Of a stretch of DNA of 64,000 nucleotides, positions 1 to 64,000 are shown piece after piece. The translations under genes were made by a program, and so were the position numbers. Origin of the DNA: Candidatus Limiplasma pullicola (GTDB lineage: Bacteria > Bacillota > Clostridia > Christensenellales > Aristaeellaceae). Each line of letters begins with the position of its first letter. Positions within the stretch are counted from its first letter, which is position 1. The notes beneath the pieces were generated by a model, which saw only the letters and a program-made list of their open reading frames with translations, did not search any database and was not told where the DNA came from. Location: contig DVIV01000044.1 of NCBI GenBank assembly GCA_018710985.1, positions 1 to 64,000 on the forward strand, written 5' to 3'.

Positions 1-1212
1 GGCGCTGCCGATGCCGCCGCCCATGCCTTCCCAGTCGGGCAGGCAGATGCCGGCCAGCAGGGCGCCGACCACCAGCAGGGCGATCACGATGGGCAGGAGC
101 ACGCCGCCGCGGCGGCGCTCCGGCTCCTGAGCCGCGTAATCCTCATCCTCTTCAAAATCATAGCGGGGCCTGTCCACCGACGCGGTGGGACGGCGGAACG
201 CCTCGTCCCCGGGGCGGGCGGGCTGCTGCCGCGGGCCGGCCTGGCGGCGCGGCATCGCGTTCCCTTCCATTTCGGCCTGGGCCATGCGCTGGCCGACCGG
301 GGGCATGGCCGCCTGCTGAACAGGCCGCTGGCCCTGCTGCGGCGCCGCGGGGCGCTGCTGCGGGGGGCGCTGCGCGGGCCGTCTGCCCGGCTGCGCGGGG
401 CGCTGGCCCTGCGGCGCGGGCTGCTGGCCCGGCTGCTGCGGACGCGGACCCCGAGCGGGTGCAGGCCGTCTGCCCGGCTGCGCGGGACGCGGACCGGGCT
501 GTGCGGCGCGGCGCGGCGCGGGCGCGGCTTCATCCTCCAGCGGCCGTTCCGCCTCGGAGGCGCGGGCCGCGGACCGGGAGCGCGGGCCGCCCTCCGGCAT
601 GGCCGTGCGCGCGCCGGTATAGCGCCCGCCGGGCACGGCGGCACGGCGCGGCGCGGACGGCGTTTCGGGCGCCTCGCTGTCCCCTGCTTCAAAGAGATCA
701 TATTCCTGCTGCGCAGGCGCGACGGGCGCCTCCTGGGCGCGCTCGGCCACGCGGCTGCGGCGGCGGCGCGGCGCGGGCGTCTCCTCCCGCTCCGGTCCGC
801 TCGCGGGCTGGGCCGGCTGCGGCGCGGGCGCCGTCTCTGCCGGCTGGGGCGCAGGCGCGACGGGCCGCTCGAAGGGGCTTGGCCCACGGCCCACGGTGGT
901 GCGCTTATTCACCAGCTGCTGCGCAAGGGGCTTGGCAACGCGAGTGGGCGCATCGTCCCCCTGGGTGCGAAAATCCATGGCGTCCTGAAACAGGGGCACG
1001 CCGCTCTGCTGCATTTCCGCGCCGAAAGGCGCGGGGTCCTCCTCCAGGAAACCGCCGCCCATCACGCCGGGCTGCTGCCATACAGGCATCCCCTGCGCCA
1101 TCTCCGGGGCGTCCATGGGCATGTCCCAGGGAGCCGCATCCTCTGCCGCTCCGTTGCGCGGCGGCTGGAAGGGGTCGCTGGACTGATTGTGATTGCGGTA
1201 GTAGTCGCTCAA
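1..1212 (-). CDS. Pro/Gln/Ala/Arg-rich single-pass membrane protein, partial at the left edge
   Basis: An open frame of 404 codons runs leftward from a TTG start and leaves the window without a stop, so the ORF track does not list it. TTG at 1212 is preceded by AAGGAG about ten bases upstream. Residues 1-120 are acidic and polar. Residues 120-350 are low-complexity, dominated by Pro, Gln, Ala and Arg with repeated PGQQPA/PGRRPA-like units. An Arg cluster (ERRRGG) then leads into one hydrophobic segment at about residues 369-390. This suggests a long disordered cytoplasmic part, one membrane span and an outside domain beyond the window. The +-strand ORF 459-2177 and the minus ORFs at 84-887 and 905-1222 are other-frame shadows. 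I do not recognise the family. Fairly sure it is a real gene, unsure of its role. Confidence 0.7.
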   Translation of the reverse strand, partial: MSDYYRNHNQSSDPFQPPRNGAAEDAAPWDMPMDAPEMAQGMPVWQQPGVMGGGFLEEDPAPFGAEMQQSGVPLFQDAMDFRTQGDDAPTRVAKPLAQQLVNKRTTVGRGPSPFERPVAPAPQPAETAPAPQPAQPASGPEREETPAPRRRRSRVAERAQEAPVAPAQQEYDLFEAGDSEAPETPSAPRRAAVPGGRYTGARTAMPEGGPRSRSAARASEAERPLEDEAAPAPRRAAQPGPRPAQPGRRPAPARGPRPQQPGQQPAPQGQRPAQPGRRPAQRPPQQRPAAPQQGQRPVQQAAMPPVGQRMAQAEMEGNAMPRRQAGPRQQPARPGDEAFRRPTASVDRPRYDFEEDEDYAAQEPERRRGGVLLPIVIALLVVGALLAGICLPDWEGMGGGIGSA

Positions 1213-1349
1213 AATGTCGCACTCCTTATCCTTGGTTCGGTTGGGTGGATTCGGCCCCCTCCGGAACCGTTGGCTCCCAAAGGGCCTCCATGAGCAGCCG
1301 GGCCGCGCGCGGCGCGGACGGCATACGTGCCGACTGTATACCATCGTCT

Positions 1350-1378
1350 ATTATACCAATATTCCCGCAACTCTACAA
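1350..1378 (-). promoter_or_regulatory. Sigma-A-type promoter for the leftward membrane protein gene
   Basis: On the minus strand TTGTAG (1373-1378) is followed after 17 bp by a perfect TATAAT (1350-1355). It lies about 140 bp upstream of the TTG start at 1212. The rest of the 1213-1575 gap shows no gene and no riboswitch I recognise. No convincing promoter was found for the rightward gene at 1576. Confidence 0.6.
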
Positions 1379-1575
1379 CCCCTTGTTTTCCCTGATGCGC
1401 GCTCCCCTTCCCCCTTCAGGGGCGCCGGATTGTAAATCTTTGGTCTCAAAGAACATGCAAACGCAATCGCCGTCTGGTCCGGAAGGGTTTTGGGACCCGA
1501 ACGGAGAATGTATAGCACCGATCTTGTCTTTCGGCGGCGTCTGTTTTTCCCGCCGCCCGCGGAGGAGGACCGCTC

Positions 1576-3030
1576 ATGGATACCATTCTGGTTTTATGTC
1601 AAAGCCGCAGGCAATCGGCGCTGATTGCCCGCACGCTTCGCTACCGCCAGGTATACAGCCTTCCCCTCGCCCTGGACAGCCCGGCGGAAACGGTGCTGTC
1701 CTACGCGCCAAAGGGAATCGTCCTGTCCGCCAACGACGGCGCGGAGGACGCGCTGGCGCGCCTGGACCCCGCGCTGCTGGAGGCCGGCGTGCCTGTGCTG
1801 GCGCTGGGCGGCATGGCGCCTGCACTGTGCCGCTTTTACGGCGGGGACGCCTCCCCCGCGGCCTGCCCAAGGGGCGCGGTAACGCTGGGCCTGGAGCCCG
1901 ACCCCCTGTTCACCAACATATCGGGCGGCGAGCGCGTGCTGCGCTCCCTCTCCGACCTGATTCTGCCCGAATGCCTGACGCCCCTGGCCACGGCCACGGA
2001 ACGCCCCATCGGCTTCCGCCACAGGACGCTGCCGTTCTATGCCGTGCAGTATCCCATCGAGCGCAACGACCCGGACGGGGCGCAGCTTTTGTACAACTTC
2101 GCCACCCGCATCTGCGGAGCCGAGGCCGCCTGGGACGAGGATGCCATGATCCGTCTGGCGATCGAACGCGTGCGTGAGGCCGCGCCGGAGGGCCGCGTGC
2201 TGTGCGCGGTGTCCGGCGGGGTGGACAGCGCCGTGTGCGCGCGCCTGGCCAGCCTGGCCATCGGCGACCGGCTGATGTGCGTGTTTGTGGATACAGGCCT
2301 GTTCCGCCAGGGCGAGCCGGAAAGCGTCATCTCCACCTTCATGGATTCCATGGGGCTGGTGGTGGCGCAGGTGGATGCCAGCGAGGCCTTCCTGCGCGCG
2401 CTGTCCGGCGTGCGCAGCCGCGACGACAAGGAGCGCATCGCCGTGCAGCTGATGACGCAGGTGCTCATCAAGCAGCTGGGTTACGATCCCGGCATCCGCG
2501 CCATCGTGATGGGAGCCAACCTCAACGACACATTGTTCGGCTTCTCCACCAGCGCCGAGATGGAAAGCATGAAGGGCGCCTATAACCTGTGCGTCTGCGA
2601 GCCCCTGCGGGACCTGTTCAAGGAGGAGGTGCGCCGTCTGGCCACGGCGCTGTCCCTGCCCGACAGCATCGCGCTTCGGCAGCCCTTCCCGGCCAGCGGA
2701 CTGGCGCTGCGCATCTTCGGCCAGGTCACGCCGGAGCGGCTGGCCGTGCTGCGCGCCGCCGACGCCTGCTTCAGCGAGGAGATTTGCGAGGGCGGCTACG
2801 CCAGGCGCCTGTGGCAGTACTACACCAACCTGGTGGACAGCCCGGACCAGCCGGGCGCCTACGCGATCAGCCTGCGCGCGCTGCAGGCGTCGCAGGGCGG
2901 GGCCACGGCGGCCCGTCTGGCCTTCGACGTGCTGGAGCGCGCCTCCGAGCGCATCCGCAGCGAGGTAAAGGGCATCGTCCGCGTGGTATACGACCTCACG
3001 CCAAGCAATCATTACGGCGAGATGGAATAG
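1576..3030 (+). CDS. GMP synthase (GuaA) paralogue with a degenerate glutaminase domain
   Basis: The protein has 484 residues with the two-part GuaA plan. Residues 1-180 align with the class I glutamine amidotransferase domain, but the nucleophile motif (normally GICYG) is LALGGM around residues 75-80 with no Cys. The downstream HPE motif is also replaced, by QYPIE near residue 160. Residues 205-484 form the ATP-pyrophosphatase and dimerisation part: PP-loop SGGVDS at 213-218, VFVDTGLFR, RQPFPASGL and a C-terminal RVVYDLT segment. Canonical GuaA ends in IEWE; this ends in YGEME. GGAGGAGGA precedes the ATG. It probably uses free ammonia or has a changed acyl or nucleotide substrate. True GuaA activity is not assured. 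A dipeptidase follows 28 bp downstream, probably in the same transcript. Confidence 0.75.
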   Translation: MDTILVLCQSRRQSALIARTLRYRQVYSLPLALDSPAETVLSYAPKGIVLSANDGAEDALARLDPALLEAGVPVLALGGMAPALCRFYGGDASPAACPRGAVTLGLEPDPLFTNISGGERVLRSLSDLILPECLTPLATATERPIGFRHRTLPFYAVQYPIERNDPDGAQLLYNFATRICGAEAAWDEDAMIRLAIERVREAAPEGRVLCAVSGGVDSAVCARLASLAIGDRLMCVFVDTGLFRQGEPESVISTFMDSMGLVVAQVDASEAFLRALSGVRSRDDKERIAVQLMTQVLIKQLGYDPGIRAIVMGANLNDTLFGFSTSAEMESMKGAYNLCVCEPLRDLFKEEVRRLATALSLPDSIALRQPFPASGLALRIFGQVTPERLAVLRAADACFSEEICEGGYARRLWQYYTNLVDSPDQPGAYAISLRALQASQGGATAARLAFDVLERASERIRSEVKGIVRVVYDLTPSNHYGEME

Positions 3031-3058
3031 ACAGGACCGCAAGAAAGGAGCGCTCCGC

Positions 3059-3961
3059 ATGCTGATTTGCGACACGCATGCCGATACCCTCTACAAGCTG
3101 GCTGTGCCGGACCACGCCGCCGGCGCGCCGCTGGATGTGACGAAGGAGCTGCTGACCGCCGCGGGCGGCGTGCGGGTGCAATGCCTGGCGCTGTACGTAT
3201 GCACGGGCGGCATGCAGATGCGCCCCACCATCGTGGAGCGGGAGCTGCGGGCCTTTGAGGACCTGAAGGCGCTGGGCTTTCGGCAGATCACCGAGCTTTC
3301 CGAGGCGCGGGAGGGCGTCCCCAACGCGATGCTCACCATCGAGGGAGGCGAGGCCTTCGGCGGCGACGCGGGGCAGGTGGAGCGCTTCGCGGATATGGGC
3401 GTGCGGATGGCCGCGCTGGTGTGGAACAATGAAAACGGCGTGGCGCACCCCGCGCTCACCGGAAGCCGCGAGGGCCTGACCCCGCTGGGATGGGACATCG
3501 TGCGCCGCATGCGCAGCCGGCGCATGGCGGTGGACGTATCCCATCTGAACGAGCGCGGCTTTTACGACCTGCTGGACGGGCAGGCGCCGCCCCTGGCCTC
3601 GCACAGCTGCGCCCGCGCGCTGTGCGATCATCCGCGGAACCTGACGGACCATCAGCTGCGATGCCTCTTTGAGGCGGGCGGCTATGTGGGCGTCAACTTC
3701 TATCCCCTGTTTTTGAGCAACGACAACCGGGCAGACCTCGACCGGGTGATCGACCACATCGCCCATATCTGCGATCTGGGCGGCGAAGCGCATGTGGGCC
3801 TTGGCAGCGATTTCGACGGCATCGAAACCCATCCGGAAGGCCTGCGAAACGCAGGCGACATCCCCGCGCTGCTGGACGGCATGCGCCGCCGGGGCTTTGA
3901 CGAGCCGCTGGTGGAGGCCGTGGCGGGCCTGAATTTCAAGCATTATTTGGAAAGGATCTGA
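3059..3961 (+). CDS. Membrane dipeptidase family (peptidase M19) zinc dipeptidase
   Basis: A 300-residue protein of about the usual length for the renal-dipeptidase family, which hydrolyses dipeptides with a binuclear zinc site in a TIM-barrel of the amidohydrolase superfamily. The expected metal ligands are visible: HAD at residues 7-9, a Glu in TIEGGE, and His in DVSHL and in ASHS. The late GSDFDG motif is also present. No signal peptide is seen, so it is probably cytoplasmic. The ATG at 3059 follows AAAGGAG with good spacing. It sits 28 bp after the GuaA-like gene and ahead of a strong hairpin, so the two probably form a two-gene operon. The substrate is unknown; a cell-wall or D-containing dipeptide is plausible. 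Confidence 0.88.
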   Translation: MLICDTHADTLYKLAVPDHAAGAPLDVTKELLTAAGGVRVQCLALYVCTGGMQMRPTIVERELRAFEDLKALGFRQITELSEAREGVPNAMLTIEGGEAFGGDAGQVERFADMGVRMAALVWNNENGVAHPALTGSREGLTPLGWDIVRRMRSRRMAVDVSHLNERGFYDLLDGQAPPLASHSCARALCDHPRNLTDHQLRCLFEAGGYVGVNFYPLFLSNDNRADLDRVIDHIAHICDLGGEAHVGLGSDFDGIETHPEGLRNAGDIPALLDGMRRRGFDEPLVEAVAGLNFKHYLERI

Positions 3962-3967
3962 CAAAAG

Positions 3968-3999
3968 AGGCGGCCGCCGGGTTGTTCCGGCGGCCGCCT
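3968..3999. terminator. Bidirectional terminator hairpin
   Basis: A perfect 13-bp stem (AGGCGGCCGCCGG and its complement) with a 6-base loop sits between the convergent dipeptidase and cupin genes. CTTTTG lies on the leftward side and a weaker CTTTT several bases away on the rightward side. Confidence 0.75.
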
Positions 4000-4020
4000 G
4001 CTCGCGCTTTTGCGCTTGTC

Positions 4021-4371
4021 TCAGTAGGTGTAGTTGTCCACCTCGATCTTGTCGGGGTCGGTGAAGGGGGCGAGCGTGGAGATCATCTTCACGGGAGCGG
4101 TGGAGTTGTTGATCACATAATGGATTTCGCCGGGCTCGATATGAATCAGGTCGCCCTGCCTGAGGTGATGCACCGTGCCGTCCACCACGATGTCCACCTC
4201 GCCCTCCAGGATGAAGAAGTTCTCCTCCATGACGTTGTGGTAGTGCGCCTTGAAGTCCTGACCGGCCTGGAACTGAACCACAGCGAAGTTGCTGCGCGGA
4301 CCTTTCATGAGATACTTGGGGCCGCTGTCGCCGAAGCGGTATTCGCGGTCGTTTTCATTGAGCGTAAACAT
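4021..4371 (-). CDS. Small cupin-fold protein linked to lsrK
   Basis: A 116-residue single-domain cupin. Motif 1 is visible as AHYHNVMEENFFILEGEVD and motif 2 as PGEIHYV, giving two His, a Glu and a later His as metal ligands. It is the third gene of the lsrR-lsrK operon, 45 bp after lsrK, with a long purine-rich SD (GAGGAGAAGGAGAG) before its ATG. Small cupins often act as sugar or keto-acid isomerases or epimerases. Because no lsrG is visible here, a role in isomerising or breaking down phospho-AI-2 is plausible, but that is inference from position only. It ends at a bidirectional terminator. Confidence 0.8.
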   Translation of the reverse strand: MFTLNENDREYRFGDSGPKYLMKGPRSNFAVVQFQAGQDFKAHYHNVMEENFFILEGEVDIVVDGTVHHLRQGDLIHIEPGEIHYVINNSTAPVKMISTLAPFTDPDKIEVDNYTY

Positions 4372-4416
4372 GACTGCCTCTCTCCTTCTCCTCTTGTATG
4401 GATATATGTCAACGGC

Positions 4417-5982
4417 TTACAGGCCGGGCGCGGCCCACATGAAGCGGGTCACCCGGTCGTCGGCCAGCTTGAGCTGCGCCCTGTACATCTCGCGCCACGG
4501 GCCGTACATGCGCTCGTAGACCTGATGGTTTTCCGCGTTGGGCGTGAAGGTCTTGTCCCACTTGACCAGGCGGCGCGCGGTGGCGCTGATGTCGGTGAAC
4601 ACGCCCACGCCGTAGCCCGCCAGAATGGCCGCGCCCAGCGCCGTAGCCTCCTTGACCACCGGCACCTTGACCGGCAGGCCCAGCACGTCGGCCAGGATCT
4701 GGCACCAGATGTCGCCCTTGCTGGCTCCGCCCGCAAAGACGATCTCCTGCGGGGCGTTGCCGGTGGCCTCGCGTACCAGCTCAAGGTGGCCGCGGGTCAC
4801 CATGGCGGTGTTTTCCATGATGGCGCGGTAGAAGGTGTACTTGTTGAACTTCTCCGGATCGAAGTCAAAGTTGGTGAACGTCGGGGACGCGTGCCGCCAG
4901 GCGATGTAGTTCATTACGTCGCTGAAGGCGCACATCATGCCATAGCTGCCGGCGGGCACCTTGGCAGCCTGCTCGTTCATCAGCTGATAGGGGTCGGTGC
5001 CCAGCTCTTTGGCGCGGCGCACCTCCTCCTGGCAGAAGGCGTCACGATACCAGCGCATCACCAGGCCGGGCTTGAAGGCCAGGGCTTCATACTGCCACAG
5101 GCCGGGCACGGCGTGGCAGTTGACGCGCACGCGGCAGTCCGCGTCGGTCTTGCCGCTGTCGGTGTTGAACTCGTACTGCCAGAAGCTGCCGCCAAAGACC
5201 GCGGCCTGGCCGTTGTCCACCACGCCCACGCCGATGCAGCCCAGCTGCGCGTCGCCGCCGCCGGCCACGACCGTGGTGCCTTCCTTCAGGCCCGTGTCCG
5301 CCGCGCCCCTGGCATTGACCCGGCTGACCACCTCGCCGCACTCGGCCACGGGCGGGAAGATATCGTCCTTGAGGCCCACCTTGCGCATGATGGCGGCGTC
5401 CCACCGGCGCTTTTGCAGATCGAAGATGCCGGTGGTGCAGCCGTTGCTGGGCTCGGTCTTGAGCACGCCGGTGAGCTTGTAGATGAGCCAGTCGTTGAAC
5501 ATGCTGACGGTTTTCACGCGCGCGTAGAGCTCCGGCAGCTTGTTCTTGACCCACAGGATGCGCGGCAGCGCGCCCAGGGCATAGGTCTGGCCGGATTCGC
5601 GGTAGATCTCCTTTTCCAGTTCGGGATTCATGCGGATGAGCTGACCCACCTCGTCGTCGCTGCGGGCGTCGACGTTGGCGCAGGCCCAGATCTCCTGCCC
5701 CGCCTCGTCGTAGAGCACGATGCCCTCGCGCATGCAGGTGGTGCTGACCGCGGCGATGTCGGCCGCGTCCACGCCCGCCTCGGCAATGGCCCCGCGGATG
5801 CACTCGCTGGCCAGTTCCCAGTTGTGCGCCCAGTCAAAGTCCATGCTGCCCGGATAGCGGGGGTCCTCAGCGTGGGTCCATTCGCGCTGCACGCAGCTCA
5901 GCTGCGCGCCGTCCTCGTTGAAAAGCACCGCGCGCACGCTGCCCGTGCCCGCGTCGACGGCCATCAGGTATCGGTTTGCCAT
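4417..5982 (-). CDS. lsrK: Autoinducer-2 kinase LsrK (FGGY carbohydrate kinase)
   Basis: 521 residues, close to E. coli LsrK, and recognisably similar along its whole length. It has the N-terminal phosphate motif AVDAGTGSVRAVLF, then CMREGIVLYD, WACANVDARSD, the catalytic-region GGGDAQLGC and the C-terminal VFAGGASKG and PVVKEATALG. The Asp in GGGDAQLGC is the presumed catalytic base. LsrK phosphorylates the open form of imported AI-2 (DPD) in the cytoplasm, and phospho-AI-2 is the inducer of LsrR. GGAGGG precedes the ATG. The gene lies between lsrR (47 bp upstream) and the cupin. The 713-aa + ORF across it is a shadow. Confidence 0.93.
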   Translation of the reverse strand: MANRYLMAVDAGTGSVRAVLFNEDGAQLSCVQREWTHAEDPRYPGSMDFDWAHNWELASECIRGAIAEAGVDAADIAAVSTTCMREGIVLYDEAGQEIWACANVDARSDDEVGQLIRMNPELEKEIYRESGQTYALGALPRILWVKNKLPELYARVKTVSMFNDWLIYKLTGVLKTEPSNGCTTGIFDLQKRRWDAAIMRKVGLKDDIFPPVAECGEVVSRVNARGAADTGLKEGTTVVAGGGDAQLGCIGVGVVDNGQAAVFGGSFWQYEFNTDSGKTDADCRVRVNCHAVPGLWQYEALAFKPGLVMRWYRDAFCQEEVRRAKELGTDPYQLMNEQAAKVPAGSYGMMCAFSDVMNYIAWRHASPTFTNFDFDPEKFNKYTFYRAIMENTAMVTRGHLELVREATGNAPQEIVFAGGASKGDIWCQILADVLGLPVKVPVVKEATALGAAILAGYGVGVFTDISATARRLVKWDKTFTPNAENHQVYERMYGPWREMYRAQLKLADDRVTRFMWAAPGL

Positions 5983-6029
5983 GATTCATTTCCCTCCGTT
6001 TCCATATCGTTGCGCCTGTATCGTACTGG

Positions 6030-6956
6030 TTATGCCGCGCCGGCGTGGCTGCCCAGCAGCTTTTCCGCCGTGCGGTCGTCGGTGATGAGTACGTCCAGAT
6101 ACTGCCCCATCAGCGCGGCGTGAATGGCCTCGACCTTGCTGTCGCCCGCGGCCACGCCGATCACGTTTTTGAGGCTCTTGAGCGTTTCCAGCGGCGTGCT
6201 GATCAGCCGCTCCTCGATGGGGGTGTTGAGCAGCTTTCCTTCCCTGTCGAAGAAGTGGCTGAGCAGATCGCCCACCGCGCCCTGCATGCTTAAATATAGG
6301 AAATCATTGTTGTTGAGCACGCCGGATTTGAAAATGGTGGCCGTCTCGTGCATGGCGCCCACGCCCACCACCGTCATCTGGGCAAGGGCCGTCATGCGGC
6401 TGAGCTCCATGACGCTGGCCTCGTGACGAAGCGCCTCGGCCATTTCCTTGCTGCCGGTGAGCAGCGGTGCAGGGATCAGGTGCAGCTTGGCGTTAAATAC
6501 GTTGCTGCGGGTATCGGGCAGGTAGTAGCTGACCCCTCCGGTGAGCGATACGCAGGTGAGCGGCTGCTCGGCCAAGGTGGCCAGGTTGTTGAGGATGCGG
6601 CTGGGCGTGTCGCCGTAGCCGATGTTGATCAGGCTGTTTTCCGTCAGCCGCTCACTGATGTACATGCTGGCCGCCTCGGCCACGCCCGCGTTGACCGCTC
6701 CCCCGTCGATGGCGGCAGGAATGACAAACGCGTCCTGCAGGCCAAAGGTGCTCATCAGGTTTCTCTCCAGCTGCATGCGGCTTTCGCCGTCCTTGCGCAG
6801 CCTGAACTGGATAATGCCCGTCTGCCTTGCCTTTTCCAGCAGCTTGATCACCCGCATCCGGGTGATGCCCATCAGTTCCGCTACATGCTGCTGCGTCATT
6901 TCTTCAAAATAATAGTACCAGGCAGCCTTTATCATCAGCGACTCTTCGTAGTCCAT
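6030..6956 (-). CDS. lsrR: LsrR-type transcriptional repressor (SorC/DeoR sugar-binding family)
   Basis: I set the start at the internal ATG 6956, preceded by GGGAGGGG, giving 308 residues. The longer ORF from 7055 would run over the promoter. Residues 1-60 hold a helix-turn-helix (HVAELMGITRMRVIKLL). The rest is the SorC-type effector domain, with GYGDTPSRIL, SLTGGVSYY and the late VAAGDSKVEAIHAAL motif. In enterobacteria LsrR represses both its own operon and lsrACDBFG until phospho-AI-2 binds. The divergent promoter region here, with palindromes near both promoters, suggests the same logic. Confidence 0.92.
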   Translation of the reverse strand: MDYEESLMIKAAWYYYFEEMTQQHVAELMGITRMRVIKLLEKARQTGIIQFRLRKDGESRMQLERNLMSTFGLQDAFVIPAAIDGGAVNAGVAEAASMYISERLTENSLINIGYGDTPSRILNNLATLAEQPLTCVSLTGGVSYYLPDTRSNVFNAKLHLIPAPLLTGSKEMAEALRHEASVMELSRMTALAQMTVVGVGAMHETATIFKSGVLNNNDFLYLSMQGAVGDLLSHFFDREGKLLNTPIEERLISTPLETLKSLKNVIGVAAGDSKVEAIHAALMGQYLDVLITDDRTAEKLLGSHAGAA

Positions 6957-7003
6957 GGAGCCCCTCCCAGGTGCGCCCTGTATCTTGCAAATGTTTTTTG
7001 CAG

Positions 7004-7018
7004 GAACAAATGTTGTTC
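7004..7018. promoter_or_regulatory. Candidate LsrR operator palindrome
   Basis: GAACAA-ATG-TTGTTC has perfect 6-bp arms and lies just downstream of the lsrR -10, where a bound repressor would block lsrR transcription. A second dyad (GCAAA-5-TTTGC, 6987-7001) lies beside it. Assigning either to LsrR is inference. Confidence 0.5.
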
Positions 7019-7026
7019 GTGCACCT

Positions 7027-7055
7027 AGTATAGCACCCTGTAGCAGGATTGTCAA
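7027..7055 (-). promoter_or_regulatory. lsrR-lsrK-cupin promoter
   Basis: On the minus strand a perfect TTGACA (7050-7055) is followed after 17 bp by TATACT (7027-7032), about 70 bp upstream of the chosen lsrR start. Confidence 0.8.
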
Positions 7056-7208
7056 TCAAAGTTTGAAAAAACTTGTGTTTTTCTACCTGCCCGCGCGCGG
7101 TGCCCGCAAACAGGAAAAACGGCTCAAACCACGACTCCCGGTTGTGGCTGAAAGGTACAAACTTTTGTGGCTGATGGGTGGAAAGGCAAAGTTTTTTTGG
7201 TGGAAACA

Positions 7209-7237
7209 TTGACAAATGGTCAAAACCATAGTATCAT
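7209..7237 (+). promoter_or_regulatory. lsrACDB-lsrF-fucU promoter
   Basis: TTGACA (7209-7214), a 17-bp spacer and TATCAT (7232-7237) lie about 60 bp ahead of lsrA. The spacer contains the dyad ATGGT-4-ACCAT (7216-7229), a natural repressor site. Upstream, TTGTGGCTGA occurs twice (7142-7151 and 7165-7174), 23 bp apart on the same face of the helix. Confidence 0.78.
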
Positions 7238-7298
7238 GTGGAATAGAACAAAAACGACATGGCAAAAACATTTGTAATGCCGCATGGAGGTTCTACGA

Positions 7299-8828
7299 AT
7301 GAGTGAAGCTGTGAACGAACGATCCGGCGTCCTGATGTCGATCCGGGGGGTCACAAAGGCCTTCGGGTCCAACGTAGTGCTCAAGGGCATCAATATGGAT
7401 GTCAAGACGGGAGAGGTCATCGCGCTCATCGGTGGCAACGGCGCCGGCAAGAGCACTTTGATGAAGATTATCATGGGCATCTACGACCTCGACGAGGGCG
7501 AGATTTTCATGGCCGGCCAGCCCGTCAAGCTGGGCAAGCCCTCCGCTTCGCTGGCGCAGGGTATCTATCTGGTGCCGCAGGAGCCGATGCTTTTCCCCAA
7601 CATGACGGTGCTTGAAAACGTGCTGATGGGCTTCAACGAAAACGAAGCGGAGCTCAAAAAGCGCCTGCAGAAGCACATGGAGGAGCTGGGCTTCACCCTC
7701 AATCTGCAGCGCAAGGCCAGCACCCTGTCCATCGCGGAGCAGCAGCTGGTGGAGATTTTGCGCGGCCTGATGCGCGAGGCGCGGCTTTTGATCCTGGACG
7801 AGCCCACCAGCGCCCTCACCTTCGGCGAGGTGCAGTCGCTCTTTAAGGTGGTGGAGGACCTCAAGCGCAAGGGCATCAGCATGATCTACATCACCCACCG
7901 CCTCACGGAGGTGTTCGAGATCGCCACCGACGTGGCCATCATGCGCGACGGTCTGATCACGCTGAGCGGTCCGGTGCAGGACTTCACCAAGGAAATGCTC
8001 ATTCAGGGCCTGCTGCCCACGGATGTGGAGGTCAGCGAATCCGGTCACCGCGCCTACCGGCCGGTGGATTACAAAAACACCAAGCCCGTCCTCAAGGTGC
8101 GCAACTTCTCCGGCTACGGCTTCAGCGACATCAGCTTTGACCTCTATCCCGGCGAGATCCTGGGCGTCGCGGGCGTGGTCGGGGCCGGCCGCACCGAGAT
8201 GATCAGCACGATCTTCGGCCGCGACAAGACGCTCGGCGGCACGGTTACGCTGGACGGCAAGGACATCACCGGCCTTTCCACCAAGCGGATTCTGCAGGAG
8301 GGCATCAACTTTGTGCCCGAGGACCGTCACTATCACGGCCTGTTCAAGATCCGCTCCATCTCCTCCAACACCACCTCGGCGCTGCTGAATTCCAGGGAGC
8401 TGGGCAAGGTGGACATGAACCGCCGTCACCAGCGCGAAATCTCCCAGCAGTACGCGGACAAGTTCCGTACCAAGATCGTCTCGCTGGAGGACCTCATCGG
8501 CAGCCTGTCGGGCGGCAACCAGCAGAAGGTCGTCATCTCCCGCGCGCTGTCCACCCGCCCCAAGGTCGTCATCCTGGACGAGCCCACCCGCGGCATCGAC
8601 GCCGCCGCCCGCAGCGACGTGTACGGCATCATTCGCCAGCTCAAGGAGGAAGGCGTGGCCGTGCTGATGGTTTCCTCCGATATCGAGGAGGTCGTGGAGC
8701 TGGCGGATCGCGCAATCACCATCTTCCAGGGCCGGATCAACGGCGAGTTCAGCCACGACGAAATCTCCCAGGACGCGCTGACCAGCGCCTCCTTCGGAAT
8801 CGGGCATGAAAGGGTGGTTGCCAAATGA
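7299..8828 (+). CDS. lsrA: AI-2 importer ATPase LsrA (tandem ABC domains)
   Basis: The ATG at 7299 follows ATGGAGG; the track's 7284 start overlaps that SD. The 509-residue product carries two ABC domains, as in sugar importers of the RbsA/LsrA type. The first has Walker A GGNGAGKST near residue 47, Q-loop VPQEPMLFPN and Walker B LLILDEPTSAL. The second has GVVGAGRTE, PEDRHYHGLF, signature LSGGNQQKV and VVILDEPTRGID. The first domain's signature is altered to LSIAEQQL, as in LsrA, so only one canonical signature remains. It powers AI-2 uptake with LsrC, LsrD and LsrB. Its stop overlaps the lsrC start in ATGA. Confidence 0.92.
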   Translation: MSEAVNERSGVLMSIRGVTKAFGSNVVLKGINMDVKTGEVIALIGGNGAGKSTLMKIIMGIYDLDEGEIFMAGQPVKLGKPSASLAQGIYLVPQEPMLFPNMTVLENVLMGFNENEAELKKRLQKHMEELGFTLNLQRKASTLSIAEQQLVEILRGLMREARLLILDEPTSALTFGEVQSLFKVVEDLKRKGISMIYITHRLTEVFEIATDVAIMRDGLITLSGPVQDFTKEMLIQGLLPTDVEVSESGHRAYRPVDYKNTKPVLKVRNFSGYGFSDISFDLYPGEILGVAGVVGAGRTEMISTIFGRDKTLGGTVTLDGKDITGLSTKRILQEGINFVPEDRHYHGLFKIRSISSNTTSALLNSRELGKVDMNRRHQREISQQYADKFRTKIVSLEDLIGSLSGGNQQKVVISRALSTRPKVVILDEPTRGIDAAARSDVYGIIRQLKEEGVAVLMVSSDIEEVVELADRAITIFQGRINGEFSHDEISQDALTSASFGIGHERVVAK

Positions 8829-9841
8829 GCAAAGTCAAGGGCCTGTTCAAAGCCAGGTGGATGTCGAGCCTGATTTTTCTCTTGCTGCTGTTTCTGATCA
8901 CCGGCGTTGCGGAGCCTGATTTCCTCAGCTATTCCAACATCATCAGCTGCTTCAACACCGCGACGATGTACACGCTCCTGGCCATCGGCATCGCCTTTGT
9001 CATCATGACCGGCGAGATCGACGTATCCATCGGCTCCACGCTGGGGCTGTCCGCCGCCATGACCGGTCTGATCGCCAAGCAGGACGGCAGCATCGGCGTG
9101 ATGCTTCTGGCCGTCGTCGCAACCGGTGCCGTAATCGGCCTGATCAACGGCGTGGGCGTGGCCTACTTCGGCGTTCCGTCCCTGATCTTCACGCTGGGCA
9201 CCAACAGCGTCGTCCGCGGCATGATCTACATCCTCTCCGACGGCCGCACAGTGGAAAACTTCGGCGGCTCGCTGGCCAGCTACGGAAACCTCACCCTCTT
9301 TGCGGAGATTACCCTGTACTACGCCCTCGCCGTGCTGCTGGTCGCCGTGGCCCATATCGTGCTGACCAAAACCCGCAAGGGCAAGTACTTCATCGCGGTG
9401 GGCGACAACGCGGGCGGCGCCAACCTGGTGGGCATCTCCGTGACGGGCACCAAGCTTTTGGCCTACGTGCTCTGCGGCGTGTTCGCGGGCCTGGGCGGCT
9501 TCGTGTTCGCCTCCAAGTACGGCCAGGTCATGACCGTCGCCGGCAACGGCTACGAAATGACCGCCATCGCAGCCTGCGTGCTGGGCGGCATCTCGCTGTC
9601 CGGCGGCCTGGGCAACATGGTGGGCGCGGCCATCGGCGCGGTGATCATGTCCTCCATCAGCCGTCTGTTGGTCTTTATCGGCCTGCCGTCCACCTATGAC
9701 AACACCATCACCGGCATTATGCTCATCGTGATTGTCGTAATCGACGCGCTGACCCAGCGCCGTTCCATCGAAATGGCCAGAAGAAAGCGTCTCCTGTCCA
9801 GAACGGCGGAAACCGCTGCGGAAGGAGAGTGCCAGGCATGA
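8825..9841 (+). CDS. lsrC: AI-2 importer permease LsrC
   Basis: A 338-residue hydrophobic permease of the BPD_transp_2 (RbsC/LsrC) family with about eight to ten predicted membrane segments. Family landmarks are ITGEIDVSIGSTLGLSA near the N-terminal third and the EAA-like cytoplasmic region NGYEMTAIAACVLGGISLSGG, the usual ATPase contact. It starts in an ATGA overlap with lsrA and ends in an ATGA overlap with lsrD, so translation is likely coupled. With LsrD it forms the membrane channel. Confidence 0.9.
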   Translation: MSKVKGLFKARWMSSLIFLLLLFLITGVAEPDFLSYSNIISCFNTATMYTLLAIGIAFVIMTGEIDVSIGSTLGLSAAMTGLIAKQDGSIGVMLLAVVATGAVIGLINGVGVAYFGVPSLIFTLGTNSVVRGMIYILSDGRTVENFGGSLASYGNLTLFAEITLYYALAVLLVAVAHIVLTKTRKGKYFIAVGDNAGGANLVGISVTGTKLLAYVLCGVFAGLGGFVFASKYGQVMTVAGNGYEMTAIAACVLGGISLSGGLGNMVGAAIGAVIMSSISRLLVFIGLPSTYDNTITGIMLIVIVVIDALTQRRSIEMARRKRLLSRTAETAAEGECQA

Positions 9842-10869
9842 AGGCCGTGAAAAAGATTTTCAAGCACTGGGAAATGTTCCTGCTGGTGTTTCTGGTTCTG
9901 GAGTTTGTGATCTTCGGCGCGGTGAATCCCAAGTTCCTGCGTCCGCAGTCCATCATGAACAGCATCGTCAACTACATCAGCGTCTGCATCATCGCGCTGT
10001 TCGTCACCCTGGTGATGATCACCGGCGGCATTGATATCCAGGCCGCCTCCATCATCGGCCTGACCAGCATCATCCAGGGCTACCTGTGGAGCGATCTGGG
10101 GCTGAACATCTGGACCTCCGTGCTCCTGGCCATCGTCGTCGCGGCGATCTGCGGCGGGTTGTCCGGCTTCTTCATCGCCTATTGCGGCGTGCAGCCCATG
10201 GTGGTTACCCTCGGCGGCAGCTTCCTGTATTCGGGCCTGGCGCTGCTGGTGTCCGGCATGTCCGCCACGCCCGCCTATCAGGGCATCAGCGGCTTCCCCG
10301 CCAAAACGGATGACGGCGCGTTCGTGGACTACCGCTTCCTGGGCAAGGGCGAGCTGCTGGGCGTGCCCATGCCGATCGTCATCTATCTGGTGCTGATCGT
10401 GCTGTGCATCTGGCTTCTGCACCGCACCAAGTACGGCGAGCGCCTCTACCTCATCGGCGTCAACCAGCAGGCTGCCGAGTATTCCGGCATCAACACCCGC
10501 CTGGTGATCATGAGCACCTACGTGCTCTCCGCCGTAAGCGCCGCGCTGGCCGGCACGATTCTGACCTCCAACGTCAACTCCGCCAAGTACAACCTCGGCT
10601 CCGGCTACACGCTGGCCATCATCACCGCTGTGGTGCTGGGCGGCACGCTCAACACCGGCGGCAAGGGCAGCATTTTGGGCACGGTGCTGGCGTCGCTGAT
10701 CATCTGCATCCTGCGCTACGGCCTGCCCCTGTGCTTTGACGTGAGCACGCAGAACCTGGACCTGCCGGTCGGCATCATTCTGGTGCTGGTGGTGCTGGGC
10801 CGCGAGATCGCCGGCCGGGGCATGATCGCCAAGGCGGTCCGCGCCTTCAAAAAGTCGGCCGCCGCCTGA
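9838..10869 (+). CDS. lsrD: AI-2 importer permease LsrD
   Basis: I chose the ATG at 9838, preceded by AAGGAGAG and overlapping the lsrC stop; the track start at 9829 sits on the SD. The 343-residue product is the second BPD_transp_2 permease, with a TGGIDIQAASIIGL segment in place of the sister protein's GEIDVSIGS and the conserved YTLAIITAVVLGGT loop for the ATPase. A run of Lys/Arg follows the last membrane segment. A hairpin separates it from lsrB. Confidence 0.9.
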   Translation: MKAVKKIFKHWEMFLLVFLVLEFVIFGAVNPKFLRPQSIMNSIVNYISVCIIALFVTLVMITGGIDIQAASIIGLTSIIQGYLWSDLGLNIWTSVLLAIVVAAICGGLSGFFIAYCGVQPMVVTLGGSFLYSGLALLVSGMSATPAYQGISGFPAKTDDGAFVDYRFLGKGELLGVPMPIVIYLVLIVLCIWLLHRTKYGERLYLIGVNQQAAEYSGINTRLVIMSTYVLSAVSAALAGTILTSNVNSAKYNLGSGYTLAIITAVVLGGTLNTGGKGSILGTVLASLIICILRYGLPLCFDVSTQNLDLPVGIILVLVVLGREIAGRGMIAKAVRAFKKSAAA

Positions 10870-10884
10870 CGAAACGCATTTCAT

Positions 10885-10904
10885 GGGACGTTGACCGACG
10901 TCCC
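10885..10904 (+). promoter_or_regulatory. Intercistronic hairpin between lsrD and lsrB
   Basis: GGGACGT-6-ACGTCCC forms a perfect 7-bp stem in the 68-bp gap before lsrB, with no U-run directly after it. Such hairpins ahead of binding-protein genes often mark processing or stability points that raise binding-protein level over permease. That role is inference here. Confidence 0.45.
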
Positions 10905-10937
10905 TTGAGATAATAAAAAAACAGGAGGAACCCAACC

Positions 10938-12005
10938 ATGAAAAAGATCCTTGCGATGATCCTTGTGCTGTGCATGGCGCTCACGCTGGCCTCTGCCGCC
11001 GTGGCCGAGGGCAAGAGCCCCGTGGACGGCATGACGGTGGCCTTCATCCCGAAGGTTTCCGGCAACTCTTTCTTCGAAGCTGCTAACGACGGCGCCCAGA
11101 AGTACGCCGCGGAGTGGGGCCTGACCGTAGACTACATCGGCTCCCCCGATGCTTCCGTGACCACCCAGCTGGAGCTCATCCAGCAGGCCATCGACAAGGG
11201 CGTGGACGCCATCTGCATCTCCGCCGTTGACGCCACCGCTCTGGACGAGAAGCTGATGGAAGCGCAGGACGCCGGCATCTATGTCAGCACCTGGGACTCC
11301 GACGTTTCCCCCAACGCCCGCGCGCTGATGGTTTCCCAGGGCACCGCGGACGTGCTCGGACCCATGCTGGTTGAAATGGGCGTCGAGTCCCTCAAGGAGC
11401 GCGGCGTGGACGTCGAAGGCGCCGTGAACTATGTGTGGCACTTCTCCAACCCCAGCGTGGCTGACCAGAACTCCTGGTACGTCGCCGGCGAGGAATACAT
11501 CAAGGAGAACTACCCCAACTGGGTCGCCGTGAACGAGCCCTACTACAGCAACCAGGATCCCGCTCAGTCCGTGAGCGTGGGCGAGGCCATCTTCGAGGCC
11601 TATCCCGACATCGACCTGATCATCTGCAACGACTCCACCGCTCTGCCCGGCCAGTGCGGCGCCGCCCAGAACAAGGGCCTGACCGCTGAGGACGTGACCA
11701 TCACCGGCTTCTGCCCGCCCTCCGGCATGACCACCTATCTGGAGAACGGCATCTGCACCCGTTGGGGTCTGTGGGATTGCGGCATCCAGGGCGCCATGGG
11801 CTGCTACCTGGCCGCCTATGTGTCCGCCGGCAACACCGTGAAGGTGGGCGACGTGGTGACCATCCCCGGCATCGGCGATGTGACCATCCTTGCCAACGGC
11901 GATCTGGTCGAGGGCCAGGAGACCGCTCCCGAGAACAACGGCGTGGTGCTGCTGCCCGAGCGCGTTGTCTTCACCGCCGAGAACGTTGCGGACTATCCGT
12001 TCTGA
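10938..12005 (+). CDS. lsrB: AI-2 binding protein LsrB
   Basis: 355 residues with a signal peptide (cleavage likely after AVA at about residue 23). There is no proper lipobox: the only early Cys is C12, inside the hydrophobic core. That is unusual for a binding protein of a one-membrane organism. Counting against the AI-2 contacts known for Salmonella LsrB (K35, D116, D166, Q167, P220, A222), I find K39, D120, D176, Q177 and P237 conserved. The last position is Q239 instead of Ala. Long stretches such as AFIPK, TWDSD, ADQN and NNGVVLLPERV match the family. AGGAGG precedes the ATG. It delivers ligand to LsrACD outside the membrane. Confidence 0.9.
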   Translation: MKKILAMILVLCMALTLASAAVAEGKSPVDGMTVAFIPKVSGNSFFEAANDGAQKYAAEWGLTVDYIGSPDASVTTQLELIQQAIDKGVDAICISAVDATALDEKLMEAQDAGIYVSTWDSDVSPNARALMVSQGTADVLGPMLVEMGVESLKERGVDVEGAVNYVWHFSNPSVADQNSWYVAGEEYIKENYPNWVAVNEPYYSNQDPAQSVSVGEAIFEAYPDIDLIICNDSTALPGQCGAAQNKGLTAEDVTITGFCPPSGMTTYLENGICTRWGLWDCGIQGAMGCYLAAYVSAGNTVKVGDVVTIPGIGDVTILANGDLVEGQETAPENNGVVLLPERVVFTAENVADYPF

Positions 12006-12027
12006 TCGTCTCTTCGCAACCGATCAA

Positions 12028-12061
12028 GGGAGAGGAAGCGCCTTCGGGCGCTTCTCCTCCC
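12028..12061 (+). terminator. Strong hairpin between lsrB and lsrF
   Basis: Two 15-base arms with only small internal mismatches enclose a stable TTCG tetraloop. CTTTC follows instead of a clean U-run, so it may be a partial terminator or an mRNA-stabilising structure that sets lsrF below lsrB. Confidence 0.5.
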
Positions 12062-12150
12062 TTTCATGGCGCACGCGGGCGGACAGCCGCTCGCAGCGTC
12101 CACACTGAACGACCGACTGACAGCTACTTACTTCAAGGAGGGTTTTCAAC

Positions 12151-13029
12151 ATGGCTGATAAAGACGGATTGAAGATTGCGAAGGACTATCATGTGGGCGA
12201 GGCGTTCGCCACCCAGGGCAGCTTTTACGTCAAGGGCGCCAACAACCTGGACTGGGGCATGAAAAAGCACCTGAGCAACATCTTCGACCCCAAGAGCGGC
12301 AACACCGTGATGTTCGCCTTCGACCATGGCTACTTCATGGGCTCCACCGCGGGCCTGGAGCGCCTGGACCTGGTCATCCCCAAGCTGATGCCCTATGTGG
12401 ACTGCCTGATGGGCACCCGCGGCGCGCTGCGCACCTGCGTGCCCCCGGAAAACCGCAAGGCCATCGCCCTGCGCGTCTCCTCCGGCTCCAGCATGCTCAA
12501 CGACGACCTGAGCCATGAGGTCGTGGCCGTGGACATTGAGGACTCCATCCGCATGAACGCCGACTGCATGGCCGTGCAGACCTTCATCGGCGCGGACGGA
12601 CAGCTCGCCAGCATCGACAACCTCAGCCGCGTGATCAACGCCGGCTTCCGCTACAGCATCCCCACGCTGGGTGTGGTTGCCGTGGGCAAGGACATGGAGC
12701 GCACCGACCGCTTCTTCAAGCTCGCCACCCGCATCGTGGCCGAGATGGGCGTGCAGCTGGTCAAAACCTACTACTGCGACAACTTTGAGGAGATCGTGGC
12801 GGCCTGCCCGGTGCCCATCGTGGTGGCCGGCGGCAAGAAGCTGCCCGAGGCCGACGCGCTGACGATGGCCTACCGCAGCATTCAGGGCGGCGCTCGCGGT
12901 CTGGATATGGGCCGCAACATCTTCCAGAGCGAGCACAGCGTGGAAATGGCCCAGGCCATCCGCAAGATCGTGCACGAGGGCTACACCGACAAGGAAGCCT
13001 ACGAGTTCTATCAGGATCTGATTCACTGA
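12151..13029 (+). CDS. lsrF: 3-hydroxy-5-phosphonooxypentane-2,4-dione thiolase LsrF
   Basis: 292 residues, the length of LsrF, with the class I aldolase (DeoC/FbaB) barrel. Visible landmarks are FAFDHGYFMG, ALRVSSGSSMLND, LVKTYYCDNF with the presumed Schiff-base Lys, PIVVAGGKK and ARGLDMGRNIFQ. In enterobacteria LsrF transfers an acetyl group from the isomerised phospho-AI-2 to CoA, ending the signal. AAGGAGG precedes the ATG. It lies 145 bp after lsrB and 134 bp before the fucU-like gene, each gap holding a hairpin. Confidence 0.93.
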   Translation: MADKDGLKIAKDYHVGEAFATQGSFYVKGANNLDWGMKKHLSNIFDPKSGNTVMFAFDHGYFMGSTAGLERLDLVIPKLMPYVDCLMGTRGALRTCVPPENRKAIALRVSSGSSMLNDDLSHEVVAVDIEDSIRMNADCMAVQTFIGADGQLASIDNLSRVINAGFRYSIPTLGVVAVGKDMERTDRFFKLATRIVAEMGVQLVKTYYCDNFEEIVAACPVPIVVAGGKKLPEADALTMAYRSIQGGARGLDMGRNIFQSEHSVEMAQAIRKIVHEGYTDKEAYEFYQDLIH

Positions 13030-13052
13030 TTCGGACGTGGATCGCGCAAAAC

Positions 13053-13095
13053 GGGCTGCTCCGGCGGCGGGACCTTCCCCGCTCCGGGGCAGCCC
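13053..13095 (+). promoter_or_regulatory. Hairpin between lsrF and the fucU-like gene
   Basis: GGGCTGC pairs with GCAGCCC, with a CCGG/CCGG inner extension, and is followed by CCTTTGC. It is a possible weak terminator or processing structure within the operon. Confidence 0.35.
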
Positions 13096-13163
13096 CTTTG
13101 CAAAGGCATGGGCCGCGGCGCGGCCTGCCGCACGCAAATGAATATGGAAAAGAGGGATAAGGT

Positions 13164-13598
13164 ATGCTCAAAGGGATTTCCCCCATTCTGACCCCGGAGC
13201 TGCTCAGGATCATCGCCGAGATGGGCCACGGCGACGAGCTGGTCCTGGCCGACGGCAACTTCCCCGCCGCCTCCATTGGCAAGCGCTGCGTGCGCATGGA
13301 CGGCCACGGCGGCGCAGAGGTCATGGCGGCGCTGATGCCCCTGTTCCCGCTGGACGACTTCGTGGATGCGCCCCTGTGCGTGATGGAGGTGCCCGACGGC
13401 ATGTTCCCCGGCAACGTCGCTCCCATCTGGGAGCGTTTCCAGCAGGCGGCGGACACGGACCTGCCCGGCGCGCACATGGAAAAGATGGAGCATGACGCCT
13501 TCATGGACCGCGCCCGCGCGGCCTACGCGGTGGTTCAGACCGGCGAAACGGCCCTGTATGGCAACATCATCCTCCGCAAGGGCGTGGTGCGGCTCTAA
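13164..13598 (+). CDS. FucU/RbsD-family sugar mutarotase in the lsr operon
   Basis: 144 residues, the size of FucU, which interconverts sugar anomers. The match is clear at both ends: MLKGISPILTPELL, EMGHGDELVLADGNFPA with the conserved His, and the C-terminal YGNIILRKGVVRL. It is the last gene of the rightward lsr operon, in the place where enterobacteria carry lsrG. LsrG is an unrelated small isomerase. DPD exists as cyclic and open forms, so an anomer-handling enzyme would fit, but the substrate is inference. AGGGATAAGGT precedes the ATG and a strong terminator follows. Confidence 0.85.
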   Translation: MLKGISPILTPELLRIIAEMGHGDELVLADGNFPAASIGKRCVRMDGHGGAEVMAALMPLFPLDDFVDAPLCVMEVPDGMFPGNVAPIWERFQQAADTDLPGAHMEKMEHDAFMDRARAAYAVVQTGETALYGNIILRKGVVRL

Positions 13599-13613
13599 GC
13601 CGCCGCGCCAGGC

Positions 13614-13653
13614 AAACGCCCCCGGACCGCGAATGCGATCCGGGGGCGTTTTT
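13614..13653. terminator. Terminator after the lsr operon
   Basis: AACGCCCCCGGA pairs with its complement across a GAAT loop and is followed by TTTTT on the + side. It lies between convergent operons. The - side continues with fewer Ts. Confidence 0.85.
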
Positions 13654-13671
13654 AGCAGTTTTTCCAAAGCC

Positions 13672-14130
13672 TTACGCGTTAAGCTCGTCGGCCAGCATCG
13701 CCGCGGCTTCCCGCACCAGGCGCGGGCAGGGGCGCTTTGCGTAGTATTCGGGGTCGCGCTCGCTGGGCATGTTGGACGGGTCGATGCCCGCGCGCTCCAG
13801 CAGCGGCCGGCAGTCGATGGCCGCCTCCGCCTCGCGGAACCGCTCGGCCATGCGCTGAATGGCGGCGTATTCGGCCTTCTTGCCCTCTTTTTCCTCGGGC
13901 CGGTCATAGCCGCGCAGCATGCCGTAGACCATGGCCATGCCGCTGACAGCCCCGCACACGCCGCGCAGGCCGCCCACGCCGCCGCCAAACCCGCTGGACA
14001 GGCGGGCCGCCGTCTGCATCTCCAGCCCCATTTCCTGCACATAGGCCAGCACCACGCTCTGCGCGCAGTTGTAGCCCTCGCGGAACAGCGCCTCCGCGCG
14101 CGCCGCCTTTTCCTCCCTGTCGATGCGCAT
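13672..14130 (-). CDS. C_GCAxxG_C_C family putative redox protein
   Basis: 152 residues with the defining spaced cysteines: GYNCAQSV near residue 21, GVCGAVSG in a Gly-rich stretch (GFGGGVGGLRGVCG), and further Cys at DCRPLL and RPCP. Members of this family are small helical proteins thought to be redox-active or cofactor-binding. No reaction is established. AAGGAGG precedes the ATG. It is the last gene of a leftward operon, only 10 bp after the NBP35/Mrp-like gene, which fits a thiol or Fe-S context. Confidence 0.85.
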   Translation of the reverse strand: MRIDREEKAARAEALFREGYNCAQSVVLAYVQEMGLEMQTAARLSSGFGGGVGGLRGVCGAVSGMAMVYGMLRGYDRPEEKEGKKAEYAAIQRMAERFREAEAAIDCRPLLERAGIDPSNMPSERDPEYYAKRPCPRLVREAAAMLADELNA

Positions 14131-14140
14131 AAGCCCCTCC

Positions 14141-14983
14141 TTATTTTCCGGCCCTGGCGGGCAGGTCGTACACCGCGTCGGCGATCTTGTCCAGCCAGTC
14201 GCCGTTAAATAGCTCGATCATGCCCTTGTCGATGCCGCCCGCCAGCTTGGGGTCGATAGGCAGCTGGGCCGTGAGCGGAATGTTGTAGCGCTGGGCGATC
14301 TCCGCCACATGGCTCTTGCCGAACAGCTCCACGTGCTTGCCGCAGTCGGGGCAAGCCACGTAGCTCATGTTCTCCACCAGCGCCATGACGGGAATCTCCA
14401 TCATCCCGGCCATCTTGAGCGCCTTTTCCACGATCATCTCCACCAGCTCCTGCGGGGTGGAAACCAGAATCACGCCGTCCACGGGGATGGTCTGGAACAC
14501 GGTGAGCATCACGTCGCCCGTTCCCGGAGGCATGTCGATGAACAGCACGTCCTTGTCACCCCAGATCACGTCGGTCCAGAACTGGCCCACCGCGCCCGCG
14601 ATGACCGGGCCGCGCCAGACCACGGGGTCGGAGTCGTTGTCCAGCAGCAGGTTCAGGCTCATCACGTCGATGCCCGTCGTGGTCTTGACCGGCAGAATGC
14701 CCGCGTCGGTCCCCATGGCCTTTTCCTTGATGCCAAACGCCTTGGGAATGGAGGGACCCGTGATGTCCGCGTCCAGGATACCCACCTTCAGGCCCTGGCG
14801 CTGCGCCAGCACCGCCAGCAGGGAGGTGACCAGGCTTTTGCCCACGCCGCCCTTGCCGCTGCACACGCCTACAACTTTTTTGATGTGTGATAGTTCATGG
14901 GGCTTGGCCAGCAGGCTTTCCGGCTCAATGCGATTGCCGCAGCTCTGGCTACAGGTGGAACAATCGTGCGTACATTCGCTCAT
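14141..14983 (-). CDS. NBP35/Mrp (ApbC)-type Fe-S cluster carrier ATPase
   Basis: I start at the ATG 14983 (SD AGAGGGG), which overlaps the DUF3842 stop in ATGA; the track start is 18 codons longer and lies inside the upstream gene. The 280-residue product has an N-terminal four-Cys motif (CTHDCSTCSQSC), a deviant Walker A GKGGVGKS near residue 43, GILDADITGPSIP, FIDMPPGTGD and a C-terminal CPDC pair that bridges an Fe-S cluster in the dimer. This family binds and transfers [4Fe-4S] clusters in the cytoplasm. It is unrelated to the Mrp antiporter further right despite the shared name. Confidence 0.92.
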   Translation of the reverse strand: MSECTHDCSTCSQSCGNRIEPESLLAKPHELSHIKKVVGVCSGKGGVGKSLVTSLLAVLAQRQGLKVGILDADITGPSIPKAFGIKEKAMGTDAGILPVKTTTGIDVMSLNLLLDNDSDPVVWRGPVIAGAVGQFWTDVIWGDKDVLFIDMPPGTGDVMLTVFQTIPVDGVILVSTPQELVEMIVEKALKMAGMMEIPVMALVENMSYVACPDCGKHVELFGKSHVAEIAQRYNIPLTAQLPIDPKLAGGIDKGMIELFNGDWLDKIADAVYDLPARAGK

Positions 14984-15435
14984 GTTGATGATTCCCCTCT
15001 TTTTTGTTGTTCGGAGCCGTCCACAGGATGGCCGCAAAGCACGCAGATCATGCGCGCCGCCTCTCGGATGAGGCTATCCAGCGGCTGCTTGCCCACGCCC
15101 GCGATCATCAGTCCGCAGCGCTCCAGGGGCACCAGCACCTTTTGCGCCTCGCTGAGGCTGACCGCCGCCGCAATGGCCGGCGAGATCTCGCCCAGCATGG
15201 CGTTGGCATGCAGGATACCCGTCACGCCGGCGATCACATCGGCGCGGCGGCACTGGTAGCGGATGGCGCTTTCGCCGGTGGCGCCCAGATCCGCGCCCGC
15301 GCGCAGCATGGCCGCGGTCGCCTGCGCGTTGGTGCCTGTGGCGATGACCTCCTGCTCGGGCGCAAGCCGCTTCACAGCGGCGATCAGGCTCTTGCCCACG
15401 CCGCCGCCCTGCCCGTCAATCACCAATAACCGCAT
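14980..15435 (-). CDS. DUF3842 family protein
   Basis: 151 residues beginning MRLLVIDGQGGGVGKSL, a Gly-rich loop that resembles but is not a proper Walker A. GTNAQATAAMLRAGAD and ADVIAGVTGILHANAMLGEISP follow. The family is common in Clostridia and has no known function. Its stop overlaps the start of the Fe-S carrier gene, so the two are probably co-translated. Two Cys near the C-terminus (MICVLCGHP) could bind a metal. AGAGGGGGA precedes the ATG. Confidence 0.78.
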   Translation of the reverse strand: MRLLVIDGQGGGVGKSLIAAVKRLAPEQEVIATGTNAQATAAMLRAGADLGATGESAIRYQCRRADVIAGVTGILHANAMLGEISPAIAAAVSLSEAQKVLVPLERCGLMIAGVGKQPLDSLIREAARMICVLCGHPVDGSEQQKRGESST

Positions 15436-15462
15436 GCAGGTCCCCCTCTGTGCCGGGGCCGG

Positions 15463-16524
15463 TCAGGCCCATGGCTGGCTCTCCAGGGCGATATCCGCCC
15501 CACTTTTGATATCATACGCCTCTATGTAGCTTTTTTCAAGAGGAATCCAGCGGGTTTGGAAGGCAAAAAACCGTTCTTCCTCCCGCGCGCGCAGACGTCT
15601 GAGCCGTTCCTCCTCCGCCGCGCAGACAAAGATGCGCAGGGCGTCCAGCTCTGCGTATGCCTCCGCAAACGCCGGGTGATGGCTGTAGCTGCCCTCGATC
15701 ACCGCAACCGGTGCGGCGCGGTGGACGCGCTCCAGCCATGTGCCGCTCTGGCAGTCATACCGGCGGTAGGACACGTCGCCGCCGCGCGTCAGGCCCGCGA
15801 GCACCTCGTCCCGGAAGCGCTCGTAATGTACGTTGCCGCCTGGCTGCCTGAGCCTTTCCGCCGTCCGCATCGCTGGAGGCAGGAAGAAGTCGTCCATGCG
15901 GATGGGCTGCGTATGGTACAGCGCGGCCAGCGCGTCCGCCAGCGTACTCTTGCCCGACCCGCAGGGCCCGTCCAGCACCGCCAGCGCCCGGCCGGTTTCG
16001 GCCAGGAGCCGCTCGATCCGTATCACCACGGGCACGAGCGTGCCCAGGTCCTCGCGCACCACGCGGTAGGCCGGAGCATAGGCAAGCCGGTACGCGGCGC
16101 TGTGACTCACGGGCGTGCGTCCGTCCCAGTCGCCGAGAAACGCCTCCAGGCTTTCCTCCGAAAACGGCGTCTCCCCCGCGCGGGCCAGCTCCCGCAGGGC
16201 TTCCAGCCCGGCGGCCATCGCCGCCTCGCCTCCCAGGGACTGCGCCATGGTCACGCGCATCATGCCCGCGATTCGCTCCGGCGGCAGCTCCCGCACGGCG
16301 GGCGCGGCGAGGTTCAGCCGGCCCAGGCCGCCCCCGATGGGCGTCAAGGCCGGCACATCCCTGCACGCAGCGACATGCGCCAGCTCCTCTTCCACCCGCC
16401 CCGCACAGTCCCCCGACAAAAGATGGCCGCAGCCAAACGCGCTCTGATACACGAGCTTGACTGCGTCCACCGGCTCCATTCGCGGAGTCTCCGATATTCG
16501 CTTTTTCAAAAGCGCCTTCTTCAT
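15463..16524 (-). CDS. Uridine-kinase-like P-loop kinase with an N-terminal helical domain
   Basis: 353 residues. Residues 1-180 are helical, with no motif I recognise. From about residue 185 a P-loop kinase of the uridine kinase/pantothenate kinase type begins: Walker A DGPCGSGKST, substrate-region RMDDFFLP, YERFRDEV, VIEGSYSHHP and a lid-like ERLRRLRAREE. The substrate is unknown. It follows an ECF S component by 10 bp, and S components bind vitamins or nucleobases, so phosphorylation of the imported compound is a reasonable guess. Its start has only a distant SD inside the preceding gene, so it may depend on translational coupling. Confidence 0.8.
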   Translation of the reverse strand: MKKALLKKRISETPRMEPVDAVKLVYQSAFGCGHLLSGDCAGRVEEELAHVAACRDVPALTPIGGGLGRLNLAAPAVRELPPERIAGMMRVTMAQSLGGEAAMAAGLEALRELARAGETPFSEESLEAFLGDWDGRTPVSHSAAYRLAYAPAYRVVREDLGTLVPVVIRIERLLAETGRALAVLDGPCGSGKSTLADALAALYHTQPIRMDDFFLPPAMRTAERLRQPGGNVHYERFRDEVLAGLTRGGDVSYRRYDCQSGTWLERVHRAAPVAVIEGSYSHHPAFAEAYAELDALRIFVCAAEEERLRRLRAREEERFFAFQTRWIPLEKSYIEAYDIKSGADIALESQPWA

Positions 16525-16534
16525 GGCCGTTGCT

Positions 16535-17077
16535 TCAATTCTCCTTCAGCGGAATCAGCCGGGCGCGCTCCAGCGCCATCACGATCAGCGGCACCAGCAC
16601 CACCTGCAAAACCATGCCCGGCCAGGCGTTGACAAAGCCGCCCGTCCAGAACGCGGCCAGCGCGAAGCGGCTCTGCGTCAGAAGCGCGTAGATCAGCCAG
16701 CTGGCCAGCCCCCACACCGCGCGTCCCGCCAGCATGGCCCCGATCAACGCGACATACACGCGCCCGCGGCCCGGGCGCAGGCGCTGATAGAGAAGGCCCG
16801 CGACCGCGCCGTATCCGGCCATCTCAAAGGCCATGGCCAGCGCCGTGGGCACCAGCGGCGGCATGCCAAACAGGAGGCTGCGCGCGATGGGCAGCACAAA
16901 GCCCACCAGCAGTCCCCAAGGCCACCCGCAGACAAACCCGCAGATCAGGGCGGGCAGATGCAGGGGCAGGAGCATGCTGCCCACCTGCGGAATCTGTCCC
17001 GTCAGAAAGGGCAGCACAAAGCCGATGGCCAGGAACAGCGCGGAGAGCACCAGACGGATCATTTGATTTTTCTTCAT
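16535..17077 (-). CDS. ECF transporter S component (substrate unknown)
   Basis: I start at the ATG 17077 after AAGGAAGG; the longer ORF would begin upstream of the promoter. The 180-residue product has five to six hydrophobic segments, a short basic N-terminus (MKKNQM), and LPLHLPALICGFVCG and FEMAGYGAVAGLLY, typical of small S proteins that capture vitamins. The shared energising module (EcfA, EcfA', EcfT) is not in the window. It heads a five-gene leftward operon. No riboswitch is visible in the roughly 105-nt leader, apart from a small hairpin (TCCTTC/GAAGGA). Confidence 0.82.
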   Translation of the reverse strand: MKKNQMIRLVLSALFLAIGFVLPFLTGQIPQVGSMLLPLHLPALICGFVCGWPWGLLVGFVLPIARSLLFGMPPLVPTALAMAFEMAGYGAVAGLLYQRLRPGRGRVYVALIGAMLAGRAVWGLASWLIYALLTQSRFALAAFWTGGFVNAWPGMVLQVVLVPLIVMALERARLIPLKEN

Positions 17078-17188
17078 CTTTCGGATTCCTTCCTTTGCAG
17101 ATGCAGGATCGCCCAAAAGCCCAAATCCTTCTTCGGAAGGAAGAACGGCGCCTTCGTGACATCCGTGTGCAGCAAAGGGGCTTGGGGT

Positions 17189-17217
17189 ATCATAGCATAT
17201 GCCGTGAATTTTGTAAA
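17189..17217 (-). promoter_or_regulatory. Promoter of the ECF S-kinase-DUF3842-Fe-S operon
   Basis: On the minus strand TTTACA (17212-17217), 17 bp, then TATGAT (17189-17194). It lies back to back with the asd promoter. Confidence 0.75.
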
Positions 17218-17230
17218 GCGCGCCGCGCAA

Positions 17231-17259
17231 TTGACAGATCCCACCCATCATGGTATGCT
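17231..17259 (+). promoter_or_regulatory. asd-dapA-dapB promoter
   Basis: A perfect TTGACA (17231-17236), 17 bp, then TATGCT (17254-17259). The leader of about 110 nt begins with a small perfect hairpin (GGTGCC-TTG-GGCACC, 17269-17283). It is too short for a lysine riboswitch and lacks its conserved core. Confidence 0.75.
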
Positions 17260-17373
17260 TTACCGAAGGTGCCTTGGGCACCCGGCGCGTCCGGCGGCAT
17301 ATGCTGATAAGGCGCGCACTGTTTGGGAAATCTGTTTTTGTGTCCTAGAGAAACAAGGAAGCGGGGTTACGTC

Positions 17374-18465
17374 ATGCAGCAATATCGGGTCGGCATCATC
17401 GGCGCAACGGGCATGGTCGGGCAGCGGTTCACGCTGCTTCTCAAGGAGCACCCCTGGTTCAAAGTCACGTGCGTGGCGGCTTCCAGCCGCAGCGCGGGAA
17501 AGCCCTATGCCGAGGCCGTATCGGGCCGCTGGGCCTTCCCCGGCACGCCGGTTCCCGAGGCAATCGGCCGTCTGACGGTGATGGACGCCGCCGACGTGGA
17601 GAGCGTGGCCCGGCTGGTGGACTTTGTGTTCTGTGCCGTGGACATGAAAAAGGAAGACATCCGCGCCTTGGAAGAGCGTTACGCCAGAGCCGAGGTGCCC
17701 GTTATCAGCAACAACAGCGCCAACCGCCACACTCCCGACGTGCCCATGCTGATTCCCGAAATCAACGGCTCGCACGCCGCCGTAATCGAGGCGCAGCGCC
17801 AGCGGCTGGGCACGCGCGCCGGCTTCATCGCCGTCAAGCCCAACTGCTCCATCCAGAGCTATGTGCCCGCGCTGTGGCCGCTTCTGGACTTTGAGCCGCA
17901 GGCGGTCACCGTATGCACGTATCAGGCCATCAGCGGCGCGGGCAAGACGTTTGAAACCTGGCCGGAGATGATCGACAACGTCATCCCCTACATCGGCGGC
18001 GAGGACGAAAAGAGCGAACGCGAGCCCCTCAAGATTTTCGGCCATGTGGAAAACGGCGCCATCGTCGACGCCGCCTCCCCGGTCATCAGCGCGCAGTGCC
18101 TGCGCGTGGCCTCCTCCGACGGGCACATGGCCGCGGTGAGCGTCAAGTTCGGCCGCAAGCCTTCCCGCGAGGAGATTCTCGCGCGCTGGGACAGCTGCCG
18201 GCCCGCCACTTTGGGGCTGGACCTGCCCTCCGCGCCCAAAAAGTTCCTGCATTATTTTGAGGACCCCGCCCGTCCCCAGACCCGGCTGGACCGGGATACC
18301 GAGGGCGGCATGGCCATCTGCCTGGGCCGCCTGCGCGAGGACCCGGTGATGGACTACAAATTCGTCTGCCTGAGCCACAACACCCTTCGCGGCGCAGCAG
18401 GCGGCGGCGTGCTGAGCGCCGAATACCTGTGCAAACTGGGGTATATTCCCCATAAGGATCTCTGA
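17374..18465 (+). CDS. asd: Aspartate-semialdehyde dehydrogenase
   Basis: 363 residues from the ATG at 17374. It reduces aspartyl phosphate to aspartate semialdehyde with NADPH, the branch point to lysine, diaminopimelate, threonine and methionine. Visible are the nucleotide loop GATGMVGQRF, the Cys motif KPNCSIQ and the DNVIPYIGGEDEK stretch. This stretch is typical of the archaeal/fungal-type enzyme, not the E. coli type. GAGKTF stands where that type often has GYPG. It is the first gene of a lysine operon, with dapA 19 bp downstream. Confidence 0.92.
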   Translation: MQQYRVGIIGATGMVGQRFTLLLKEHPWFKVTCVAASSRSAGKPYAEAVSGRWAFPGTPVPEAIGRLTVMDAADVESVARLVDFVFCAVDMKKEDIRALEERYARAEVPVISNNSANRHTPDVPMLIPEINGSHAAVIEAQRQRLGTRAGFIAVKPNCSIQSYVPALWPLLDFEPQAVTVCTYQAISGAGKTFETWPEMIDNVIPYIGGEDEKSEREPLKIFGHVENGAIVDAASPVISAQCLRVASSDGHMAAVSVKFGRKPSREEILARWDSCRPATLGLDLPSAPKKFLHYFEDPARPQTRLDRDTEGGMAICLGRLREDPVMDYKFVCLSHNTLRGAAGGGVLSAEYLCKLGYIPHKDL

Positions 18466-18484
18466 TTGACGGGAGGTTTTGAGC

Positions 18485-19378
18485 ATGAAGCATGAACCCC
18501 TGTTCCGTGGCAGCGCGGTGGCGCTGGTCACACCCCTTCGGGGCGGCAAGGTGGACGTGGAGGCCATTCACCGCCTGGTGGAAATGCATGTGGATAACGG
18601 CACGGCAGCCATCGTCGCCTGCGGCACCACCGGCGAACCCGCCACGTTGACCCCCGACGAGCGCGAGCTGGTCATCCGGGAGGTGGTTGCCGCCGCGCGG
18701 GGCCGCGTGCCGGTCATCTGCGGCACGGGCAGCAACTGCACCCAGACCGTGATCGACACCGAGCGCCGCTACCGGAGTCTCGGCTGCGCGGCCCAGCTGG
18801 TGGTGACCCCCTACTACAACAAGACGACCCAGGAGGGGCTTTATGCCCACTTCATGGCCGTCGCCGAGCACACGGAGCTTCCCATCGTGCTCTACAACGT
18901 GCCCGGCCGCACGGGGCTGGACATCGCGCCCGAAACCATCGACCGCCTGGCGGAAAGCGGCCGCTTCGTAGCCCTGAAGGAAAGCAGCTACGACCTGCCC
19001 CGCGTGATGGAAAAGATCAGCGCCATGCGCGGCCGGCTCACCCTGTATTCCGGCAACGACGACATGACCTACCCCCTGCTGGCGCTGGGCGCCGAGGGCG
19101 TCATCTCGGTGCTGGCCAACGTGGCGCCCGCCTACGTGAGTGGCATGACCAGCGCCTATTTCTCCGGCAAGACGGAAAAAGCGCTCACCATGCAGACCGA
19201 ATGCCTGCCGCTGGTGCGCGCCCTGTTCAGCGAGGTCAGCCCCATCCCCTGCAAGTACGCGATGGAACTGCTGGGCCTGTGCAGCGGAGAGCTGCGCCTG
19301 CCGCTCATCGGCGCGGGCGAGGCCACGCGGCGCAAGCTGCACGAGGCGCTGGTACAGATGGGCATTTTGATTGCCTGA
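18485..19378 (+). CDS. dapA: 4-hydroxy-tetrahydrodipicolinate synthase
   Basis: 297 residues from the ATG at 18485 (SD GGGAGG, 8-base spacing); the track's TTG at 18479 is too close to the SD. DapA condenses pyruvate with aspartate semialdehyde. The expected residues are present: CGTTGE (substrate Thr), YNVPGRTG (catalytic Tyr), VALKESS (Schiff-base Lys) and GNDDM. It lies between asd and dapB in one operon, supplying diaminopimelate for the wall and lysine. Confidence 0.95.
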   Translation: MKHEPLFRGSAVALVTPLRGGKVDVEAIHRLVEMHVDNGTAAIVACGTTGEPATLTPDERELVIREVVAAARGRVPVICGTGSNCTQTVIDTERRYRSLGCAAQLVVTPYYNKTTQEGLYAHFMAVAEHTELPIVLYNVPGRTGLDIAPETIDRLAESGRFVALKESSYDLPRVMEKISAMRGRLTLYSGNDDMTYPLLALGAEGVISVLANVAPAYVSGMTSAYFSGKTEKALTMQTECLPLVRALFSEVSPIPCKYAMELLGLCSGELRLPLIGAGEATRRKLHEALVQMGILIA

Positions 19379-19403
19379 CCGAAGCATAAGGAGGTACAGG
19401 AGC

Positions 19404-20162
19404 ATGAAAATCATCATCGGCGGCGCGCTTGGGCGCATGGGCCGCGAGCTGGCGCTGGCGGCGGAAGGCGCGGGCGTAGAGGTGGCCTGCGGCGTGGATG
19501 TGGCCTATGCGGGCCAGGCAGCCGCGTTTCCCATTGTCACGGGCTTTGAGCGCATCCCAGAGGACGCCGATGTACTGATCGACTTTTCCCGGCCGGACGC
19601 GCTGCCGGAGCTTTTGCAGGCTGCGCTTGACCGCCGCATGCCCGTGGTGCTGTGCGCCACGGGCTATACGGACGTGGAGCTGAGCAGCATCCGCGAGGCC
19701 GCGCAGACCCTGCCGGTGCTGCGCAGCGCCAACATGAGCCTGGGCATAAATGTGCTCAGCGAGCTGGTGAGCATGGCCGCGCGCACGCTGGAGGGCTTCG
19801 ACGTGGAAATCGTGGAGAAGCACCACCGCATGAAGGCCGACAGCCCCAGCGGCACCGCGCTGATGCTCTATGAATCCGTGCAAAAAGAAAAAGGGCCCGA
19901 AACGAACCCTGTATATGGACGCTATGGCCGCACCCAGAAGCGCGCCGCCGGCGATGTAGGCATCCACGCGGTCCGTGGCGGCACCGTGACCGGCGAGCAC
20001 GAGGTGGGCTTCTATGGAAACGGCGAGCAGCTGATCCTGACGCACCGCGCCGAAAGCCGTGCCCTGTTTGCCCAGGGTGCGCTCAGGGCCGCGGCCTATC
20101 TGGTGACCAGGCCTGCCGGATTATACTCCATGCGCGATGTGGTGCAGGATATGCTGGGCTGA
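19404..20162 (+). CDS. dapB: 4-hydroxy-tetrahydrodipicolinate reductase
   Basis: 252 residues from the ATG at 19404 after AAGGAGG. It has the dinucleotide loop GGALGRMGRE, FSRPDALPE, the catalytic EKHHRMKADSPSGTA motif with the His pair and Lys, and a C-terminal H-x-A-x-S region (THRAESR). DapB carries out the next step after DapA with NAD(P)H. It is the last gene of the operon and ends 5 bp from the convergent XRE gene, with no terminator between them. Confidence 0.94.
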   Translation: MKIIIGGALGRMGRELALAAEGAGVEVACGVDVAYAGQAAAFPIVTGFERIPEDADVLIDFSRPDALPELLQAALDRRMPVVLCATGYTDVELSSIREAAQTLPVLRSANMSLGINVLSELVSMAARTLEGFDVEIVEKHHRMKADSPSGTALMLYESVQKEKGPETNPVYGRYGRTQKRAAGDVGIHAVRGGTVTGEHEVGFYGNGEQLILTHRAESRALFAQGALRAAAYLVTRPAGLYSMRDVVQDMLG

Positions 20163-20167
20163 CGGCT

Positions 20168-20494
20168 TCACTTGTCCGAGCTCCAGTCGGAGAGATGCTC
20201 CTGCAGGGTGCTGAGAATCTCCCGGATGACCAGACGGCGGTTGGGGTCCATGGACGCGGAGGCATCCTCCTCGTCCGGATCGCTCTGCAGGCTTCCCGCC
20301 AGCAGGTAGTCCACGCTGACCTCCAGCGCGTTGGACAACGCCACCAGCGTTTCCAGGCTGGCCTTGCGGGTTCCGCGCTCGACATGCCCCACAAAGGACG
20401 TGCTCACGCCGATGCGTTCCGCCAGCTCCTGCTGTGTCAGGCCAATCAGCTGCCGCTGCTTGCGCACACGTTTGCCCAGATCCACATAGTCCAT
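20168..20494 (-). CDS. XRE-family transcriptional regulator
   Basis: 108 residues. Residues 5-65 form a clear Cro/C1 helix-turn-helix (RVRKQRQLIGLTQQELAERIG, then SFVGHVERGTRK and LVALSNALEVSVDYLL). A short acidic linker and a C-terminal helix probably serve dimerisation. GGGAGGATAGACA precedes the ATG. It stands alone, convergent with dapB. No target can be assigned. Confidence 0.9.
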   Translation of the reverse strand: MDYVDLGKRVRKQRQLIGLTQQELAERIGVSTSFVGHVERGTRKASLETLVALSNALEVSVDYLLAGSLQSDPDEEDASASMDPNRRLVIREILSTLQEHLSDWSSDK

Positions 20495-20832
20495 TGTCTA
20501 TCCTCCCATCTGCGTCACAATGCGGTTTAACTATAACAACGCTATGCCCCTAAGAAAAAGTCCTTTGAGTCACTTTTTGCAACTAATAGAATGATTTTCA
20601 TTCCTGCGGGCATGCTTTTCTGCCAATACAGGAAGGCATTTCCGGTCGGAACGGCCTCGCCGCGCATGCGGCGGAGCATGAAAAAGACGCCCGGCGGCTG
20701 CCCTGCCGGACGGCGCCTGGCGTCTTTCGGTCTTTTCAAACGGCGGAAAAAACCCGTGCTCTCTCTGGCTGCAATCAGAAACGCCGCCGGCTCCTCTGTG
20801 CGAGAAGCCGGCGGCGTTGGTTTGTTGTCCGC
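20495..20832. other. Intergenic stretch with two hairpins, no gene
   Basis: This 338-bp gap upstream of the XRE gene holds a long stem based on AAAGACGCC/GGCGTCTTT at 20683-20727 and the degV terminator at 20780-20818. The small + ORF here (20591-20914) runs through both hairpins and has no SD, so I reject it. I see no clear promoter for the XRE gene. Confidence 0.5.
20780..20818 (-). terminator. Terminator of the degV-family gene
   Basis: A perfect 13-bp stem (AACGCCGCCGGCT) with a 13-base loop. Read leftward, it is followed by a short T-containing run (TTTCTG). Confidence 0.7.
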
Positions 20833-21711
20833 TCAGCAGGGACGTTCCTTGCCGAAGAAGCAGATGGCCACCGTGCCGGGGCCGCAGTGGGCGCCAATCA
20901 CCGGGCCCACATAATAGGTCTGGATCTCTCCCAGGGCGGGCACGCGCTCCCTGAGCATGGATTCCAGGCGGGCGGCATCCTCGGGCGCGTCCGCGTGCAG
21001 GATGATGGTCATCGCCTGAGCGGGATCGTCGATGTTCTCGGCGGCCTTGTCCGCGATCAGGCGCAGCGCCGCCTTCCGGCCGCGCACCTTGTCGGAGCTG
21101 ACTAGCTTGCCGGCCCTGTTTTCGGTGATGATGGGCTTGAGGTCCAGCATGGTGCCCACGGTGGCCGCCATGGCGCCGATGCGGCCGCCGCGGCGCAGGT
21201 ACTTGAGATCATCCACGGTAAACCAGGCCTGGGCGCGCAGTTTGTTCTCCTCCAGCCACTGGGCGACCTCGTCCATGCTCTTGCCCTGGCGGTAGAGCTC
21301 GTGCGCCTTGAGGATCAGAATGGTCTGCGGCGCGGAAATGCTCAGGGTGTCCACCACCGTCATGCGGCGGTCGGGATACTTGGCCAGCAGCTCCTCGCGG
21401 GCGGCGTACACGTTGTTGATCGTGCCGGACAGCTGGCTGGAAAACGCCACGAACAGGATGTCCTTTCCGTCCTTGAAGCAGGGCTCGAAATATTCGATAT
21501 ACGCCGCCGTCGGCAGCAGGGAGGTGACCGGCGCCGCCCCGGCGCGCATGTTGTCGAAGTATTCCTTCTGTCTGCCGCTGCGTCCCAGGTCGTCAAAGTA
21601 TTCCTTTCCGTCCAGGATGTAGGGCATGTACACCATGGTCATATCCAGTTCGTCCACATAGCGAAAGGGCAGGTCGGAATCGGAGTCGGTCATAAATACG
21701 TACGGATTCAT
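20833..21711 (-). CDS. DegV family fatty-acid-binding protein
   Basis: 292 residues of the EDD-fold DegV/FakB family, which holds a fatty acid for phosphorylation by FakA. Landmarks are the start TDSDSDLPF, TSLLPTAAYIEYF, FSSQLSGTINN with the ligand-binding Ser region, DTLSISAPQ, LKYLRRGGRIG and the late GAHCGPGTVAICF. AAAGGAGG precedes the ATG. It is monocistronic between its own promoter and terminator. No fakA is in the window. Confidence 0.92.
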   Translation of the reverse strand: MNPYVFMTDSDSDLPFRYVDELDMTMVYMPYILDGKEYFDDLGRSGRQKEYFDNMRAGAAPVTSLLPTAAYIEYFEPCFKDGKDILFVAFSSQLSGTINNVYAAREELLAKYPDRRMTVVDTLSISAPQTILILKAHELYRQGKSMDEVAQWLEENKLRAQAWFTVDDLKYLRRGGRIGAMAATVGTMLDLKPIITENRAGKLVSSDKVRGRKAALRLIADKAAENIDDPAQAMTIILHADAPEDAARLESMLRERVPALGEIQTYYVGPVIGAHCGPGTVAICFFGKERPC

Positions 21712-21773
21712 GCGTAACCTCCTTTGGGAAGAAGTGGGCCGATCGGCCCGATCAGTTCTGATGATACGCTGTT

Positions 21774-21802
21774 ATTGTACCCTGTCCGTTCCATTTTTGC
21801 AA
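21774..21802 (-). promoter_or_regulatory. Promoter of the degV-family gene
   Basis: On the minus strand TTGCAA (21797-21802), 17 bp, TACAAT (21774-21779), about 65 bp before the start. Confidence 0.7.
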
Positions 21803-21836
21803 GCGGCTCACCTCCTTTTGCAGCGGTCCGGGCCGC

Positions 21837-21865
21837 TTGTTTCCCGTTTCCAAATATGGTACACT
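21837..21865 (+). promoter_or_regulatory. Promoter of the polytopic membrane protein gene
   Basis: TTGTTT (21837-21842), 17 bp, TACACT (21860-21865), 40 bp before the ATG at 21905. Confidence 0.6.
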
Positions 21866-21904
21866 GAAAGCAGAAAATCGCGCGGGGAAAGGAGCGGATG
21901 CTTG

Positions 21905-23416
21905 ATGCGCGCCGTTTGCTCCCGCCGCGGGCAAAATGCGCGGGTCTTGGCCTGGGCGCTGCTCGTCGCCGCGGCGGTGCTGTTTTTTTGCTCCAAGTCC
22001 TCCTTCGGCTATCCCATCAACGACTGGTCCGACGCCAATATCTACTTCACCATCGGCAAGGGCATGACGCGCGGCCAGGTGGTCTACCGCGACCTCTACG
22101 ACCATAAGGGGCCGCTGCTGTATGCCCTGCATGCGCTGTGCGCGTTGATTTCCTTCTGGGATTTTACCGGCGTGTACCTGATGGAAGTGTGTTTCGCGGC
22201 CCTGTTTCTGGCCGGCGTATATCGGCTGATGGTCCTCTGCGGCGCGCGCCGCTGTGCCTGGCTGGCTTTGCCCGTGCTGGCGCTGATGATTTACGCCTCC
22301 CCCTGCTTTGCCCAGGGCGACAGTGCCGAGGAGCTCTGCCTGCCCCTGATGGTCTGGTCCCTTTACGGCGTCCTGCGCCATTTCCGGCGCGGCGGCGGGC
22401 GCATGCCGGCGGGGGAGCTGGTGTGGCAGGGGGCGCTGGACGGCTGTGTGTTCTGGATCAAGTTCACCATCTGCGGCGTGCAGGCCGGGCTGTTCCTTGC
22501 GCTGCTGATCCATCTGGCGGCCCGGCGCGACTGGCGCGGCCTGTGGCGCTCGCTGGGCTGGCTCATCGCGGGCTTTGCGCTGTCCACGCTGCCCTGGGTC
22601 GTCTACTTCGGCGCAAACGGGGCCATCGCCGATTGGCTGGGCACCTATCTGCATGACAACCTGTTCCTGTACTCCGCCTCCGGGGAGGCTGCCGGCCTTG
22701 GGCAGCGGGCCAAGGCCATGCTGCAATGCGGCTGGGAATGGGTGCGGGACAATCCGGCCTGCTCGCTGCTCCTCGCCGGCGGCCTGATCTGGTTTGCCTG
22801 GAAACGGCCCCGCCCCGAGGCGCTGGCCGTATGGCTGGCGGCGCTGGCGGGCGCGCTGGGCGTGTTTGCGGGGGGCAAGAGCTATCCCTATTACGGGCTG
22901 GCGCTGGCCGCGCTGACGCCACTGGGCCTTCTCCCGCTGGGCCGCGCACTCGAAGGCAGGCTCACGCGCCTTTCCGCAAAGGCGCTGACCGGCTGTGCCG
23001 CCGTGCTGGCCGCCGCATGCGTGGGCCTGTGCCCGCTGCTGAGCGGCAACATGACGGCGGATTACGGCGCGTCCTTTGGCCAGCCCCGCGAGGAAACCAT
23101 GCAGTACCGCATCGCCGCCTGTCTGGAGCCTGATGCAACGCTGCTCAACTACGGCTTTATGGATGCGGGCTTCTACACTGCTGCCGGACTTGTGCCGAAT
23201 GTGAAATACTTTCACCAGACCAACGTGCCCCTGGAGGAAATGCTCGCAGAGCAGGAGCGCTACCTGCGCGAGGGGCTTTGCGACTATGTCATCACGCGGG
23301 GCAAGCAGCCGGAATGGATCGGGGAGCGCTATGAGCTGATTGCCACGGAAAGCAGCCCGAACTTCTGGTACGACTCGGTTTATCTCTATCGGCAAAAATC
23401 GCTAAGCAGCCGCTAA
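21905..23416 (+). CDS. Polytopic GT-C-like membrane glycosyltransferase
   Basis: 503 residues from the ATG at 21905 (SD AAAGGAG); the 568-aa track ORF extends through the promoter. There are about ten hydrophobic segments. A first extracytoplasmic loop has NDWSDANIYFTIGKGMTRGQVVYRDLYDHKG; an acidic pair in this loop is the hallmark of GT-C enzymes that use lipid-linked sugars, like the PMT/ArnT group. A soluble C-terminal domain of about 100 residues follows (LNYGFMDAGFYTAAG, DYVITRGKQPEWI). I infer surface glycosylation of a polymer or protein. Acceptor and sugar are unknown. Confidence 0.72.
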   Translation: MRAVCSRRGQNARVLAWALLVAAAVLFFCSKSSFGYPINDWSDANIYFTIGKGMTRGQVVYRDLYDHKGPLLYALHALCALISFWDFTGVYLMEVCFAALFLAGVYRLMVLCGARRCAWLALPVLALMIYASPCFAQGDSAEELCLPLMVWSLYGVLRHFRRGGGRMPAGELVWQGALDGCVFWIKFTICGVQAGLFLALLIHLAARRDWRGLWRSLGWLIAGFALSTLPWVVYFGANGAIADWLGTYLHDNLFLYSASGEAAGLGQRAKAMLQCGWEWVRDNPACSLLLAGGLIWFAWKRPRPEALAVWLAALAGALGVFAGGKSYPYYGLALAALTPLGLLPLGRALEGRLTRLSAKALTGCAAVLAAACVGLCPLLSGNMTADYGASFGQPREETMQYRIAACLEPDATLLNYGFMDAGFYTAAGLVPNVKYFHQTNVPLEEMLAEQERYLREGLCDYVITRGKQPEWIGERYELIATESSPNFWYDSVYLYRQKSLSSR

Positions 23417-23453
23417 GCCTGGCGAAAAAATTTGAAAGCAAACCTGGCCAGCG

Positions 23454-23482
23454 TTGACTTTTGCATGGCTGGGGCGTACAAT
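23454..23482 (+). promoter_or_regulatory. Promoter of the ten-gene antiporter operon
   Basis: TTGACT (23454-23459), 17 bp, TACAAT (23477-23482), about 80 bp before mrpE. No terminator-like hairpin separates it from the preceding gene. Confidence 0.75.
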
Positions 23483-23563
23483 GTCAAACTGATGGTTTTC
23501 GTGTTCTTACCTATTAAAAGGAAGGGGCCGGGCCATCGTCCGCGAGAGGAGGAGGTCCAACGT

Positions 23564-24037
23564 ATGTTTTTCGTGTTCTTCTTGCTATGGGTGGTCTTTA
23601 ACGGCCGCCTGACATGGGAGATCGCCGCTTTCGGCGCGGTGCTCTCCGGCGTGCTGTACGCCTTCTGCTGCGCGTTTCTGGGCTACAGTCCCAAAAAGGA
23701 CTGGGCCGCGGCGCGGCTGATCCCTGCCGCGCTGCGCTATATCGGGCTGCTTCTGACAGAAATCGTCAAGTGCAACCTGGCGCTGACGCGCATCGTGTTT
23801 GCCCCGAAGCTCGAGGTCAAGCCCCATCTGGTCACCTTCCGCACGCCGCTCAAGGGCGGGTTCAAAAGCGCGCTGGCGGATTCCATCACGCTTACGCCCG
23901 GCACCATCACCGTGCACAGCGAAGGCGACCGCCTGACCGTCCACTGCCTGGATACGCAGTTCATGGAAGGCATTGACGACACGTCGTTTTCCCAGGCGCT
24001 TGAAAAAATGCAAAAGACAAAGGAGGAAGAGGCATGA
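23564..24037 (+). CDS. mrpE: Mrp/Mbh-type antiporter subunit E (MnhE/MbhA-like)
   Basis: 157 residues from the ATG at 23564 (SD GAGGAGGAGG); the track ORF is 44 codons longer and begins before the SD. Two to three N-terminal hydrophobic segments are followed by a soluble domain with VTFRTPLKGGFKSALADSITLTPGTITV, the family signature. MrpE is an accessory subunit of multi-subunit cation/proton antiporters. It is first in the operon and overlaps mrpF by ATGA, matching the mbhABCDEFGH order of archaeal membrane hydrogenases. Confidence 0.9.
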   Translation: MFFVFFLLWVVFNGRLTWEIAAFGAVLSGVLYAFCCAFLGYSPKKDWAAARLIPAALRYIGLLLTEIVKCNLALTRIVFAPKLEVKPHLVTFRTPLKGGFKSALADSITLTPGTITVHSEGDRLTVHCLDTQFMEGIDDTSFSQALEKMQKTKEEEA

Positions 24038-24354
24038 ATCTCGCTGACGCCTATCATGCGTTTTACATGGCTGTTCTGGTATGTCTGAGCGTGCTGACGC
24101 TGTTTTGCCTGTTTCGCGCCATTCAGGGCCCGCGCATTGCCGACCGCATCGTTTCCATCAACATGATCTGTACGCTCACCATGACCATGATCTGCATCCT
24201 GGCCGCCATGCTGGGCGAGGGATACCTGGTGGACGTGGCGCTCATCTACGCGCTGCTGGGTTTCCTGGCGGTGGTGGTGCTGTGCAAGGTCTACATGGGC
24301 GTCGCCCTGGAGGAGCGCGAAAAGAAGGAAAAGGAGGCCCGCTCCGATGCTTGA
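24034..24354 (+). CDS. mrpF: Antiporter subunit F (MnhF/MbhB-like)
   Basis: 106 residues with three membrane segments. The conserved RAIQGPRIADRIVSINMI motif in the first cytoplasmic loop and the acidic VDVALIYALLGFLAVVV segment identify the family. The tail is Lys/Glu-rich. It overlaps both neighbours by a few bases. Confidence 0.9.
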   Translation: MNLADAYHAFYMAVLVCLSVLTLFCLFRAIQGPRIADRIVSINMICTLTMTMICILAAMLGEGYLVDVALIYALLGFLAVVVLCKVYMGVALEEREKKEKEARSDA

Positions 24355-24670
24355 CTGGTTCCGCTTCGTGTTGACGGCCGTTTTGATGCTGGCCGGGCTG
24401 TTTGTGCTGCTGGTGGGGGTGGTATCGCAGTACCGTTTCCGCTATGTGCTCAACCGCATGCACGCCGCCTCCATGGGGGATTCGCTGGGACTGCTGCTGG
24501 TGCTCACCGGCCTGTGCGTCTCCCAGAACGACGGCTGGGTCATTCTCAAATACCTGTTGACGGCGCTGTTCCTGTGGCTGACCAGCCCCACCGGCAGCCA
24601 TCTGATCGCGCGCCTGGAGCTGACCACCAACGACCATCCTGAGCAGGAAATGGAGATGATCGACCTATGA
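24347..24670 (+). CDS. mrpG: Antiporter subunit G (MnhG/MbhC-like)
   Basis: 107 residues with three hydrophobic segments. RMHAASMGDSLGLLLVLTG and the final SPTGSHLIARLE region, where MrpG proteins usually have PVTAHAIARAA, fit. It overlaps mrpF and the next gene (ATGA), so the first four genes look translationally coupled. Confidence 0.88.
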   Translation: MLDWFRFVLTAVLMLAGLFVLLVGVVSQYRFRYVLNRMHAASMGDSLGLLLVLTGLCVSQNDGWVILKYLLTALFLWLTSPTGSHLIARLELTTNDHPEQEMEMIDL

Positions 24671-24939
24671 ACAGTCTGTTTACCGTGGTTGTCCTCGGAT
24701 TCCTGCTCATCTGCGCCATCGCCACCTGTCTCACCCGCAACCTGCTGGTGAGCGTGGTCATCTACATGGCCTACAGCGTGCTGATGAGCATCATGTGGAT
24801 GCTTCTGCAATCGCCCGACCTGGCCATCACCGAAGCGGCCGTGGGTGCGGGCGTTACCAGCATCCTGTTCTTCATCGTGCTCAAGAAGATCCACGCCATC
24901 AAGCCCCGGAAGGAGGACGAGCCGAATGACCGGAAATGA
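24667..24939 (+). CDS. MbhD-like subunit (DUF4040), equivalent to part of the MrpA C-terminus
   Basis: 90 residues with three membrane segments, carrying RNLLVSVVIYMAYSVLMSIMW and the SPDLAITEAAVGAGVTSILFF motif that is diagnostic of MbhD and of the C-terminal part of large MrpA. Separate genes for this part are the archaeal/Mbh arrangement, not the Bacillus mrpA fusion. The acidic residues in DLAITEA lie in the predicted ion path of complex I-related machines. Confidence 0.88.
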   Translation: MNSLFTVVVLGFLLICAIATCLTRNLLVSVVIYMAYSVLMSIMWMLLQSPDLAITEAAVGAGVTSILFFIVLKKIHAIKPRKEDEPNDRK

Positions 24940-25936
24940 TTCCCGCCCCTCGCTGTGGGAGCGCTTCGTCAACTGGGAAACCGGCGACGACAGCGTGCTG
25001 GACGGCGAGATCGAGCAGAGCATGGACCAGGCCGCGCCTCAGGAGCCGGGCGGCGAGCTGTATGCCCATGCGGAAAAGCGCGCCGACGAGCAGCGCACAC
25101 GCCTGGTGGAAGAGGAGCGTACCTACTACGCGCGCGTGCACGAGTGGTCGCGCCACAAGGGCGTCAAGCTCATCAACCGGCTCTATCGCCTCTCGGCGGT
25201 GCTGGTTCTGTGCTTCATCATCTTTTTCCTCATGAGCACGGTCGTGGCCCTGCCTCCCTTCGGCGAGGCGGACAATCCCTATAATAATGAAGTTTCCCAG
25301 CGCTACATCGAAAAGGGCATCGAGGAGACCGGCGCCGTCAACTTTGTGGCCGGCATGATTCTGGACTACCGCGCCTTCGATACCTTCGGCGAATCGACGG
25401 TGCTGTTCGTGGCGGCGTGCAGCGTGCTTTTGCTGCTCAAGCTGGGCGACCATGCGCCGGACGAAAAGCCCACGGCCTCCATGCTGGAAGCCGAGTGGGA
25501 CGACCGTCACCACGAGCCCAAGAACGACGCCATCCTGCAGCTGGCCGCCAAGGTGCTGGTCCCGGTGATTCTGCTCTACGGCATGTACATCGTCTTAAAC
25601 GGCCACCTCAGCCCCGGCGGCGGCTTCAGCGGCGGCGCCGTGATGGGCGCGGGCCTGATCCTCTACCTCAACGCCTTCGGCTTCCAGAAGACCGAGCGCT
25701 TCTTCACCTACCGCACCTTCCGCTGGATCACCTTCCTGGCGCTGATGACCTATGCCGGCCTCAAGAGCTATTCCTTCTACACCGGCGCCAACCACATCGA
25801 AAGCGGCATCCCGCTGGGCACGCCCGGCGCCATCCTCTCCTCCGGCTTCATCCTGCCGCTGAACATCTGCGTGGGCCTGATCGTCATGTGCACGATGTAC
25901 GCGTTTTACACGCTGTTTCGCAAGGGGGGCATGTAA
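24926..25936 (+). CDS. Fusion of an MbhE-like and an MrpB (MbhF)-like subunit with a charged N-terminal extension
   Basis: 336 residues from the ATG at 24926 (SD GGAAGGAGG inside the previous gene); the track ORF starts 27 codons earlier out of context. Residues 1-90 are soluble and highly charged, with no known match. Residues 90-190 have two membrane segments around PPFGEADNPYNNEVSQRYIEKG, NFVAGMILDYRAFDTFGE and STVLFVAA, as in MbhE. From about residue 210 the MrpB domain follows: LVPVILLYGMYIVLNGHLSPGGGFSGGAVMGAG is its signature. In Mbh complexes these are two genes; here they are fused, with an added soluble arm of unknown role. Confidence 0.87.
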   Translation: MTGNDSRPSLWERFVNWETGDDSVLDGEIEQSMDQAAPQEPGGELYAHAEKRADEQRTRLVEEERTYYARVHEWSRHKGVKLINRLYRLSAVLVLCFIIFFLMSTVVALPPFGEADNPYNNEVSQRYIEKGIEETGAVNFVAGMILDYRAFDTFGESTVLFVAACSVLLLLKLGDHAPDEKPTASMLEAEWDDRHHEPKNDAILQLAAKVLVPVILLYGMYIVLNGHLSPGGGFSGGAVMGAGLILYLNAFGFQKTERFFTYRTFRWITFLALMTYAGLKSYSFYTGANHIESGIPLGTPGAILSSGFILPLNICVGLIVMCTMYAFYTLFRKGGM

Positions 25937-25939
25937 ACG

Positions 25940-26314
25940 ATGCTTACCATCATCCAGGAGCACCTGGAGGAAATCGTGGCGGTGCTCTTGTTCGCCATCG
26001 GCTTCACCACGCTTCTGCTCCAGCGCAATCTGATCAAAAAGATCATCGGCTTCAACATCATGGACACGGCCATCTACCTGCTGCTCACCTCCGTGGGCTA
26101 CATCGAGGGCCGCACCGCGCCCATCCTGACCGATGGGATCACCTCCGCCCAGTACTACATCAACCCCATTCCCGCGGGCCTGGTGCTCACGGGCATCGTG
26201 GTCAGCGTGAGCGTGACGGCGCTGATGCTCTCGCTCACCGTGCGCCTCTACCGCCGCTACCACACGCTGGATATCGACCGCATCACGCTTATGATGAAGG
26301 GAGAGGACGACTGA
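25940..26314 (+). CDS. mrpC: Antiporter subunit C (NuoK-like, MnhC/MbhG)
   Basis: 124 residues with three membrane segments and the NuoK-family core: LIKKIIGFNIMDTAIYLLL early, and PAGLVLTGIVVSVSVTALMLSLTVRLYRRYHT late. It starts 4 bp after the fusion gene, in the standard B-C-D order. Confidence 0.92.
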   Translation: MLTIIQEHLEEIVAVLLFAIGFTTLLLQRNLIKKIIGFNIMDTAIYLLLTSVGYIEGRTAPILTDGITSAQYYINPIPAGLVLTGIVVSVSVTALMLSLTVRLYRRYHTLDIDRITLMMKGEDD

Positions 26315-26315
26315 T

Positions 26316-27809
26316 ATGCAATTTGTACAGAACGTCCCCTTCTTCTCCATCATGCTGTGCATGGTGTCGGGCATTTTCAGCGCCATGCTGCCGGGCCGCG
26401 TAGCCAAGTGGGTCACGGCGGGGCTTTCCGCGGTGGTCGCGGCGCTCAACCTGTGGCTGACCATCTTCATGTGGGGCTACGGCGAAAGCTACGTCTACTG
26501 GATGGGCCACTTCCCCGCTCCCTGGGGCAACGAGCTGCGCGCGGGCGTGCTGGAATCCACCCTTGCGGTGGTCTTCAGCCTGATCATGCTGCTCAGCGTC
26601 CTGGGCGGCATGCGCAAGCTCAACGAGCAGGTGGACCGAAAGAAGGTCAACATCGTCTGCGTCATGCTGGATCTGGTCCTGGCCGCCATGATGAGCATGC
26701 TCTACACCAACGACCTTTTCACCGCCTATGTCTTTATCGAAATCATGACGCTCACGGCCTGCGCGCTCATCATGTCGCGACAGAACGGCCGCACGATGGT
26801 CTCGGCCATGCGCTACATGATCATGAGCCTCCTTGGCTCCGGCCTGACCCTGATCGCCATCACCATCACCTATAACCTGACCGGCCATCTGCTCATGGAA
26901 AACATCCACGATTCGCTCGTGGAGCTGTCCGCATCGGGCGAGTACGCCACGCCCATCACCGTCATCATGGGCCTGTTCTTCGTGGGCCTGGGCATCAAAA
27001 GCGCCCTGTATCCCTTCCATACCTGGCTGCCGGACGCCTACGGCTATTCCACGCCCACGTCCAGCGCGGTGCTCTCCAGCATCGTCAGCAAGGCCTATAT
27101 CTTCCTGCTCATCAAGATCTTCTACCGCGTCATCGGCATGGGGCTGGTCACCAGCAGCCATGTGATGGACCTGATGTTCGTCTTTGGCGTGGCGGGCATG
27201 ATCATCGGCAGCGTCAACGCCATCTTCAGCCATGACCTCCGGCGTATGGTGGCCTTCAGCTCCGTGGCGCAGATCGGCTACATCTACGCCGGACTGGGCC
27301 TTGGCACGGGGATGGGCTTTGTGGCGGCCATCTACCACATGCTCATGCACGCCTGCGCAAAGAGCGCGCTGTTCATCTCCTCCTCCGGCCTGGCCGACGC
27401 ATCGGGCAACAGCAAGCGCTTCTCCGACCTCAGGGGCGCCGGCTTCCGCAACCCCGCCGCGGGCGTATGCTTCAGCGTGGCGGCCATGAGCCTGGTGGGC
27501 ATCCCGGTGCTGGGCGGCTTCATCAGCAAGCTGTACCTGAGCAACGCCGCGCTCTACCGGGGCGGCATCCACATGTGGGTGCTGCTGGCCGCGCTGGCGG
27601 TGAGCACGCTGCTCAACGTGCTGTACTTCATGAAGACCGTCATCACGCTCTACCGTCCGCCGCGCGACGGCTTCCAGGCCCCCGCGCCGGAGCGCAGCCC
27701 GCTTTCCAGCGCGGCCATGTGGGGCTTTGTGGCGCTGAACCTGCTGGTGGGCCTGATGGCGCAGCCGATTGTCACGGCCATCACCAATGGCCTTATGATG
27801 TTTGAGTGA
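26316..27809 (+). CDS. mrpD: Proton-pumping antiporter subunit D, copy 1 (MrpD/MbhH-like)
   Basis: 497 residues, about fourteen membrane segments, of the ND2/ND4/ND5 family. The residues needed for ion translocation are visible: Glu in the fifth-helix region (YVFIEIMTLT), Lys in GIKSALYPFHTWLPDAY, Lys in SIVSKAYIFLL and Lys in GGFISKLYL. This is the best match to canonical MrpD. It begins one base after mrpC and is followed by three further pump paralogues. Confidence 0.92.
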   Translation: MQFVQNVPFFSIMLCMVSGIFSAMLPGRVAKWVTAGLSAVVAALNLWLTIFMWGYGESYVYWMGHFPAPWGNELRAGVLESTLAVVFSLIMLLSVLGGMRKLNEQVDRKKVNIVCVMLDLVLAAMMSMLYTNDLFTAYVFIEIMTLTACALIMSRQNGRTMVSAMRYMIMSLLGSGLTLIAITITYNLTGHLLMENIHDSLVELSASGEYATPITVIMGLFFVGLGIKSALYPFHTWLPDAYGYSTPTSSAVLSSIVSKAYIFLLIKIFYRVIGMGLVTSSHVMDLMFVFGVAGMIIGSVNAIFSHDLRRMVAFSSVAQIGYIYAGLGLGTGMGFVAAIYHMLMHACAKSALFISSSGLADASGNSKRFSDLRGAGFRNPAAGVCFSVAAMSLVGIPVLGGFISKLYLSNAALYRGGIHMWVLLAALAVSTLLNVLYFMKTVITLYRPPRDGFQAPAPERSPLSSAAMWGFVALNLLVGLMAQPIVTAITNGLMMFE

Positions 27810-27822
27810 GGAGGATGTCAAG

Positions 27823-29304
27823 ATGCAGGCGGTCCTGTTGATTTTGACCCCGTTGTTCCCCGCGCTGTGCGCGCTTCTGTGCTGGTTTCTGCCCGCGCTT
27901 CGTCCGGACAAGGCGCGCGACCGCTTTGTGCTGGCCTCCCTGGTGATGAGCTTTCTGCTCACCGTGGCCCTGTGCCTGACGGGCGATGGCAGCGTGACCT
28001 TGTTCACCATCTCCCAGGACCTGCCGGTGGTGGCGGCTTCGGATGGGCTGTCGCGGCTGTTCAGCATCCTGATGAGCGGCATGTGGCTGCTCTCGGGCGC
28101 GTTCAGCTTCGGCTACATGGCCCACGAGGGTGCGCAGCGGCGGTTCTACACCTTCTACCTGCTGACCCTGAGCGCGCTTCTGGGGCTGTGCTTCGCGGGC
28201 ACGCTGGTAACGATGTACCTGTGCTTTGAGCTGATGACCCTGCTGAGCGTGGCGCTGGTTTTGCACAGCCTGACCAGGGAAGCCGTGGCGGCGGGCATGA
28301 AGTACCTGCTGTACTCCATCGCAGGCGCGATGATGGGTCTGCTTGGCATCTTCTTCTTCACCGCCAACGCCGAGACCCCCCTGTTCGTCGCCGGCGGCAC
28401 GCTCTCGCCCGACGCGGTGGCCGCCCAGGGTCCGCTGCTTCTGTGGGTGCTGCTCATCACGGTGATCGGTTTCGGCACCAAGGCCGGTATGTTCCCCATG
28501 CACGGCTGGCTGCCCACGGCCCACCCCATCGCCCCGGCCCCGGCCAGCGCAGTGCTCAGCGGCGTGATTACCAAGGCGGGCGTTCTGTGCATCATCCGTG
28601 TGATCTACTACGTGACCGGCGCGGACTTCCTGCGCGGCACCTGGGTGCAGACGGCGCTAATGATGCTGGCGCTGATCACGGTGTTCATGGGCTCGATGAT
28701 GGCGCTGAAGGTGACGGTGCTCAAAAAGCGCCTGGCCTATTCCAGCGTGTCGCAGGTCAGCTATGTGCTCTTCGGCCTGTTCCTGCTCAACGAAACGGCC
28801 TTCCGGGGCGCGATGCTGCATGTGTACTTCCACTCCATCATGAAGAACCTCCTCTTCCTCTGCGCCGGCGGCATCATCCTCAAGACCGGCCTGACCGACG
28901 TTGGCGACCTGCGCGGCATCGGCAAGCGCATGCCGGCTACCCTGTGGTGCTTCACCCTCGCGGGCGTGAGCCTGGTGGGCGTGCCCCCGCTGTGCGGCTT
29001 CTTCAGCAAGTGGCAGCTGGCGCAGGGCGCCATGAGCAGCGGCGTGGCCGTCTTTGGCTGGCTTGGTCCGGTGGTGCTGCTGGTGTCCGCGCTGCTCACG
29101 GCCGGCTACCTGCTGCCGGTGAGCATCAACGGCTTCTTCCCCGGCCACGCGAGCGGCGAGGCGGCGCTGGACACCTCCTCCTGCGAACTGGGGGCCTCCA
29201 TGCTCTGGCCGCTGGTGGTGCTAGCGGCGCTGACGCTGATTCTGGGCCTGTGCCCTTCGCTGGTGGAAACCGCTGTGAGCGCCGTTGCGGCGGCTGTGCT
29301 GTAA
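27823..29304 (+). CDS. Proton-pumping antiporter subunit, copy 2 (ND4/ND5 family)
   Basis: 493 residues from the ATG at 27823 (SD GAGGAGG); the track begins 7 codons earlier, before the SD. Pump residues are intact: YLCFELMTLLS, GFGTKAGMFPMHGWLPTAHP, VITKAGVL and CGFFSKWQL. HPIAPAPASA after the TWLP-type motif is typical of MbhH/HyfB/NuoL-like subunits. It is 13 bp after copy 1. The extra copies point to a complex with more than one ion channel. Confidence 0.9.
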   Translation: MQAVLLILTPLFPALCALLCWFLPALRPDKARDRFVLASLVMSFLLTVALCLTGDGSVTLFTISQDLPVVAASDGLSRLFSILMSGMWLLSGAFSFGYMAHEGAQRRFYTFYLLTLSALLGLCFAGTLVTMYLCFELMTLLSVALVLHSLTREAVAAGMKYLLYSIAGAMMGLLGIFFFTANAETPLFVAGGTLSPDAVAAQGPLLLWVLLITVIGFGTKAGMFPMHGWLPTAHPIAPAPASAVLSGVITKAGVLCIIRVIYYVTGADFLRGTWVQTALMMLALITVFMGSMMALKVTVLKKRLAYSSVSQVSYVLFGLFLLNETAFRGAMLHVYFHSIMKNLLFLCAGGIILKTGLTDVGDLRGIGKRMPATLWCFTLAGVSLVGVPPLCGFFSKWQLAQGAMSSGVAVFGWLGPVVLLVSALLTAGYLLPVSINGFFPGHASGEAALDTSSCELGASMLWPLVVLAALTLILGLCPSLVETAVSAVAAAVL

Positions 29305-29323
29305 AAGAGAGGCGGGCCGAAAT

Positions 29324-30778
29324 ATGCTGTTGATTTCCATTCTGCTGCCCGTTCTGGGCGCGGTCGCGCTGTTCATCTGGCGGCCCCGCGACGTGCGGGC
29401 CTGCCACGCGCTGACCATGACCGCGACGCTCGCCACCTCCGTCTGCGTCGCGTGGTGCGTGCTCACGCCGGGCGCGCATCCCATCACGCTGCTCAGGCTG
29501 TCCGACCTGCTCTCCATCAGCTTCAAGCTCGACGGGCTGGGGCGCGTCTTTGGCGGGCTGGTGGCCTTCCTGTGGCCGCTTTCCACGCTGTACGCCTTTG
29601 AGTACATGGCCCACGAGGGCGGGGAGAACCACTTCTTCGGCTTCTACCTGCTCAGCTACGCGGTCACGCTGGGCATCGCCTTCGCCGAGGACCTGATGAC
29701 CCTCTACATCTTCTACGAGCTGCTGACCCTGGCCACGCTGTTTTTGGTCATGCACGGCATGAAGCCGCAGGCCGTCTACGCGGGCCGCAAGTACGTCTAC
29801 TACTCGCTGGGCGGCGCGGCGATGGCCTTCCTCGCGCTGGCCACGGTGATGCACTTCACCGGCAACTCCAACTTCGTCGCCGGCGGCATCCCGGCGCTCA
29901 AAAACGCGCCGATGGCGCTGCTCCTTCCCATGTTCGTGCTGGGCTTTTTGGGCTTTGGCGTCAAGGCGGCCATCTTCCCCTTCCATGACTGGCTGCCCGC
30001 GGCCAGCGTGGCCCCCACCCCGGTCACGGCCCTGCTGCATGCGGTGGCGGTGGTCAAGGCCGGCGCCTTCGCGGTCATCCGCCTCAGCCACTACTGCTTC
30101 AGCCCGGATCTGATGCGCGGCACCTGGGCGCAGACGGTCTGCCTGATCGTGGCCATGTTCAGCATCGTGTTCGGCAGCGCCATGGCCGTGCGCGAGCGTC
30201 ATATGAAGCGCCGGCTGGCCTACTCCACCATGAGCAACCTCAGCTACGTCCTCCTGGGCGCGCTTATGCTGACCCCCGAGGGCCTGCAGGGCGGCCTGAT
30301 GCACATGGTATACCACGCCATCATGAAGATCTGCCTGTTCAGCTGCGTGGGCGCGATGATGATCCGCACCGGCAAGCGCTATGTCGGCGAGATGCGCGGC
30401 ATGAGCCGCGTGATGCCCTTCACCATGGCGGTGTTCCTGTTCTGCGGCGTCGAGCTGGTGGGCATCCCGCCCTTTGTGGGCTTCCAGAGCAAATGGGCGC
30501 TGGCCACGGCCGCGCTGGACTGCGGCGCGCTGGGCATTGCGGCCGTCGCGGTGCTGATCCTCTCGGCGGTGCTCACCTCCATCTACATGCTCGCGCCCGC
30601 GGTGTCGGCCTACGCGCTTCCGCTCAGCCCGGATTCGGGGCTTGAGGGCAAGCGTCTGGACCCCGGCTGGCGCATGCAGCTGCCGCTGATTTTGCTGGTA
30701 ATCGTCATGCTGATTCTGGTGTTTGCCTCCGCACCGCTGGCCAATTACCTGGGCCAGGTGGCCGCGGGGCTGGTGTAA
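29324..30778 (+). CDS. Proton-pumping antiporter subunit, copy 3 (ND4/ND5 family)
   Basis: 484 residues from the ATG at 29324; the track start is 13 codons upstream, inside the preceding gene. Pump residues are YIFYELLTLAT, GFGVKAAIFPFHDWLPAAS, AVVKAGAF and VGFQSKWAL, all intact. PTPVTALLHAVAVVKAG resembles the ND5/NuoL group (usually PTPVSALIHAATMV), so this copy and copy 2 are not recent duplicates. It lies 19 bp after copy 2 and 12 bp before copy 4. Confidence 0.9.
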   Translation: MLLISILLPVLGAVALFIWRPRDVRACHALTMTATLATSVCVAWCVLTPGAHPITLLRLSDLLSISFKLDGLGRVFGGLVAFLWPLSTLYAFEYMAHEGGENHFFGFYLLSYAVTLGIAFAEDLMTLYIFYELLTLATLFLVMHGMKPQAVYAGRKYVYYSLGGAAMAFLALATVMHFTGNSNFVAGGIPALKNAPMALLLPMFVLGFLGFGVKAAIFPFHDWLPAASVAPTPVTALLHAVAVVKAGAFAVIRLSHYCFSPDLMRGTWAQTVCLIVAMFSIVFGSAMAVRERHMKRRLAYSTMSNLSYVLLGALMLTPEGLQGGLMHMVYHAIMKICLFSCVGAMMIRTGKRYVGEMRGMSRVMPFTMAVFLFCGVELVGIPPFVGFQSKWALATAALDCGALGIAAVAVLILSAVLTSIYMLAPAVSAYALPLSPDSGLEGKRLDPGWRMQLPLILLVIVMLILVFASAPLANYLGQVAAGLV

Positions 30779-30790
30779 GGAGGTGTGGGT

Positions 30791-32926
30791 ATGAACGGTT
30801 CTTTGCTTTTGCTGATTCTGGCCGTTATCCCCATGCTGTGCGCGCCGCTGGCATGGGCGCTGGGCCGCAGGGGCGGCCAGCGCGCCATCGCGGTGATGAT
30901 CGCCTGCGCGGCGGTCGAGACGGCGGCGCTGATCTATTTCACGGCGCTGGCTGCCGGCGGAAACGCGGCGCGCCTCACCTGGGAGGGTTTCCTGGGCATG
31001 GGTATCCGCATGCGGGCGGACGGCTTCCGTGCGCTGTACGCGATGATCGCCTCGGTGATGTGGCTGGTTACGTCGCTGTTCAGCCGCGACTATCTGCGGC
31101 ATGACCACGCCACAGGCCGCTACGCCTTCTTCACGCTGATGACGCTGGGCGCGACGGTGGGGCTGTTTTTGAGCGATTCACTCTACACGGCCTTCCTGTT
31201 CTTCGAGGTCATGTCCCTGGCCAGCTACCCCTGGGTGGCGCACGAGGAAACCCCCGAAGCCATGCGCGCGGCGCAGACGTACCTCTACATCGCCGTGATC
31301 GGCGGCCTGGTGATGCTCATGGGCATCTTCCTCTTGCCCGCCCGCATGGCGACACTGCCCTTCTCCTCTCTGCCCGCCTTCGTCAGCGCCTACGGCTTTG
31401 ACGCGCTGTGGCTGCCCGCACTGCTGATCCTCTTCGGCTTCGGAGCCAAGGCCGGCGCCTTCCCGCTGCACATCTGGCTGCCCAAGGCCCACCCGGTGGC
31501 TCCCGCGCCCGCGAGCGCGCTGCTCTCCGGCATGCTCACCAAGGCCGGCGTCTTCGGCATGCTGGTGCTCACCTGCTACCTGATGCGCGGCTGCGCGGCG
31601 TTTGGCGATGTGATCTTCCGTCTGGGCGTGATCACCATGTTCCTGGGCGCGCTGCTGGCCATCTTCTCCACCAACCTCAAGCGCACCCTGGCGTGCTCGT
31701 CGCTCAGCCAGATCGGCTTCATCATGGTGGGCGTGGGCCTGCAGGGTCTGTGCGCGGGCGAAAACGGGCTGGCGGCCTACGGCACCATCCAGCACATGGT
31801 CAACCACTCGCTGTTCAAGCTGGTGCTGTTCCTGTGCGCGGGCGTGGTGGCCATGAACGCGCATGCGCTGAGCCTCAACGAGGTACGCGGCTTCGGACGC
31901 AAAAAGCCCCTGCTGCACTTCTGCTTCCTGATGGGGATGCTGGGCATCGCGGGCATCCCGGGCCTGAGCGGCTACGCCAGCAAATCCCTTCTGCATGAGG
32001 GCCTGCTGGAATACATCCACGAGCTGACCGCCCTGGGCGAGGGCGCGCTGCCCTACCAGATCGCGGAATGGGTGTTCATCATCTCCGGCGGCATGACGCT
32101 GTGCTACATGTTCAAGCTCTACCTGTGCCTGTTCTGGCAGAAGAACCCCACGCGCCAGGCCGAGTACGACGGCATGCGCAAGTACCTCTCCGCGCCCTCC
32201 GGCGTCGCGCTGGGGCTGTGCGCCGCCCTCATCCCCGTGCTGGGCCTCCTGCCCGGCGTGCTGATGAGCGGCATCGGCGAGCTGGCGCGTCCGTTCTTCC
32301 ATGCCGCGGCGCCCGCGCACCTGCCCATCGCCTATTTCAGCGGCGAAAACCTGCTGGGCGCGGCCAAGTCCATCATCATCGGCGTGGTGCTCTACGCCCT
32401 CAACTGGCAGTTCATCATGGCCAAGGAGAAAAAGGGGTCCCGCTCCTACCCCGAGCGCTGGCCCAAGTGGCTGGACCTTGAGGACCTGATCTATCGGCCG
32501 GTGCTCCGGCTGCTGATCGCCGTGGGCTACGGCGTGGCGCTCGTGCTGGACCGCCTGATGGACGGCGTGATCGTGGCCCTGCGCGCCGTGGGCGGCTTCC
32601 TGGCCCGCGTGGCCGACGGCCTGTGCGACGGCCTGGTTCTGGGCATCCGGCGCATCTTCCTGCCGCCGCTCTCCGCGCGGCAGCCCGTGCCGGTGGGCAA
32701 CCGCTTCACCTATGCGTTCGGACGCTTCTGCGACGGCGCAAGCGCGTTCATCACCCGGCTGTTCCATCTGCGGCGCTCCGGCTGTACCCGCTACGAGAGC
32801 GTGTTCGCCGCCGCTTTGGAGGAGGCCGGCATCCAGTTCAAGCGCCTCACCCGCTCCATCAGCTTCGGCCTGCTCATGTTCTGCCTGGGGCTGTTTGTTA
32901 CGCTGGCGTACCTGCTGTGGCTGTGA
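30791..32926 (+). CDS. Long proton-pumping antiporter subunit, copy 4 (ND5/NuoL-like)
   Basis: 711 residues from the ATG at 30791 (SD AAGGAGG, 7-base spacing); the track's GTG at 30785 abuts the SD. The pump core occupies about the first 480 residues: FLFFEVMSLAS, GFGAKAGAFPLHIWLPKAHP, MLTKAGVF and SGYASKSLL. The last 200 residues hold further hydrophobic stretches separated by an amphipathic, charged segment (KEKKGSRSYPERWPKWLDLEDL) and end in two hydrophobic helices. In NuoL a long lateral helix occupies a similar place, but I cannot show equivalence. Last gene of the operon. Confidence 0.9.
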   Translation: MNGSLLLLILAVIPMLCAPLAWALGRRGGQRAIAVMIACAAVETAALIYFTALAAGGNAARLTWEGFLGMGIRMRADGFRALYAMIASVMWLVTSLFSRDYLRHDHATGRYAFFTLMTLGATVGLFLSDSLYTAFLFFEVMSLASYPWVAHEETPEAMRAAQTYLYIAVIGGLVMLMGIFLLPARMATLPFSSLPAFVSAYGFDALWLPALLILFGFGAKAGAFPLHIWLPKAHPVAPAPASALLSGMLTKAGVFGMLVLTCYLMRGCAAFGDVIFRLGVITMFLGALLAIFSTNLKRTLACSSLSQIGFIMVGVGLQGLCAGENGLAAYGTIQHMVNHSLFKLVLFLCAGVVAMNAHALSLNEVRGFGRKKPLLHFCFLMGMLGIAGIPGLSGYASKSLLHEGLLEYIHELTALGEGALPYQIAEWVFIISGGMTLCYMFKLYLCLFWQKNPTRQAEYDGMRKYLSAPSGVALGLCAALIPVLGLLPGVLMSGIGELARPFFHAAAPAHLPIAYFSGENLLGAAKSIIIGVVLYALNWQFIMAKEKKGSRSYPERWPKWLDLEDLIYRPVLRLLIAVGYGVALVLDRLMDGVIVALRAVGGFLARVADGLCDGLVLGIRRIFLPPLSARQPVPVGNRFTYAFGRFCDGASAFITRLFHLRRSGCTRYESVFAAALEEAGIQFKRLTRSISFGLLMFCLGLFVTLAYLLWL

Positions 32927-32942
32927 TGGAGCACCTTATCCA

Positions 32943-32970
32943 CCCGAAGGTTCTGCCTTCGGGTTTTTTT
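32943..32970 (+). terminator. Terminator of the antiporter operon
   Basis: CCCGAAGG-TTCTG-CCTTCGGG followed by seven Ts. The 3' half is included in a 26-bp tandem repeat. Confidence 0.92.
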
Positions 32971-33012
32971 CTTAAATATTGTAAATGGGTTTTTTTCTTA
33001 AATATTGTAAAT
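32961..33012 (+). repeat. Exact 26-bp tandem duplication at a terminator
   Basis: A 26-bp unit starting GGGTTTTTTTCTTAAATA occurs twice head to tail (32961-32986 and 32987-33012). The first copy begins within the terminator stem, so the duplication repeated the T-run plus downstream AT-rich DNA. It places the LPxTG gene's promoter 3 bp beyond the second copy. Confidence 0.9.
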
Positions 33013-33015
33013 CTA

Positions 33016-33044
33016 TTGATTTCTGTCATATTTTTTGCTATGAT
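33016..33044 (+). promoter_or_regulatory. Promoter of the LPxTG protein gene
   Basis: TTGATT (33016-33021), 17 bp, TATGAT (33039-33044), about 50 bp before the ATG. Confidence 0.72.
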
Positions 33045-33094
33045 CAGAAATTGAGGTAGCGCATATTGTCGCGACAAGGGAAGGGGAATTGATC

Positions 33095-34435
33095 ATGTTT
33101 CTCAAAAAAGTAATCGTCGTTGCCATCGCCCTGTGTCTGCTCCTGTCGTTGGGGAACGCCATGGCCGTAGAGTATGTGGCGCAGATCGGCAATACTCAAT
33201 ACGAAACCCTGCAATTGGCCTTTGATGCCGCCGAGACGGGCGACATGGTCGAGGTCATTGCCGACATCGACGGCTTTGCAACCCTCGAGCACGGAAAGAG
33301 TCTCACGCTCAATGTTGGCTCTCATACCATCACCAGCTCGGGAGACACCATTTCCAACAAAGGCAATCTGATCATCACCGGCTCGGGCACGATCAGCAGC
33401 ACCGGCAAGGGGAAGGGCGCCCTTGTCGCTTATCCCGGCGCCAGCACGATCCTCAATGGATGTACCTATGTGGCGTCGGACTGGTACAGTATCAAAAACA
33501 TGGGCACCATGGAAATCTCCTCTCCGACTGTGGTGGAAACCAAGGTTGTCTCCACCCCCAGCAGCGGCGCCAGCCTCATCGCCAACGGCTGGTACGGTAA
33601 CAAGCCCACCGACCGCGACACTGAGTATAGCGGCAAGCCTGCCAAGCTCACCATCTATTCCGGCACGTTTGACGGCGGCATGAACACCATTAAAAACGAC
33701 GACGGCGGCGAGCTGCTCATTGAGTCCGGCACGTTCACCAATACCGTCGGCCCCGCCGTCCTCAACTGGAACGTGGCAACCATCAACGGCGGCGACTTCC
33801 ACTCCCACGCCAGCGTGCTTGCCAACGGTTATCTCAACGATTTCAAAGACAAGGGAATCTTCACCATCAACGGCGGATTCTTCAGCGCCTATGACTCCTC
33901 CGGCAACAACGGCGCTCTGTTTGGCTACGGCCAGGGCAGCGAGAAAGGCGGCCGTATTGTTATCAACGACGGAACCTTCCGCGGAATTGCCACCCCCGTG
34001 ACGAATAGCACCATGGATGTCAACTTCGCCATGCTGATCAACCATGAGCCGCAGTCGGCCTTTGTCGGCAAGGACAATACCTATGCGCGCGTTACGGATC
34101 AGTCGAATGCTTCCTTTTACTTTGTCGGAACCTCAAAGGAGGTATCCGGGCAAGTCGACTCCTTCATTAAGGACGGCGACGTGGTGACGGTCCTTCAGGG
34201 GAGCGTTGCGCTGGAAGATGTTGACAAGGTGGTCACCGTGAAAAACGAGGGCGGCACGGTTGTGGTCAACGGCAAGACCGTTGCCCAGGGCGAAACCTAC
34301 GTCACCTCATCCGCTCAGCCCAGCACAACTCTCCCGCGCACGGGCGATACCACCCCGCTGTCGCTTGCGGTAATGCTGATGCTGCTGTCCCTTGCGGGCG
34401 CTGGCATGCTGATCTGGCGCAAGCGCCTGAACTGA
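33095..34435 (+). CDS. LPxTG-anchored surface protein with a right-handed beta-helix-like repeat region
   Basis: 446 residues from the ATG at 33095 (SD AGGGGA). A signal peptide occupies residues 1-24 (ending NAMA). Residues 30-350 carry a pattern of short beta-strand repeats (GNLIITGSGTISS, AKLTIYSGTFDGG, GELLIESGTFTN, ATINGGDFHS, GIFTINGGFFSA, GRIVINDGTFRG) spaced about 20-40 residues, as in parallel beta-helix adhesins. The C-terminus is a complete sorting signal: LPRTGD, a hydrophobic segment, then WRKRLN. A sortase should attach it to peptidoglycan; none is in this window. Codon use is somewhat more AT-tolerant than its neighbours. The ligand is unknown. Confidence 0.85.
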   Translation: MFLKKVIVVAIALCLLLSLGNAMAVEYVAQIGNTQYETLQLAFDAAETGDMVEVIADIDGFATLEHGKSLTLNVGSHTITSSGDTISNKGNLIITGSGTISSTGKGKGALVAYPGASTILNGCTYVASDWYSIKNMGTMEISSPTVVETKVVSTPSSGASLIANGWYGNKPTDRDTEYSGKPAKLTIYSGTFDGGMNTIKNDDGGELLIESGTFTNTVGPAVLNWNVATINGGDFHSHASVLANGYLNDFKDKGIFTINGGFFSAYDSSGNNGALFGYGQGSEKGGRIVINDGTFRGIATPVTNSTMDVNFAMLINHEPQSAFVGKDNTYARVTDQSNASFYFVGTSKEVSGQVDSFIKDGDVVTVLQGSVALEDVDKVVTVKNEGGTVVVNGKTVAQGETYVTSSAQPSTTLPRTGDTTPLSLAVMLMLLSLAGAGMLIWRKRLN

Positions 34436-34452
34436 GTGAAATGATATACGCC

Positions 34453-34482
34453 GGCCCGGAGGCAATGCCTCCGGGCCTTTTT
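34453..34482 (+). terminator. Terminator of the LPxTG protein gene
   Basis: GGCCCGGAGGC-AAT-GCCTCCGGGCC followed by TTTTT. Confidence 0.9.
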
Positions 34483-34491
34483 GGACAAAAA

Positions 34492-34519
34492 AAGCGCCCC
34501 CGCCGAAGCGGGGGCGCTT
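34492..34519 (-). terminator. Terminator of the zinc-ribbon gene
   Basis: AAGCGCCCCCGC with its complement, loop CGAA. Read leftward it is followed by seven Ts. Read rightward GCTTTTT follows, so it may act both ways. Confidence 0.88.
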
Positions 34520-34531
34520 GCTTTTTCAATC

Positions 34532-34822
34532 TCAGTACTGGCTGTTGCGGTTGCGCTCGAAGCACTCGCGGCAGTACACGGGGCGGTCGCCCTTGGGCTG
34601 GAAGGGCACCTGGGTGGTGCAGCCGCAGCCGTCGCAGATCACCTCGAAGTACTGGCGCTCGGCGCGGCCGGGGTTCTCCCGGTTGCGGCGGGCGGCGCGG
34701 CACTCGTGGCAGCGGGTGGGGTCATTCTGGAAGCCCTTGTCCGCAAAGAACTGCTGCTCAGAAGCGCTGAACACAAATTCCTTGCCACAGTCACGGCATA
34801 CCAAAGTCTTGTCTTCAAACAT
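34532..34822 (-). CDS. Zinc-ribbon domain protein
   Basis: 96 residues from the ATG at 34822 (SD GGAGGG); the track ORF adds 36 upstream codons lacking an SD. There are two Cys-knuckle pairs. The first is CRDCGKEF..CHECR, the zinc-ribbon form common in small clostridial proteins. The second is CDGCG..CRECF. FSASEQQFFADKGFQNDPTRC matches the probable zinc-ribbon family, whose function is not known. It stands alone between terminator and promoter, just beyond dnaA. Confidence 0.85.
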   Translation of the reverse strand: MFEDKTLVCRDCGKEFVFSASEQQFFADKGFQNDPTRCHECRAARRNRENPGRAERQYFEVICDGCGCTTQVPFQPKGDRPVYCRECFERNRNSQY

Positions 34823-34955
34823 GGTTGGATTCCCTCCACTTTTTGGTTTGTTCTGTCTCGCATCTGCTTTGAGTCCCTGGCGTGGTTTCCGTGCTTTCGA
34901 ACAAACTCGAAGGAAAGGAACCTGAACCATATAACCTAAGCTGGACAGCAGCTCA

Positions 34956-34984
34956 ATTATAGCATGAATCCGTTCGTTTGCAAA
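34956..34984 (-). promoter_or_regulatory. Promoter of the zinc-ribbon gene
   Basis: On the minus strand TTTGCA (34979-34984), 17 bp, perfect TATAAT (34956-34961). The leader is about 125 nt. Confidence 0.75.
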
Positions 34985-35017
34985 GCGGTTTCCCGAAATT
35001 TTCTTTCCCGGCGCGCG

Positions 35018-36343
35018 TCAGGTGGGGTTTTTGATCATTCGGCGGATGTCGTCCAGGAGGCTGACCAGGCTGGGCGACTGCTTGATGGAATCCTCCACCT
35101 TGCTGATGGAGGACATCACCGTGGTGTAATGCCGTCCGCCAAAGGCGTCGCCGATGCGGGTCAGGCTCAGGCCCATCATCTCGCGGGCCAGGTACATGGC
35201 GATCTGCCGGGGCACGGTGATCTCGTGGTTGCGCTTGGGGCTTTTGAGGTCCTCCACGCTCAGGCCGTAGTAGTTGGCCACGGCGTCCTGAATGCTGTCA
35301 CAGGTGATCACGCGCGTTTCGGAGTGCTTGAACAGCTCGCGCAGGGCCTCGCGTGCCAGCTGCATGTCAATGGGCCGGCGGGTCAGGCTGGAATACGCCG
35401 TCAGGCGGGTCACGCTGCCCTCCAGCTCACGCACGTTGGTGTCGATCTTCTCAGCGATCAGCGCCAGGATGTCGTCGCTGATGTTGAGGTGCTCAAACTC
35501 CGCCTTCTTTCGCAGGATCGCCAGCCGCGTCTCGAAATCCGGCCGCTGGATGTCCGCCACCAGGCCGCCCTCAAAGCGGCTGCACAGGCGTTCCTCCAGC
35601 TTCTGGATCTCCTTGGGCGGCTTGTCGGAGGTCATCACGATCTGCTTGCCGGCCTCGCGCAGGTGGTTGAAGGTATGGAAGAACTCCTCCTCCGTGCCGT
35701 GCTTTCCCGCGATGAACTGAATATCGTCCACCATGAGGATGTCCACGTTGCGGAATCGTTCGCGGAACTGTTGGTTCTGGTTGCTCTGCATGGCGCTGAC
35801 CAGCTGGTTGGTGAAGTCCTCGCTGGTGATGTATAATATGCGCATATCGGGGTAGAGCTCATGCGCGTAGTGGCCGATGGCGTGCATCAGATGCGTCTTG
35901 CCAAGGCCCACGCCGCCGTAGATGAACAGCGGGTTGTACGCCTTGGCGGGCACCTCCGCCACCGCCAGAGACACCGCATGCGCGAACCGGTTGCTGGAGC
36001 CCACCACAAAGGTGTCAAAGGTGTACTTGGGGTTGAGCAGCGCCAGCGTATCGCCCGACGTGCGGGCCTCCAGCGCCTTGAGGCGGTCCTTGAGCTCCTC
36101 GTGGCTGTAGACCTCCACCGTCAGGGCGCGGCCCGCCGCCGTGCTGACCGCCTTCTGAATCTGGCCCATGTAGCGGCTGGTGCCCATCTGCTGGACCACC
36201 GGGCTTACGCACTCCAAAAGCACGATGTCCCCCACCAGCGCACAGGGCTTAAGAGCCGTTTCAATCCAGGTGCTGTAACTGATGCGGGTCATCTCCTCCT
36301 GCAGAATCTTGCAGGCGCTTCCCCACAGCTCCTCAGCCTTCAT
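35018..36343 (-). CDS. dnaA: Chromosomal replication initiator DnaA
   Basis: 441 residues from the ATG at 36343; the track ORF starts 88 codons upstream, across the promoter. All four domains are visible. Domain I is LWGSACKILQEEMTRISYSTWIE. A short linker follows. The AAA+ ATPase has Walker A GGVGLGKT at about 143-150, Walker B MVDDIQF and sensor SRFEGGLVADI. The C-terminal DNA-binding domain has the DnaA signature around GLSLTRIGDAFGGRHYTTV. It binds TTATCCACA boxes and melts the origin. No dnaN, recF or gyrB follows it here, unlike most Firmicutes. The SD (GGAAGG) is rather far, 14 bases, so a GTG one codon earlier is possible. Confidence 0.96.
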   Translation of the reverse strand: MKAEELWGSACKILQEEMTRISYSTWIETALKPCALVGDIVLLECVSPVVQQMGTSRYMGQIQKAVSTAAGRALTVEVYSHEELKDRLKALEARTSGDTLALLNPKYTFDTFVVGSSNRFAHAVSLAVAEVPAKAYNPLFIYGGVGLGKTHLMHAIGHYAHELYPDMRILYITSEDFTNQLVSAMQSNQNQQFRERFRNVDILMVDDIQFIAGKHGTEEEFFHTFNHLREAGKQIVMTSDKPPKEIQKLEERLCSRFEGGLVADIQRPDFETRLAILRKKAEFEHLNISDDILALIAEKIDTNVRELEGSVTRLTAYSSLTRRPIDMQLAREALRELFKHSETRVITCDSIQDAVANYYGLSVEDLKSPKRNHEITVPRQIAMYLAREMMGLSLTRIGDAFGGRHYTTVMSSISKVEDSIKQSPSLVSLLDDIRRMIKNPT

Positions 36344-36799
36344 CACGGCGCATTCAACCTTCCATTCATGTATATTATACAAAATTTGCTTTGGTCTGTT
36401 ATCCACAATGGTTTCTTCCAAAGATGCAAAGAATGTGGAAAACGCCCTTGTGGAAAACCACATGCGCCGTTCCACATTTCGTGCATTATCATAGCAGATA
36501 CGGACACTTTTGACAAGTCTCCCCCATTGCCGCACTTTTGCATAGGCGGGCGAATGTTGAAAACCCTCTTTCCTACCCATGGTGGCAGGGCGTCTCCTCC
36601 CCCACAAAACATGGCGCTTGACAAGTTATAAATGTATTAATATTCACTTTTTATTGTATAATATTACAATTCTTAAAGAAATGATTTCCTTCTGTCATAT
36701 TTTCGCGCACAAAAACAAGGACTTGATGAAGAGAATGTAGAAATATGTTGCAGAATTGGGTTGGCATCAGCCCGCACAGACGGGAGGTATCAGGCGGCG
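36344..36799. other. Candidate oriC / dnaA regulatory region
   Basis: The gap between divergent dnaA and the 162-residue ORF contains a perfect DnaA box TTATCCACA (36399-36407, + strand) and two TTTTCCACA boxes in reverse orientation (36434-36442, 36449-36457). A weak further site lies near 36468. An AT-rich stretch follows (about 36618-36690) and could be the unwinding element. The dnaA promoter (-35 ATAACA 36397-36402, 17 bp, TATAAT 36374-36379, minus strand) overlaps the perfect box, which would give autoregulation. As an origin this is probable but unproven, because large operons on its left run head-on to a fork leaving here. Confidence 0.6.
36618..36646 (+). promoter_or_regulatory. Possible promoter for the ORF right of dnaA
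   Basis: TTGACA (36618-36623), 17 bp, TATTCA (36641-36646), inside the AT-rich stretch. A perfect TATAAT further on has no good -35. Confidence 0.45.
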
Positions 36800-37288
36800 A
36801 TGGCGATTCCCGTTGGGGTGGCGGATGTGGAGCGCGTGCTCAGGCCGTGGCTTGGGACGCTTTTTTTGAGCGCCAACCCGCTGGCTTCCGAGGTGGCCGA
36901 CCACATGCGCGCCTACGCGCCCTACCGCCAGACGCTGGAAAGCCTGCGCGACGAGCTGGAGAGCCTGCTGCTGGTGAAACTCAACCGCCTGACCAGCGGC
37001 AGCCTGACCGTCATCACCGACAATTACCACACCCGGCACCTGAGCACGGGGCAGCTCGCCGCCATCACCGACGACCTGATGGGCGTAATCTTTGACAAGC
37101 TGACCCCCTTTTCCGCCAACTTCATCAAGCTCAACGACTACAGCCTGCGCGTATGCAGCCTCAATGCCCTGCGCGTGCTGTACCAGCGCTACGCCTCCTT
37201 CTATACCAAGGAGGAATTTGATTTCATGGTGCACATGATCCGCACCATCTATCCCCCGGAGCGGTATGCCGCGTGGCTCAAGGAGTAG
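36800..37288 (+). CDS. Unrecognised small protein divergent from dnaA
   Basis: 162 residues from the ATG at 36800, with GGGAGG 12 bases upstream; a TTG at 36763 has no SD. I do not recognise the family. It has no signal peptide, membrane segment or Cys-rich motif. The middle (LVKLNRLTSGSLTVITDNYHTRHLSTGQLAAITDDLMGVIFDKL) looks like a compact alpha/beta domain. The C-terminus is helical and rich in Tyr, Phe and Arg. It lies between the DnaA-box region and rarA, so a replication-linked role is conceivable but unsupported. Confidence 0.7.
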   Translation: MAIPVGVADVERVLRPWLGTLFLSANPLASEVADHMRAYAPYRQTLESLRDELESLLLVKLNRLTSGSLTVITDNYHTRHLSTGQLAAITDDLMGVIFDKLTPFSANFIKLNDYSLRVCSLNALRVLYQRYASFYTKEEFDFMVHMIRTIYPPERYAAWLKE

Positions 37289-37296
37289 GCCGCGCG

Positions 37297-37325
37297 TTGC
37301 ATTTTTGAAAGAAAAAGTGTATAGT
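37297..37325 (+). promoter_or_regulatory. rarA promoter
   Basis: TTGCAT (37297-37302), 17 bp, TATAGT (37320-37325). The 70-nt leader has no clear SD before the chosen rarA ATG. Confidence 0.6.
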
Positions 37326-37396
37326 GTGTAGTGTTTGCCTGTCTTCCCCCAACCGACGACCCGTGCGGCGCGGCCTGTCCCGCCGCCTTTGACTGC

Positions 37397-38743
37397 ATGA
37401 ACGATTTTGAACAGCAAACCCTTTTTGCCGGCCTGGAGACAAGCGTCTCTCTGCCGCCCCTGGCCGAACGCATGCGCCCCCGCACGCTTGACGAATTTGT
37501 GGGGCAGGAGCGGCTTTTGGGGCCGGGCCGGCTGCTGCGCCGCGCCATCGAGGCCGACCGGCTGCAAAGCAGCATCTTCTGGGGGCCGCCCGGCTGCGGA
37601 AAGACCACGCTGGCTTCCATCATCGCCCGCATGACGGGCAGCGCCTTTGAAAAGCTCAACGCTGTGACCAGCGGCGTGGCGGACGTCCGCCAGGTGCTCA
37701 AGGAGGCGCAGGATCGCCGCCTGCGCTACGGCCGCGCCACCTATCTGCTTCTGGATGAATGTCATCGCTGGTCCAAGGCGCAGAGTGACAGCATTTTGCC
37801 CGCCATCGAAAGCGGCCTGATCCGCTTCATCGGCTCTACGACGGAAAACCCCATGGTCAGCATGACCCCCGCCATCGTGAGCCGGTGCCGGGTGTTCCAG
37901 TTCGAGCCTCTGCAGGAGGCGGACGTGCTTCGTGCGCTGCAAAACGCCCTGCGCGACCCGGAGCGCGGCTACGGTGCAAGCGACGTGCGCGTGGAGGACG
38001 GCGCGCTCGCCTACATCGCCCGCATGTCGGGCGGCGACGTGCGCACGGCGCTGGGCGCGCTGGAGCTGGCCTGGCTGACCACCGCCGAGGAAACCGACCC
38101 CTCGACCGGCCGTCCCTTCAAGCGCCTGACGCTGGAGACGGCCCAGGAAAGCGTGCAAAAGCCCCTGCTCAAGATGGACGAGAGGCAGTATTACGACATG
38201 CTCTCCGCCTTCATCAAAAGCATGCGCGGCAGCGACCCGGATGCGGCGCTCTTCTGGTTCAGCCGCCTGATCTACGCGGGCGTGGACCCCAGACTCATCG
38301 TGCGGCGCATCGTGGTGCATGCCAGCGAGGATGTGGGGCTGGCCGATCCCCTGGCCATGCTGCAGGCGCAGGCCGCCGTGACGGCGCTGGAATTTGTGGG
38401 CATGCCGGAGGCGCGCATCCCCATCGCGCAGGCCATCATCGCCGTCTGCCTGGCGGAGAAGAGCAACAGCGTGTGCACGGCCATCGACGCCGCCATGGCG
38501 GATGCCCAGAAGGGCGGGCTGGCCCCCGTGCCCCCGTATCTGCGCGACCAGAGCTATGCCACGCCGCACGCGCAGACGCCGCAGTACAAATACCCCCACG
38601 ATTACCCCGGCCACTTTGTCAGGCAGGCCTACATGCCGCCGGGTTACGAGCATACCGTGTACTACCGGCCCACCGGCCAGGGGCACGAGGCCAAGCTCCG
38701 CGACCGGCACGGGCGCAGATTTGGAGAAGGCCATGAAGCATGA
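37397..38743 (+). CDS. rarA: Replication-associated recombination protein RarA (MgsA)
   Basis: 448 residues from the ATG at 37397; the track's start 22 codons earlier gives a Cys/Pro-rich extension unlike the family. It is a clamp-loader-type AAA+ ATPase acting at stalled forks. Visible are LAERMRPRTLDEFVGQERL, Walker A GPPGCGKT (63-70), a Walker B-like LLLDECHR (usually DEIHR), FIGSTTENP, SRCRVFQF and the C-terminal YKYPHDYPGHFVRQAYMP. Its last 11 bases overlap the start of the histidine kinase gene. Confidence 0.94.
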   Translation: MNDFEQQTLFAGLETSVSLPPLAERMRPRTLDEFVGQERLLGPGRLLRRAIEADRLQSSIFWGPPGCGKTTLASIIARMTGSAFEKLNAVTSGVADVRQVLKEAQDRRLRYGRATYLLLDECHRWSKAQSDSILPAIESGLIRFIGSTTENPMVSMTPAIVSRCRVFQFEPLQEADVLRALQNALRDPERGYGASDVRVEDGALAYIARMSGGDVRTALGALELAWLTTAEETDPSTGRPFKRLTLETAQESVQKPLLKMDERQYYDMLSAFIKSMRGSDPDAALFWFSRLIYAGVDPRLIVRRIVVHASEDVGLADPLAMLQAQAAVTALEFVGMPEARIPIAQAIIAVCLAEKSNSVCTAIDAAMADAQKGGLAPVPPYLRDQSYATPHAQTPQYKYPHDYPGHFVRQAYMPPGYEHTVYYRPTGQGHEAKLRDRHGRRFGEGHEA

Positions 38744-39626
38744 GCTGAAACGCAAGCCCGACGTCCAAAAAACCACGATGTTTGCCATCGTGGTCAACGC
38801 CGTGCAGATCGCCGTGCTGTTTGCCTTCGTGCTCTATGTGCTCACCGCGGGGCCGGAGGCGCGCAACAGCTGGTCCCTGCAATTCATGGTCATCGCCGGC
38901 GCGCTGATGGCCGCCTGGGGCGCCAGCGTGGACATTCAGGACGCGCTGCGCACCCGCCGGCTGGAGCGCACCATCGGTGAACTTCGGGTAACCAACGAGC
39001 AGATGGACGCGCTCAACCTGCGGCTCCGCGCCCAGCGGCACGACTTTCTCAACCATCTCCAGGTGGTCTACAGCCTGCTGGAGATGCAGGAATACGGCGA
39101 GGCCACGGCCTATCTGGAGCGCGTGTACGACGAGCACCGGTCCGTTTCCTCGGTGCTGCGCACCAAAATGACGGCCTTCAACGCGCTCCTGCAGGTCAAG
39201 AGCGCAGCGTGCGAGGAGCGCGGCATCGCGCTGGAGATGGACATCCGCAGCACGCTGGAGGGCCTGCCCGTGCCGCCGTGGGAGCTCTGCTGCATCATCG
39301 GCAACCTCATGGACAACGCCATGGACGCCGTGGAGGACGTGCCGGGAGGGCGCATCCGGCTGTCCGTTTCGGAGGACCTGCGCGGCTTTGCCTTTGTGAT
39401 TTCCAACAACGGCGCCCCCATCCCGGAGGAGCTGCGCGGCCGGCTTTTCGAGCCGGGCGTGTCCACCAAGGGCGAGGGCCATGGGCTGGGGCTGAGCATC
39501 GTGCGCAGCACGCTGGCCGAGTACGGGGGAACCATCGCCCTGGAAACCGACCCCGAGACCGTCTTTACCGTCACCGTGCCCCGCGAAAGCGCGGGCGCGC
39601 CGAAGCCTGCGCCCGAGGGGCGCTAA
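38733..39626 (+). CDS. Spo0B-type sensor histidine kinase, orphan
   Basis: 297 residues from the ATG at 38733 (SD GGAGAAGG). Two membrane segments (about 15-38 and 50-67) are followed by a coiled-coil linker. Then comes a Spo0B/CitA-like dimerisation box, RAQRHDFLNHLQVVYSLLEM, with the phosphoacceptor His at 103. A HATPase_c domain has IIGNLMDNAMDAVED (N box) and EGHGLGLSIV (G boxes). There is no sensor domain between the membrane segments beyond about a dozen residues, so the input is probably intramembrane or cytoplasmic. No response regulator gene is nearby. In a spore-former, Spo0A is a possible partner; that is inference. Confidence 0.85.
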   Translation: MKHELKRKPDVQKTTMFAIVVNAVQIAVLFAFVLYVLTAGPEARNSWSLQFMVIAGALMAAWGASVDIQDALRTRRLERTIGELRVTNEQMDALNLRLRAQRHDFLNHLQVVYSLLEMQEYGEATAYLERVYDEHRSVSSVLRTKMTAFNALLQVKSAACEERGIALEMDIRSTLEGLPVPPWELCCIIGNLMDNAMDAVEDVPGGRIRLSVSEDLRGFAFVISNNGAPIPEELRGRLFEPGVSTKGEGHGLGLSIVRSTLAEYGGTIALETDPETVFTVTVPRESAGAPKPAPEGR

Positions 39627-39661
39627 CACACGAAGGGAGCGCGGGGAATCCCCGCAGGTAC

Positions 39662-41125
39662 ATGGAACGCAGCAAGCAGCGGTTTTTGAAGAACATGGTG
39701 GGATTTTCCATGGTGACATGGATCTCCTTTGCGCTGGGCTTTATCGCCACGCCCATCTCCACACGGCTCTTTGCGCCTGCGGAGCTGGCGCGGGTGAGCA
39801 TGTTCGGCACCTACACGTCGCTGTTCTGCTCGGTGTGCTACCTGGGGCTGGACCAGGCGTTCGTCCGTTTCTTCCGCGAAACCCCCGGCCGCATGACGCC
39901 GCGCGCGCTTATGACCTTCTGCCTGGCGGTGGCGCTGGGCTTCGGGGTGGTGTCCTCGGCGGTGCTGCTGGGCTTCTGGCGCTCCCTGAGCGGGGAGATC
40001 GTGGGGCAGCCGGATTTCTCCATCTTCCTGTGCCTGTGCCTCTACAGCTGCTCGCTGGTGATTTTCCGCTTTCTGTCGCTGTGCTACCGCATGGAGCAGA
40101 ACGCGCTGCTCTACACCATCCAGGGCGTGGTGCACGCGCTTCTGACCAAAATCGCCTATCTGGCGGTGGGTTTCAGCCGTCCCACGGGCCGCAGCGCCAT
40201 TCTGGCCCTCACGGCGCTGATGGCGGTCTTTACGGTGGTCTTTCTGATTTTGCAGCGGGGCCGGCTGGACTTTTCCTTTCCCCGCCAGACCGACCGGGAC
40301 GCTGTGCGCGAGCTGGCCAAATACGCCCTGCCGCTGGTGCCGCTGAGCGTGCTGAGCTGGCTGAATACCTCGGTGAGCACGCTGGCGCTCAAGCACCTGC
40401 TCGGATACGAGGCGACGGGCATCTTCTCCAGCGCGCTGGGGCTGGCCTCTACCATCAACATCATCCAGACGGGCTTCAACACCTACTGGGCCCCCTATGT
40501 GCTGGAAAACTACCAGAGCGACGACCGCCAGCGCTTCTATACCGTGCACCGGCTCATGGCCTGCATGCTCACGCTCTTCGGGCTGGGCATCACGCTGCTT
40601 CAGTCCCCGGTGTTTTTGCTGCTGGGCAAGAGCTACCGAAGCTCGGTGGTGTTCTTCCCGTTTTTGTTCCTCTCTCCCATCTGCTACTGCCTGGGCGAAA
40701 CCACGGGCATGGGCATCACCATCTCCAAAAAAACCTACTGGACCACGCTCATCTATCTGTTCTCCTCCTTGGCCAACATCGGGCTGTGCTACCTGCTCAT
40801 CCCCCCGCTGGGCATCTCCGGCGCGGCCATGGCCTCGGCGCTTTCAGCCATTCTCACGCTGCTTCTGCGCACCGCCGTGGGCGAAAGGTACTACCGTGCG
40901 ATCCTCAACTACCGCTGCCTGGCCCTGACCATCGGGCTGATGACGGCGGCGTCCTTCCTGAACCTGCTGCTAAGCGGCGTATGGAAATACGCGGCGCTGA
41001 TTCTGGTGCTGGCGCTGGCCTGCGCCCTGTTCCGCGCGGAGCTTCGGACCCTTGCGACCACCGCCGGGCAGGTGCTTGCCGCGCTGCGCGGCCATATCAG
41101 GAAGGAGGAGCGCCATGGGCGATAA
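39662..41125 (+). CDS. Polysaccharide (Wzx/RfbX-like) flippase
   Basis: 487 residues with about fourteen hydrophobic segments and the oligosaccharide-flippase opening MVGFSMVTWISFALGFIATPISTRLF. It also has a central KYALPLVPLSVLSWLNTSVSTLALKHLLG and late PPLGISGAAMASALSA, typical of the MATE/MVF-like MOP superfamily. It probably moves lipid-linked glycan across the membrane for surface polymer assembly. A small GC-rich hairpin (GCGGGG-AAT-CCCCGC, 39641-39655) separates the GGGAG from the ATG. It overlaps the glycosyltransferase gene by 11 bp. Confidence 0.88.
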   Translation: MERSKQRFLKNMVGFSMVTWISFALGFIATPISTRLFAPAELARVSMFGTYTSLFCSVCYLGLDQAFVRFFRETPGRMTPRALMTFCLAVALGFGVVSSAVLLGFWRSLSGEIVGQPDFSIFLCLCLYSCSLVIFRFLSLCYRMEQNALLYTIQGVVHALLTKIAYLAVGFSRPTGRSAILALTALMAVFTVVFLILQRGRLDFSFPRQTDRDAVRELAKYALPLVPLSVLSWLNTSVSTLALKHLLGYEATGIFSSALGLASTINIIQTGFNTYWAPYVLENYQSDDRQRFYTVHRLMACMLTLFGLGITLLQSPVFLLLGKSYRSSVVFFPFLFLSPICYCLGETTGMGITISKKTYWTTLIYLFSSLANIGLCYLLIPPLGISGAAMASALSAILTLLLRTAVGERYYRAILNYRCLALTIGLMTAASFLNLLLSGVWKYAALILVLALACALFRAELRTLATTAGQVLAALRGHIRKEERHGR

Positions 41126-42263
41126 AAAGCGCATCCTGATGATCGCGGACGCGGACAGCTTCTGGACCCGGCGGCTGATGGAGCATCTGCTCCTGCCCGC
41201 CGGCTATGAACTTGTGCTCTTTCCCATCTGGGGCGACGGCGGCAAGTACGCCGACTTCTACCGGGATAACGGCGTGACGGTCTACCACGACCGCCATGCG
41301 CTGCCCGTCATCCGCCACATTCCAAGGCTGCGCATGTGGGCGCGCATCGCCCTCAACGCGCGCAGCCTCAAGCGCCTGGGGCCGTTTGACATCGTGCACA
41401 ACCACTACCTCTCCCAGCGCGACCTGGCGCTGGGGCGGCTGTTGGCGCGGCGCTTCCGCGCGCACTGGGCGTGCAGCTTCTGGGGCAGCGACCTCATGCG
41501 CGCGAGTCAGCTGGCGCTTCGGCGCATGAAGCCCTATCTGCGCATCTGCGACGCCATCAGCGTGCACAGCGAGCTCAACCGCGACATGATCCGCCGCGTC
41601 TACGGCGAGGACGCCGCGCGCAAGACCACCCTGCTCTACTTCGGCCAGACCGGCTATGCGGACATCGACCGGGCGCGCGAGCGCTTCACGCCCGCCCAGT
41701 GCCGCGAGCGCTTCGGCATCGCGCCGGACCGGTTCGTGGTGTGCGTGGGATACAGCGCCTCCTCCGCCCAGCAGCAGCTGGAGGTGCTCGAGGCGCTCAA
41801 GCTCCTGCCTGCCGAACGGCTCCGGCGCATGACGCTGGTGCTGCAGCAGACCTACGGCGAAAACGACCCCGCCTACGTGGCCCGCACGCGCGAGCTGGCG
41901 GGGCGCCTGCCCTGCCAGACCGTGGTCCTTACGCAGTTTCTGGGCCCGGAGGACAGCGCCATGCTGCGCCTGTGCGCGGACGTGTTCATTTTGGCCATCC
42001 GCACGGACGCGTTCTCGGCCAGCATGCAGGAATACCTCTACGCCGGCGCGTGCGTGATCAAGGGCGCATGGCTGGGCTATCCCCAGCTGGAGGACATGGG
42101 CATCGAGCTGGCTTCCTTCCGCGACTTTGCCGATGTGCCCGCGCTGGTGGCACGCGCCATGGACGGCGCGCTCACCGGCCTTGCGCCCGAGCAGCGCGCG
42201 CTCTTTCCCCGCCTCTACTCCTGGGAGGCCGTGCGGGACAGCTGGCTGTCCCTCTACCGCTGA
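41115..42263 (+). CDS. GT4-like glycosyltransferase
   Basis: 382 residues from the ATG at 41115 (SD GAAGGAGGAG). Two Rossmann-like halves: the first has ILMIADADSFWTRRLMEHLL, FDIVHNHYLSQRD and WACSFWGSDLMR; the second has VVCVGYSASSAQQQLEVLEAL and a late SMQEYLYAGACVIKGAWLGYPQLED. There Glu-x(7)-Glu-like acids of GT-B retaining enzymes are only partly present. It likely adds a sugar to the glycan moved by the adjacent flippase. The acceptor is unknown. It ends directly against a 37-residue ORF on the other strand. Confidence 0.82.
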   Translation: MGDKKRILMIADADSFWTRRLMEHLLLPAGYELVLFPIWGDGGKYADFYRDNGVTVYHDRHALPVIRHIPRLRMWARIALNARSLKRLGPFDIVHNHYLSQRDLALGRLLARRFRAHWACSFWGSDLMRASQLALRRMKPYLRICDAISVHSELNRDMIRRVYGEDAARKTTLLYFGQTGYADIDRARERFTPAQCRERFGIAPDRFVVCVGYSASSAQQQLEVLEALKLLPAERLRRMTLVLQQTYGENDPAYVARTRELAGRLPCQTVVLTQFLGPEDSAMLRLCADVFILAIRTDAFSASMQEYLYAGACVIKGAWLGYPQLEDMGIELASFRDFADVPALVARAMDGALTGLAPEQRALFPRLYSWEAVRDSWLSLYR

Positions 42264-42377
42264 CTACCTTCCGCCGATGGGCAGGCCCATCAGCATGTAG
42301 CGCCATACGCTGGCGCGGATGCACCAGCGGTGCCGCTGTCCCGTTCTTCTGCGTCTGTACTCATAGTCGCGCTTCAT
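42264..42377 (-). CDS. Possible 37-residue Arg-rich small protein
   Basis: Too short for the ORF track. From the ATG at 42377 to a TAG at 42264 it encodes 37 residues, very basic in the first half (KRDYEYRRRRTGQRHR) with one Cys and a hydrophobic end (YMLMGLPIGG). AAAGGAG lies 10 bases upstream, which is the main support. That SD sits inside the long hairpin that also serves as terminator for the opposite strand, so translation may be controlled by folding. It lies 91 bp after cobB on the same strand. Not recognised. Confidence 0.45.
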   Translation of the reverse strand: MKRDYEYRRRRTGQRHRWCIRASVWRYMLMGLPIGGR

Positions 42378-42381
42378 GATG

Positions 42382-42448
42382 AACCGGCTCCTTTCGCGTC
42401 TCTTTACTTATAAGACGCGCAGGGAGCCGGTTTGGTTTTCTCTTTTTT
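42382..42448 (+). terminator. Two-tier hairpin terminator of the rarA-to-glycosyltransferase operon
   Basis: AACCGGCTCC/GGAGCCGGTT forms the outer stem and CGCGTCT/AGACGCG the inner stem. TGGTTTTCTCTTTTTT follows on the + strand. Confidence 0.75.
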
Positions 42449-42468
42449 ACAAAATTTTTACGATTGTT

Positions 42469-43212
42469 TTACGTCTGCTCCAGGCACAGCCGCACGGCCT
42501 CGTCCAGCACCTGTGCGATATTCTCCCGGATCACCAGCGCGGCCAGGCCGTCATAGGGCGTTTCGTCCCGGTTGATCAGCGCCAGGGGCACGCCCGCGCG
42601 CAGATAGCCCACCAGCCCCGCCGCCGGATGCACCACCAGCGACGTGCCGCCCACGATCATAAGGTCGCAGCCCCGCACGGCGCGCACGGCGCCCTCCAGC
42701 ACGTCCTCATCCAGCGGCTCGCCGTAGAGCACCACGTCCGGGCGCACCAGCCCGCCGCAGGGGCAGCGCGGCGTACCCTCCTTTTCCAGCACCCACACCA
42801 GGTCAAACTGCCTCCCGCAGCGCATGCAGGCGTTGCGGTGCACGGAGCCGTGCAGCTCCAGCACATTCCGGCTTCCCGCCGCCTGATGCAGCCCGTCGAT
42901 GTTCTGCGTAAGCACGCAGTCCAGCTTGCCGGCGGCCTCCAGCCTTGCCAGCGCGGCGTGCGCGGCGTTGGGTTTCGCGTCGGGATAGAGCATTACGTTT
43001 TTGTAAAACGTCCAGAATTCGTCCGGGGAGGTCAGAAAATACCGGATATGCAGCATGTCCTCGTAGCTTTTCCCCTTCGCGCCGCCATAGAGGCCGTGCG
43101 CGCTGCGGAAATCGGGGATGCCGCTTTCCGTGCTCACGCCCGCGCCGCCAAAAAATACCGCCCGTTTGCTCTTTTCCAGCATCTTTGCCAGCTGCCTTGC
43201 CGCCTCGCTCAT
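42469..43212 (-). CDS. cobB: NAD-dependent protein deacylase (sirtuin, CobB/SrtN-like)
   Basis: 247 residues from the ATG at 43212 (SD AAAGGAG); the track's 54-codon extension is not supported. Sir2 motifs are complete: FFGGAGVSTESGIPDFRS (NAD site), TQNIDGLHQAAG, ELHGSVHR with the catalytic His, the zinc ribbon CMRC..CPCG and VVGGTSLVVHPAAGL. It removes acyl groups from protein Lys using NAD in the cytoplasm. It diverges from sigG across a 185-bp gap. Confidence 0.93.
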   Translation of the reverse strand: MSEAARQLAKMLEKSKRAVFFGGAGVSTESGIPDFRSAHGLYGGAKGKSYEDMLHIRYFLTSPDEFWTFYKNVMLYPDAKPNAAHAALARLEAAGKLDCVLTQNIDGLHQAAGSRNVLELHGSVHRNACMRCGRQFDLVWVLEKEGTPRCPCGGLVRPDVVLYGEPLDEDVLEGAVRAVRGCDLMIVGGTSLVVHPAAGLVGYLRAGVPLALINRDETPYDGLAALVIRENIAQVLDEAVRLCLEQT

Positions 43213-43335
43213 CCGCCGTCCGCTCCTTTTCCAGCGTCCTTTTGGCCTGCGCCTTTTCCTGTCAGTTTCGACGCGGGCGGGTGCAAATCCTGTTTTGTCG
43301 GTTTTTCGGAGCCTTTGCCCCAACGGGTCGAGGCG

Positions 43336-43364
43336 GCATAAAACCGCGCCCGCCGGCCCATACT
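43336..43364 (+). promoter_or_regulatory. Sigma-G/F-like promoter of sigG
   Basis: GCATA (43336-43340), 18 bp, CATACT (43359-43364), 33 bp before the ATG. This fits the forespore consensus (GCATA ... CATAMTA) and not a sigma-A promoter, so it suggests autoregulation. Confidence 0.6.
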
Positions 43365-43397
43365 CCAGATACAAGCCTATGTGCGGAGGTGTGGGTT

Positions 43398-44180
43398 ATG
43401 GCGATGAACAAGGTGGAAATCTGCGGCGTGGATACCTCCACGCTGCCCGTGATCTCGAACGAGCGCATGCGCGAGCTCTTTCCCCTGGTGCACGGCGGCG
43501 ATCTCAACGCGCGCGAGGAATTCATCCGCGGCAACCTGCGCCTGGTGCTCAGCGTGATCCAGCGCTTCAGCAACCGCGGGGAAAACGTGGACGACCTGTT
43601 CCAGGTGGGCTGCATCGGCCTGATCAAGGCGCTGGACAACTTCGACGTGACGCAGAACGTGCGCTTTTCCACCTATGCCGTGCCCATGATCATCGGCGAG
43701 ATCCGCCGCTACCTGCGCGACAACAACGCTATCCGCGTCAGCCGCAGCCTGCGCGACATCGCCTACAAGGCGCTCAAGGCGCGTGACCGCCTGGCCGAGC
43801 GCATGGGGCGCGAGCCCAACGTGACGGAGCTCGCCGAGGAGCTGAAGCTCCCCCGCGAGGACGTGGTCTTTGCGCTGGAAGCGATTCAGGACCCGGTCAG
43901 CCTCTTTGAGCCCGTCTACAACGACGGCGGCGACGCGCTTTACATCATGGACCAGGTGACCGACAACAAGCGCCCGGACAACAACTGGCTCGACGTGATC
44001 GGCGTGCGCGAAGCCCTCAGCCGCCTCAGCGAGCGGGAAAAGCACATCCTGACGCTGCGCTTCTTCCAGGGGCGCACCCAGATGGAGATCGCCGGGGAGA
44101 TCGGCATCTCCCAGGCGCAGGTAAGCCGGCTGGAGAAAAATGCGCTCAACCACATGAAAAAGCACGTGGACAAGGACTGA
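43398..44180 (+). CDS. sigG: Forespore RNA polymerase sigma factor SigG
   Basis: 260 residues, the length of SigG, from the ATG at 43398 (SD GGAGGT). The N-terminal NKVEICGVDTSTLPV is specific for SigG and separates it from SigF. Region 2 is FIRGNLRLVLSVIQRFSNRGENVDDLFQVGCIGLIKAL and RFSTYAVPMIIGEIRRYLRD; region 4 is LSEREKHILTLRFFQGRTQMEIAGEIGISQAQVSRLEK. It directs late forespore genes. In most Clostridia it lies behind spoIIGA-sigE; here it stands alone. This is the best evidence that the organism forms spores. Confidence 0.96.
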   Translation: MAMNKVEICGVDTSTLPVISNERMRELFPLVHGGDLNAREEFIRGNLRLVLSVIQRFSNRGENVDDLFQVGCIGLIKALDNFDVTQNVRFSTYAVPMIIGEIRRYLRDNNAIRVSRSLRDIAYKALKARDRLAERMGREPNVTELAEELKLPREDVVFALEAIQDPVSLFEPVYNDGGDALYIMDQVTDNKRPDNNWLDVIGVREALSRLSEREKHILTLRFFQGRTQMEIAGEIGISQAQVSRLEKNALNHMKKHVDKD

Positions 44181-44195
44181 CCCCAAAACCAGACA

Positions 44196-44224
44196 TTTTC
44201 ACGATCCCCGAAATGTGGTAAAAT
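44196..44224 (+). promoter_or_regulatory. Promoter of the ABC exporter gene
   Basis: TTTTCA (44196-44201), 17 bp, TAAAAT (44219-44224), 50 bp before the chosen ATG. Confidence 0.55.
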
Positions 44225-44273
44225 GATACGGGCAAGCCTTGCCCGCCGCCACATAGAAGGGATCGTGCGCGTT

Positions 44274-46043
44274 ATGCAGATGCCGGAAACCCGCCAGAAA
44301 ATCTGGAAAAGCATCTTCGCCCTGCTGCCCCGAAAACAGAAGTCCGGCTTCTTTCTGATTCTGCTGATTCTGGGCGTCTCGGCGGTGCTCAGCCAGCTGA
44401 CCCCGCTGGCCGTCGGCTACCTGACGGACCATGTGCTGGCGGGGCAGAACGCCTCGTTTGCCTCGGTCGTGCCGATTTTGCTGGCGATCCTGGTCGTCAA
44501 CATCATAAACGAGCTCATCAAGGTGGCGCGCCGGCTCATCGTGGAGGACACCGCCACCCAGGCGGAAAAAGCCGCGCGCCAGCGGGCCGCGCTCTCGCTG
44601 CTGATGGCTCCGCTGTCCTATTTCCGCGCCCACATGACCGGCAACATCCACGGCCGCCTCAACCGCAGCCTGGAGGGCACCGTCAAGCTGATCAAGCTGA
44701 TGTTCATGGATTTCGCCCCCGCCGTGACCACCGGACTGGCGGCGGTGGTCACGATCTTCACGCAGCTGCCCGCCTCCGTGGCCTGCCTGGTCGTGCTGGT
44801 GATTCCCGTGGGCACGTTCATTGTGCTTCGCCAGATCGGCACGCAGAAGGGCATCCGCGTGGAGCTGATGGAAACCAAGGCGGACATGGACGGCGCCATG
44901 GTGGAACTGCTGGGCGGCATCGAGACAATCCGCGCCCTGGACAGCGCGCAGACAGAGGCCGCGCGCATCGAGGCGCGGTCCGAGCAGCTGCGCAAAAAGG
45001 AGATGCGCCATCACCGGGCCATGGCCTTCTATGACTGCCTCAAATTCGTCAACGAGGCCTTTTTCAGCGTGCTGGTCATCGGGCTTTCGGTGCTGCTGGC
45101 CTCGCAGGGCGCCATCACGGTGGGCACGGTGCTCACGGCCTACCTGTGCTTCACCCAGCTCACCGGCCCGCTTCGGGAGCTGCACCGCATCCTGGACGAG
45201 TTTTCCGAATGCGTGGTGTTGGCAAATGACTACTTCCAGCTGTCCGACCTGCCGCTGGATTTCTCCTATCGGGACGAAGGCGCCCCGGCTGCGCCTAGGC
45301 TCGCGGACAACGGCGTGGCGCTCAGGAACGTGCGCTTCGCCTACCCCGAAAAGCCGGATCAGCTGATTCTTAACGACATCGTGCTGGCGATTCCGGCGGG
45401 CAGGTTCATCGGCATCGCCGGGCCCAGCGGCTGCGGCAAGTCCTCGCTCATCAAGGTGATCGACAAGCTGGAGAAGGCGCAGGGCGAGGTGCTGCTGGGC
45501 GGCGTGCCGCTGAGCGGCCTCACGCGCGCCGCGCTTTCGCAGAACGTGGCGCTCGTGCCCCAGACGCCCTTTCTCACTGCGGATACGGTCTACCACAACA
45601 TCTGCTACGGCATGAAGCGCGAGGTTGCCCTTGAGGAGGTCCGGGAAGCGGCACGCAAGGCCAACATCGCCGCCGACATCGAGCAGCTGGAGGGCGGGTA
45701 TCAGTTCCTGCTGGCCGAGGGCGGGAGCAACCTGTCCGGCGGCCAGCGTCAGCGCATCGCGCTGGCCCGCGTCTTCCTCAAAAAGCCCCGCATCCTGATT
45801 CTGGACGAGGCCACCTCCGCCCTGGACAACACCTCCGAAAAGCGCATCCAGGCCGAAATCGAGAAGATGAAGGAGGAATGCGGCACCACGGTCATCTCCA
45901 TCGCGCACCGCCTGTCCACGCTGCAAAACTGCGATGAGATCATCGTCATGGACAAGGGCCGCATCGTGCAGCAGGGCACCTACCGGGAGCTGGAGGGCGT
46001 GCCGGGGCTGTTTCGGGACATGGCGCTGGGGATTCGCAAATAA
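44274..46043 (+). CDS. ABC exporter, fused membrane and ATPase domains
   Basis: 589 residues. Residues 1-310 form an ABC_membrane domain with about six helices; residues 350-589 form the ATPase with Walker A GPSGCGKSS, Q-loop VPQTPFLTADTVYHNI, signature LSGGQRQRIALARVFL, Walker B ILILDEATSALD and H-loop SIAHRLST. It is a half-transporter that should work as a homodimer. The substrate is unknown. The start is uncertain: ATG 44274 has AAGGGA 11 bases upstream, while an in-frame GTG at 44265 has it closer. A terminator follows; the divergently regulated MerR gene next door might sense its substrate. Confidence 0.9.
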   Translation: MQMPETRQKIWKSIFALLPRKQKSGFFLILLILGVSAVLSQLTPLAVGYLTDHVLAGQNASFASVVPILLAILVVNIINELIKVARRLIVEDTATQAEKAARQRAALSLLMAPLSYFRAHMTGNIHGRLNRSLEGTVKLIKLMFMDFAPAVTTGLAAVVTIFTQLPASVACLVVLVIPVGTFIVLRQIGTQKGIRVELMETKADMDGAMVELLGGIETIRALDSAQTEAARIEARSEQLRKKEMRHHRAMAFYDCLKFVNEAFFSVLVIGLSVLLASQGAITVGTVLTAYLCFTQLTGPLRELHRILDEFSECVVLANDYFQLSDLPLDFSYRDEGAPAAPRLADNGVALRNVRFAYPEKPDQLILNDIVLAIPAGRFIGIAGPSGCGKSSLIKVIDKLEKAQGEVLLGGVPLSGLTRAALSQNVALVPQTPFLTADTVYHNICYGMKREVALEEVREAARKANIAADIEQLEGGYQFLLAEGGSNLSGGQRQRIALARVFLKKPRILILDEATSALDNTSEKRIQAEIEKMKEECGTTVISIAHRLSTLQNCDEIIVMDKGRIVQQGTYRELEGVPGLFRDMALGIRK

Positions 46044-46060
46044 GAGATACCGGCTTACAT

Positions 46061-46088
46061 GCGGCGGAGCACAATCCGCCGCGTTTTT
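46061..46088 (+). terminator. Terminator of the ABC exporter gene
   Basis: GCGGCGGA-6-TCCGCCGC followed by GTTTTT. Confidence 0.9.
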
Positions 46089-46112
46089 GGTGCAAAAAAA
46101 GAGGAAATGCCC

Positions 46113-46143
46113 TTGACTCTGCCGCAGCGTCAACTGTTATACT
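46113..46143 (+). promoter_or_regulatory. MerR-type promoter with operator dyad
   Basis: TTGACT (46113-46118) and TATACT (46138-46143) are separated by 19 bp, the long spacer typical of promoters that MerR proteins untwist. A dyad spans 46113-46133: TTGAC-n-CTGC-n-GCAG-n-GTCAA, perfect except at three single positions. It overlaps the -35 and spacer. Confidence 0.85.
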
Positions 46144-46166
46144 GCGCATGAAGGAGGGAAGTTTCC

Positions 46167-46925
46167 ATGGAGTATTCCATTCAGGCCCTGTCGCGCCTGT
46201 CCGGGGTGACCACCCGCACCCTGCGCTGGTACGACCAGATCGGTCTGCTCAGGCCCGCCCGCGTCGCGGAAACCGGCTACCGTTACTACGGTCCGGCCGA
46301 GGTGGACCGACTGCGGGACATCCTCTACTATCGGGCCCTCGGGGTGGAGCTGGCCCGAATCAGGGAATGTCTGGACGACCCCTCCTTTGACCGGCTGACC
46401 GCCCTGCGCGGCCACCTGGATGCCCTGCGGGCGAGGCAGTCACAGCTGGACCGCCTCATCCGCTCGGTGCAGGAAGCCATTCGGTGTGAAGAAAGGAATG
46501 AGATCATGAGCGATCAGGAGAAGTTTGAGGCGTTCAAAGCACAGACCATGGCGCGCTGCGAGGCGGCCTATGGCAACGAGGCGCGTCAAAAATACGGCGA
46601 TGAACCGGTGGAACAGGCCAAGGCAACCCTTCTTAATCTGTCGCGCGAGCAGTACGGGGAGTGGACGCGGCTGGGCGAGGAGATCCGGCGGCGGCTGGAG
46701 GCCGCCGTGCGGGGCGGCCTGTCGCCCAGCGGCGAGGAAGGCCGGGAAATCACCGCCCTGCACCGCCGCTGGCTCACGCTGACGGGCACCGTCTACGACG
46801 CGGCCAGGCACCGCGGCATCGCACAGCTCTACGTAGCCGACGAGCGCTTCACCGCCTACTATGACGGGGCTGTGCCCGGCTGCGCGCGGTTTTTGCGGGA
46901 CGCGATCGAATGCTGGGCTCGGTAG
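46167..46925 (+). CDS. MerR-family activator with TipAS-type effector domain
   Basis: 252 residues. Residues 1-70 form the winged helix (YSIQALSRLSGVTTRTLRWYDQIGLLRPARVAETGYRYYG). A coiled-coil follows (RGHLDALRARQSQLDRLIRSVQEAI). Residues 115-250 form the TipAS antibiotic-binding domain as in Mta, TipA and SkgA (FEAFKAQTMARCEAAYG, AQLYVADERFTAYYD). These proteins bind drugs or peptides and activate exporter genes and themselves. GGAGGGAAGTTTCC precedes the ATG. The adjacent ABC exporter is a natural suspect as target, but it has its own sigma-A promoter and I see no copy of the dyad there. Confidence 0.92.
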   Translation: MEYSIQALSRLSGVTTRTLRWYDQIGLLRPARVAETGYRYYGPAEVDRLRDILYYRALGVELARIRECLDDPSFDRLTALRGHLDALRARQSQLDRLIRSVQEAIRCEERNEIMSDQEKFEAFKAQTMARCEAAYGNEARQKYGDEPVEQAKATLLNLSREQYGEWTRLGEEIRRRLEAAVRGGLSPSGEEGREITALHRRWLTLTGTVYDAARHRGIAQLYVADERFTAYYDGAVPGCARFLRDAIECWAR

Positions 46926-47432
46926 TCGCAGCCAAAAGGCGCGGCGGGTGTTGACCCGCCGCGCCGCAGACCGTTGAAAAACCCTTTCCGGGAGGTTTGG
47001 AGGGCCCGCAGGCCCTCCAAAGTGAATTCGTATCGCCCGGCTTTTCCCGGTCGCTCAATCTTCGCAGAGGGTGCTACCCGCACCCTCTGCTCGTTTCGCT
47101 CCCTCGCAAATATCGGCGTTCTGCGCGCAGCCCTTGTATTTGCTCACGCCTTCAAGTCGCTTTGCCACCTTCGGTGGCAAGTGCCCCGGTTGCTCAATCA
47201 TTCGCGCTTCCCTAACGGTCGCGCTCATGGTTTCGCTGCCCCGCTTCGGGTCGCTTTGGGCCTTCGGCCCAAGTGCCCACAGGGCACACGCTTCCCTCCG
47301 GTGCCGGGCGGGCGGGGAGTTTGCGCCCTTGGGCGCAAACATTTCTTAAGCCTTTGGCGGAAAAGGCCGCCGCAGGCGGACTTTTTCGACAAGCTGAAGC
47401 GCGGCGGGTTTTCACCCGCCGCGCTTCTTTAT
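46926..47432. repeat. Hairpin-array intergenic element between convergent genes
   Basis: This 507-bp stretch holds no supportable gene; the ORFs through it are GC-rich shadows without SD. It carries at least eight perfect hairpins: 46938-46965 (12-bp stem), 46996-47021 (11 bp), 47064-47090 (11 bp), 47162-47180, 47256-47272, 47274-47286, 47319-47340 (10 bp) and 47396-47427 (14 bp). The first and last share the same palindrome, GCGCGGCGGGT-n4-ACCCGCCGCGC, so the element is bounded by matching hairpins. A degenerate unit around GCTCAATC occurs twice (near 47053 and 47193). Confidence 0.75.
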
Positions 47433-49364
47433 TTACCGGTTCTGCTGGGAAATCATGTTGATGAGGCCGCCGGCGAGAATCATGCCGCGCTGGCGCTCGG
47501 TCAGCTCCAGCTTCATCTCCACCGTAAAGCCCTTTGTCACGTTGGTCACGGGCACGCGGCTCTCGCCCTTTCGCACCCGCTCGGCCACGCCCTCCAGGGC
47601 GATCTCGTCCCCCTGCGAGAAGCGGTCGTAATCCGCCTCATTTGCAAATTCCAGGGGCAGAATGCCGTTGTTGATGAGGTTGGCGCGGTGGATGCGGGCA
47701 AAGCTCTTGGCCAGCACGCCGCGCACCTTGAGGTAGAGCGGCACCAGCGCCGCGTGCTCGCGGCTGGAGCCCTGCCCGTAGTTCTGACCCGCCAGCAGGA
47801 AGCCGCCGCCCTCCGCCTTCGCCCGCTCGGGGAAGGTGGGGTCCACGGGCGTGAGGCAGTGCTCGCTGAGCTTGGGAATGTTGCTGCGGAAGGGCAGGAG
47901 CGAGCTGTCGGAGGGCATGATGTGGTCGGTGGTGATGTTGTCCTCCATCTTGAGCAGTACCTTGCCCGAGAGGCTCTTAGCCAGGGCCTCCGCCTTGGGG
48001 AAGGGCTTGATGTTGGGGCCGCGGACGACCTCCACCGCGTCCGCTTCGTCCTCGGAGGCAGGCGGGATGATCAGGTTGTCGTTGTAGAGGAAGCTGTCCG
48101 GCATGACCACGTCCAGATCGGCGTCCACGCCGCGCGGGTCGGTCAGCACCCCGGTCAGGGCGGTGGCGGCGGCGGTTTCGCAGCTCACCAGGTAGATGCC
48201 CGCGCTCTTGGTGCCGCTGCGGCCGAAGAAGTTGCGGTTGTTGGTGCGCACGCTCACGGCGTTGGTGCAGGGGCTCTGGCCCATGCCGATGCAGAAGCCG
48301 CACGCCGTTTCGCAGATGCGCGCGCCCGCCTCGATCATGTCATGCAGAGCGCCGTTGGCGCTGAGCATGCTCAGCACCTGCCGGCTGCCCGGCGCGATGA
48401 CCAGCGACACGTCGGGGCTGACGGTCTTGCCCTTCAGAATGGCGGCTACGCGCATCATGTCCAGATAGCTGGAGTTGGTGCACGAGCCGATGCACACCTG
48501 ATCCACATGAATGGGCCCGGCCTCGGCCACGGTCTTTACGTTGTCGGGCATATGCGGCAGCGCCACCATCGGCTCCAGCGCCGAGAGGTCGATCTCCACC
48601 GCCTCGTCATACGTCGCGTCCGGGTCGGCGGCCAGGGGCACGAAATCCGCCTCACGGCCCTGCGCCTTCAAAAAGCCGCGCGTCACCTCGTCCGAGGGGA
48701 ATACCGAGGTCGTCGCGCCCAGCTCCGCGCCCATGTTGGCGATGGTCGCGCGCTCGGGGATGGACAGCGTCTCCACGCCCGGCCCCGTGTACTCCATCAC
48801 CTTGCCCACGCCGCCCTTGACGGTGAGGCGGCGCAGCAGCTCCAAAATCACGTCCTTGGCGGCCACGCCGCGGCCGAGGCGGCCCGTGAGGCGGACGCTG
48901 ACCACGCTGGGACAGCTCAGATAATACGCGCCGCCGCCCATGGCCACCGCCACGTCCAGCCCGCCCGCGCCGATGGCGATCATGCCCAGCGCGCCGCCGG
49001 TGGGGGTGTGGCTGTCGCTGCCCAGCAGCGTCTTGCCGGGCTTGCCGATGCGCTCCAGCTGCACCTGATGGCAGATGCCGTTGCCGGGCTTGCTCAGATA
49101 GATGCCGTGCTTGCGGGCGACGGTGGCGATATAGCGGTGGTCGTCCGCGTTTTCAAAGCCGGTCTGCAGGGTGTTGTGGTCGATATAGGCCATGCTGCGC
49201 TCGGTTTTGACGCGCTTGACATCCATGGCCTCAAACTGCAGGTAGGCCATGGTCCCGGTGGAATCCTGCGTGAGCGTCTGGTCGATGCGGATGGCGATCT
49301 CGCTGCCCGGCTTGAGCTCGCCCGATATCAGATGGGCGGAAAGAATCTTCTGCGTTACGTTCAT
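47433..49364 (-). CDS. Aconitate hydratase
   Basis: 643 residues, the shorter bacterial aconitase form, converting citrate and isocitrate. The three Fe-S Cys are visible in CIGSCTNSSYLDM and CGFCIGMG. Other landmarks are the substrate-binding SDSHTPTGGALGMIAIGAGGLDVA, NRNFFGRSG and the swivel-domain GQNYGQGSSREHAALVP. Isopropylmalate isomerase is excluded because both halves are in one chain and the aconitase-specific segments are present. GGAGG lies 9 bases before the ATG. No citrate synthase or isocitrate dehydrogenase gene is adjacent. Confidence 0.92.
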   Translation of the reverse strand: MNVTQKILSAHLISGELKPGSEIAIRIDQTLTQDSTGTMAYLQFEAMDVKRVKTERSMAYIDHNTLQTGFENADDHRYIATVARKHGIYLSKPGNGICHQVQLERIGKPGKTLLGSDSHTPTGGALGMIAIGAGGLDVAVAMGGGAYYLSCPSVVSVRLTGRLGRGVAAKDVILELLRRLTVKGGVGKVMEYTGPGVETLSIPERATIANMGAELGATTSVFPSDEVTRGFLKAQGREADFVPLAADPDATYDEAVEIDLSALEPMVALPHMPDNVKTVAEAGPIHVDQVCIGSCTNSSYLDMMRVAAILKGKTVSPDVSLVIAPGSRQVLSMLSANGALHDMIEAGARICETACGFCIGMGQSPCTNAVSVRTNNRNFFGRSGTKSAGIYLVSCETAAATALTGVLTDPRGVDADLDVVMPDSFLYNDNLIIPPASEDEADAVEVVRGPNIKPFPKAEALAKSLSGKVLLKMEDNITTDHIMPSDSSLLPFRSNIPKLSEHCLTPVDPTFPERAKAEGGGFLLAGQNYGQGSSREHAALVPLYLKVRGVLAKSFARIHRANLINNGILPLEFANEADYDRFSQGDEIALEGVAERVRKGESRVPVTNVTKGFTVEMKLELTERQRGMILAGGLINMISQQNR

Positions 49365-49429
49365 GCTGTTGGTCCTCCGTGCTTTTTCCCAGTGTTCGCG
49401 GCCCGCTTCCGGCGGGGCGCACTGTGTTT

Positions 49430-49458
49430 AGTATAAGGACTCGTCCGCCCGGTTGCAA
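49430..49458 (-). promoter_or_regulatory. Aconitase gene promoter
   Basis: On the minus strand TTGCAA (49453-49458), 17 bp, TATACT (49430-49435), 65 bp before the start. Confidence 0.75.
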
Positions 49459-49641
49459 TGCGCGCATGTCAAAAAGTGCAGGAATTGTACAGGCTCACGG
49501 AGCGAAGGAGGCGTGCCCTGCGCCGCCGGAAAGCGCCCGTCATCCGGAAATTTCCATTGCGCCTTTGGCTTACCGTCAGACTGCGTTCACGTGCCCTACA
49601 CAAAGGGCCGCTATACTCTGCCCCATGGAAAGGAGGTCCGC

Positions 49642-50565
49642 ATGAAAGGTTTCTTCCGGGCGCCATGGCGCTTTGCCGCGTGCTATGCGGCATTTTTGAT
49701 CGCGGCGTTTACCTGGGCGCTGCTGGATACCTTCGTCATTCCGCACCGGGAGCTGATCATATCCCGTGCGCGCGACGTGGCCGAGGAAGTGCTGGAAACC
49801 CTCGCGCCTTCCGCCGCTTTGACTGCGCCGGAGGCGGCGGCAGACGCCTCCTTCTATCAGGATGCGTACATGAGCGTTGAGCTCACCACCCTGCGCCGTG
49901 ACGGTACCACCTGCTACGTGGCGGACGTTTGGCTGGCCAGCCCCGCCCTTTTGCGCACGGCGCTGGCTGAAAACACCTTCGGCCGCAACGTGACGGACAC
50001 CGTGAGCGAGCTTGCCGGGACAAACGGTGCAGTGCTCGCCGTCAACGGCGATTTCTACGGTTCGCGCAAAAGCGGCTGGTGCCTCAGAAACGGCGTGCTC
50101 TACCGGGACAGCATGGCCTCCGCGGCCACGGAGCTGCTGCTGGTGGATAGCTCCGGCGATTTTTCCGTCATGGACGACCGCGCCATGACCGCCGGAAACG
50201 CCGACGGCCTGTGGCAGATCTTTTCCTTCGGGCCCGCGCTGGTCACGGACGGGCAGGTATCCGTGGACGAGGAGGACGAAGTAGCGCGCTCCATGGCCAG
50301 CAACCCGCGCACGGCCATCGGGCAGGTCGGGCCTCTGCACTACGCCTTTGTGGTGACGGACGGCCGCACGGAGGAAAGCGCGGGCCTGTCCCTCATGCAA
50401 CTGGCGGACCTGATGCGGGACATCGGCTGCGAAACGGCCTACAACCTGGACGGCGGCGGTTCGTCCACGATGGTGTTTCAGGGCGAGGTGGTCAACAACC
50501 CCACCACCAACGGCCGCACCATCACCGAGCGGGAGGTGAGCGACATTGTCTACATCGGCCTTTGA
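49642..50565 (+). CDS. Phosphodiester glycosidase (NAGPA-domain) membrane-anchored protein
   Basis: 307 residues from the ATG at 49642 (SD AAAGGAGG); the 370-aa track ORF runs back through the promoter region. An N-terminal hydrophobic segment (residues 9-30) anchors it, with the rest outside. Residues 90-307 form the NAGPA domain: AVNGDFYGSR, NPRTAIGQ and NLDGGGSSTMVFQGEVVN. The family removes a sugar from a phosphodiester-linked glycan; bacterial forms are linked to wall polymers. A TATACT (49612-49617) lies upstream but has no good -35. First of five envelope genes. Confidence 0.88.
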   Translation: MKGFFRAPWRFAACYAAFLIAAFTWALLDTFVIPHRELIISRARDVAEEVLETLAPSAALTAPEAAADASFYQDAYMSVELTTLRRDGTTCYVADVWLASPALLRTALAENTFGRNVTDTVSELAGTNGAVLAVNGDFYGSRKSGWCLRNGVLYRDSMASAATELLLVDSSGDFSVMDDRAMTAGNADGLWQIFSFGPALVTDGQVSVDEEDEVARSMASNPRTAIGQVGPLHYAFVVTDGRTEESAGLSLMQLADLMRDIGCETAYNLDGGGSSTMVFQGEVVNNPTTNGRTITEREVSDIVYIGL

Positions 50566-50953
50566 GCCGGCCACGCGAAGGCGCGTGCTGGGATGCGTCC
50601 TCTCCGCGGCGGGCTGTGCCGCCGCAAGCGCCGTGTATCAGGCGTTCGGGTACGGCGTCGCCTCGCCGGCGATGACGTGGGCGTTTCTGGTGCCGCTGCT
50701 GGGCGGCGCCGCGCACCTGTGGGTATGGGCTCTTGCGCGCGGACGCTCCGTGCCTCCCGCCCTCGCGCGTCCTTGGCAGAACCTGCTTTTCGCGGGGCTG
50801 GCCACGGCGGCGGCGGGGCTGTATTACCGGGGCATCGTGGACATCGCCGGCGTGGACGGCGGCTGGGAACGCTGGTTCCTCGCGGGCGGCGGAGCGCTGG
50901 CGCTGGCCGGCACGCTGGGCCTGTGGCGGATCAAACCGGAAGGGAGCTGTTGA
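50546..50953 (+). CDS. Small four-helix membrane protein, function unknown
   Basis: 135 residues from a TTG at 50546 (GGGAGG 9 bases upstream), overlapping the previous gene by 20 bp. There are four hydrophobic segments (near 12-34, 42-63, 80-97 and 109-128), a basic first loop (ALARGRSVPPALARP) and a short outside loop (IVDIAGVDGGWERW). I do not recognise the family. The overlap and the 1-bp gap to the VTC gene indicate coupling and a shared function at the membrane. Confidence 0.72.
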   Translation: MSTSAFEPATRRRVLGCVLSAAGCAAASAVYQAFGYGVASPAMTWAFLVPLLGGAAHLWVWALARGRSVPPALARPWQNLLFAGLATAAAGLYYRGIVDIAGVDGGWERWFLAGGGALALAGTLGLWRIKPEGSC

Positions 50954-50954
50954 A

Positions 50955-51719
50955 ATGGGAAATTTCACCTATGTTTTTGAGCGTGTGGAGCGCAAGTTTC
51001 TTCTCACGCCCGCGCAGTACACGGGGCTGATGCGCACGCTTCCCGAATATATGCAGGCGGATCAGTACGGCGAAAGCACCATTTTAAGCCTCTATCTGGA
51101 TACGGAGGACAGCCTGCTCATCCGCCGAAGCCTGGAAAAGCCCGCCTACAAGGAGAAGCTGCGCCTGCGCAGCTACGGCGTGCCGGGCGAGATGGACAAC
51201 GTCTTTCTGGAAGTGAAGAAAAAGGTGCGGGGCGTGGTGTACAAGCGGCGCATCTGCCTGCCGCTGGCGCGGGCCATGGAATGCCTCGCGCAGGGAAGCG
51301 TCCCTGCCGCCGGCGGGCAGATCGGCCGGGAGATCGCCTACATGCTGCGCCGCTACCGGCTGCAGCCCGCCGTGCTCCTGGCCTACGACCGCACCGCCTA
51401 CGCGGAGCTGGAGCCCAGCCCGAACCAGCTGCGCATCACCATCGACCGCGACATCCGCAGCCGGCAGACGGATCTGGACCTGCGCCTGGGATCGGCGGGC
51501 GAGCTGCTGCTCGCGCCCGGCATGCGGCTGATGGAGATCAAGACCGCGCATGCCATCCCGCTGTGGCTATGCGCCGCGCTGGACCAGAACGAGATCCGGC
51601 CTACGTCGTTTTCCAAATACGGGCGGGTGTATGAGGCGCGCATGCGGGCGGCGCGGGCCCGCGCCCTGCGCCCCGCCGCGGTGAAAGGAGGGATTGCGGA
51701 TGCTGTCTGCCATGTTTGA
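50955..51719 (+). CDS. VTC-domain protein (polyphosphate polymerase-like)
   Basis: 254 residues from the ATG at 50955. The VTC tunnel domain is visible by its basic and acidic strands: ERKFLLTPAQYTGLM, STILSLYLDTEDSLLIRRSLEKPAYKEKLRLRSYG, VFLEVKKKVRGVVYKRR, LLAYDRTAYAE and LMEIKTAHAIPLWL. These supply the Lys/Arg and Glu residues that hold polyphosphate and metal in yeast Vtc4. It probably makes or senses polyphosphate, or handles another triphosphate. It overlaps the DUF4956 gene by 20 bp, a pairing known from other Clostridia. Confidence 0.88.
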   Translation: MGNFTYVFERVERKFLLTPAQYTGLMRTLPEYMQADQYGESTILSLYLDTEDSLLIRRSLEKPAYKEKLRLRSYGVPGEMDNVFLEVKKKVRGVVYKRRICLPLARAMECLAQGSVPAAGGQIGREIAYMLRRYRLQPAVLLAYDRTAYAELEPSPNQLRITIDRDIRSRQTDLDLRLGSAGELLLAPGMRLMEIKTAHAIPLWLCAALDQNEIRPTSFSKYGRVYEARMRAARARALRPAAVKGGIADAVCHV

Positions 51720-52362
51720 CGTCAATCAGGGGCTGTCCATCGGCAGCACGCTGGTGCTGATGCTCTGCGCCGCCGCCTGCGGGCTGCTCATCGCCGTGAC
51801 CGCCATGCTCACCGGCCCGTGCAGCAAGGGGTTTGCCGCCTCGCTGGTCACGCTGCCGGTGGTGGTGCAGGCCGTGATCCTCATGGTCAACGGAAACGTG
51901 GGTACGGGCGTGGCGGTGCTGGGTGCGTTCAGCCTGGTGCGCTTCCGCTCCGTGCCCGGCTCCTCGCGCGATATCACGCTCATCTTCCTAGCCATGGGCA
52001 CCGGGCTGGCCACCAGCATGGCCTATACGGGCTATGCGCTGCTGCTCACGGCGGTGGTGTGCGCGCTGCTGCTGGTACTGCACTTCGTCCATCCCTTTTC
52101 CCAGCCGCTTTTGCTGCGGGTGACCATTCCCGAGGACTTGGACTACACCGGCGTGTTTGACGACCTGTTCGCCGCGCACACGCGCCGCTGGCGGCTGGAG
52201 GGGGTCAAGACCACCGGCATGGGCAGCCTGTTTGAGCTGCGCTACACGGTCGTGCTCAAGGACCCCAGGCAGGAAAAGGCCTTTCTGGATGAGCTGCGCT
52301 GCCGCAACGGAAACCTCACCCTCTCCCTTACCCGCAACGCGCCCATCCATGAAGAACTGTAA
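51700..52362 (+). CDS. DUF4956 membrane protein
   Basis: 220 residues from the ATG at 51700 (SD AAAGGAGG, 8 bases); the track's TTG at 51694 is too close to the SD. Three to four membrane segments surround the family signature GVAVLGAFSLVRFRSVPGSSRDITLIFLAMGTGLA. A soluble C-terminal domain of about 80 residues follows. DUF4956 proteins usually pair with VTC-domain proteins, as here, and may form a channel or anchor for the polymerase. Confidence 0.88.
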   Translation: MLSAMFDVNQGLSIGSTLVLMLCAAACGLLIAVTAMLTGPCSKGFAASLVTLPVVVQAVILMVNGNVGTGVAVLGAFSLVRFRSVPGSSRDITLIFLAMGTGLATSMAYTGYALLLTAVVCALLLVLHFVHPFSQPLLLRVTIPEDLDYTGVFDDLFAAHTRRWRLEGVKTTGMGSLFELRYTVVLKDPRQEKAFLDELRCRNGNLTLSLTRNAPIHEEL

Positions 52363-52377
52363 CAAGGAGGCTCCCCC

Positions 52378-54186
52378 ATGAAGCGTTTCTTCTCTGTTCT
52401 CTGCGCGCTTCTTCTGTGCCTGCCCGCGCTTTCCGCCGCCTCGGCCGAGGCGGCGGACGACCTGTTCACCGACAAGGACCTGACCCTCGCCGACCCCTCC
52501 GAGGCCGTTGACATCGTCCTGACCGAAGGCGGCGTAGACATCACCGAGCCGGGTGTCTACCGCCTGAGCGGCCAGATAGCGGACGGCAGCATCCGCGTGG
52601 CTCCAGCCACGGAGGGCGACGTGTGGCTGCTGCTGGACGGCGTGAGCGTCCACAATGAAAGCGGGGCGACGCTGACCTCCGACGGCTGCGACAAGCTGAT
52701 TCTGACCCTGGCGGAAGGGAGCGTCAATTCCCTCTCCCAGGGCTCGGCCACGCCCTCCGCAGAGGACAACGACGCGGCCATCTACGTGCGCGACGACCTG
52801 ACCATCAACGGCACCGGCGCGCTCACCATCGAAAGCGCCTACCTGGACGGGATCAACTGCCGCGATTCGCTGCGCATCGTGAGTGGGGAGATCACCGTAA
52901 ACGCCGTGGATGACGGCCTCGTCGGCAAGGACGAGGTCACCATCGGCGGCGGAACCATCGCCATTGACGCCCAGACCGGAGACGGCATCAAGGCCACCAA
53001 CGACGAGGATGCGGACCGCGGCTTTGTGACCATCGCGGACGGCTCGCTCACCATCATCACCGGCGAGGGCAGCGCGTCCGTCAGCCAGGCGGACTCCGGC
53101 GGCTGGGGCGACTGGCAGCAGCAGGCCGAGGAGGATACGCCCAGCCAGAAGGGCGTGAAGGCCGAAACCATTCTGACCATTCTGGGCGGCACCCTCTCCA
53201 TCGACAGCGTGGACGACGCGCTGCACGCGGTAGACGTGGCCATTTCGGGCGGGGAGATGACCCTCGCTACCGGCGACGACGGCGTGCACGCCGACAACAC
53301 GCTGACCGTCTCCGGCGGCACCATCACCGTGACGCGCTCCTATGAAGGGCTGGAGGGAGCCGACGTGACCCTCTCCGGCGGCGAGATCGACGTCACCGCC
53401 AGCGATGACGGCATCAACGGCGCGGGCGGCGACTCAGCCACCACCACCGACGATGGCACCTTCGGGGATTCCGGCCGCTTCGGGCGCGACCGCTTCGCCT
53501 CCTCCACGGGCACCATTCTCATCAGCGGAGGCATGATCTCCGTCAACGCCTCCGGCGACGGTGTGGACGTCAACGGCGACCTGGAGATGACCGGCGGCGA
53601 GCTGTACGTCAACGGCCCCCGGAGCGGCGGCGACGGCGCGCTGGACTACGACGGCTCCTTCACCCTGACCGGCGGCACGGTGGTTGCCGTGGGTGCCGCC
53701 GGCATGGCACAGGGCGTAAGCGACCCCGCCATCCCCGGCACGGCGATGAACGTCTCCGGCTCCGGCACGCTGGAGGTGCTCGACAGCGCGGGAAATGTGC
53801 TGGTCCACTTTGAGCCGCTGCGGGATTACAGCCACGTGGTCGTCTATTGCGACCGCTTTACCGACGGCGAAAGCTACACCCTGACGCTGGGCGGCGAGAG
53901 CCAGACCGTGCAGATGACCACCGATTCCACCGGCGGCATGGGCTTCGGCGGCGGGCGGGGCGGATTTGGCGGCGGACGGGGCGGTACGATGCCCGAAGGC
54001 ACGCCCGGCGACGCGCCCGCGGAAAGGAGGGACCCCGGCGCCATGCCCGAAGGCGCTCCGGACGTACCGCCTGAGGGCGCGCCGGACGCGCCGCCCGAGG
54101 AAGCGCCCGACGTACCGCCCGAGGAAGCGCCCGACGCGCCGCCCGAGGGGGCGTCTGAAAGCGAGACCGAAGGCGAGGCCCTGTGA
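52378..54186 (+). CDS. Secreted Cthe_2159-like beta-helix protein with Gly-rich and Pro/Glu-repeat tail
   Basis: 602 residues. Signal peptide of about 24 residues (ending ASAEA). Residues 40-500 are a long right-handed beta-helix of the DUF4353 carbohydrate-binding type, with repeats such as DALHAVDVAISGGEMTL, DGVHADNTLTVSGGTITV and EGLEGADVTLSGGEIDV, rich in Asp that could bind calcium. Residues 520-545 are Gly/Arg-rich (GMGFGGGRGGFGGG). The last 50 residues repeat PEGAPDxPPEEAPDxPP, a spacer-like acidic Pro tail with no sorting signal. In C. thermocellum the homologue binds plant polysaccharide. It is the last gene of the VTC-DUF4956 cluster. Confidence 0.87.
   Translation: MKRFFSVLCALLLCLPALSAASAEAADDLFTDKDLTLADPSEAVDIVLTEGGVDITEPGVYRLSGQIADGSIRVAPATEGDVWLLLDGVSVHNESGATLTSDGCDKLILTLAEGSVNSLSQGSATPSAEDNDAAIYVRDDLTINGTGALTIESAYLDGINCRDSLRIVSGEITVNAVDDGLVGKDEVTIGGGTIAIDAQTGDGIKATNDEDADRGFVTIADGSLTIITGEGSASVSQADSGGWGDWQQQAEEDTPSQKGVKAETILTILGGTLSIDSVDDALHAVDVAISGGEMTLATGDDGVHADNTLTVSGGTITVTRSYEGLEGADVTLSGGEIDVTASDDGINGAGGDSATTTDDGTFGDSGRFGRDRFASSTGTILISGGMISVNASGDGVDVNGDLEMTGGELYVNGPRSGGDGALDYDGSFTLTGGTVVAVGAAGMAQGVSDPAIPGTAMNVSGSGTLEVLDSAGNVLVHFEPLRDYSHVVVYCDRFTDGESYTLTLGGESQTVQMTTDSTGGMGFGGGRGGFGGGRGGTMPEGTPGDAPAERRDPGAMPEGAPDVPPEGAPDAPPEEAPDVPPEEAPDAPPEGASESETEGEAL
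54052..54160 (+). repeat. In-frame GC-rich tandem repeat encoding PEGAPD/PEEAPD units
   Basis: Units of about 24 bp (CCGCCCGAGGAAGCGCCCGAC and variants) repeat about five times, coding the Pro/Glu/Ala/Asp tail of the beta-helix protein. Copy number could vary between strains. Confidence 0.75.
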
Positions 54187-54288
54187 CCGAAGCCACTCAA
54201 AACCCGTTTGGGGTGGCTTGGAGGGTGCGAGTCCGCAGCCTCCATCTTTTCGCGGCGGGCGCTGACCGCGCCCGCTCCTCGTTTACGT

Positions 54289-54318
54289 CCGGCGGAAAAA
54301 CATCCGCCGGGCGTTTTT
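54289..54318 (+). terminator. Terminator of the envelope operon
   Basis: CCGGCGGA-6-TCCGCCGG followed by GCGTTTTT. Confidence 0.85.
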
Positions 54319-54350
54319 GGCTTGCCGTCGTTTTCCGCCGCTGCATGGAA

Positions 54351-54379
54351 TTGACACCCCGCCGCAAAAGGCGTATGAT
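54351..54379 (+). promoter_or_regulatory. Promoter of the yhhN-family gene
   Basis: TTGACA (54351-54356), 17 bp, TATGAT (54374-54379), 50 bp before the ATG. Confidence 0.78.
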
Positions 54380-54429
54380 AGAAGAAAGACAAACGATCGG
54401 GCGGCGCGTCCGGCGCCGCGGGAGGCGGC

Positions 54430-55086
54430 ATGGCCTATATTCTGCTCTATATCGCCCTGACCTGGCTCGCGCTGATGCCGGCGCGCTTTCGCGCCATGGC
54501 AAAGGGGTATCGAAAGACTTCGCTTGCGCTCAAGGCCCTGCCCACGGCGCTGGCCGCGGCCTTTGCGGCGGCGGGCTGCTTCGCTGCCGGCGGGGATGAC
54601 CTCTACGGCCTGATGATCTTTATCGGCCTGTGCGTATGCACGCTCGCTGACGTCGCGCTGGACGTGCGCTTTGAGGTGGGCGGCGCGCTGTTTTTCACGG
54701 GCCACGCGGTCTATGTGGCCGCGCTCAGCCAGTACCGGGTGCTGAGCTGGTGGTGCCTGACGGTGTTCGTGCTCGCGCTGGCAGGGCTGTGGTGCTTTGC
54801 GCTGCGCTACCGCCGGCATTTTCCCAAGCCGCATCTGCTGGCAGGCGTGCTGATCTACGTGGTTGCGCTTGCCTCGCTGCTGGCCTTCAGCCTGCCGCTG
54901 CCCCTGCTGGCGCCCTCCCCCCGCTCCACGCTGGCGGCGCTGGGGGCCGTGACGTTCGTCGTTTCGGATATGACGCTGTGCCACAACCTGCTTTTGAAAC
55001 GTTCCACGCCCTATCACTTCGTAAGCCTGGGCATCTATTACATGGCGCAGCTTTTGCTGGCCCTGAGCGCCTTTCCTTCGCCCTGA
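54430..55086 (+). CDS. YhhN/TMEM86-family membrane protein
   Basis: 218 residues with seven to eight hydrophobic segments. Family marks are the KALPTALAAAF start after a KGYRKTSL loop, LCTLADVALD-type acidic residues in a helix (LCVCTLADVALDVRF), FFTGHAVYVAAL and VVSDMTL. The conserved Asp and His residues lie in helices, as in the mammalian lysoplasmalogenase TMEM86. Bacterial function is not settled. The gene is 27 bp before an AEC transporter gene and probably co-transcribed. Confidence 0.85.
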   Translation: MAYILLYIALTWLALMPARFRAMAKGYRKTSLALKALPTALAAAFAAAGCFAAGGDDLYGLMIFIGLCVCTLADVALDVRFEVGGALFFTGHAVYVAALSQYRVLSWWCLTVFVLALAGLWCFALRYRRHFPKPHLLAGVLIYVVALASLLAFSLPLPLLAPSPRSTLAALGAVTFVVSDMTLCHNLLLKRSTPYHFVSLGIYYMAQLLLALSAFPSP

Positions 55087-55113
55087 TCCCCAACGGGAGG
55101 TGAACCCCGCCCC

Positions 55114-56055
55114 ATGGACGACCTGCTTTTTTCGCTCAATACCGTTTTTCCCCTGCTGGTCATGATGGCCGTGGGTTTCACGGCGCGCCGCGTGGGGGTC
55201 ATCAGCGAATCCGCCGCGCGCCAGATCAACGCCTGCGTGTTCAAGATCTTTCTGCCCCTGCTTTTGTGCTTCAACATCGTGGACACCGAGCTGGGCGCTT
55301 CCACGGACGCGCGCACGCTGCTCTACGCATTCGTGACCACGCTTTTGTGCTTTGGCGTGCTGTTTGTCGCCACACCGCGCCTGTGCCGCGACCGTGCCTC
55401 CTGCGGGGTGCTGATCCAGGGCATCGCGCGCAGCAACTATGCCATCTTCGGCATTCCGCTGGTCATGATGATGTACCCGGAGGGGGACACCTCCATCGCG
55501 GTGCTCATGGTGGCGGTGGTGGTGCCGGTGTTCAACGTGCTTTCCACCGTTGCGCTCATGGTGTTCGCCGGTGAGAAGGGATCGCCCTGGCGCATCGTCA
55601 AGGGCGTACTGCTCAATCCGCTGATTCTGGGCACGCTGGCCGGATTCCTGATCTGGCATTTTCAAATTCCCATCCCCTCCCTGATCGAAACGCCGCTTCG
55701 CAGCCTGGGGTCCATTGCCACGCCGCTGGCGCTGTTCATTCTGGGAGCGTCGCTGGATTTCGGCAAGGCGCGCGCCAATATCAAGCTGCTCGTCATCAGC
55801 GTGACGGGACGGCTGGTCGTGGTGCCGCTGATTTTTCTGAGCCTGGCGGTGGCGCTGGGCATCCGGGATGTGTCGCTGGCCGCGCTGATCGCCGTATATG
55901 CCTCGCCCACGTCGGTTTCCAGCTTCCCCATGGCGCAGCAGATGGGCGGCAACGGCGATCTGGCCGGCGGACAGGTGGTCTTTACCACGGTGTTTTCCAT
56001 CCTGACCGTGTTTCTGTGGGTGTTTGTGCTCAAGAGCCTGGGCTATCTGGCGTAA
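55114..56055 (+). CDS. AEC-family (auxin efflux carrier-like) transporter
   Basis: 313 residues with about ten membrane segments in two similar halves. The first half has FPLLVMMAVGFTARRVGVIS and RSNYAIFGIPLVMMM; the second has TPLALFILGASLDF, ALIAVYASPTSVSSFPMAQQMGG and a last FTTVFSILTVFLWVFVLKSLG. These match the AEC/MdcF group, which exports organic acids in bacteria. The substrate is unknown. GGGAGG lies some way before the ATG. Confidence 0.9.
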   Translation: MDDLLFSLNTVFPLLVMMAVGFTARRVGVISESAARQINACVFKIFLPLLLCFNIVDTELGASTDARTLLYAFVTTLLCFGVLFVATPRLCRDRASCGVLIQGIARSNYAIFGIPLVMMMYPEGDTSIAVLMVAVVVPVFNVLSTVALMVFAGEKGSPWRIVKGVLLNPLILGTLAGFLIWHFQIPIPSLIETPLRSLGSIATPLALFILGASLDFGKARANIKLLVISVTGRLVVVPLIFLSLAVALGIRDVSLAALIAVYASPTSVSSFPMAQQMGGNGDLAGGQVVFTTVFSILTVFLWVFVLKSLGYLA

Positions 56056-56113
56056 GGCCGGCCAGAGGCGGGATTTTTTTCGGTTTTTTTCGCTTCCCGC
56101 ACCTGGCTTCTCG

Positions 56114-56141
56114 TTGTTTTTAAGGTCTGGTATGCTATAAT
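56114..56141 (+). promoter_or_regulatory. aroA-aroC-methyltransferase promoter
   Basis: TTGTTT (56114-56119), 16 bp, perfect TATAAT (56136-56141), about 60 bp before aroA. T-rich tracts upstream (56079-56095) probably belong to termination of the AEC gene, but the stem there is weak. Confidence 0.7.
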
Positions 56142-56204
56142 AAAAACCGTCTATTTTTTCATTTTGCCCTGATCTTTTCTGCCGGTGGAAGGGGAGTTTT
56201 TTTG

Positions 56205-57536
56205 ATGTCGTCCATTTCCTTTTATCCCGCGCGCCTCAGCGGAAGCGCGACGGTCCCCCCTGCCAAGAGCGAGGCGCACCGGGCATTGCTCCTGGCTGCC
56301 CTGGGCCGCGACGAATGCCGTTTGAACGGTTTTTCCGCACCGCTTTGCGACGATACTCTGGCCATGATCGACGGCGTGCGTGCCCTGGGCGGTCAGGTGC
56401 GCCCGGAGGGTGGCGCGCTGGTGGTGACGCCCGCGCCGCCGCCCGGCAAGCCCGCAAAAGACGCGCCCGCGGTCGAGTGCCATGTGCGGGCCTGCGCCGC
56501 CGCGCTGCGCATGCTGATTCCCGCGTTTCTCGCGCGAGGACAGGCGGTGCGCTTTCGGATGGAGCCCGCGCTGTTCCGCCGCCCGCTCGACGCCTTTGAG
56601 CCGCTGGTGCGGCAGGCCGGGGGGCGTATGGTCCGCACGCCCGCCGGGCTGGATGGGCTGGCCTCGGTGGAGGTCAGTGGCTTTTTGCCAGCGGGGCACT
56701 ATGAGATAGACGGTTCCCGTTCCAGCCAGTTCGCCTCCGGCCTGCTCATTGCGCTGGCGCATGCCGTCACCCCGGGCGGCGAACCCGCGCCCGCCGCGCT
56801 CACCGTGACCGGTCCCATCGTCAGCCGACCCTATCTGGACATGACGCTGCGTCTAATGGAGCGCTTCCGGATTTCCTTCGAGGAGCGGGAGGAGGGGGTG
56901 TTCAGCCTCTCGCCCGCCTGCGCGCCCGCGCCGGAAAGCATCGCTGTATCGGGCGACTGGTCGCAGGCCGCGGTGCTTCTGTGCGTGGATGCCATGGGCG
57001 GCGACGTGACGCTGCCCTGCCTGTGCCGCGACGGCCTGCAGGGGGATGCGCGCATCGTGGACGTGCTGGAGGAGATGGGCCTGCGTATCCGGCAGGCGCA
57101 GGGCGAATGGCATGCCTTCAGCCCGTCGCCTGCCGGGCTGAAGGCCGCCCGCATCGACTGTTCCGACATCCCCGATCTTGCACCCATTCTGGCGCTGACC
57201 TGCACGCAGGCGTGCGGCGTCTCCACCCTGACGGGCGTCAGCCGCCTGCGGCTGAAGGAGTGCGACCGGCTGCTGGCCACGCAGGAGTTGCTGGCCCAGC
57301 TGGGCGCGAAGGCCGACGTCAGCCCCGACGGCGACACGCTCACCGTGTACGGTCCGGCGCGCCTTAGGGGCGGCTTCACCGCCGATGCGCGGGGAGATCA
57401 CCGCATGGTGATGCTGCTGGCCGCCGCCGCGCTCATCGCCGACGGGCCCATCACGGTAACGGGTGCGGAGTGCATCTCCAAATCCTGGCCCGGCTTTGTG
57501 GAAACCTACCGCCAGTTGGGAGGAATCGCCAAATGA
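56205..57536 (+). CDS. aroA: 3-phosphoshikimate 1-carboxyvinyltransferase (EPSP synthase)
   Basis: 443 residues from the ATG at 56205 (SD AGGGGAG). AroA joins PEP and shikimate 3-phosphate. Active-site regions are PPAKSEAHRALLLAAL, SRSSQFASGLLIAL, SDIPDLAPILAL with the catalytic Asp, SRLRLKECDRL (usually KESDR, here Cys for Ser) and GDHRMVMLLAAAAL. The usual LGNAGT motif is replaced by HVRACAAALRMLIPAF, as in several divergent clostridial enzymes. It overlaps aroC by ATGA. Confidence 0.93.
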   Translation: MSSISFYPARLSGSATVPPAKSEAHRALLLAALGRDECRLNGFSAPLCDDTLAMIDGVRALGGQVRPEGGALVVTPAPPPGKPAKDAPAVECHVRACAAALRMLIPAFLARGQAVRFRMEPALFRRPLDAFEPLVRQAGGRMVRTPAGLDGLASVEVSGFLPAGHYEIDGSRSSQFASGLLIALAHAVTPGGEPAPAALTVTGPIVSRPYLDMTLRLMERFRISFEEREEGVFSLSPACAPAPESIAVSGDWSQAAVLLCVDAMGGDVTLPCLCRDGLQGDARIVDVLEEMGLRIRQAQGEWHAFSPSPAGLKAARIDCSDIPDLAPILALTCTQACGVSTLTGVSRLRLKECDRLLATQELLAQLGAKADVSPDGDTLTVYGPARLRGGFTADARGDHRMVMLLAAAALIADGPITVTGAECISKSWPGFVETYRQLGGIAK

Positions 57537-58648
57537 GCAGCCGCATCGGACGCATGCTGTCCATCCAGATTTTCGGCGAGAGCCACGGGCCCGCCGTGGG
57601 CGTGACGCTCGACGGCCTGCCCGCGGGGTTCGCCCTTGACACGGATGCGCTGAACGCCTTTTTGCAGCGCCGGGCAGCGCGCGGCAGCGCCATCGCCACC
57701 GCCCGGCGTGAAAGCGACCTGCCGCGCATCGTCAGCGGCCTCAGGGACGGCGTGACCACCGGCCAGCCGATGACCGCCCTGTTTGACAACGCCGACACCC
57801 ACAGCGCGGATTACGGCTTTCTGCCCGACCGTCCGCGCCCCGGCCACGCCGATTATCCCGCCTGGGTGCGCAGCGCCGGGTTTGATGACCTGCGCGGCAG
57901 CGGCCATCACAGCGGCCGACTCACCCTGCCCTATGCCTTTGCGGGCGGCGTAGCCCTGCAGCTGCTTTCACGCGAGGGCGTGCGCGTGGGGGCGCATGTG
58001 CTGGCCATCGCCTCCGAGCGGGATGATGCGCTCGATTCCCTCCGGCCGGACATGGACGCGCTTTCGCGCTGTCATGCCCAGCCCGTACCCACGCTGGACC
58101 CCGAAGCCGGAAGCCGCATGTACGCCGCCATCATGGAGGCCCGCGCCGCGGGCGATTCACTGGGCGGCGTGGTGGAATGCGCCGCGGTGGGCCTGCCTGC
58201 GGGCCTGGGCGCGCCCTTTTTCGAGGGGGTGGAGGCCGTCATGGCCGCCCAGCTGTTTTCCATTCCTGCGGTCAAGGGCGTCGAATTCGGCGCGGGCTTT
58301 GGCGCGGCCGTCCTGCGCGGCAGCGAGTACAACGACCCCTATGTGATGTCGGACGGCCGGGTGGCCACCGCGCGCAACAGCGCGGGCGGCCTGCTGGGCG
58401 GCCTTTCAAACGGCATGCCCATCGTCGTGCGGGCTGCGTTCCGGCCCACGCCTTCCATCAGTCTGGAGCAGCAAACCGTCTCCCTCTCCCAAAAAGCGCC
58501 GGCGGCGCTCGCCGTGCGCGGCCGTCACGACCCCTGCGTGGCCGTGCGAGCCGTGCCCGTGGTGGAGGGCGCGGTGGCGCTGGCGCTGCTGGAGCTTTGG
58601 CTGGAGCGCCGCGCCTCTCTGCCCCTGACCGCGCGGGAGGGCTTATGA
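57533..58648 (+). CDS. aroC: Chorismate synthase
   Basis: 371 residues from the ATG at 57533, overlapping the aroA stop; the track begins 21 codons inside aroA. AroC makes chorismate from EPSP with reduced FMN. The family motifs are FGESHGPAVGVTLDGLPAG, SDLPRIVSGLRDGVTTGQPM, HADYPAWVRS, DLRGSGHHSGRLT (the variant of GGGRxSAR seen in Clostridia) and the late GLSNGMPIVVRAAFRPTPSI, RHDPCVAVRAVPV. The next gene starts in its stop codon. Confidence 0.93.
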   Translation: MSSRIGRMLSIQIFGESHGPAVGVTLDGLPAGFALDTDALNAFLQRRAARGSAIATARRESDLPRIVSGLRDGVTTGQPMTALFDNADTHSADYGFLPDRPRPGHADYPAWVRSAGFDDLRGSGHHSGRLTLPYAFAGGVALQLLSREGVRVGAHVLAIASERDDALDSLRPDMDALSRCHAQPVPTLDPEAGSRMYAAIMEARAAGDSLGGVVECAAVGLPAGLGAPFFEGVEAVMAAQLFSIPAVKGVEFGAGFGAAVLRGSEYNDPYVMSDGRVATARNSAGGLLGGLSNGMPIVVRAAFRPTPSISLEQQTVSLSQKAPAALAVRGRHDPCVAVRAVPVVEGAVALALLELWLERRASLPLTAREGL

Positions 58649-60003
58649 TGCAGAAAAACCAACGCCTGCGCCTGCGCTGTGAGCGTCTGGGGAGCGAGCT
58701 GGAGGGCGTATGCCTGCATGAGGGCATGCCCGTATTCGTGCCCGGCGTGCTGCCCGGCGAGGAGGCGGACGTGCTGTGTGTCAAGGCGCAGCCGCGTTAC
58801 GCCTTTGGACGGCTGATCGAGGTGCTCACCCCCTCGCCCGACCGCGCCGACCCGCCCTGCCCGGTCTACGACCGCTGCGGCGGATGCAGCGGCCAGCACA
58901 TGCGCTACGAGGCCACCCTCGCCGCAAAGCGCGCACAGGTATTCGACTGCCTGACCCGCATCGGGGGCCTTTCGCTTGAGCCGGAGGATGTGCCGCCCGT
59001 CCTGGGTGCGGAGCATCCATGGCGCTGCCGCAACAAAACGGCCCTGCCCGTGGGCGGCACGGCAGACGCGCCGGTGCTGGGCTTCTACCGCCGCCGCAGC
59101 CACCAGATCGTGCCCATTGACGACTGCCCGGTGGCCATGGGTGGCCTTACGGGCGTGATTTCCGCTGTGAAGGAGTGGATGCGCGCCGAGCGTGTCCAGC
59201 CCTACGATGAAGAAACCGGACGCGGCCTCCTGCGCCACGTGGTCACGCGCGTCTCGCGCGCGGGCAGCCTGATGGTGGTGCTCACGGCCACGCGGGCCAA
59301 ACTGCCCGGCGTGCCCAGCCTCGTCGAACGGCTATCGGCGCGCGCGCCGGGTTTTTGCTCCCTGCATGTGAGTGTGAATGCCGGGCGCAACAACGTCATC
59401 CTGGGCCGTGAGAGCCACCGGCTCTACGGCGAGGACGCTATCTTTGAAACGTTGCTGGGCCTGACCTTTGAAATGCCGCCGCTCTCGTTCTTTCAGGTCA
59501 ACCCTGACCAGACCGAGCGGCTCTATCAGACCGCGGTGGATTTTGCCGCGCTCGCTCCCGGCGACGTGGCCGTGGACGCCTACGCGGGCGCGGGCACGCT
59601 GTCGCTGTGTCTGGCGCGTCACGCCTCGCGCGTCATCGGCATCGAGATCGTGCCGCAGGCCGTGGAGGGCGCGCGACGCAACGCCGCGCGCAACGCCGTC
59701 GCCAACGCCGAATTTCACGTCGCCGCCGTGGAGGACCTGCTCCCCCGGTTGGTCGCGGACGGGCTTCGTCCCGACGTGATCCTCCTCGACCCGCCCCGCA
59801 AGGGCGTGGAACCCGCCGTCATCGACGCCGTGCTGGCCGCGCGCCCCCGCCGCGTGGTCTACGTGAGCTGTCACGTCCCCACCCAGGCGCGCGACGTACA
59901 GCTCCTCGCAAACGGCGGCTACCGCTTCGAGCGCTGCCAGCCCGTGGACATGTTCTGCTACGCCGGCGGCGTCGAAAACGTCCTCTCCCTCTCCAGGGTG
60001 TGA
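58645..60003 (+). CDS. RlmD/RlmCD-type 23S rRNA (uracil-C5)-methyltransferase
   Basis: 452 residues. Either of two adjacent ATGs (58645, 58648) may be used; GGGAGG is 4 or 7 bases upstream. An N-terminal TRAM-like beta-barrel (residues 1-60) is followed by an Fe-S Cys set, CPVYDRCGGCSGQHM with a later Cys. The SAM methyltransferase then follows: SFFQVNPDQTERLY, VDAYAGAGTLSLCLA, LDPPRKG and the catalytic YVSCHVPTQ (usually SCNPAT). It transfers methyl from SAM to U in 23S rRNA. Its position after aroC appears incidental. Its TGA is the first triplet of a 29-bp terminal inverted repeat. Confidence 0.9.
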   Translation: MMQKNQRLRLRCERLGSELEGVCLHEGMPVFVPGVLPGEEADVLCVKAQPRYAFGRLIEVLTPSPDRADPPCPVYDRCGGCSGQHMRYEATLAAKRAQVFDCLTRIGGLSLEPEDVPPVLGAEHPWRCRNKTALPVGGTADAPVLGFYRRRSHQIVPIDDCPVAMGGLTGVISAVKEWMRAERVQPYDEETGRGLLRHVVTRVSRAGSLMVVLTATRAKLPGVPSLVERLSARAPGFCSLHVSVNAGRNNVILGRESHRLYGEDAIFETLLGLTFEMPPLSFFQVNPDQTERLYQTAVDFAALAPGDVAVDAYAGAGTLSLCLARHASRVIGIEIVPQAVEGARRNAARNAVANAEFHVAAVEDLLPRLVADGLRPDVILLDPPRKGVEPAVIDAVLAARPRRVVYVSCHVPTQARDVQLLANGGYRFERCQPVDMFCYAGGVENVLSLSRV

Positions 60004-60268
60004 CCAGGGGGTGACCCCCTGGACCCCCGGACTGCCCGCCCGGCGGGCGGGCAGGGGGCGCAGCGGGTTGCAGAAAAGAAACGACGCCCGGTGGCAGAAG
60101 GCCACCGGGCTTGTTGCCGCCGGAGGGCAGAAGGCCCTCCGGCTTTATGATGCGGAAAACGGGTGCCAAGGCAGGTACGGGAAAGCAACCCCCATCGCCC
60201 GCGGGAACGGCCTCTGCTCTCTACGGTCTCCCGGCGGAGCGGGGGTCCAGGGGGTCACCCCCTGGTCA
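60001..60268. repeat. 268-bp element with 29-bp perfect terminal inverted repeats
   Basis: The first 29 bp (60001-60029, beginning TGACCAGGGGGTGACCCCCT) occur again exactly, inverted, at 60240-60268. Each copy contains its own hairpin (CCAGGGGG-TGA-CCCCCTGG). Inside are further perfect stems: 60032-60054, and the twin 10-bp hairpins 60086-60110 and 60119-60143, both with the loop AGAAG. The TGA that starts each repeat is the stop codon of the methyltransferase on the left and of the BlaR1-like gene on the right. No transposase is present. It resembles a MITE or a REP/BIME-type intergenic element. Confidence 0.85.
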
Positions 60269-62353
60269 GCCCCTGGGTTCGCCGGTTTTGCCGTCGAGCT
60301 CGACGCTCCAGAGTATGTTGTGCGTGCCTTTTTCACAGATGTAGACGGACCAGTAGACGGGCTCGCTGTAGCCCAGACGATAGAAGCCGGAGTAGAGGTC
60401 CAGTTCATCGGCGGAAACGGCGGCGTCGCCGAGGGCTTGGGCGTAAGCGTCCAGCGCGATCTGCTCGGCCTCCTCCAGCGGGAGGTCATCCTCGCCGGGC
60501 AGGATATAGTAGTGGTCGTGGCTGCCCAGATACATCTCCTCCAGCTGCCCGTACCAGGCCTTGTCCTCCACGGACCAGAACTCCATCGGCACGTTCTCTC
60601 CGTATTTGGAAGCCATGATGCTCAGCAGACGATTCAGGTTGCGGTCGTGGTCGTACTGGATGCGGGTGGTGCCGCTGAAACGGTCGGGCAAGAGGTCGTA
60701 GAGCAGGGTGTCCGCCTCGTCGGAGAGCGCCGCGTCCTCCATGAGCATGAACATGCCCTCCCCTTCCAGGGAAACGTGCAGCCAGTAGTCCAGCTGACCC
60801 AGCACCGATACCCCGGCGCCGTCGCGCTCCAGCGCGGCCACGTCGGATTCGCGGTGGTTGAGGGTGTACAGGGTGGTGAAGCCGGATTCCTCCCCAGCCG
60901 CCAGCGTAGCGGCCGGAAGCGTTTCCGCCGGCTTTTCGTACACCAGGTCGCGCAGGGGCATCCAGCCCGGAATACCGGAGGTATCGCCGTCCCCGGCGAT
61001 GAGCACGCGGGCCCAGTTGGGCTCGCCCTCCACGCTGTTCCATTCCGGAAGGGCGCTGCTCTCGCACAGCTCAACCACAGTAACGGGCGTGCCGTTGAGA
61101 TAGATGCCCATGGGGCAGTTCACGTCATTGGCGCTGGGGTCCGGCAGGAGCACGGTTCCCACGCCGTCCGCGGCGTGTACCCAGGCATTCGTCGGAAGGG
61201 CGAAGCCGTCCTCCTCGACCATCGCCAGCGCGCCGCCCAGCACGGCCGTCAGGGCCAGCGCCAGCGCGCACAGCACCGCGCCCGTGCGGCGGCGTCCCTC
61301 CATGATGGCGGTGAGGCGGCGCTTCATGCCGTTGCGCCCGCCGTAGAACGACGTGCACAGGGCGGTGCGGGCGCGCGCCTGCCTCCGGATGACGCGCAGG
61401 ATGGTTTCGGAATAGAAGCGGCGCTCCTCCTCATCTGCGCGGGCGGTGACATGGCTGTCGCAGGAAGCCTCCTGATAGAAGCACAGGGAGCGCCCCATGG
61501 CCCAGACCAGAGGATTGTACCAGTGCAGGGCGTAGGCCAGCACCAGTCCGGCCTTGACCAGAAGATCCCCGCGCCTGAGATGCGTCAGCTCGTGCCGGAG
61601 GACCAGCACCAGTTCGTCGGTGGTGAGTTCCTCATCCGGCAGCAAAATCACGGGATGCAAGAAGCCCATCAGCATGGGGCTGGATACCGTGGGGCACAGG
61701 CGCAGGGCGACCCGGCGGCGAATGCGCATCTCCGACAGGCAGGCTTTCAGCGTGGCGGTATAGCCCTCCGCCTCGCAGGGCATCTGCCAGCGGCGCACGG
61801 TGCGCGCAAAGCGCAGGTGGCTCACCGCCGCCAGCGCCAGCACCGCCGCCGCGCCCGCCAGCCAGATCCACGCCAGCACGGAGAGCCAGTCCACGGGGAT
61901 GACAGCCTTTGCCGAAGCGCCCTGCTCCCCCTCCACGGCCGCGAGCGTCAGGTCTGCCGTGGCCGTTCCGGGCCTATTCTCCACATTTGCATGCTGAGCG
62001 TCGACACCGGTCCGGACAGGCTGATGAGCGGCCTGCCCGGCGGCAGACGCCTGTACAGCCGATGGCGCCTGCATGGCCTCCGCCAGCTGGGTTTCGGCGC
62101 TCGGCGGGACTGCGGTTGCCGCGCTGCCTGCGACGGGCCGCGACAGCGCCTGCGGAAGCTCCACCGTCATCAGCGGGCGGCTCGCCAGCAGGCTGAAGGG
62201 AATCAGCAGGCCCGCCAGCACCACCACCCAGACACGGTACAGCCCGCGCGGGCCGTAGCGCTTTCCGAGCAGCGGCAGCAGCGCTAGGTAGACCAGCGCC
62301 AGCGCCGACAGGCCCGCGCCTGTGCAGGCCATGGCCAGAAAATAGCCCTTCAT
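60266..62353 (-). CDS. BlaR1/MecR1-like membrane zinc peptidase (M56)
   Basis: 695 residues from the ATG at 62353 (SD GGGAGG), overlapping the blaI-like gene by ATGA. N-terminal helices are followed by a long Ala/Pro/Gln-rich loop (about residues 65-150), then the M56 peptidase with LRHELTHLRRGD (HExxH) and YQEASCDSHV (further zinc ligand Glu/Asp). The last helix is near residue 370. The roughly 320-residue outside domain is not the penicillin-binding sensor of BlaR1: I find no SxxK-SxN-KTG set. It may sense another wall or protein signal and then cleave the BlaI-type repressor. Confidence 0.85.
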   Translation of the reverse strand: MKGYFLAMACTGAGLSALALVYLALLPLLGKRYGPRGLYRVWVVVLAGLLIPFSLLASRPLMTVELPQALSRPVAGSAATAVPPSAETQLAEAMQAPSAVQASAAGQAAHQPVRTGVDAQHANVENRPGTATADLTLAAVEGEQGASAKAVIPVDWLSVLAWIWLAGAAAVLALAAVSHLRFARTVRRWQMPCEAEGYTATLKACLSEMRIRRRVALRLCPTVSSPMLMGFLHPVILLPDEELTTDELVLVLRHELTHLRRGDLLVKAGLVLAYALHWYNPLVWAMGRSLCFYQEASCDSHVTARADEEERRFYSETILRVIRRQARARTALCTSFYGGRNGMKRRLTAIMEGRRRTGAVLCALALALTAVLGGALAMVEEDGFALPTNAWVHAADGVGTVLLPDPSANDVNCPMGIYLNGTPVTVVELCESSALPEWNSVEGEPNWARVLIAGDGDTSGIPGWMPLRDLVYEKPAETLPAATLAAGEESGFTTLYTLNHRESDVAALERDGAGVSVLGQLDYWLHVSLEGEGMFMLMEDAALSDEADTLLYDLLPDRFSGTTRIQYDHDRNLNRLLSIMASKYGENVPMEFWSVEDKAWYGQLEEMYLGSHDHYYILPGEDDLPLEEAEQIALDAYAQALGDAAVSADELDLYSGFYRLGYSEPVYWSVYICEKGTHNILWSVELDGKTGEPRG

Positions 62354-62736
62354 GAATGCCCGCCTCCCTTTTGCCGCTCAAGCCACCGGCTCAGCTCGTC
62401 CAGGTCGCTTTCGGTCAGGCGCTCGCTTTCCAGGGCGGTCAGCAGGCTTTTGAAGCTGTTGCGGTGGTAGTGCTCCACAAAGCTCTCCGTTTCCATGCGC
62501 AGGTATTCCTCCCGCGTGATGATGGGATAAAACGCCCGCTCGCGCCCGCTGCCCCGCTCCACGCGCAGAAAGCCGCGCTCGGTCAGCCGCCCGAAGAGCG
62601 TAACCACGGTTTGAATCTTCCAGCCGCGTTCCCGGCCAAGCGCCTCCATCACCATGGTGGTGGTCACGGGCGGCTCGCGGTCCCAGATATAGGTCATGAT
62701 CTCAAATTCGGTATCGGGCAAACGCTGCGATTTCAT
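62350..62736 (-). CDS. BlaI/MecI-family transcriptional repressor
   Basis: 128 residues from the ATG at 62736; the track's extra 12 codons precede the SD (AGGGGG). The winged helix is clear: LPDTEFEIMTYIWDREPPVTTTMVMEAL and WKIQTVVTLFGRLTERGFLRVERGSGRERAFYPIITREEY, with a C-terminal dimer helix (SLLTALESERLTESDLDELSRWLERQ). The family binds TACA-n-TGTA-like dyads as a dimer and is inactivated by cleavage. It is followed by its likely protease partner and faces a secreted protein gene with a shared operator motif. Confidence 0.92.
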   Translation of the reverse strand: MKSQRLPDTEFEIMTYIWDREPPVTTTMVMEALGRERGWKIQTVVTLFGRLTERGFLRVERGSGRERAFYPIITREEYLRMETESFVEHYHRNSFKSLLTALESERLTESDLDELSRWLERQKGGGHS

Positions 62737-62789
62737 ATGGGGTTCCCCCTTCGCGTTTTGATAAGACGGCATGTATTACAGACAGCTTT

Positions 62790-62818
62790 ATAATACATCT
62801 TGTCTTATTGGTTGTCAA
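62790..62818 (-). promoter_or_regulatory. blaI-blaR1-like operon promoter and operator
   Basis: On the minus strand TTGACA (62813-62818), 17 bp, TATTAT (62790-62795). The sequence TAAGACA-n3-TGTATTA (62791-62807) lies in the spacer and -10, and matches a motif in the divergent promoter. A longer dyad (ATGTATTA, 12 bp, TAATACAT; 62771-62798) overlaps the -10. Confidence 0.8.
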
Positions 62819-62863
62819 TCCCCTCTCCGGAAAATTTCAACTTGTAACAAGCGCATTCGGTGG

Positions 62864-62892
62864 TTGACAATTTGTAAGACATAGTGTAGTAT
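62864..62892 (+). promoter_or_regulatory. Promoter and operator of the secreted propeller-like gene
   Basis: TTGACA (62864-62869), 17 bp, TAGTAT (62887-62892). TAAGACA-n3-TGTAGTA (62875-62891) fills the spacer and -10, nearly the same as in the blaI-like promoter. CTTGT-A-ACAAG (62840-62850) lies between the two promoters. Confidence 0.8.
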
Positions 62893-62939
62893 GATCTTGA
62901 CGGCAAGGGACAGACGAAAAAGAAATCAGGAGGAATCCT

Positions 62940-64000
62940 ATGATGAACAGAGCATTCAAACGCCATGCGCGGCGCTTGCTGATCGCGTTATTGCTGCCTG
63001 CGCTGCTGTGCCCCGCCGCCCTGGCGGACGATCAGACCGCCGATACCTGGTACTTCGGCGGCACCGGGCAGGAAACCTTCTATGAAGCCACACCCCTGCC
63101 CAACGGCTGCCTGCTGCTCAACGGCTCCACCCAGCTGGGACGGAACGGGCAGGAGCAGCTTTCCTTTTCCTCAAGAGAGAAGCGCGCCTGGCTTCTGTGC
63201 CTGAACCCGGACATGAGCATCGCCTGGGAGGTCATCGACGACGCGGAGGGCACCTCCCGCTACGTGGTGCCGCAGGTGCTGGCGGACGGGCGCATCGCCG
63301 TGCTGTACTACAACAGCCCCAGCCAGGTGACGGAGGCGGTCGCCATCCGCTACTTCACGCAGGATGGCGAGCCCGCGGGCGAGGTAAGCCTGCCTGCGAA
63401 CGCCCCATTCGAGCTTCCGGGCGATCGGTGCGCGGGAGGCTATGTCTTTTCCGGCTATCAGGTAGACACCCAGTTTGCGGATGAATCAGGAATAAACACC
63501 CTGCCCGACGCCGGGGAAATTTCAGTGAAAAGCCTCGCTAAGCGCTCGGTGCTGGCCACGGCAGATGGGCAGATGATCTGCGGCTTCTTCACGGTGGAGG
63601 GGGAGCGCCACGCCGCCGTGGCTTATGTGGACGCAAGCGGCGTCGAACGCTGGCGGTTCTCGCCGGACGAATACGCCACCGGAAACTTCGGGATACCCTG
63701 CCTGCAAAAGGACGGAAGCATTGTTTTCCTCTGGTCCCGCGCGGACCCCGATACCCGCGAGACGACGGCTATGAGCCTGCTGTGCCTGGACCAGGACGGC
63801 GCGCTATTGTGGGAGCTGCCCGTACCCACCGATATCGGAACCGAGTTTACGCCGGTGGACGGCGGCTATGTATTCTGCCGCACCTGGCAGGAAAAGACGT
63901 ACACGCACGCCCGCTTCACGCTGGTAGACCCCAACGGGCAGGTGGTGGAGGTGCGCGACGCCCAGCCGCGCAGGGAGGAGTTCTCCGGCGAGATCATGTT
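62940..64000 (+). CDS. Secreted propeller-like protein, partial at the right edge
   Basis: An open frame of 353 codons runs off the window, so the track omits it; shadow ORFs at 63197 and 63522 are listed instead. AGGAGG lies 6-9 bases before two adjacent ATGs. A signal peptide occupies about residues 1-30 (RLLIALLLPALLCPAALADD). The mature part repeats a pattern of a strand, an aromatic and an Asp-Gly turn (LVDPNGQVVEV, LCLDQDGALLWEL, YVDASGVERWRF), as in PQQ- or WD-like beta-propellers of about 40-50 residues per blade. No catalytic motif is seen. The shared operator suggests control by the BlaI-like repressor. Confidence 0.75.
   Translation, partial: MMNRAFKRHARRLLIALLLPALLCPAALADDQTADTWYFGGTGQETFYEATPLPNGCLLLNGSTQLGRNGQEQLSFSSREKRAWLLCLNPDMSIAWEVIDDAEGTSRYVVPQVLADGRIAVLYYNSPSQVTEAVAIRYFTQDGEPAGEVSLPANAPFELPGDRCAGGYVFSGYQVDTQFADESGINTLPDAGEISVKSLAKRSVLATADGQMICGFFTVEGERHAAVAYVDASGVERWRFSPDEYATGNFGIPCLQKDGSIVFLWSRADPDTRETTAMSLLCLDQDGALLWELPVPTDIGTEFTPVDGGYVFCRTWQEKTYTHARFTLVDPNGQVVEVRDAQPRREEFSGEIM

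Follow-up and report, generated by a model that had tools for sequence, protein, structure and literature searches.

Mycobacterial interspersed repetitive units (MIRU) are short intergenic repeats that are associated with overlaps of TGA stop codons with start codons and form tandem arrays. REPs are found near the 3′ ends of convergent genes, occur in groups of several hairpins and are documented to donate stop codons; the ends of GTAG REPs often give a TAG stop to the flanking ORF (PMC3733652). In E. coli, ribosome stalling is reported at REPs that lie no more than 15 nt from a stop codon, as cited in PMC12306157.

Here we analyze a window (the whole stretch of 64,000 nucleotides studied) from Candidatus Limiplasma pullicola, in which two convergent genes end in facing palindromes. 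We consider it probable, and the best explanation of the whole, that each gene carries at its stop one copy of a REP-like 3′-end repeat that occurs throughout this genus of uncultured, gut-type Clostridia on many unrelated genes. The repeat would consist of a core palindrome, P1 (CCAGGGG-nTGAn-CCCCTGG), followed by ACCCC, to which full units would add a second hairpin, P2, and often a third, P3. What look like 29-bp inverted ends would be two copies of this repeat facing each other, and two back-to-back AGAAG-loop hairpins between them would terminate transcription from both sides.

The repeat resembles GTAG/CGTC REPs in being a short dispersed palindrome, in lying at 3′ ends and between convergent genes, in forming multi-hairpin groups and in supplying stops. 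It differs from GTAG REPs in its stop codon, which is TGA or TAA instead of TAG and occupies a single fixed phase, either within the loop or immediately ahead of the hairpin. As with the translation-regulating REPs of E. coli discussed in PMC12306157, many genes have a stable hairpin at their stop or just past it; unlike those stop-proximal REPs, the repeat either begins at a distance of exactly 0 or encloses the stop in its hairpin. Our comparisons establish its anatomy, dispersal and orientation, its stop-codon phasing and, relative to orthologues, the replacement of C-termini. The sequence family and its exact stop-codon phasing appear to be new; the kind of repeat, REP-type, is known.

Anatomy of the convergent locus

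The features of the locus are as follows.

58645..60003, plus strand: tRNA/rRNA (uracil-5-)methyltransferase (TRAM and PF05958), C-terminus ENVLSLSRV-stop
59993..60003, plus strand: half-copy of the core palindrome, CCAGGGTGTGA, bearing the methyltransferase stop
60004..60022, plus strand: P1, left copy, core palindrome CCAGGGGGTGACCCCCTGG, 0 nt past the stop, then ACCCCC
60032..60054, plus strand: P2 hairpin of the left unit, CTGCCCGCCC-GGC-GGGCGGGCAG
60086..60110, minus strand: hairpin GCCCGGTGGC-AGAAG-GCCACCGGGC, followed in the minus-strand reading by GTCGTTTCTT; terminator-like for BlaR1 transcription
60119..60143, plus strand: hairpin GCCGGAGGGC-AGAAG-GCCCTCCGGC, then TTTATG; terminator-like for methyltransferase transcription
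60197..60241, minus strand: second module of the right unit (CTCCGCCGGGAG..CCCGCGGGCG), boundaries approximate
60247..60265, minus strand: P1, right copy, core palindrome, 0 nt past the BlaR1 stop
60266..60276, minus strand: half-copy CCAGGGGCTGA, bearing the BlaR1 stop, codons for PRG-stop
60266..62353, minus strand: sensor of the BlaR1/M56 peptidase type, its C-terminus truncated when compared to five homologues

As the first-pass annotation had noted, perfect 29-bp inverted repeats (60001-60029 and 60240-60268) hold the stops of both genes: the methyltransferase frame (PF05958) stops at TGA 60001-60003, inside the left arm, and the BlaR1/M56 frame (PF05569) at the minus-strand TGA 60268-60266, inside the right arm. 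Across 20 block-shuffled windows, the longest arm pair within 300 bp was 16 bp. The accompanying statement that each end begins with TGA held in so far as the stops are in the arms; the repeat does not start at the stops, since imperfect arms run on into both genes (59993-60036 and 60233-60276; 44 nt, 89%). Each stop sits inside a half-copy, and the full palindrome then starts without a gap. The fold of the 268-nt stretch has a z of -10.

The twin hairpins with identical AGAAG loops, also described in the earlier reading, have 10-bp stems. A terminator scan of the locus returned one match per strand, precisely these two hairpins, with 0.2 expected. They have the GC-rich stem followed by a U-rich tail of an intrinsic terminator, with tails that are weak in U, and constitute a putative back-to-back bidirectional terminator. 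By fitting the terminator pattern on each strand they resemble bidirectional intrinsic terminators between convergent genes; in contrast to those, they are flanked by repeat copies and have U-poor tails. The pair is unique to the window locus. We had also considered AGAAG-loop hairpins as a genome-wide class, as the earlier reading suggested, and abandoned this: GGCAGAAGGCC was found seven times in the genome, with a 10-bp stem only at the window locus.

Dispersal and unit structure of the core repeat

The genome contains four core copies, two at the window locus and two elsewhere. One of the latter directly follows a 2-oxoacid:ferredoxin oxidoreductase gamma gene at its stop (C18:103916; AGRTRG-stop), the other an HD-domain-type gene (C12:3006; DELSRSTRG-stop). 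Both are single copies in the orientation gene-stop-repeat, one per gene. No partner faces either of them, so that the most fitting reading of the window locus is a pair of copies, each belonging to its own gene.

The earlier suggestion of a dispersed intergenic class was borne out by these two further genes and by relatives of the organism. The core consensus in congeners is CCAGGGG-nTGAn-CCCCTGG-ACCCC, and the core plus ACCCC was present in 17 of the 100 relatives searched (own genome included; draft metagenome assemblies), while a reversed control pattern gave no matches among the same 100. The richest genomes contain about 196, 53, 31, 26 and 24 core copies, found by an exact core pattern that sets their apparent conservation; because sister species have several of them in common at the same gene, the number of events is below that of copies. 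Rfam covariance models gave no match at E<=1 for five representative loci, viral contigs had no match to the core with a TGA loop, and a literature search for the core letters or for Christensenellales repeats returned nothing relevant.

Kinship with an element near 47 kb, which the first-pass annotation had placed in the same class, found no backing: the core palindrome has no match there at up to 3 mismatches, so that this sequence does not unite them in one class. The 47-kb intergenic region is flanked by two near-identical long hairpins (GCGCGGCGGGT..ACCCGCCGCGC; window positions 46938-46965 and 47396-47427), about 430 bp apart and without sequence kinship with P1.

In most units of three copy-rich genomes (G004, G008 and G015), P2 follows P1, and P3 lies between GACCGCC and GGCTCGC. 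Complementary P2 stems come in 15 different sequences across 21 units, and P3 likewise has many. Because these stems differ and yet remain complementary, pairing is kept while the sequence changes. In G004, P2 is followed by a run of T and is terminator-like; the hairpins in the window resemble P3 of other units (L090). The second module of the right unit resembles what follows P1 at the oxidoreductase gene and the HD gene. Outside the window locus the second module differs among units, and they form one cassette only in a loose sense.

Units also occur in tandem. At the HD gene, an array of about 64-bp units starts at the stop codon (L009:1008-1330). G007 has the same arrangement as the window locus plus two extra left units: its left unit is triplicated in tandem with a 99-bp period (L084:1501-1801), giving three 99-bp units compared to one in the window's own genome (G000). 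This triplication is the likely cause of a contig break there. The 64-bp and 99-bp arrays recall MIRU as generally described; unlike MIRU, the copies here follow a gene and do not bridge stop and start.

Stop-codon phasing and protein C-termini

We scored where the upstream frame ends for copies in G000, G004, G006, G007, G008, G012 and G015. Relative to P1, the upstream ORF ended at -3 in 16 copies and at +8 in 10, such that 26 of the roughly 40 gene-end copies were locked to one of these two phases. With orthologous pairs counted once, 22 of about 34 were at -3 or +8 (p about 1e-22 under a rough null, 2 of 50 positions expected). In the -3 class, the stop (TAA or TGA) directly precedes P1. 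In the +8 class, the TGA or TAA of the loop is itself the stop, read in the frame xCC AGG GGn TGA, and the protein ends in [S/T/P/A]RG. The core in these congeners is phase-locked to translation. Remaining copies were at -6 to -59 or at gene starts; in two of them (L108 and L131) the stop is immediately followed by another core, half or whole, and at L093 and L107 core copies adjoin the putative ribosome-binding site of a divergent gene, at gene starts and not ends.

Pfam matches were found for 9/10 of the +8 genes (one below the curated cut-off), several of which have a domain that reaches near the C-terminus (HSP33, TipAS, DUF3792 and sigma-70 region 4), and for 7/10 of the -3 genes tested; RNase J, PolA and UxuA are among the -3 genes. 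Stop phasing does not accompany the core everywhere, since in three genomes of other genera (G045, G048 and G059) copies of the same core are typically tens of bases from a stop, inside other hairpin chains.

Comparison with orthologues revealed how the ends of several proteins differ where the repeat is present. BlaR1 orthologues that lack the repeat, in five genomes (G015, G009, G001, G002 and G011), have a longer tail that ends PEGNG-stop. At the repeat, BlaR1 ends KTGEPRG-stop in G000 and KTGDPRD-stop in G007, with about 13-21 residues lost, including the conserved PEGNG tail. The HD protein ends DELSRS-TRG-stop at the repeat and DELSRL-stop, DELSRM-stop or DELSR-stop in congeners, and the oxidoreductase gamma protein ends AGRTRG-stop at the repeat compared to, for example, AGRELVKG-stop in congeners. 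Judged from these alignments, the repeat has evidently replaced the native C-termini of several genes (BlaR1, HD and oxidoreductase gamma). For the methyltransferase, ENVLSLSRV-stop (SRG-stop in G007) compares to ENVVSMVLE-stop, ENVLSLVRDK-stop and ENVVSLTRE-stop. Thus, of the earlier claim that insertion or gene conversion set both C-termini, the BlaR1 part stood, while in the methyltransferase the change is confined to the last 2-3 residues.

The clearest empty/filled pair is trpS. In G001, G002, G009 and G011, which lack the repeat at this gene, the protein ends KIGFAARG-stop; in G006 it has the same end and P1 lies directly after its TGA. In G015, trpS ends in the P1 loop. A homologue with the same C-terminus and no repeat, which the earlier reading would have taken as evidence against insertion, therefore exists for trpS of G006, whose native stop was left in place ahead of the added repeat, but not for BlaR1, the HD gene or the oxidoreductase.

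We also asked whether anything of the BlaR1 tail persists downstream of the right arm. There, RAEAVPAGDG matches RADAPPEGNG weakly, at about 0.04 in shuffles; since this stretch is found behind P1 at other genes as well, the reading was dropped.

Acquisition of the repeat is thus seen to change protein C-termini, and a C-terminal [S/T/P/A]RG in annotations of these genomes can derive from the repeat, not from the protein family.

Origin, rival readings and related cores

A repeat copy at each gene end would have arisen by joining either right after an existing stop or a few codons ahead of the native stop, in the latter case only in the frame in which the loop TGA ends translation as [S/T/P/A]RG-stop; such joining would have replaced the native C-terminus of several genes. 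Copies probably spread by recombination, by template switching or through some kind of enzyme acting in trans. Recombination or template switching at gene ends fits because native 3′ ends are lost. By analogy with E. coli REPs, P1 at 0 nt from the stop may act on translation termination and mRNA 3′-end stability, and the P1 hairpins at both stops in the window could affect ribosome release or mRNA ends.

It is possible, though we lean against it, that the repeat is kept as a translation-level device that slows termination or blocks exonucleases, and that selection rather than targeted joining accounts for its position. Zero-distance placement, stops within the hairpin loop and pairing conserved through changing sequence all agree with such a device, as does the ribosome stalling reported in E. 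coli where a REP is no more than 15 nt from a stop (cited in PMC12306157); absence of the repeat from the same genes in many congeners argues against it. We think it unlikely that the repeat spreads specifically to stop codons, rewriting C-termini and 3′ untranslated regions via a process that recognizes gene ends, for example RNA-templated or transcription- or translation-coupled joining. The stop-locked family is a natural set of near-identical 3′-end modules on unrelated genes, with which one can test whether hairpins near stops reach translation termination sites by targeting or are kept there by selection.

That the palindromes are classical REPs moved by a Y1-type tyrosine transposase (RAYT) is quite unlikely. 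Like REPs, they are short palindromes at many intergenic sites that prefer gene 3′ ends, and REPs lie between convergent genes and can supply stop codons (PMC3733652). However, no GTAG or CGTC tag was found beside P1, the flanks reading as a stop codon or coding sequence before it and ACCCC after it. A search with PF01797 (Y1 transposase), which gave matches in 5/14 control genomes, found no such gene in G000, G007 or the copy-rich G004, G008, G015, G039 and G045, drafts that may miss a gene; G013 has two partial matches. Since tag and transposase, two defining features of the RAYT class, were not found in these Clostridia metagenome genomes, we file the repeat as REP-like and not as a REP member.

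A single non-autonomous MITE-like transposon with 29-bp terminal inverted repeats, which on insertion gave both genes their stops, is very unlikely. Such an element would account for the perfect arms that bound the 268-bp stretch and for C-termini altered at those arms, and one element with inverted ends is how the first-pass annotation had read the locus. Against it, the other genomic copies are single arms, never paired, and their orientation follows the gene; in the window, the arms extend past the proposed ends into both genes, and reading of the 60001 and 60268 boundaries revealed no target-site duplication. In the trpS comparison the repeat lies directly behind the TGA, and what varies in G007 is the count of left units rather than whether the structure is there at all. 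Most improbable is that these are ordinary intrinsic terminators, alike by chance or by local gene conversion from one of the two gene ends to the other, and no repeat family: the center does hold a two-way terminator-like pair in which each hairpin alone is ordinary, but a 19-24-nt core recurs after unrelated genes here and in congeners, with zero control matches, and the stop phasing is far from chance.

Related cores were also encountered. A second core class, within longer repeats (..CCCCTTGAAACGA-CCAGGGGATACCCCTGGACCCC..; L089, L093, L110, L123 and L128), does not lie at stop codons and is often near contig ends in G008, G013 and G015. G039, from another genus, contains about 196 copies of a variant core whose loop, CTTTCCGATCG, has no stop codon (L025 and L038). 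In the chromosome of Desulfoluna limicola, which belongs to a different phylum, the exact 24-mer CCAGGGGGTGACCCCCTGGACCCC occurs four times (L073, L079, L087 and L088), preceded by GCCTCCGGCGG or close variants. Clostridia share the composite GCCTCCGGCGGCCAGGGG with it (L132 and L214), and the repeat core spans phyla.
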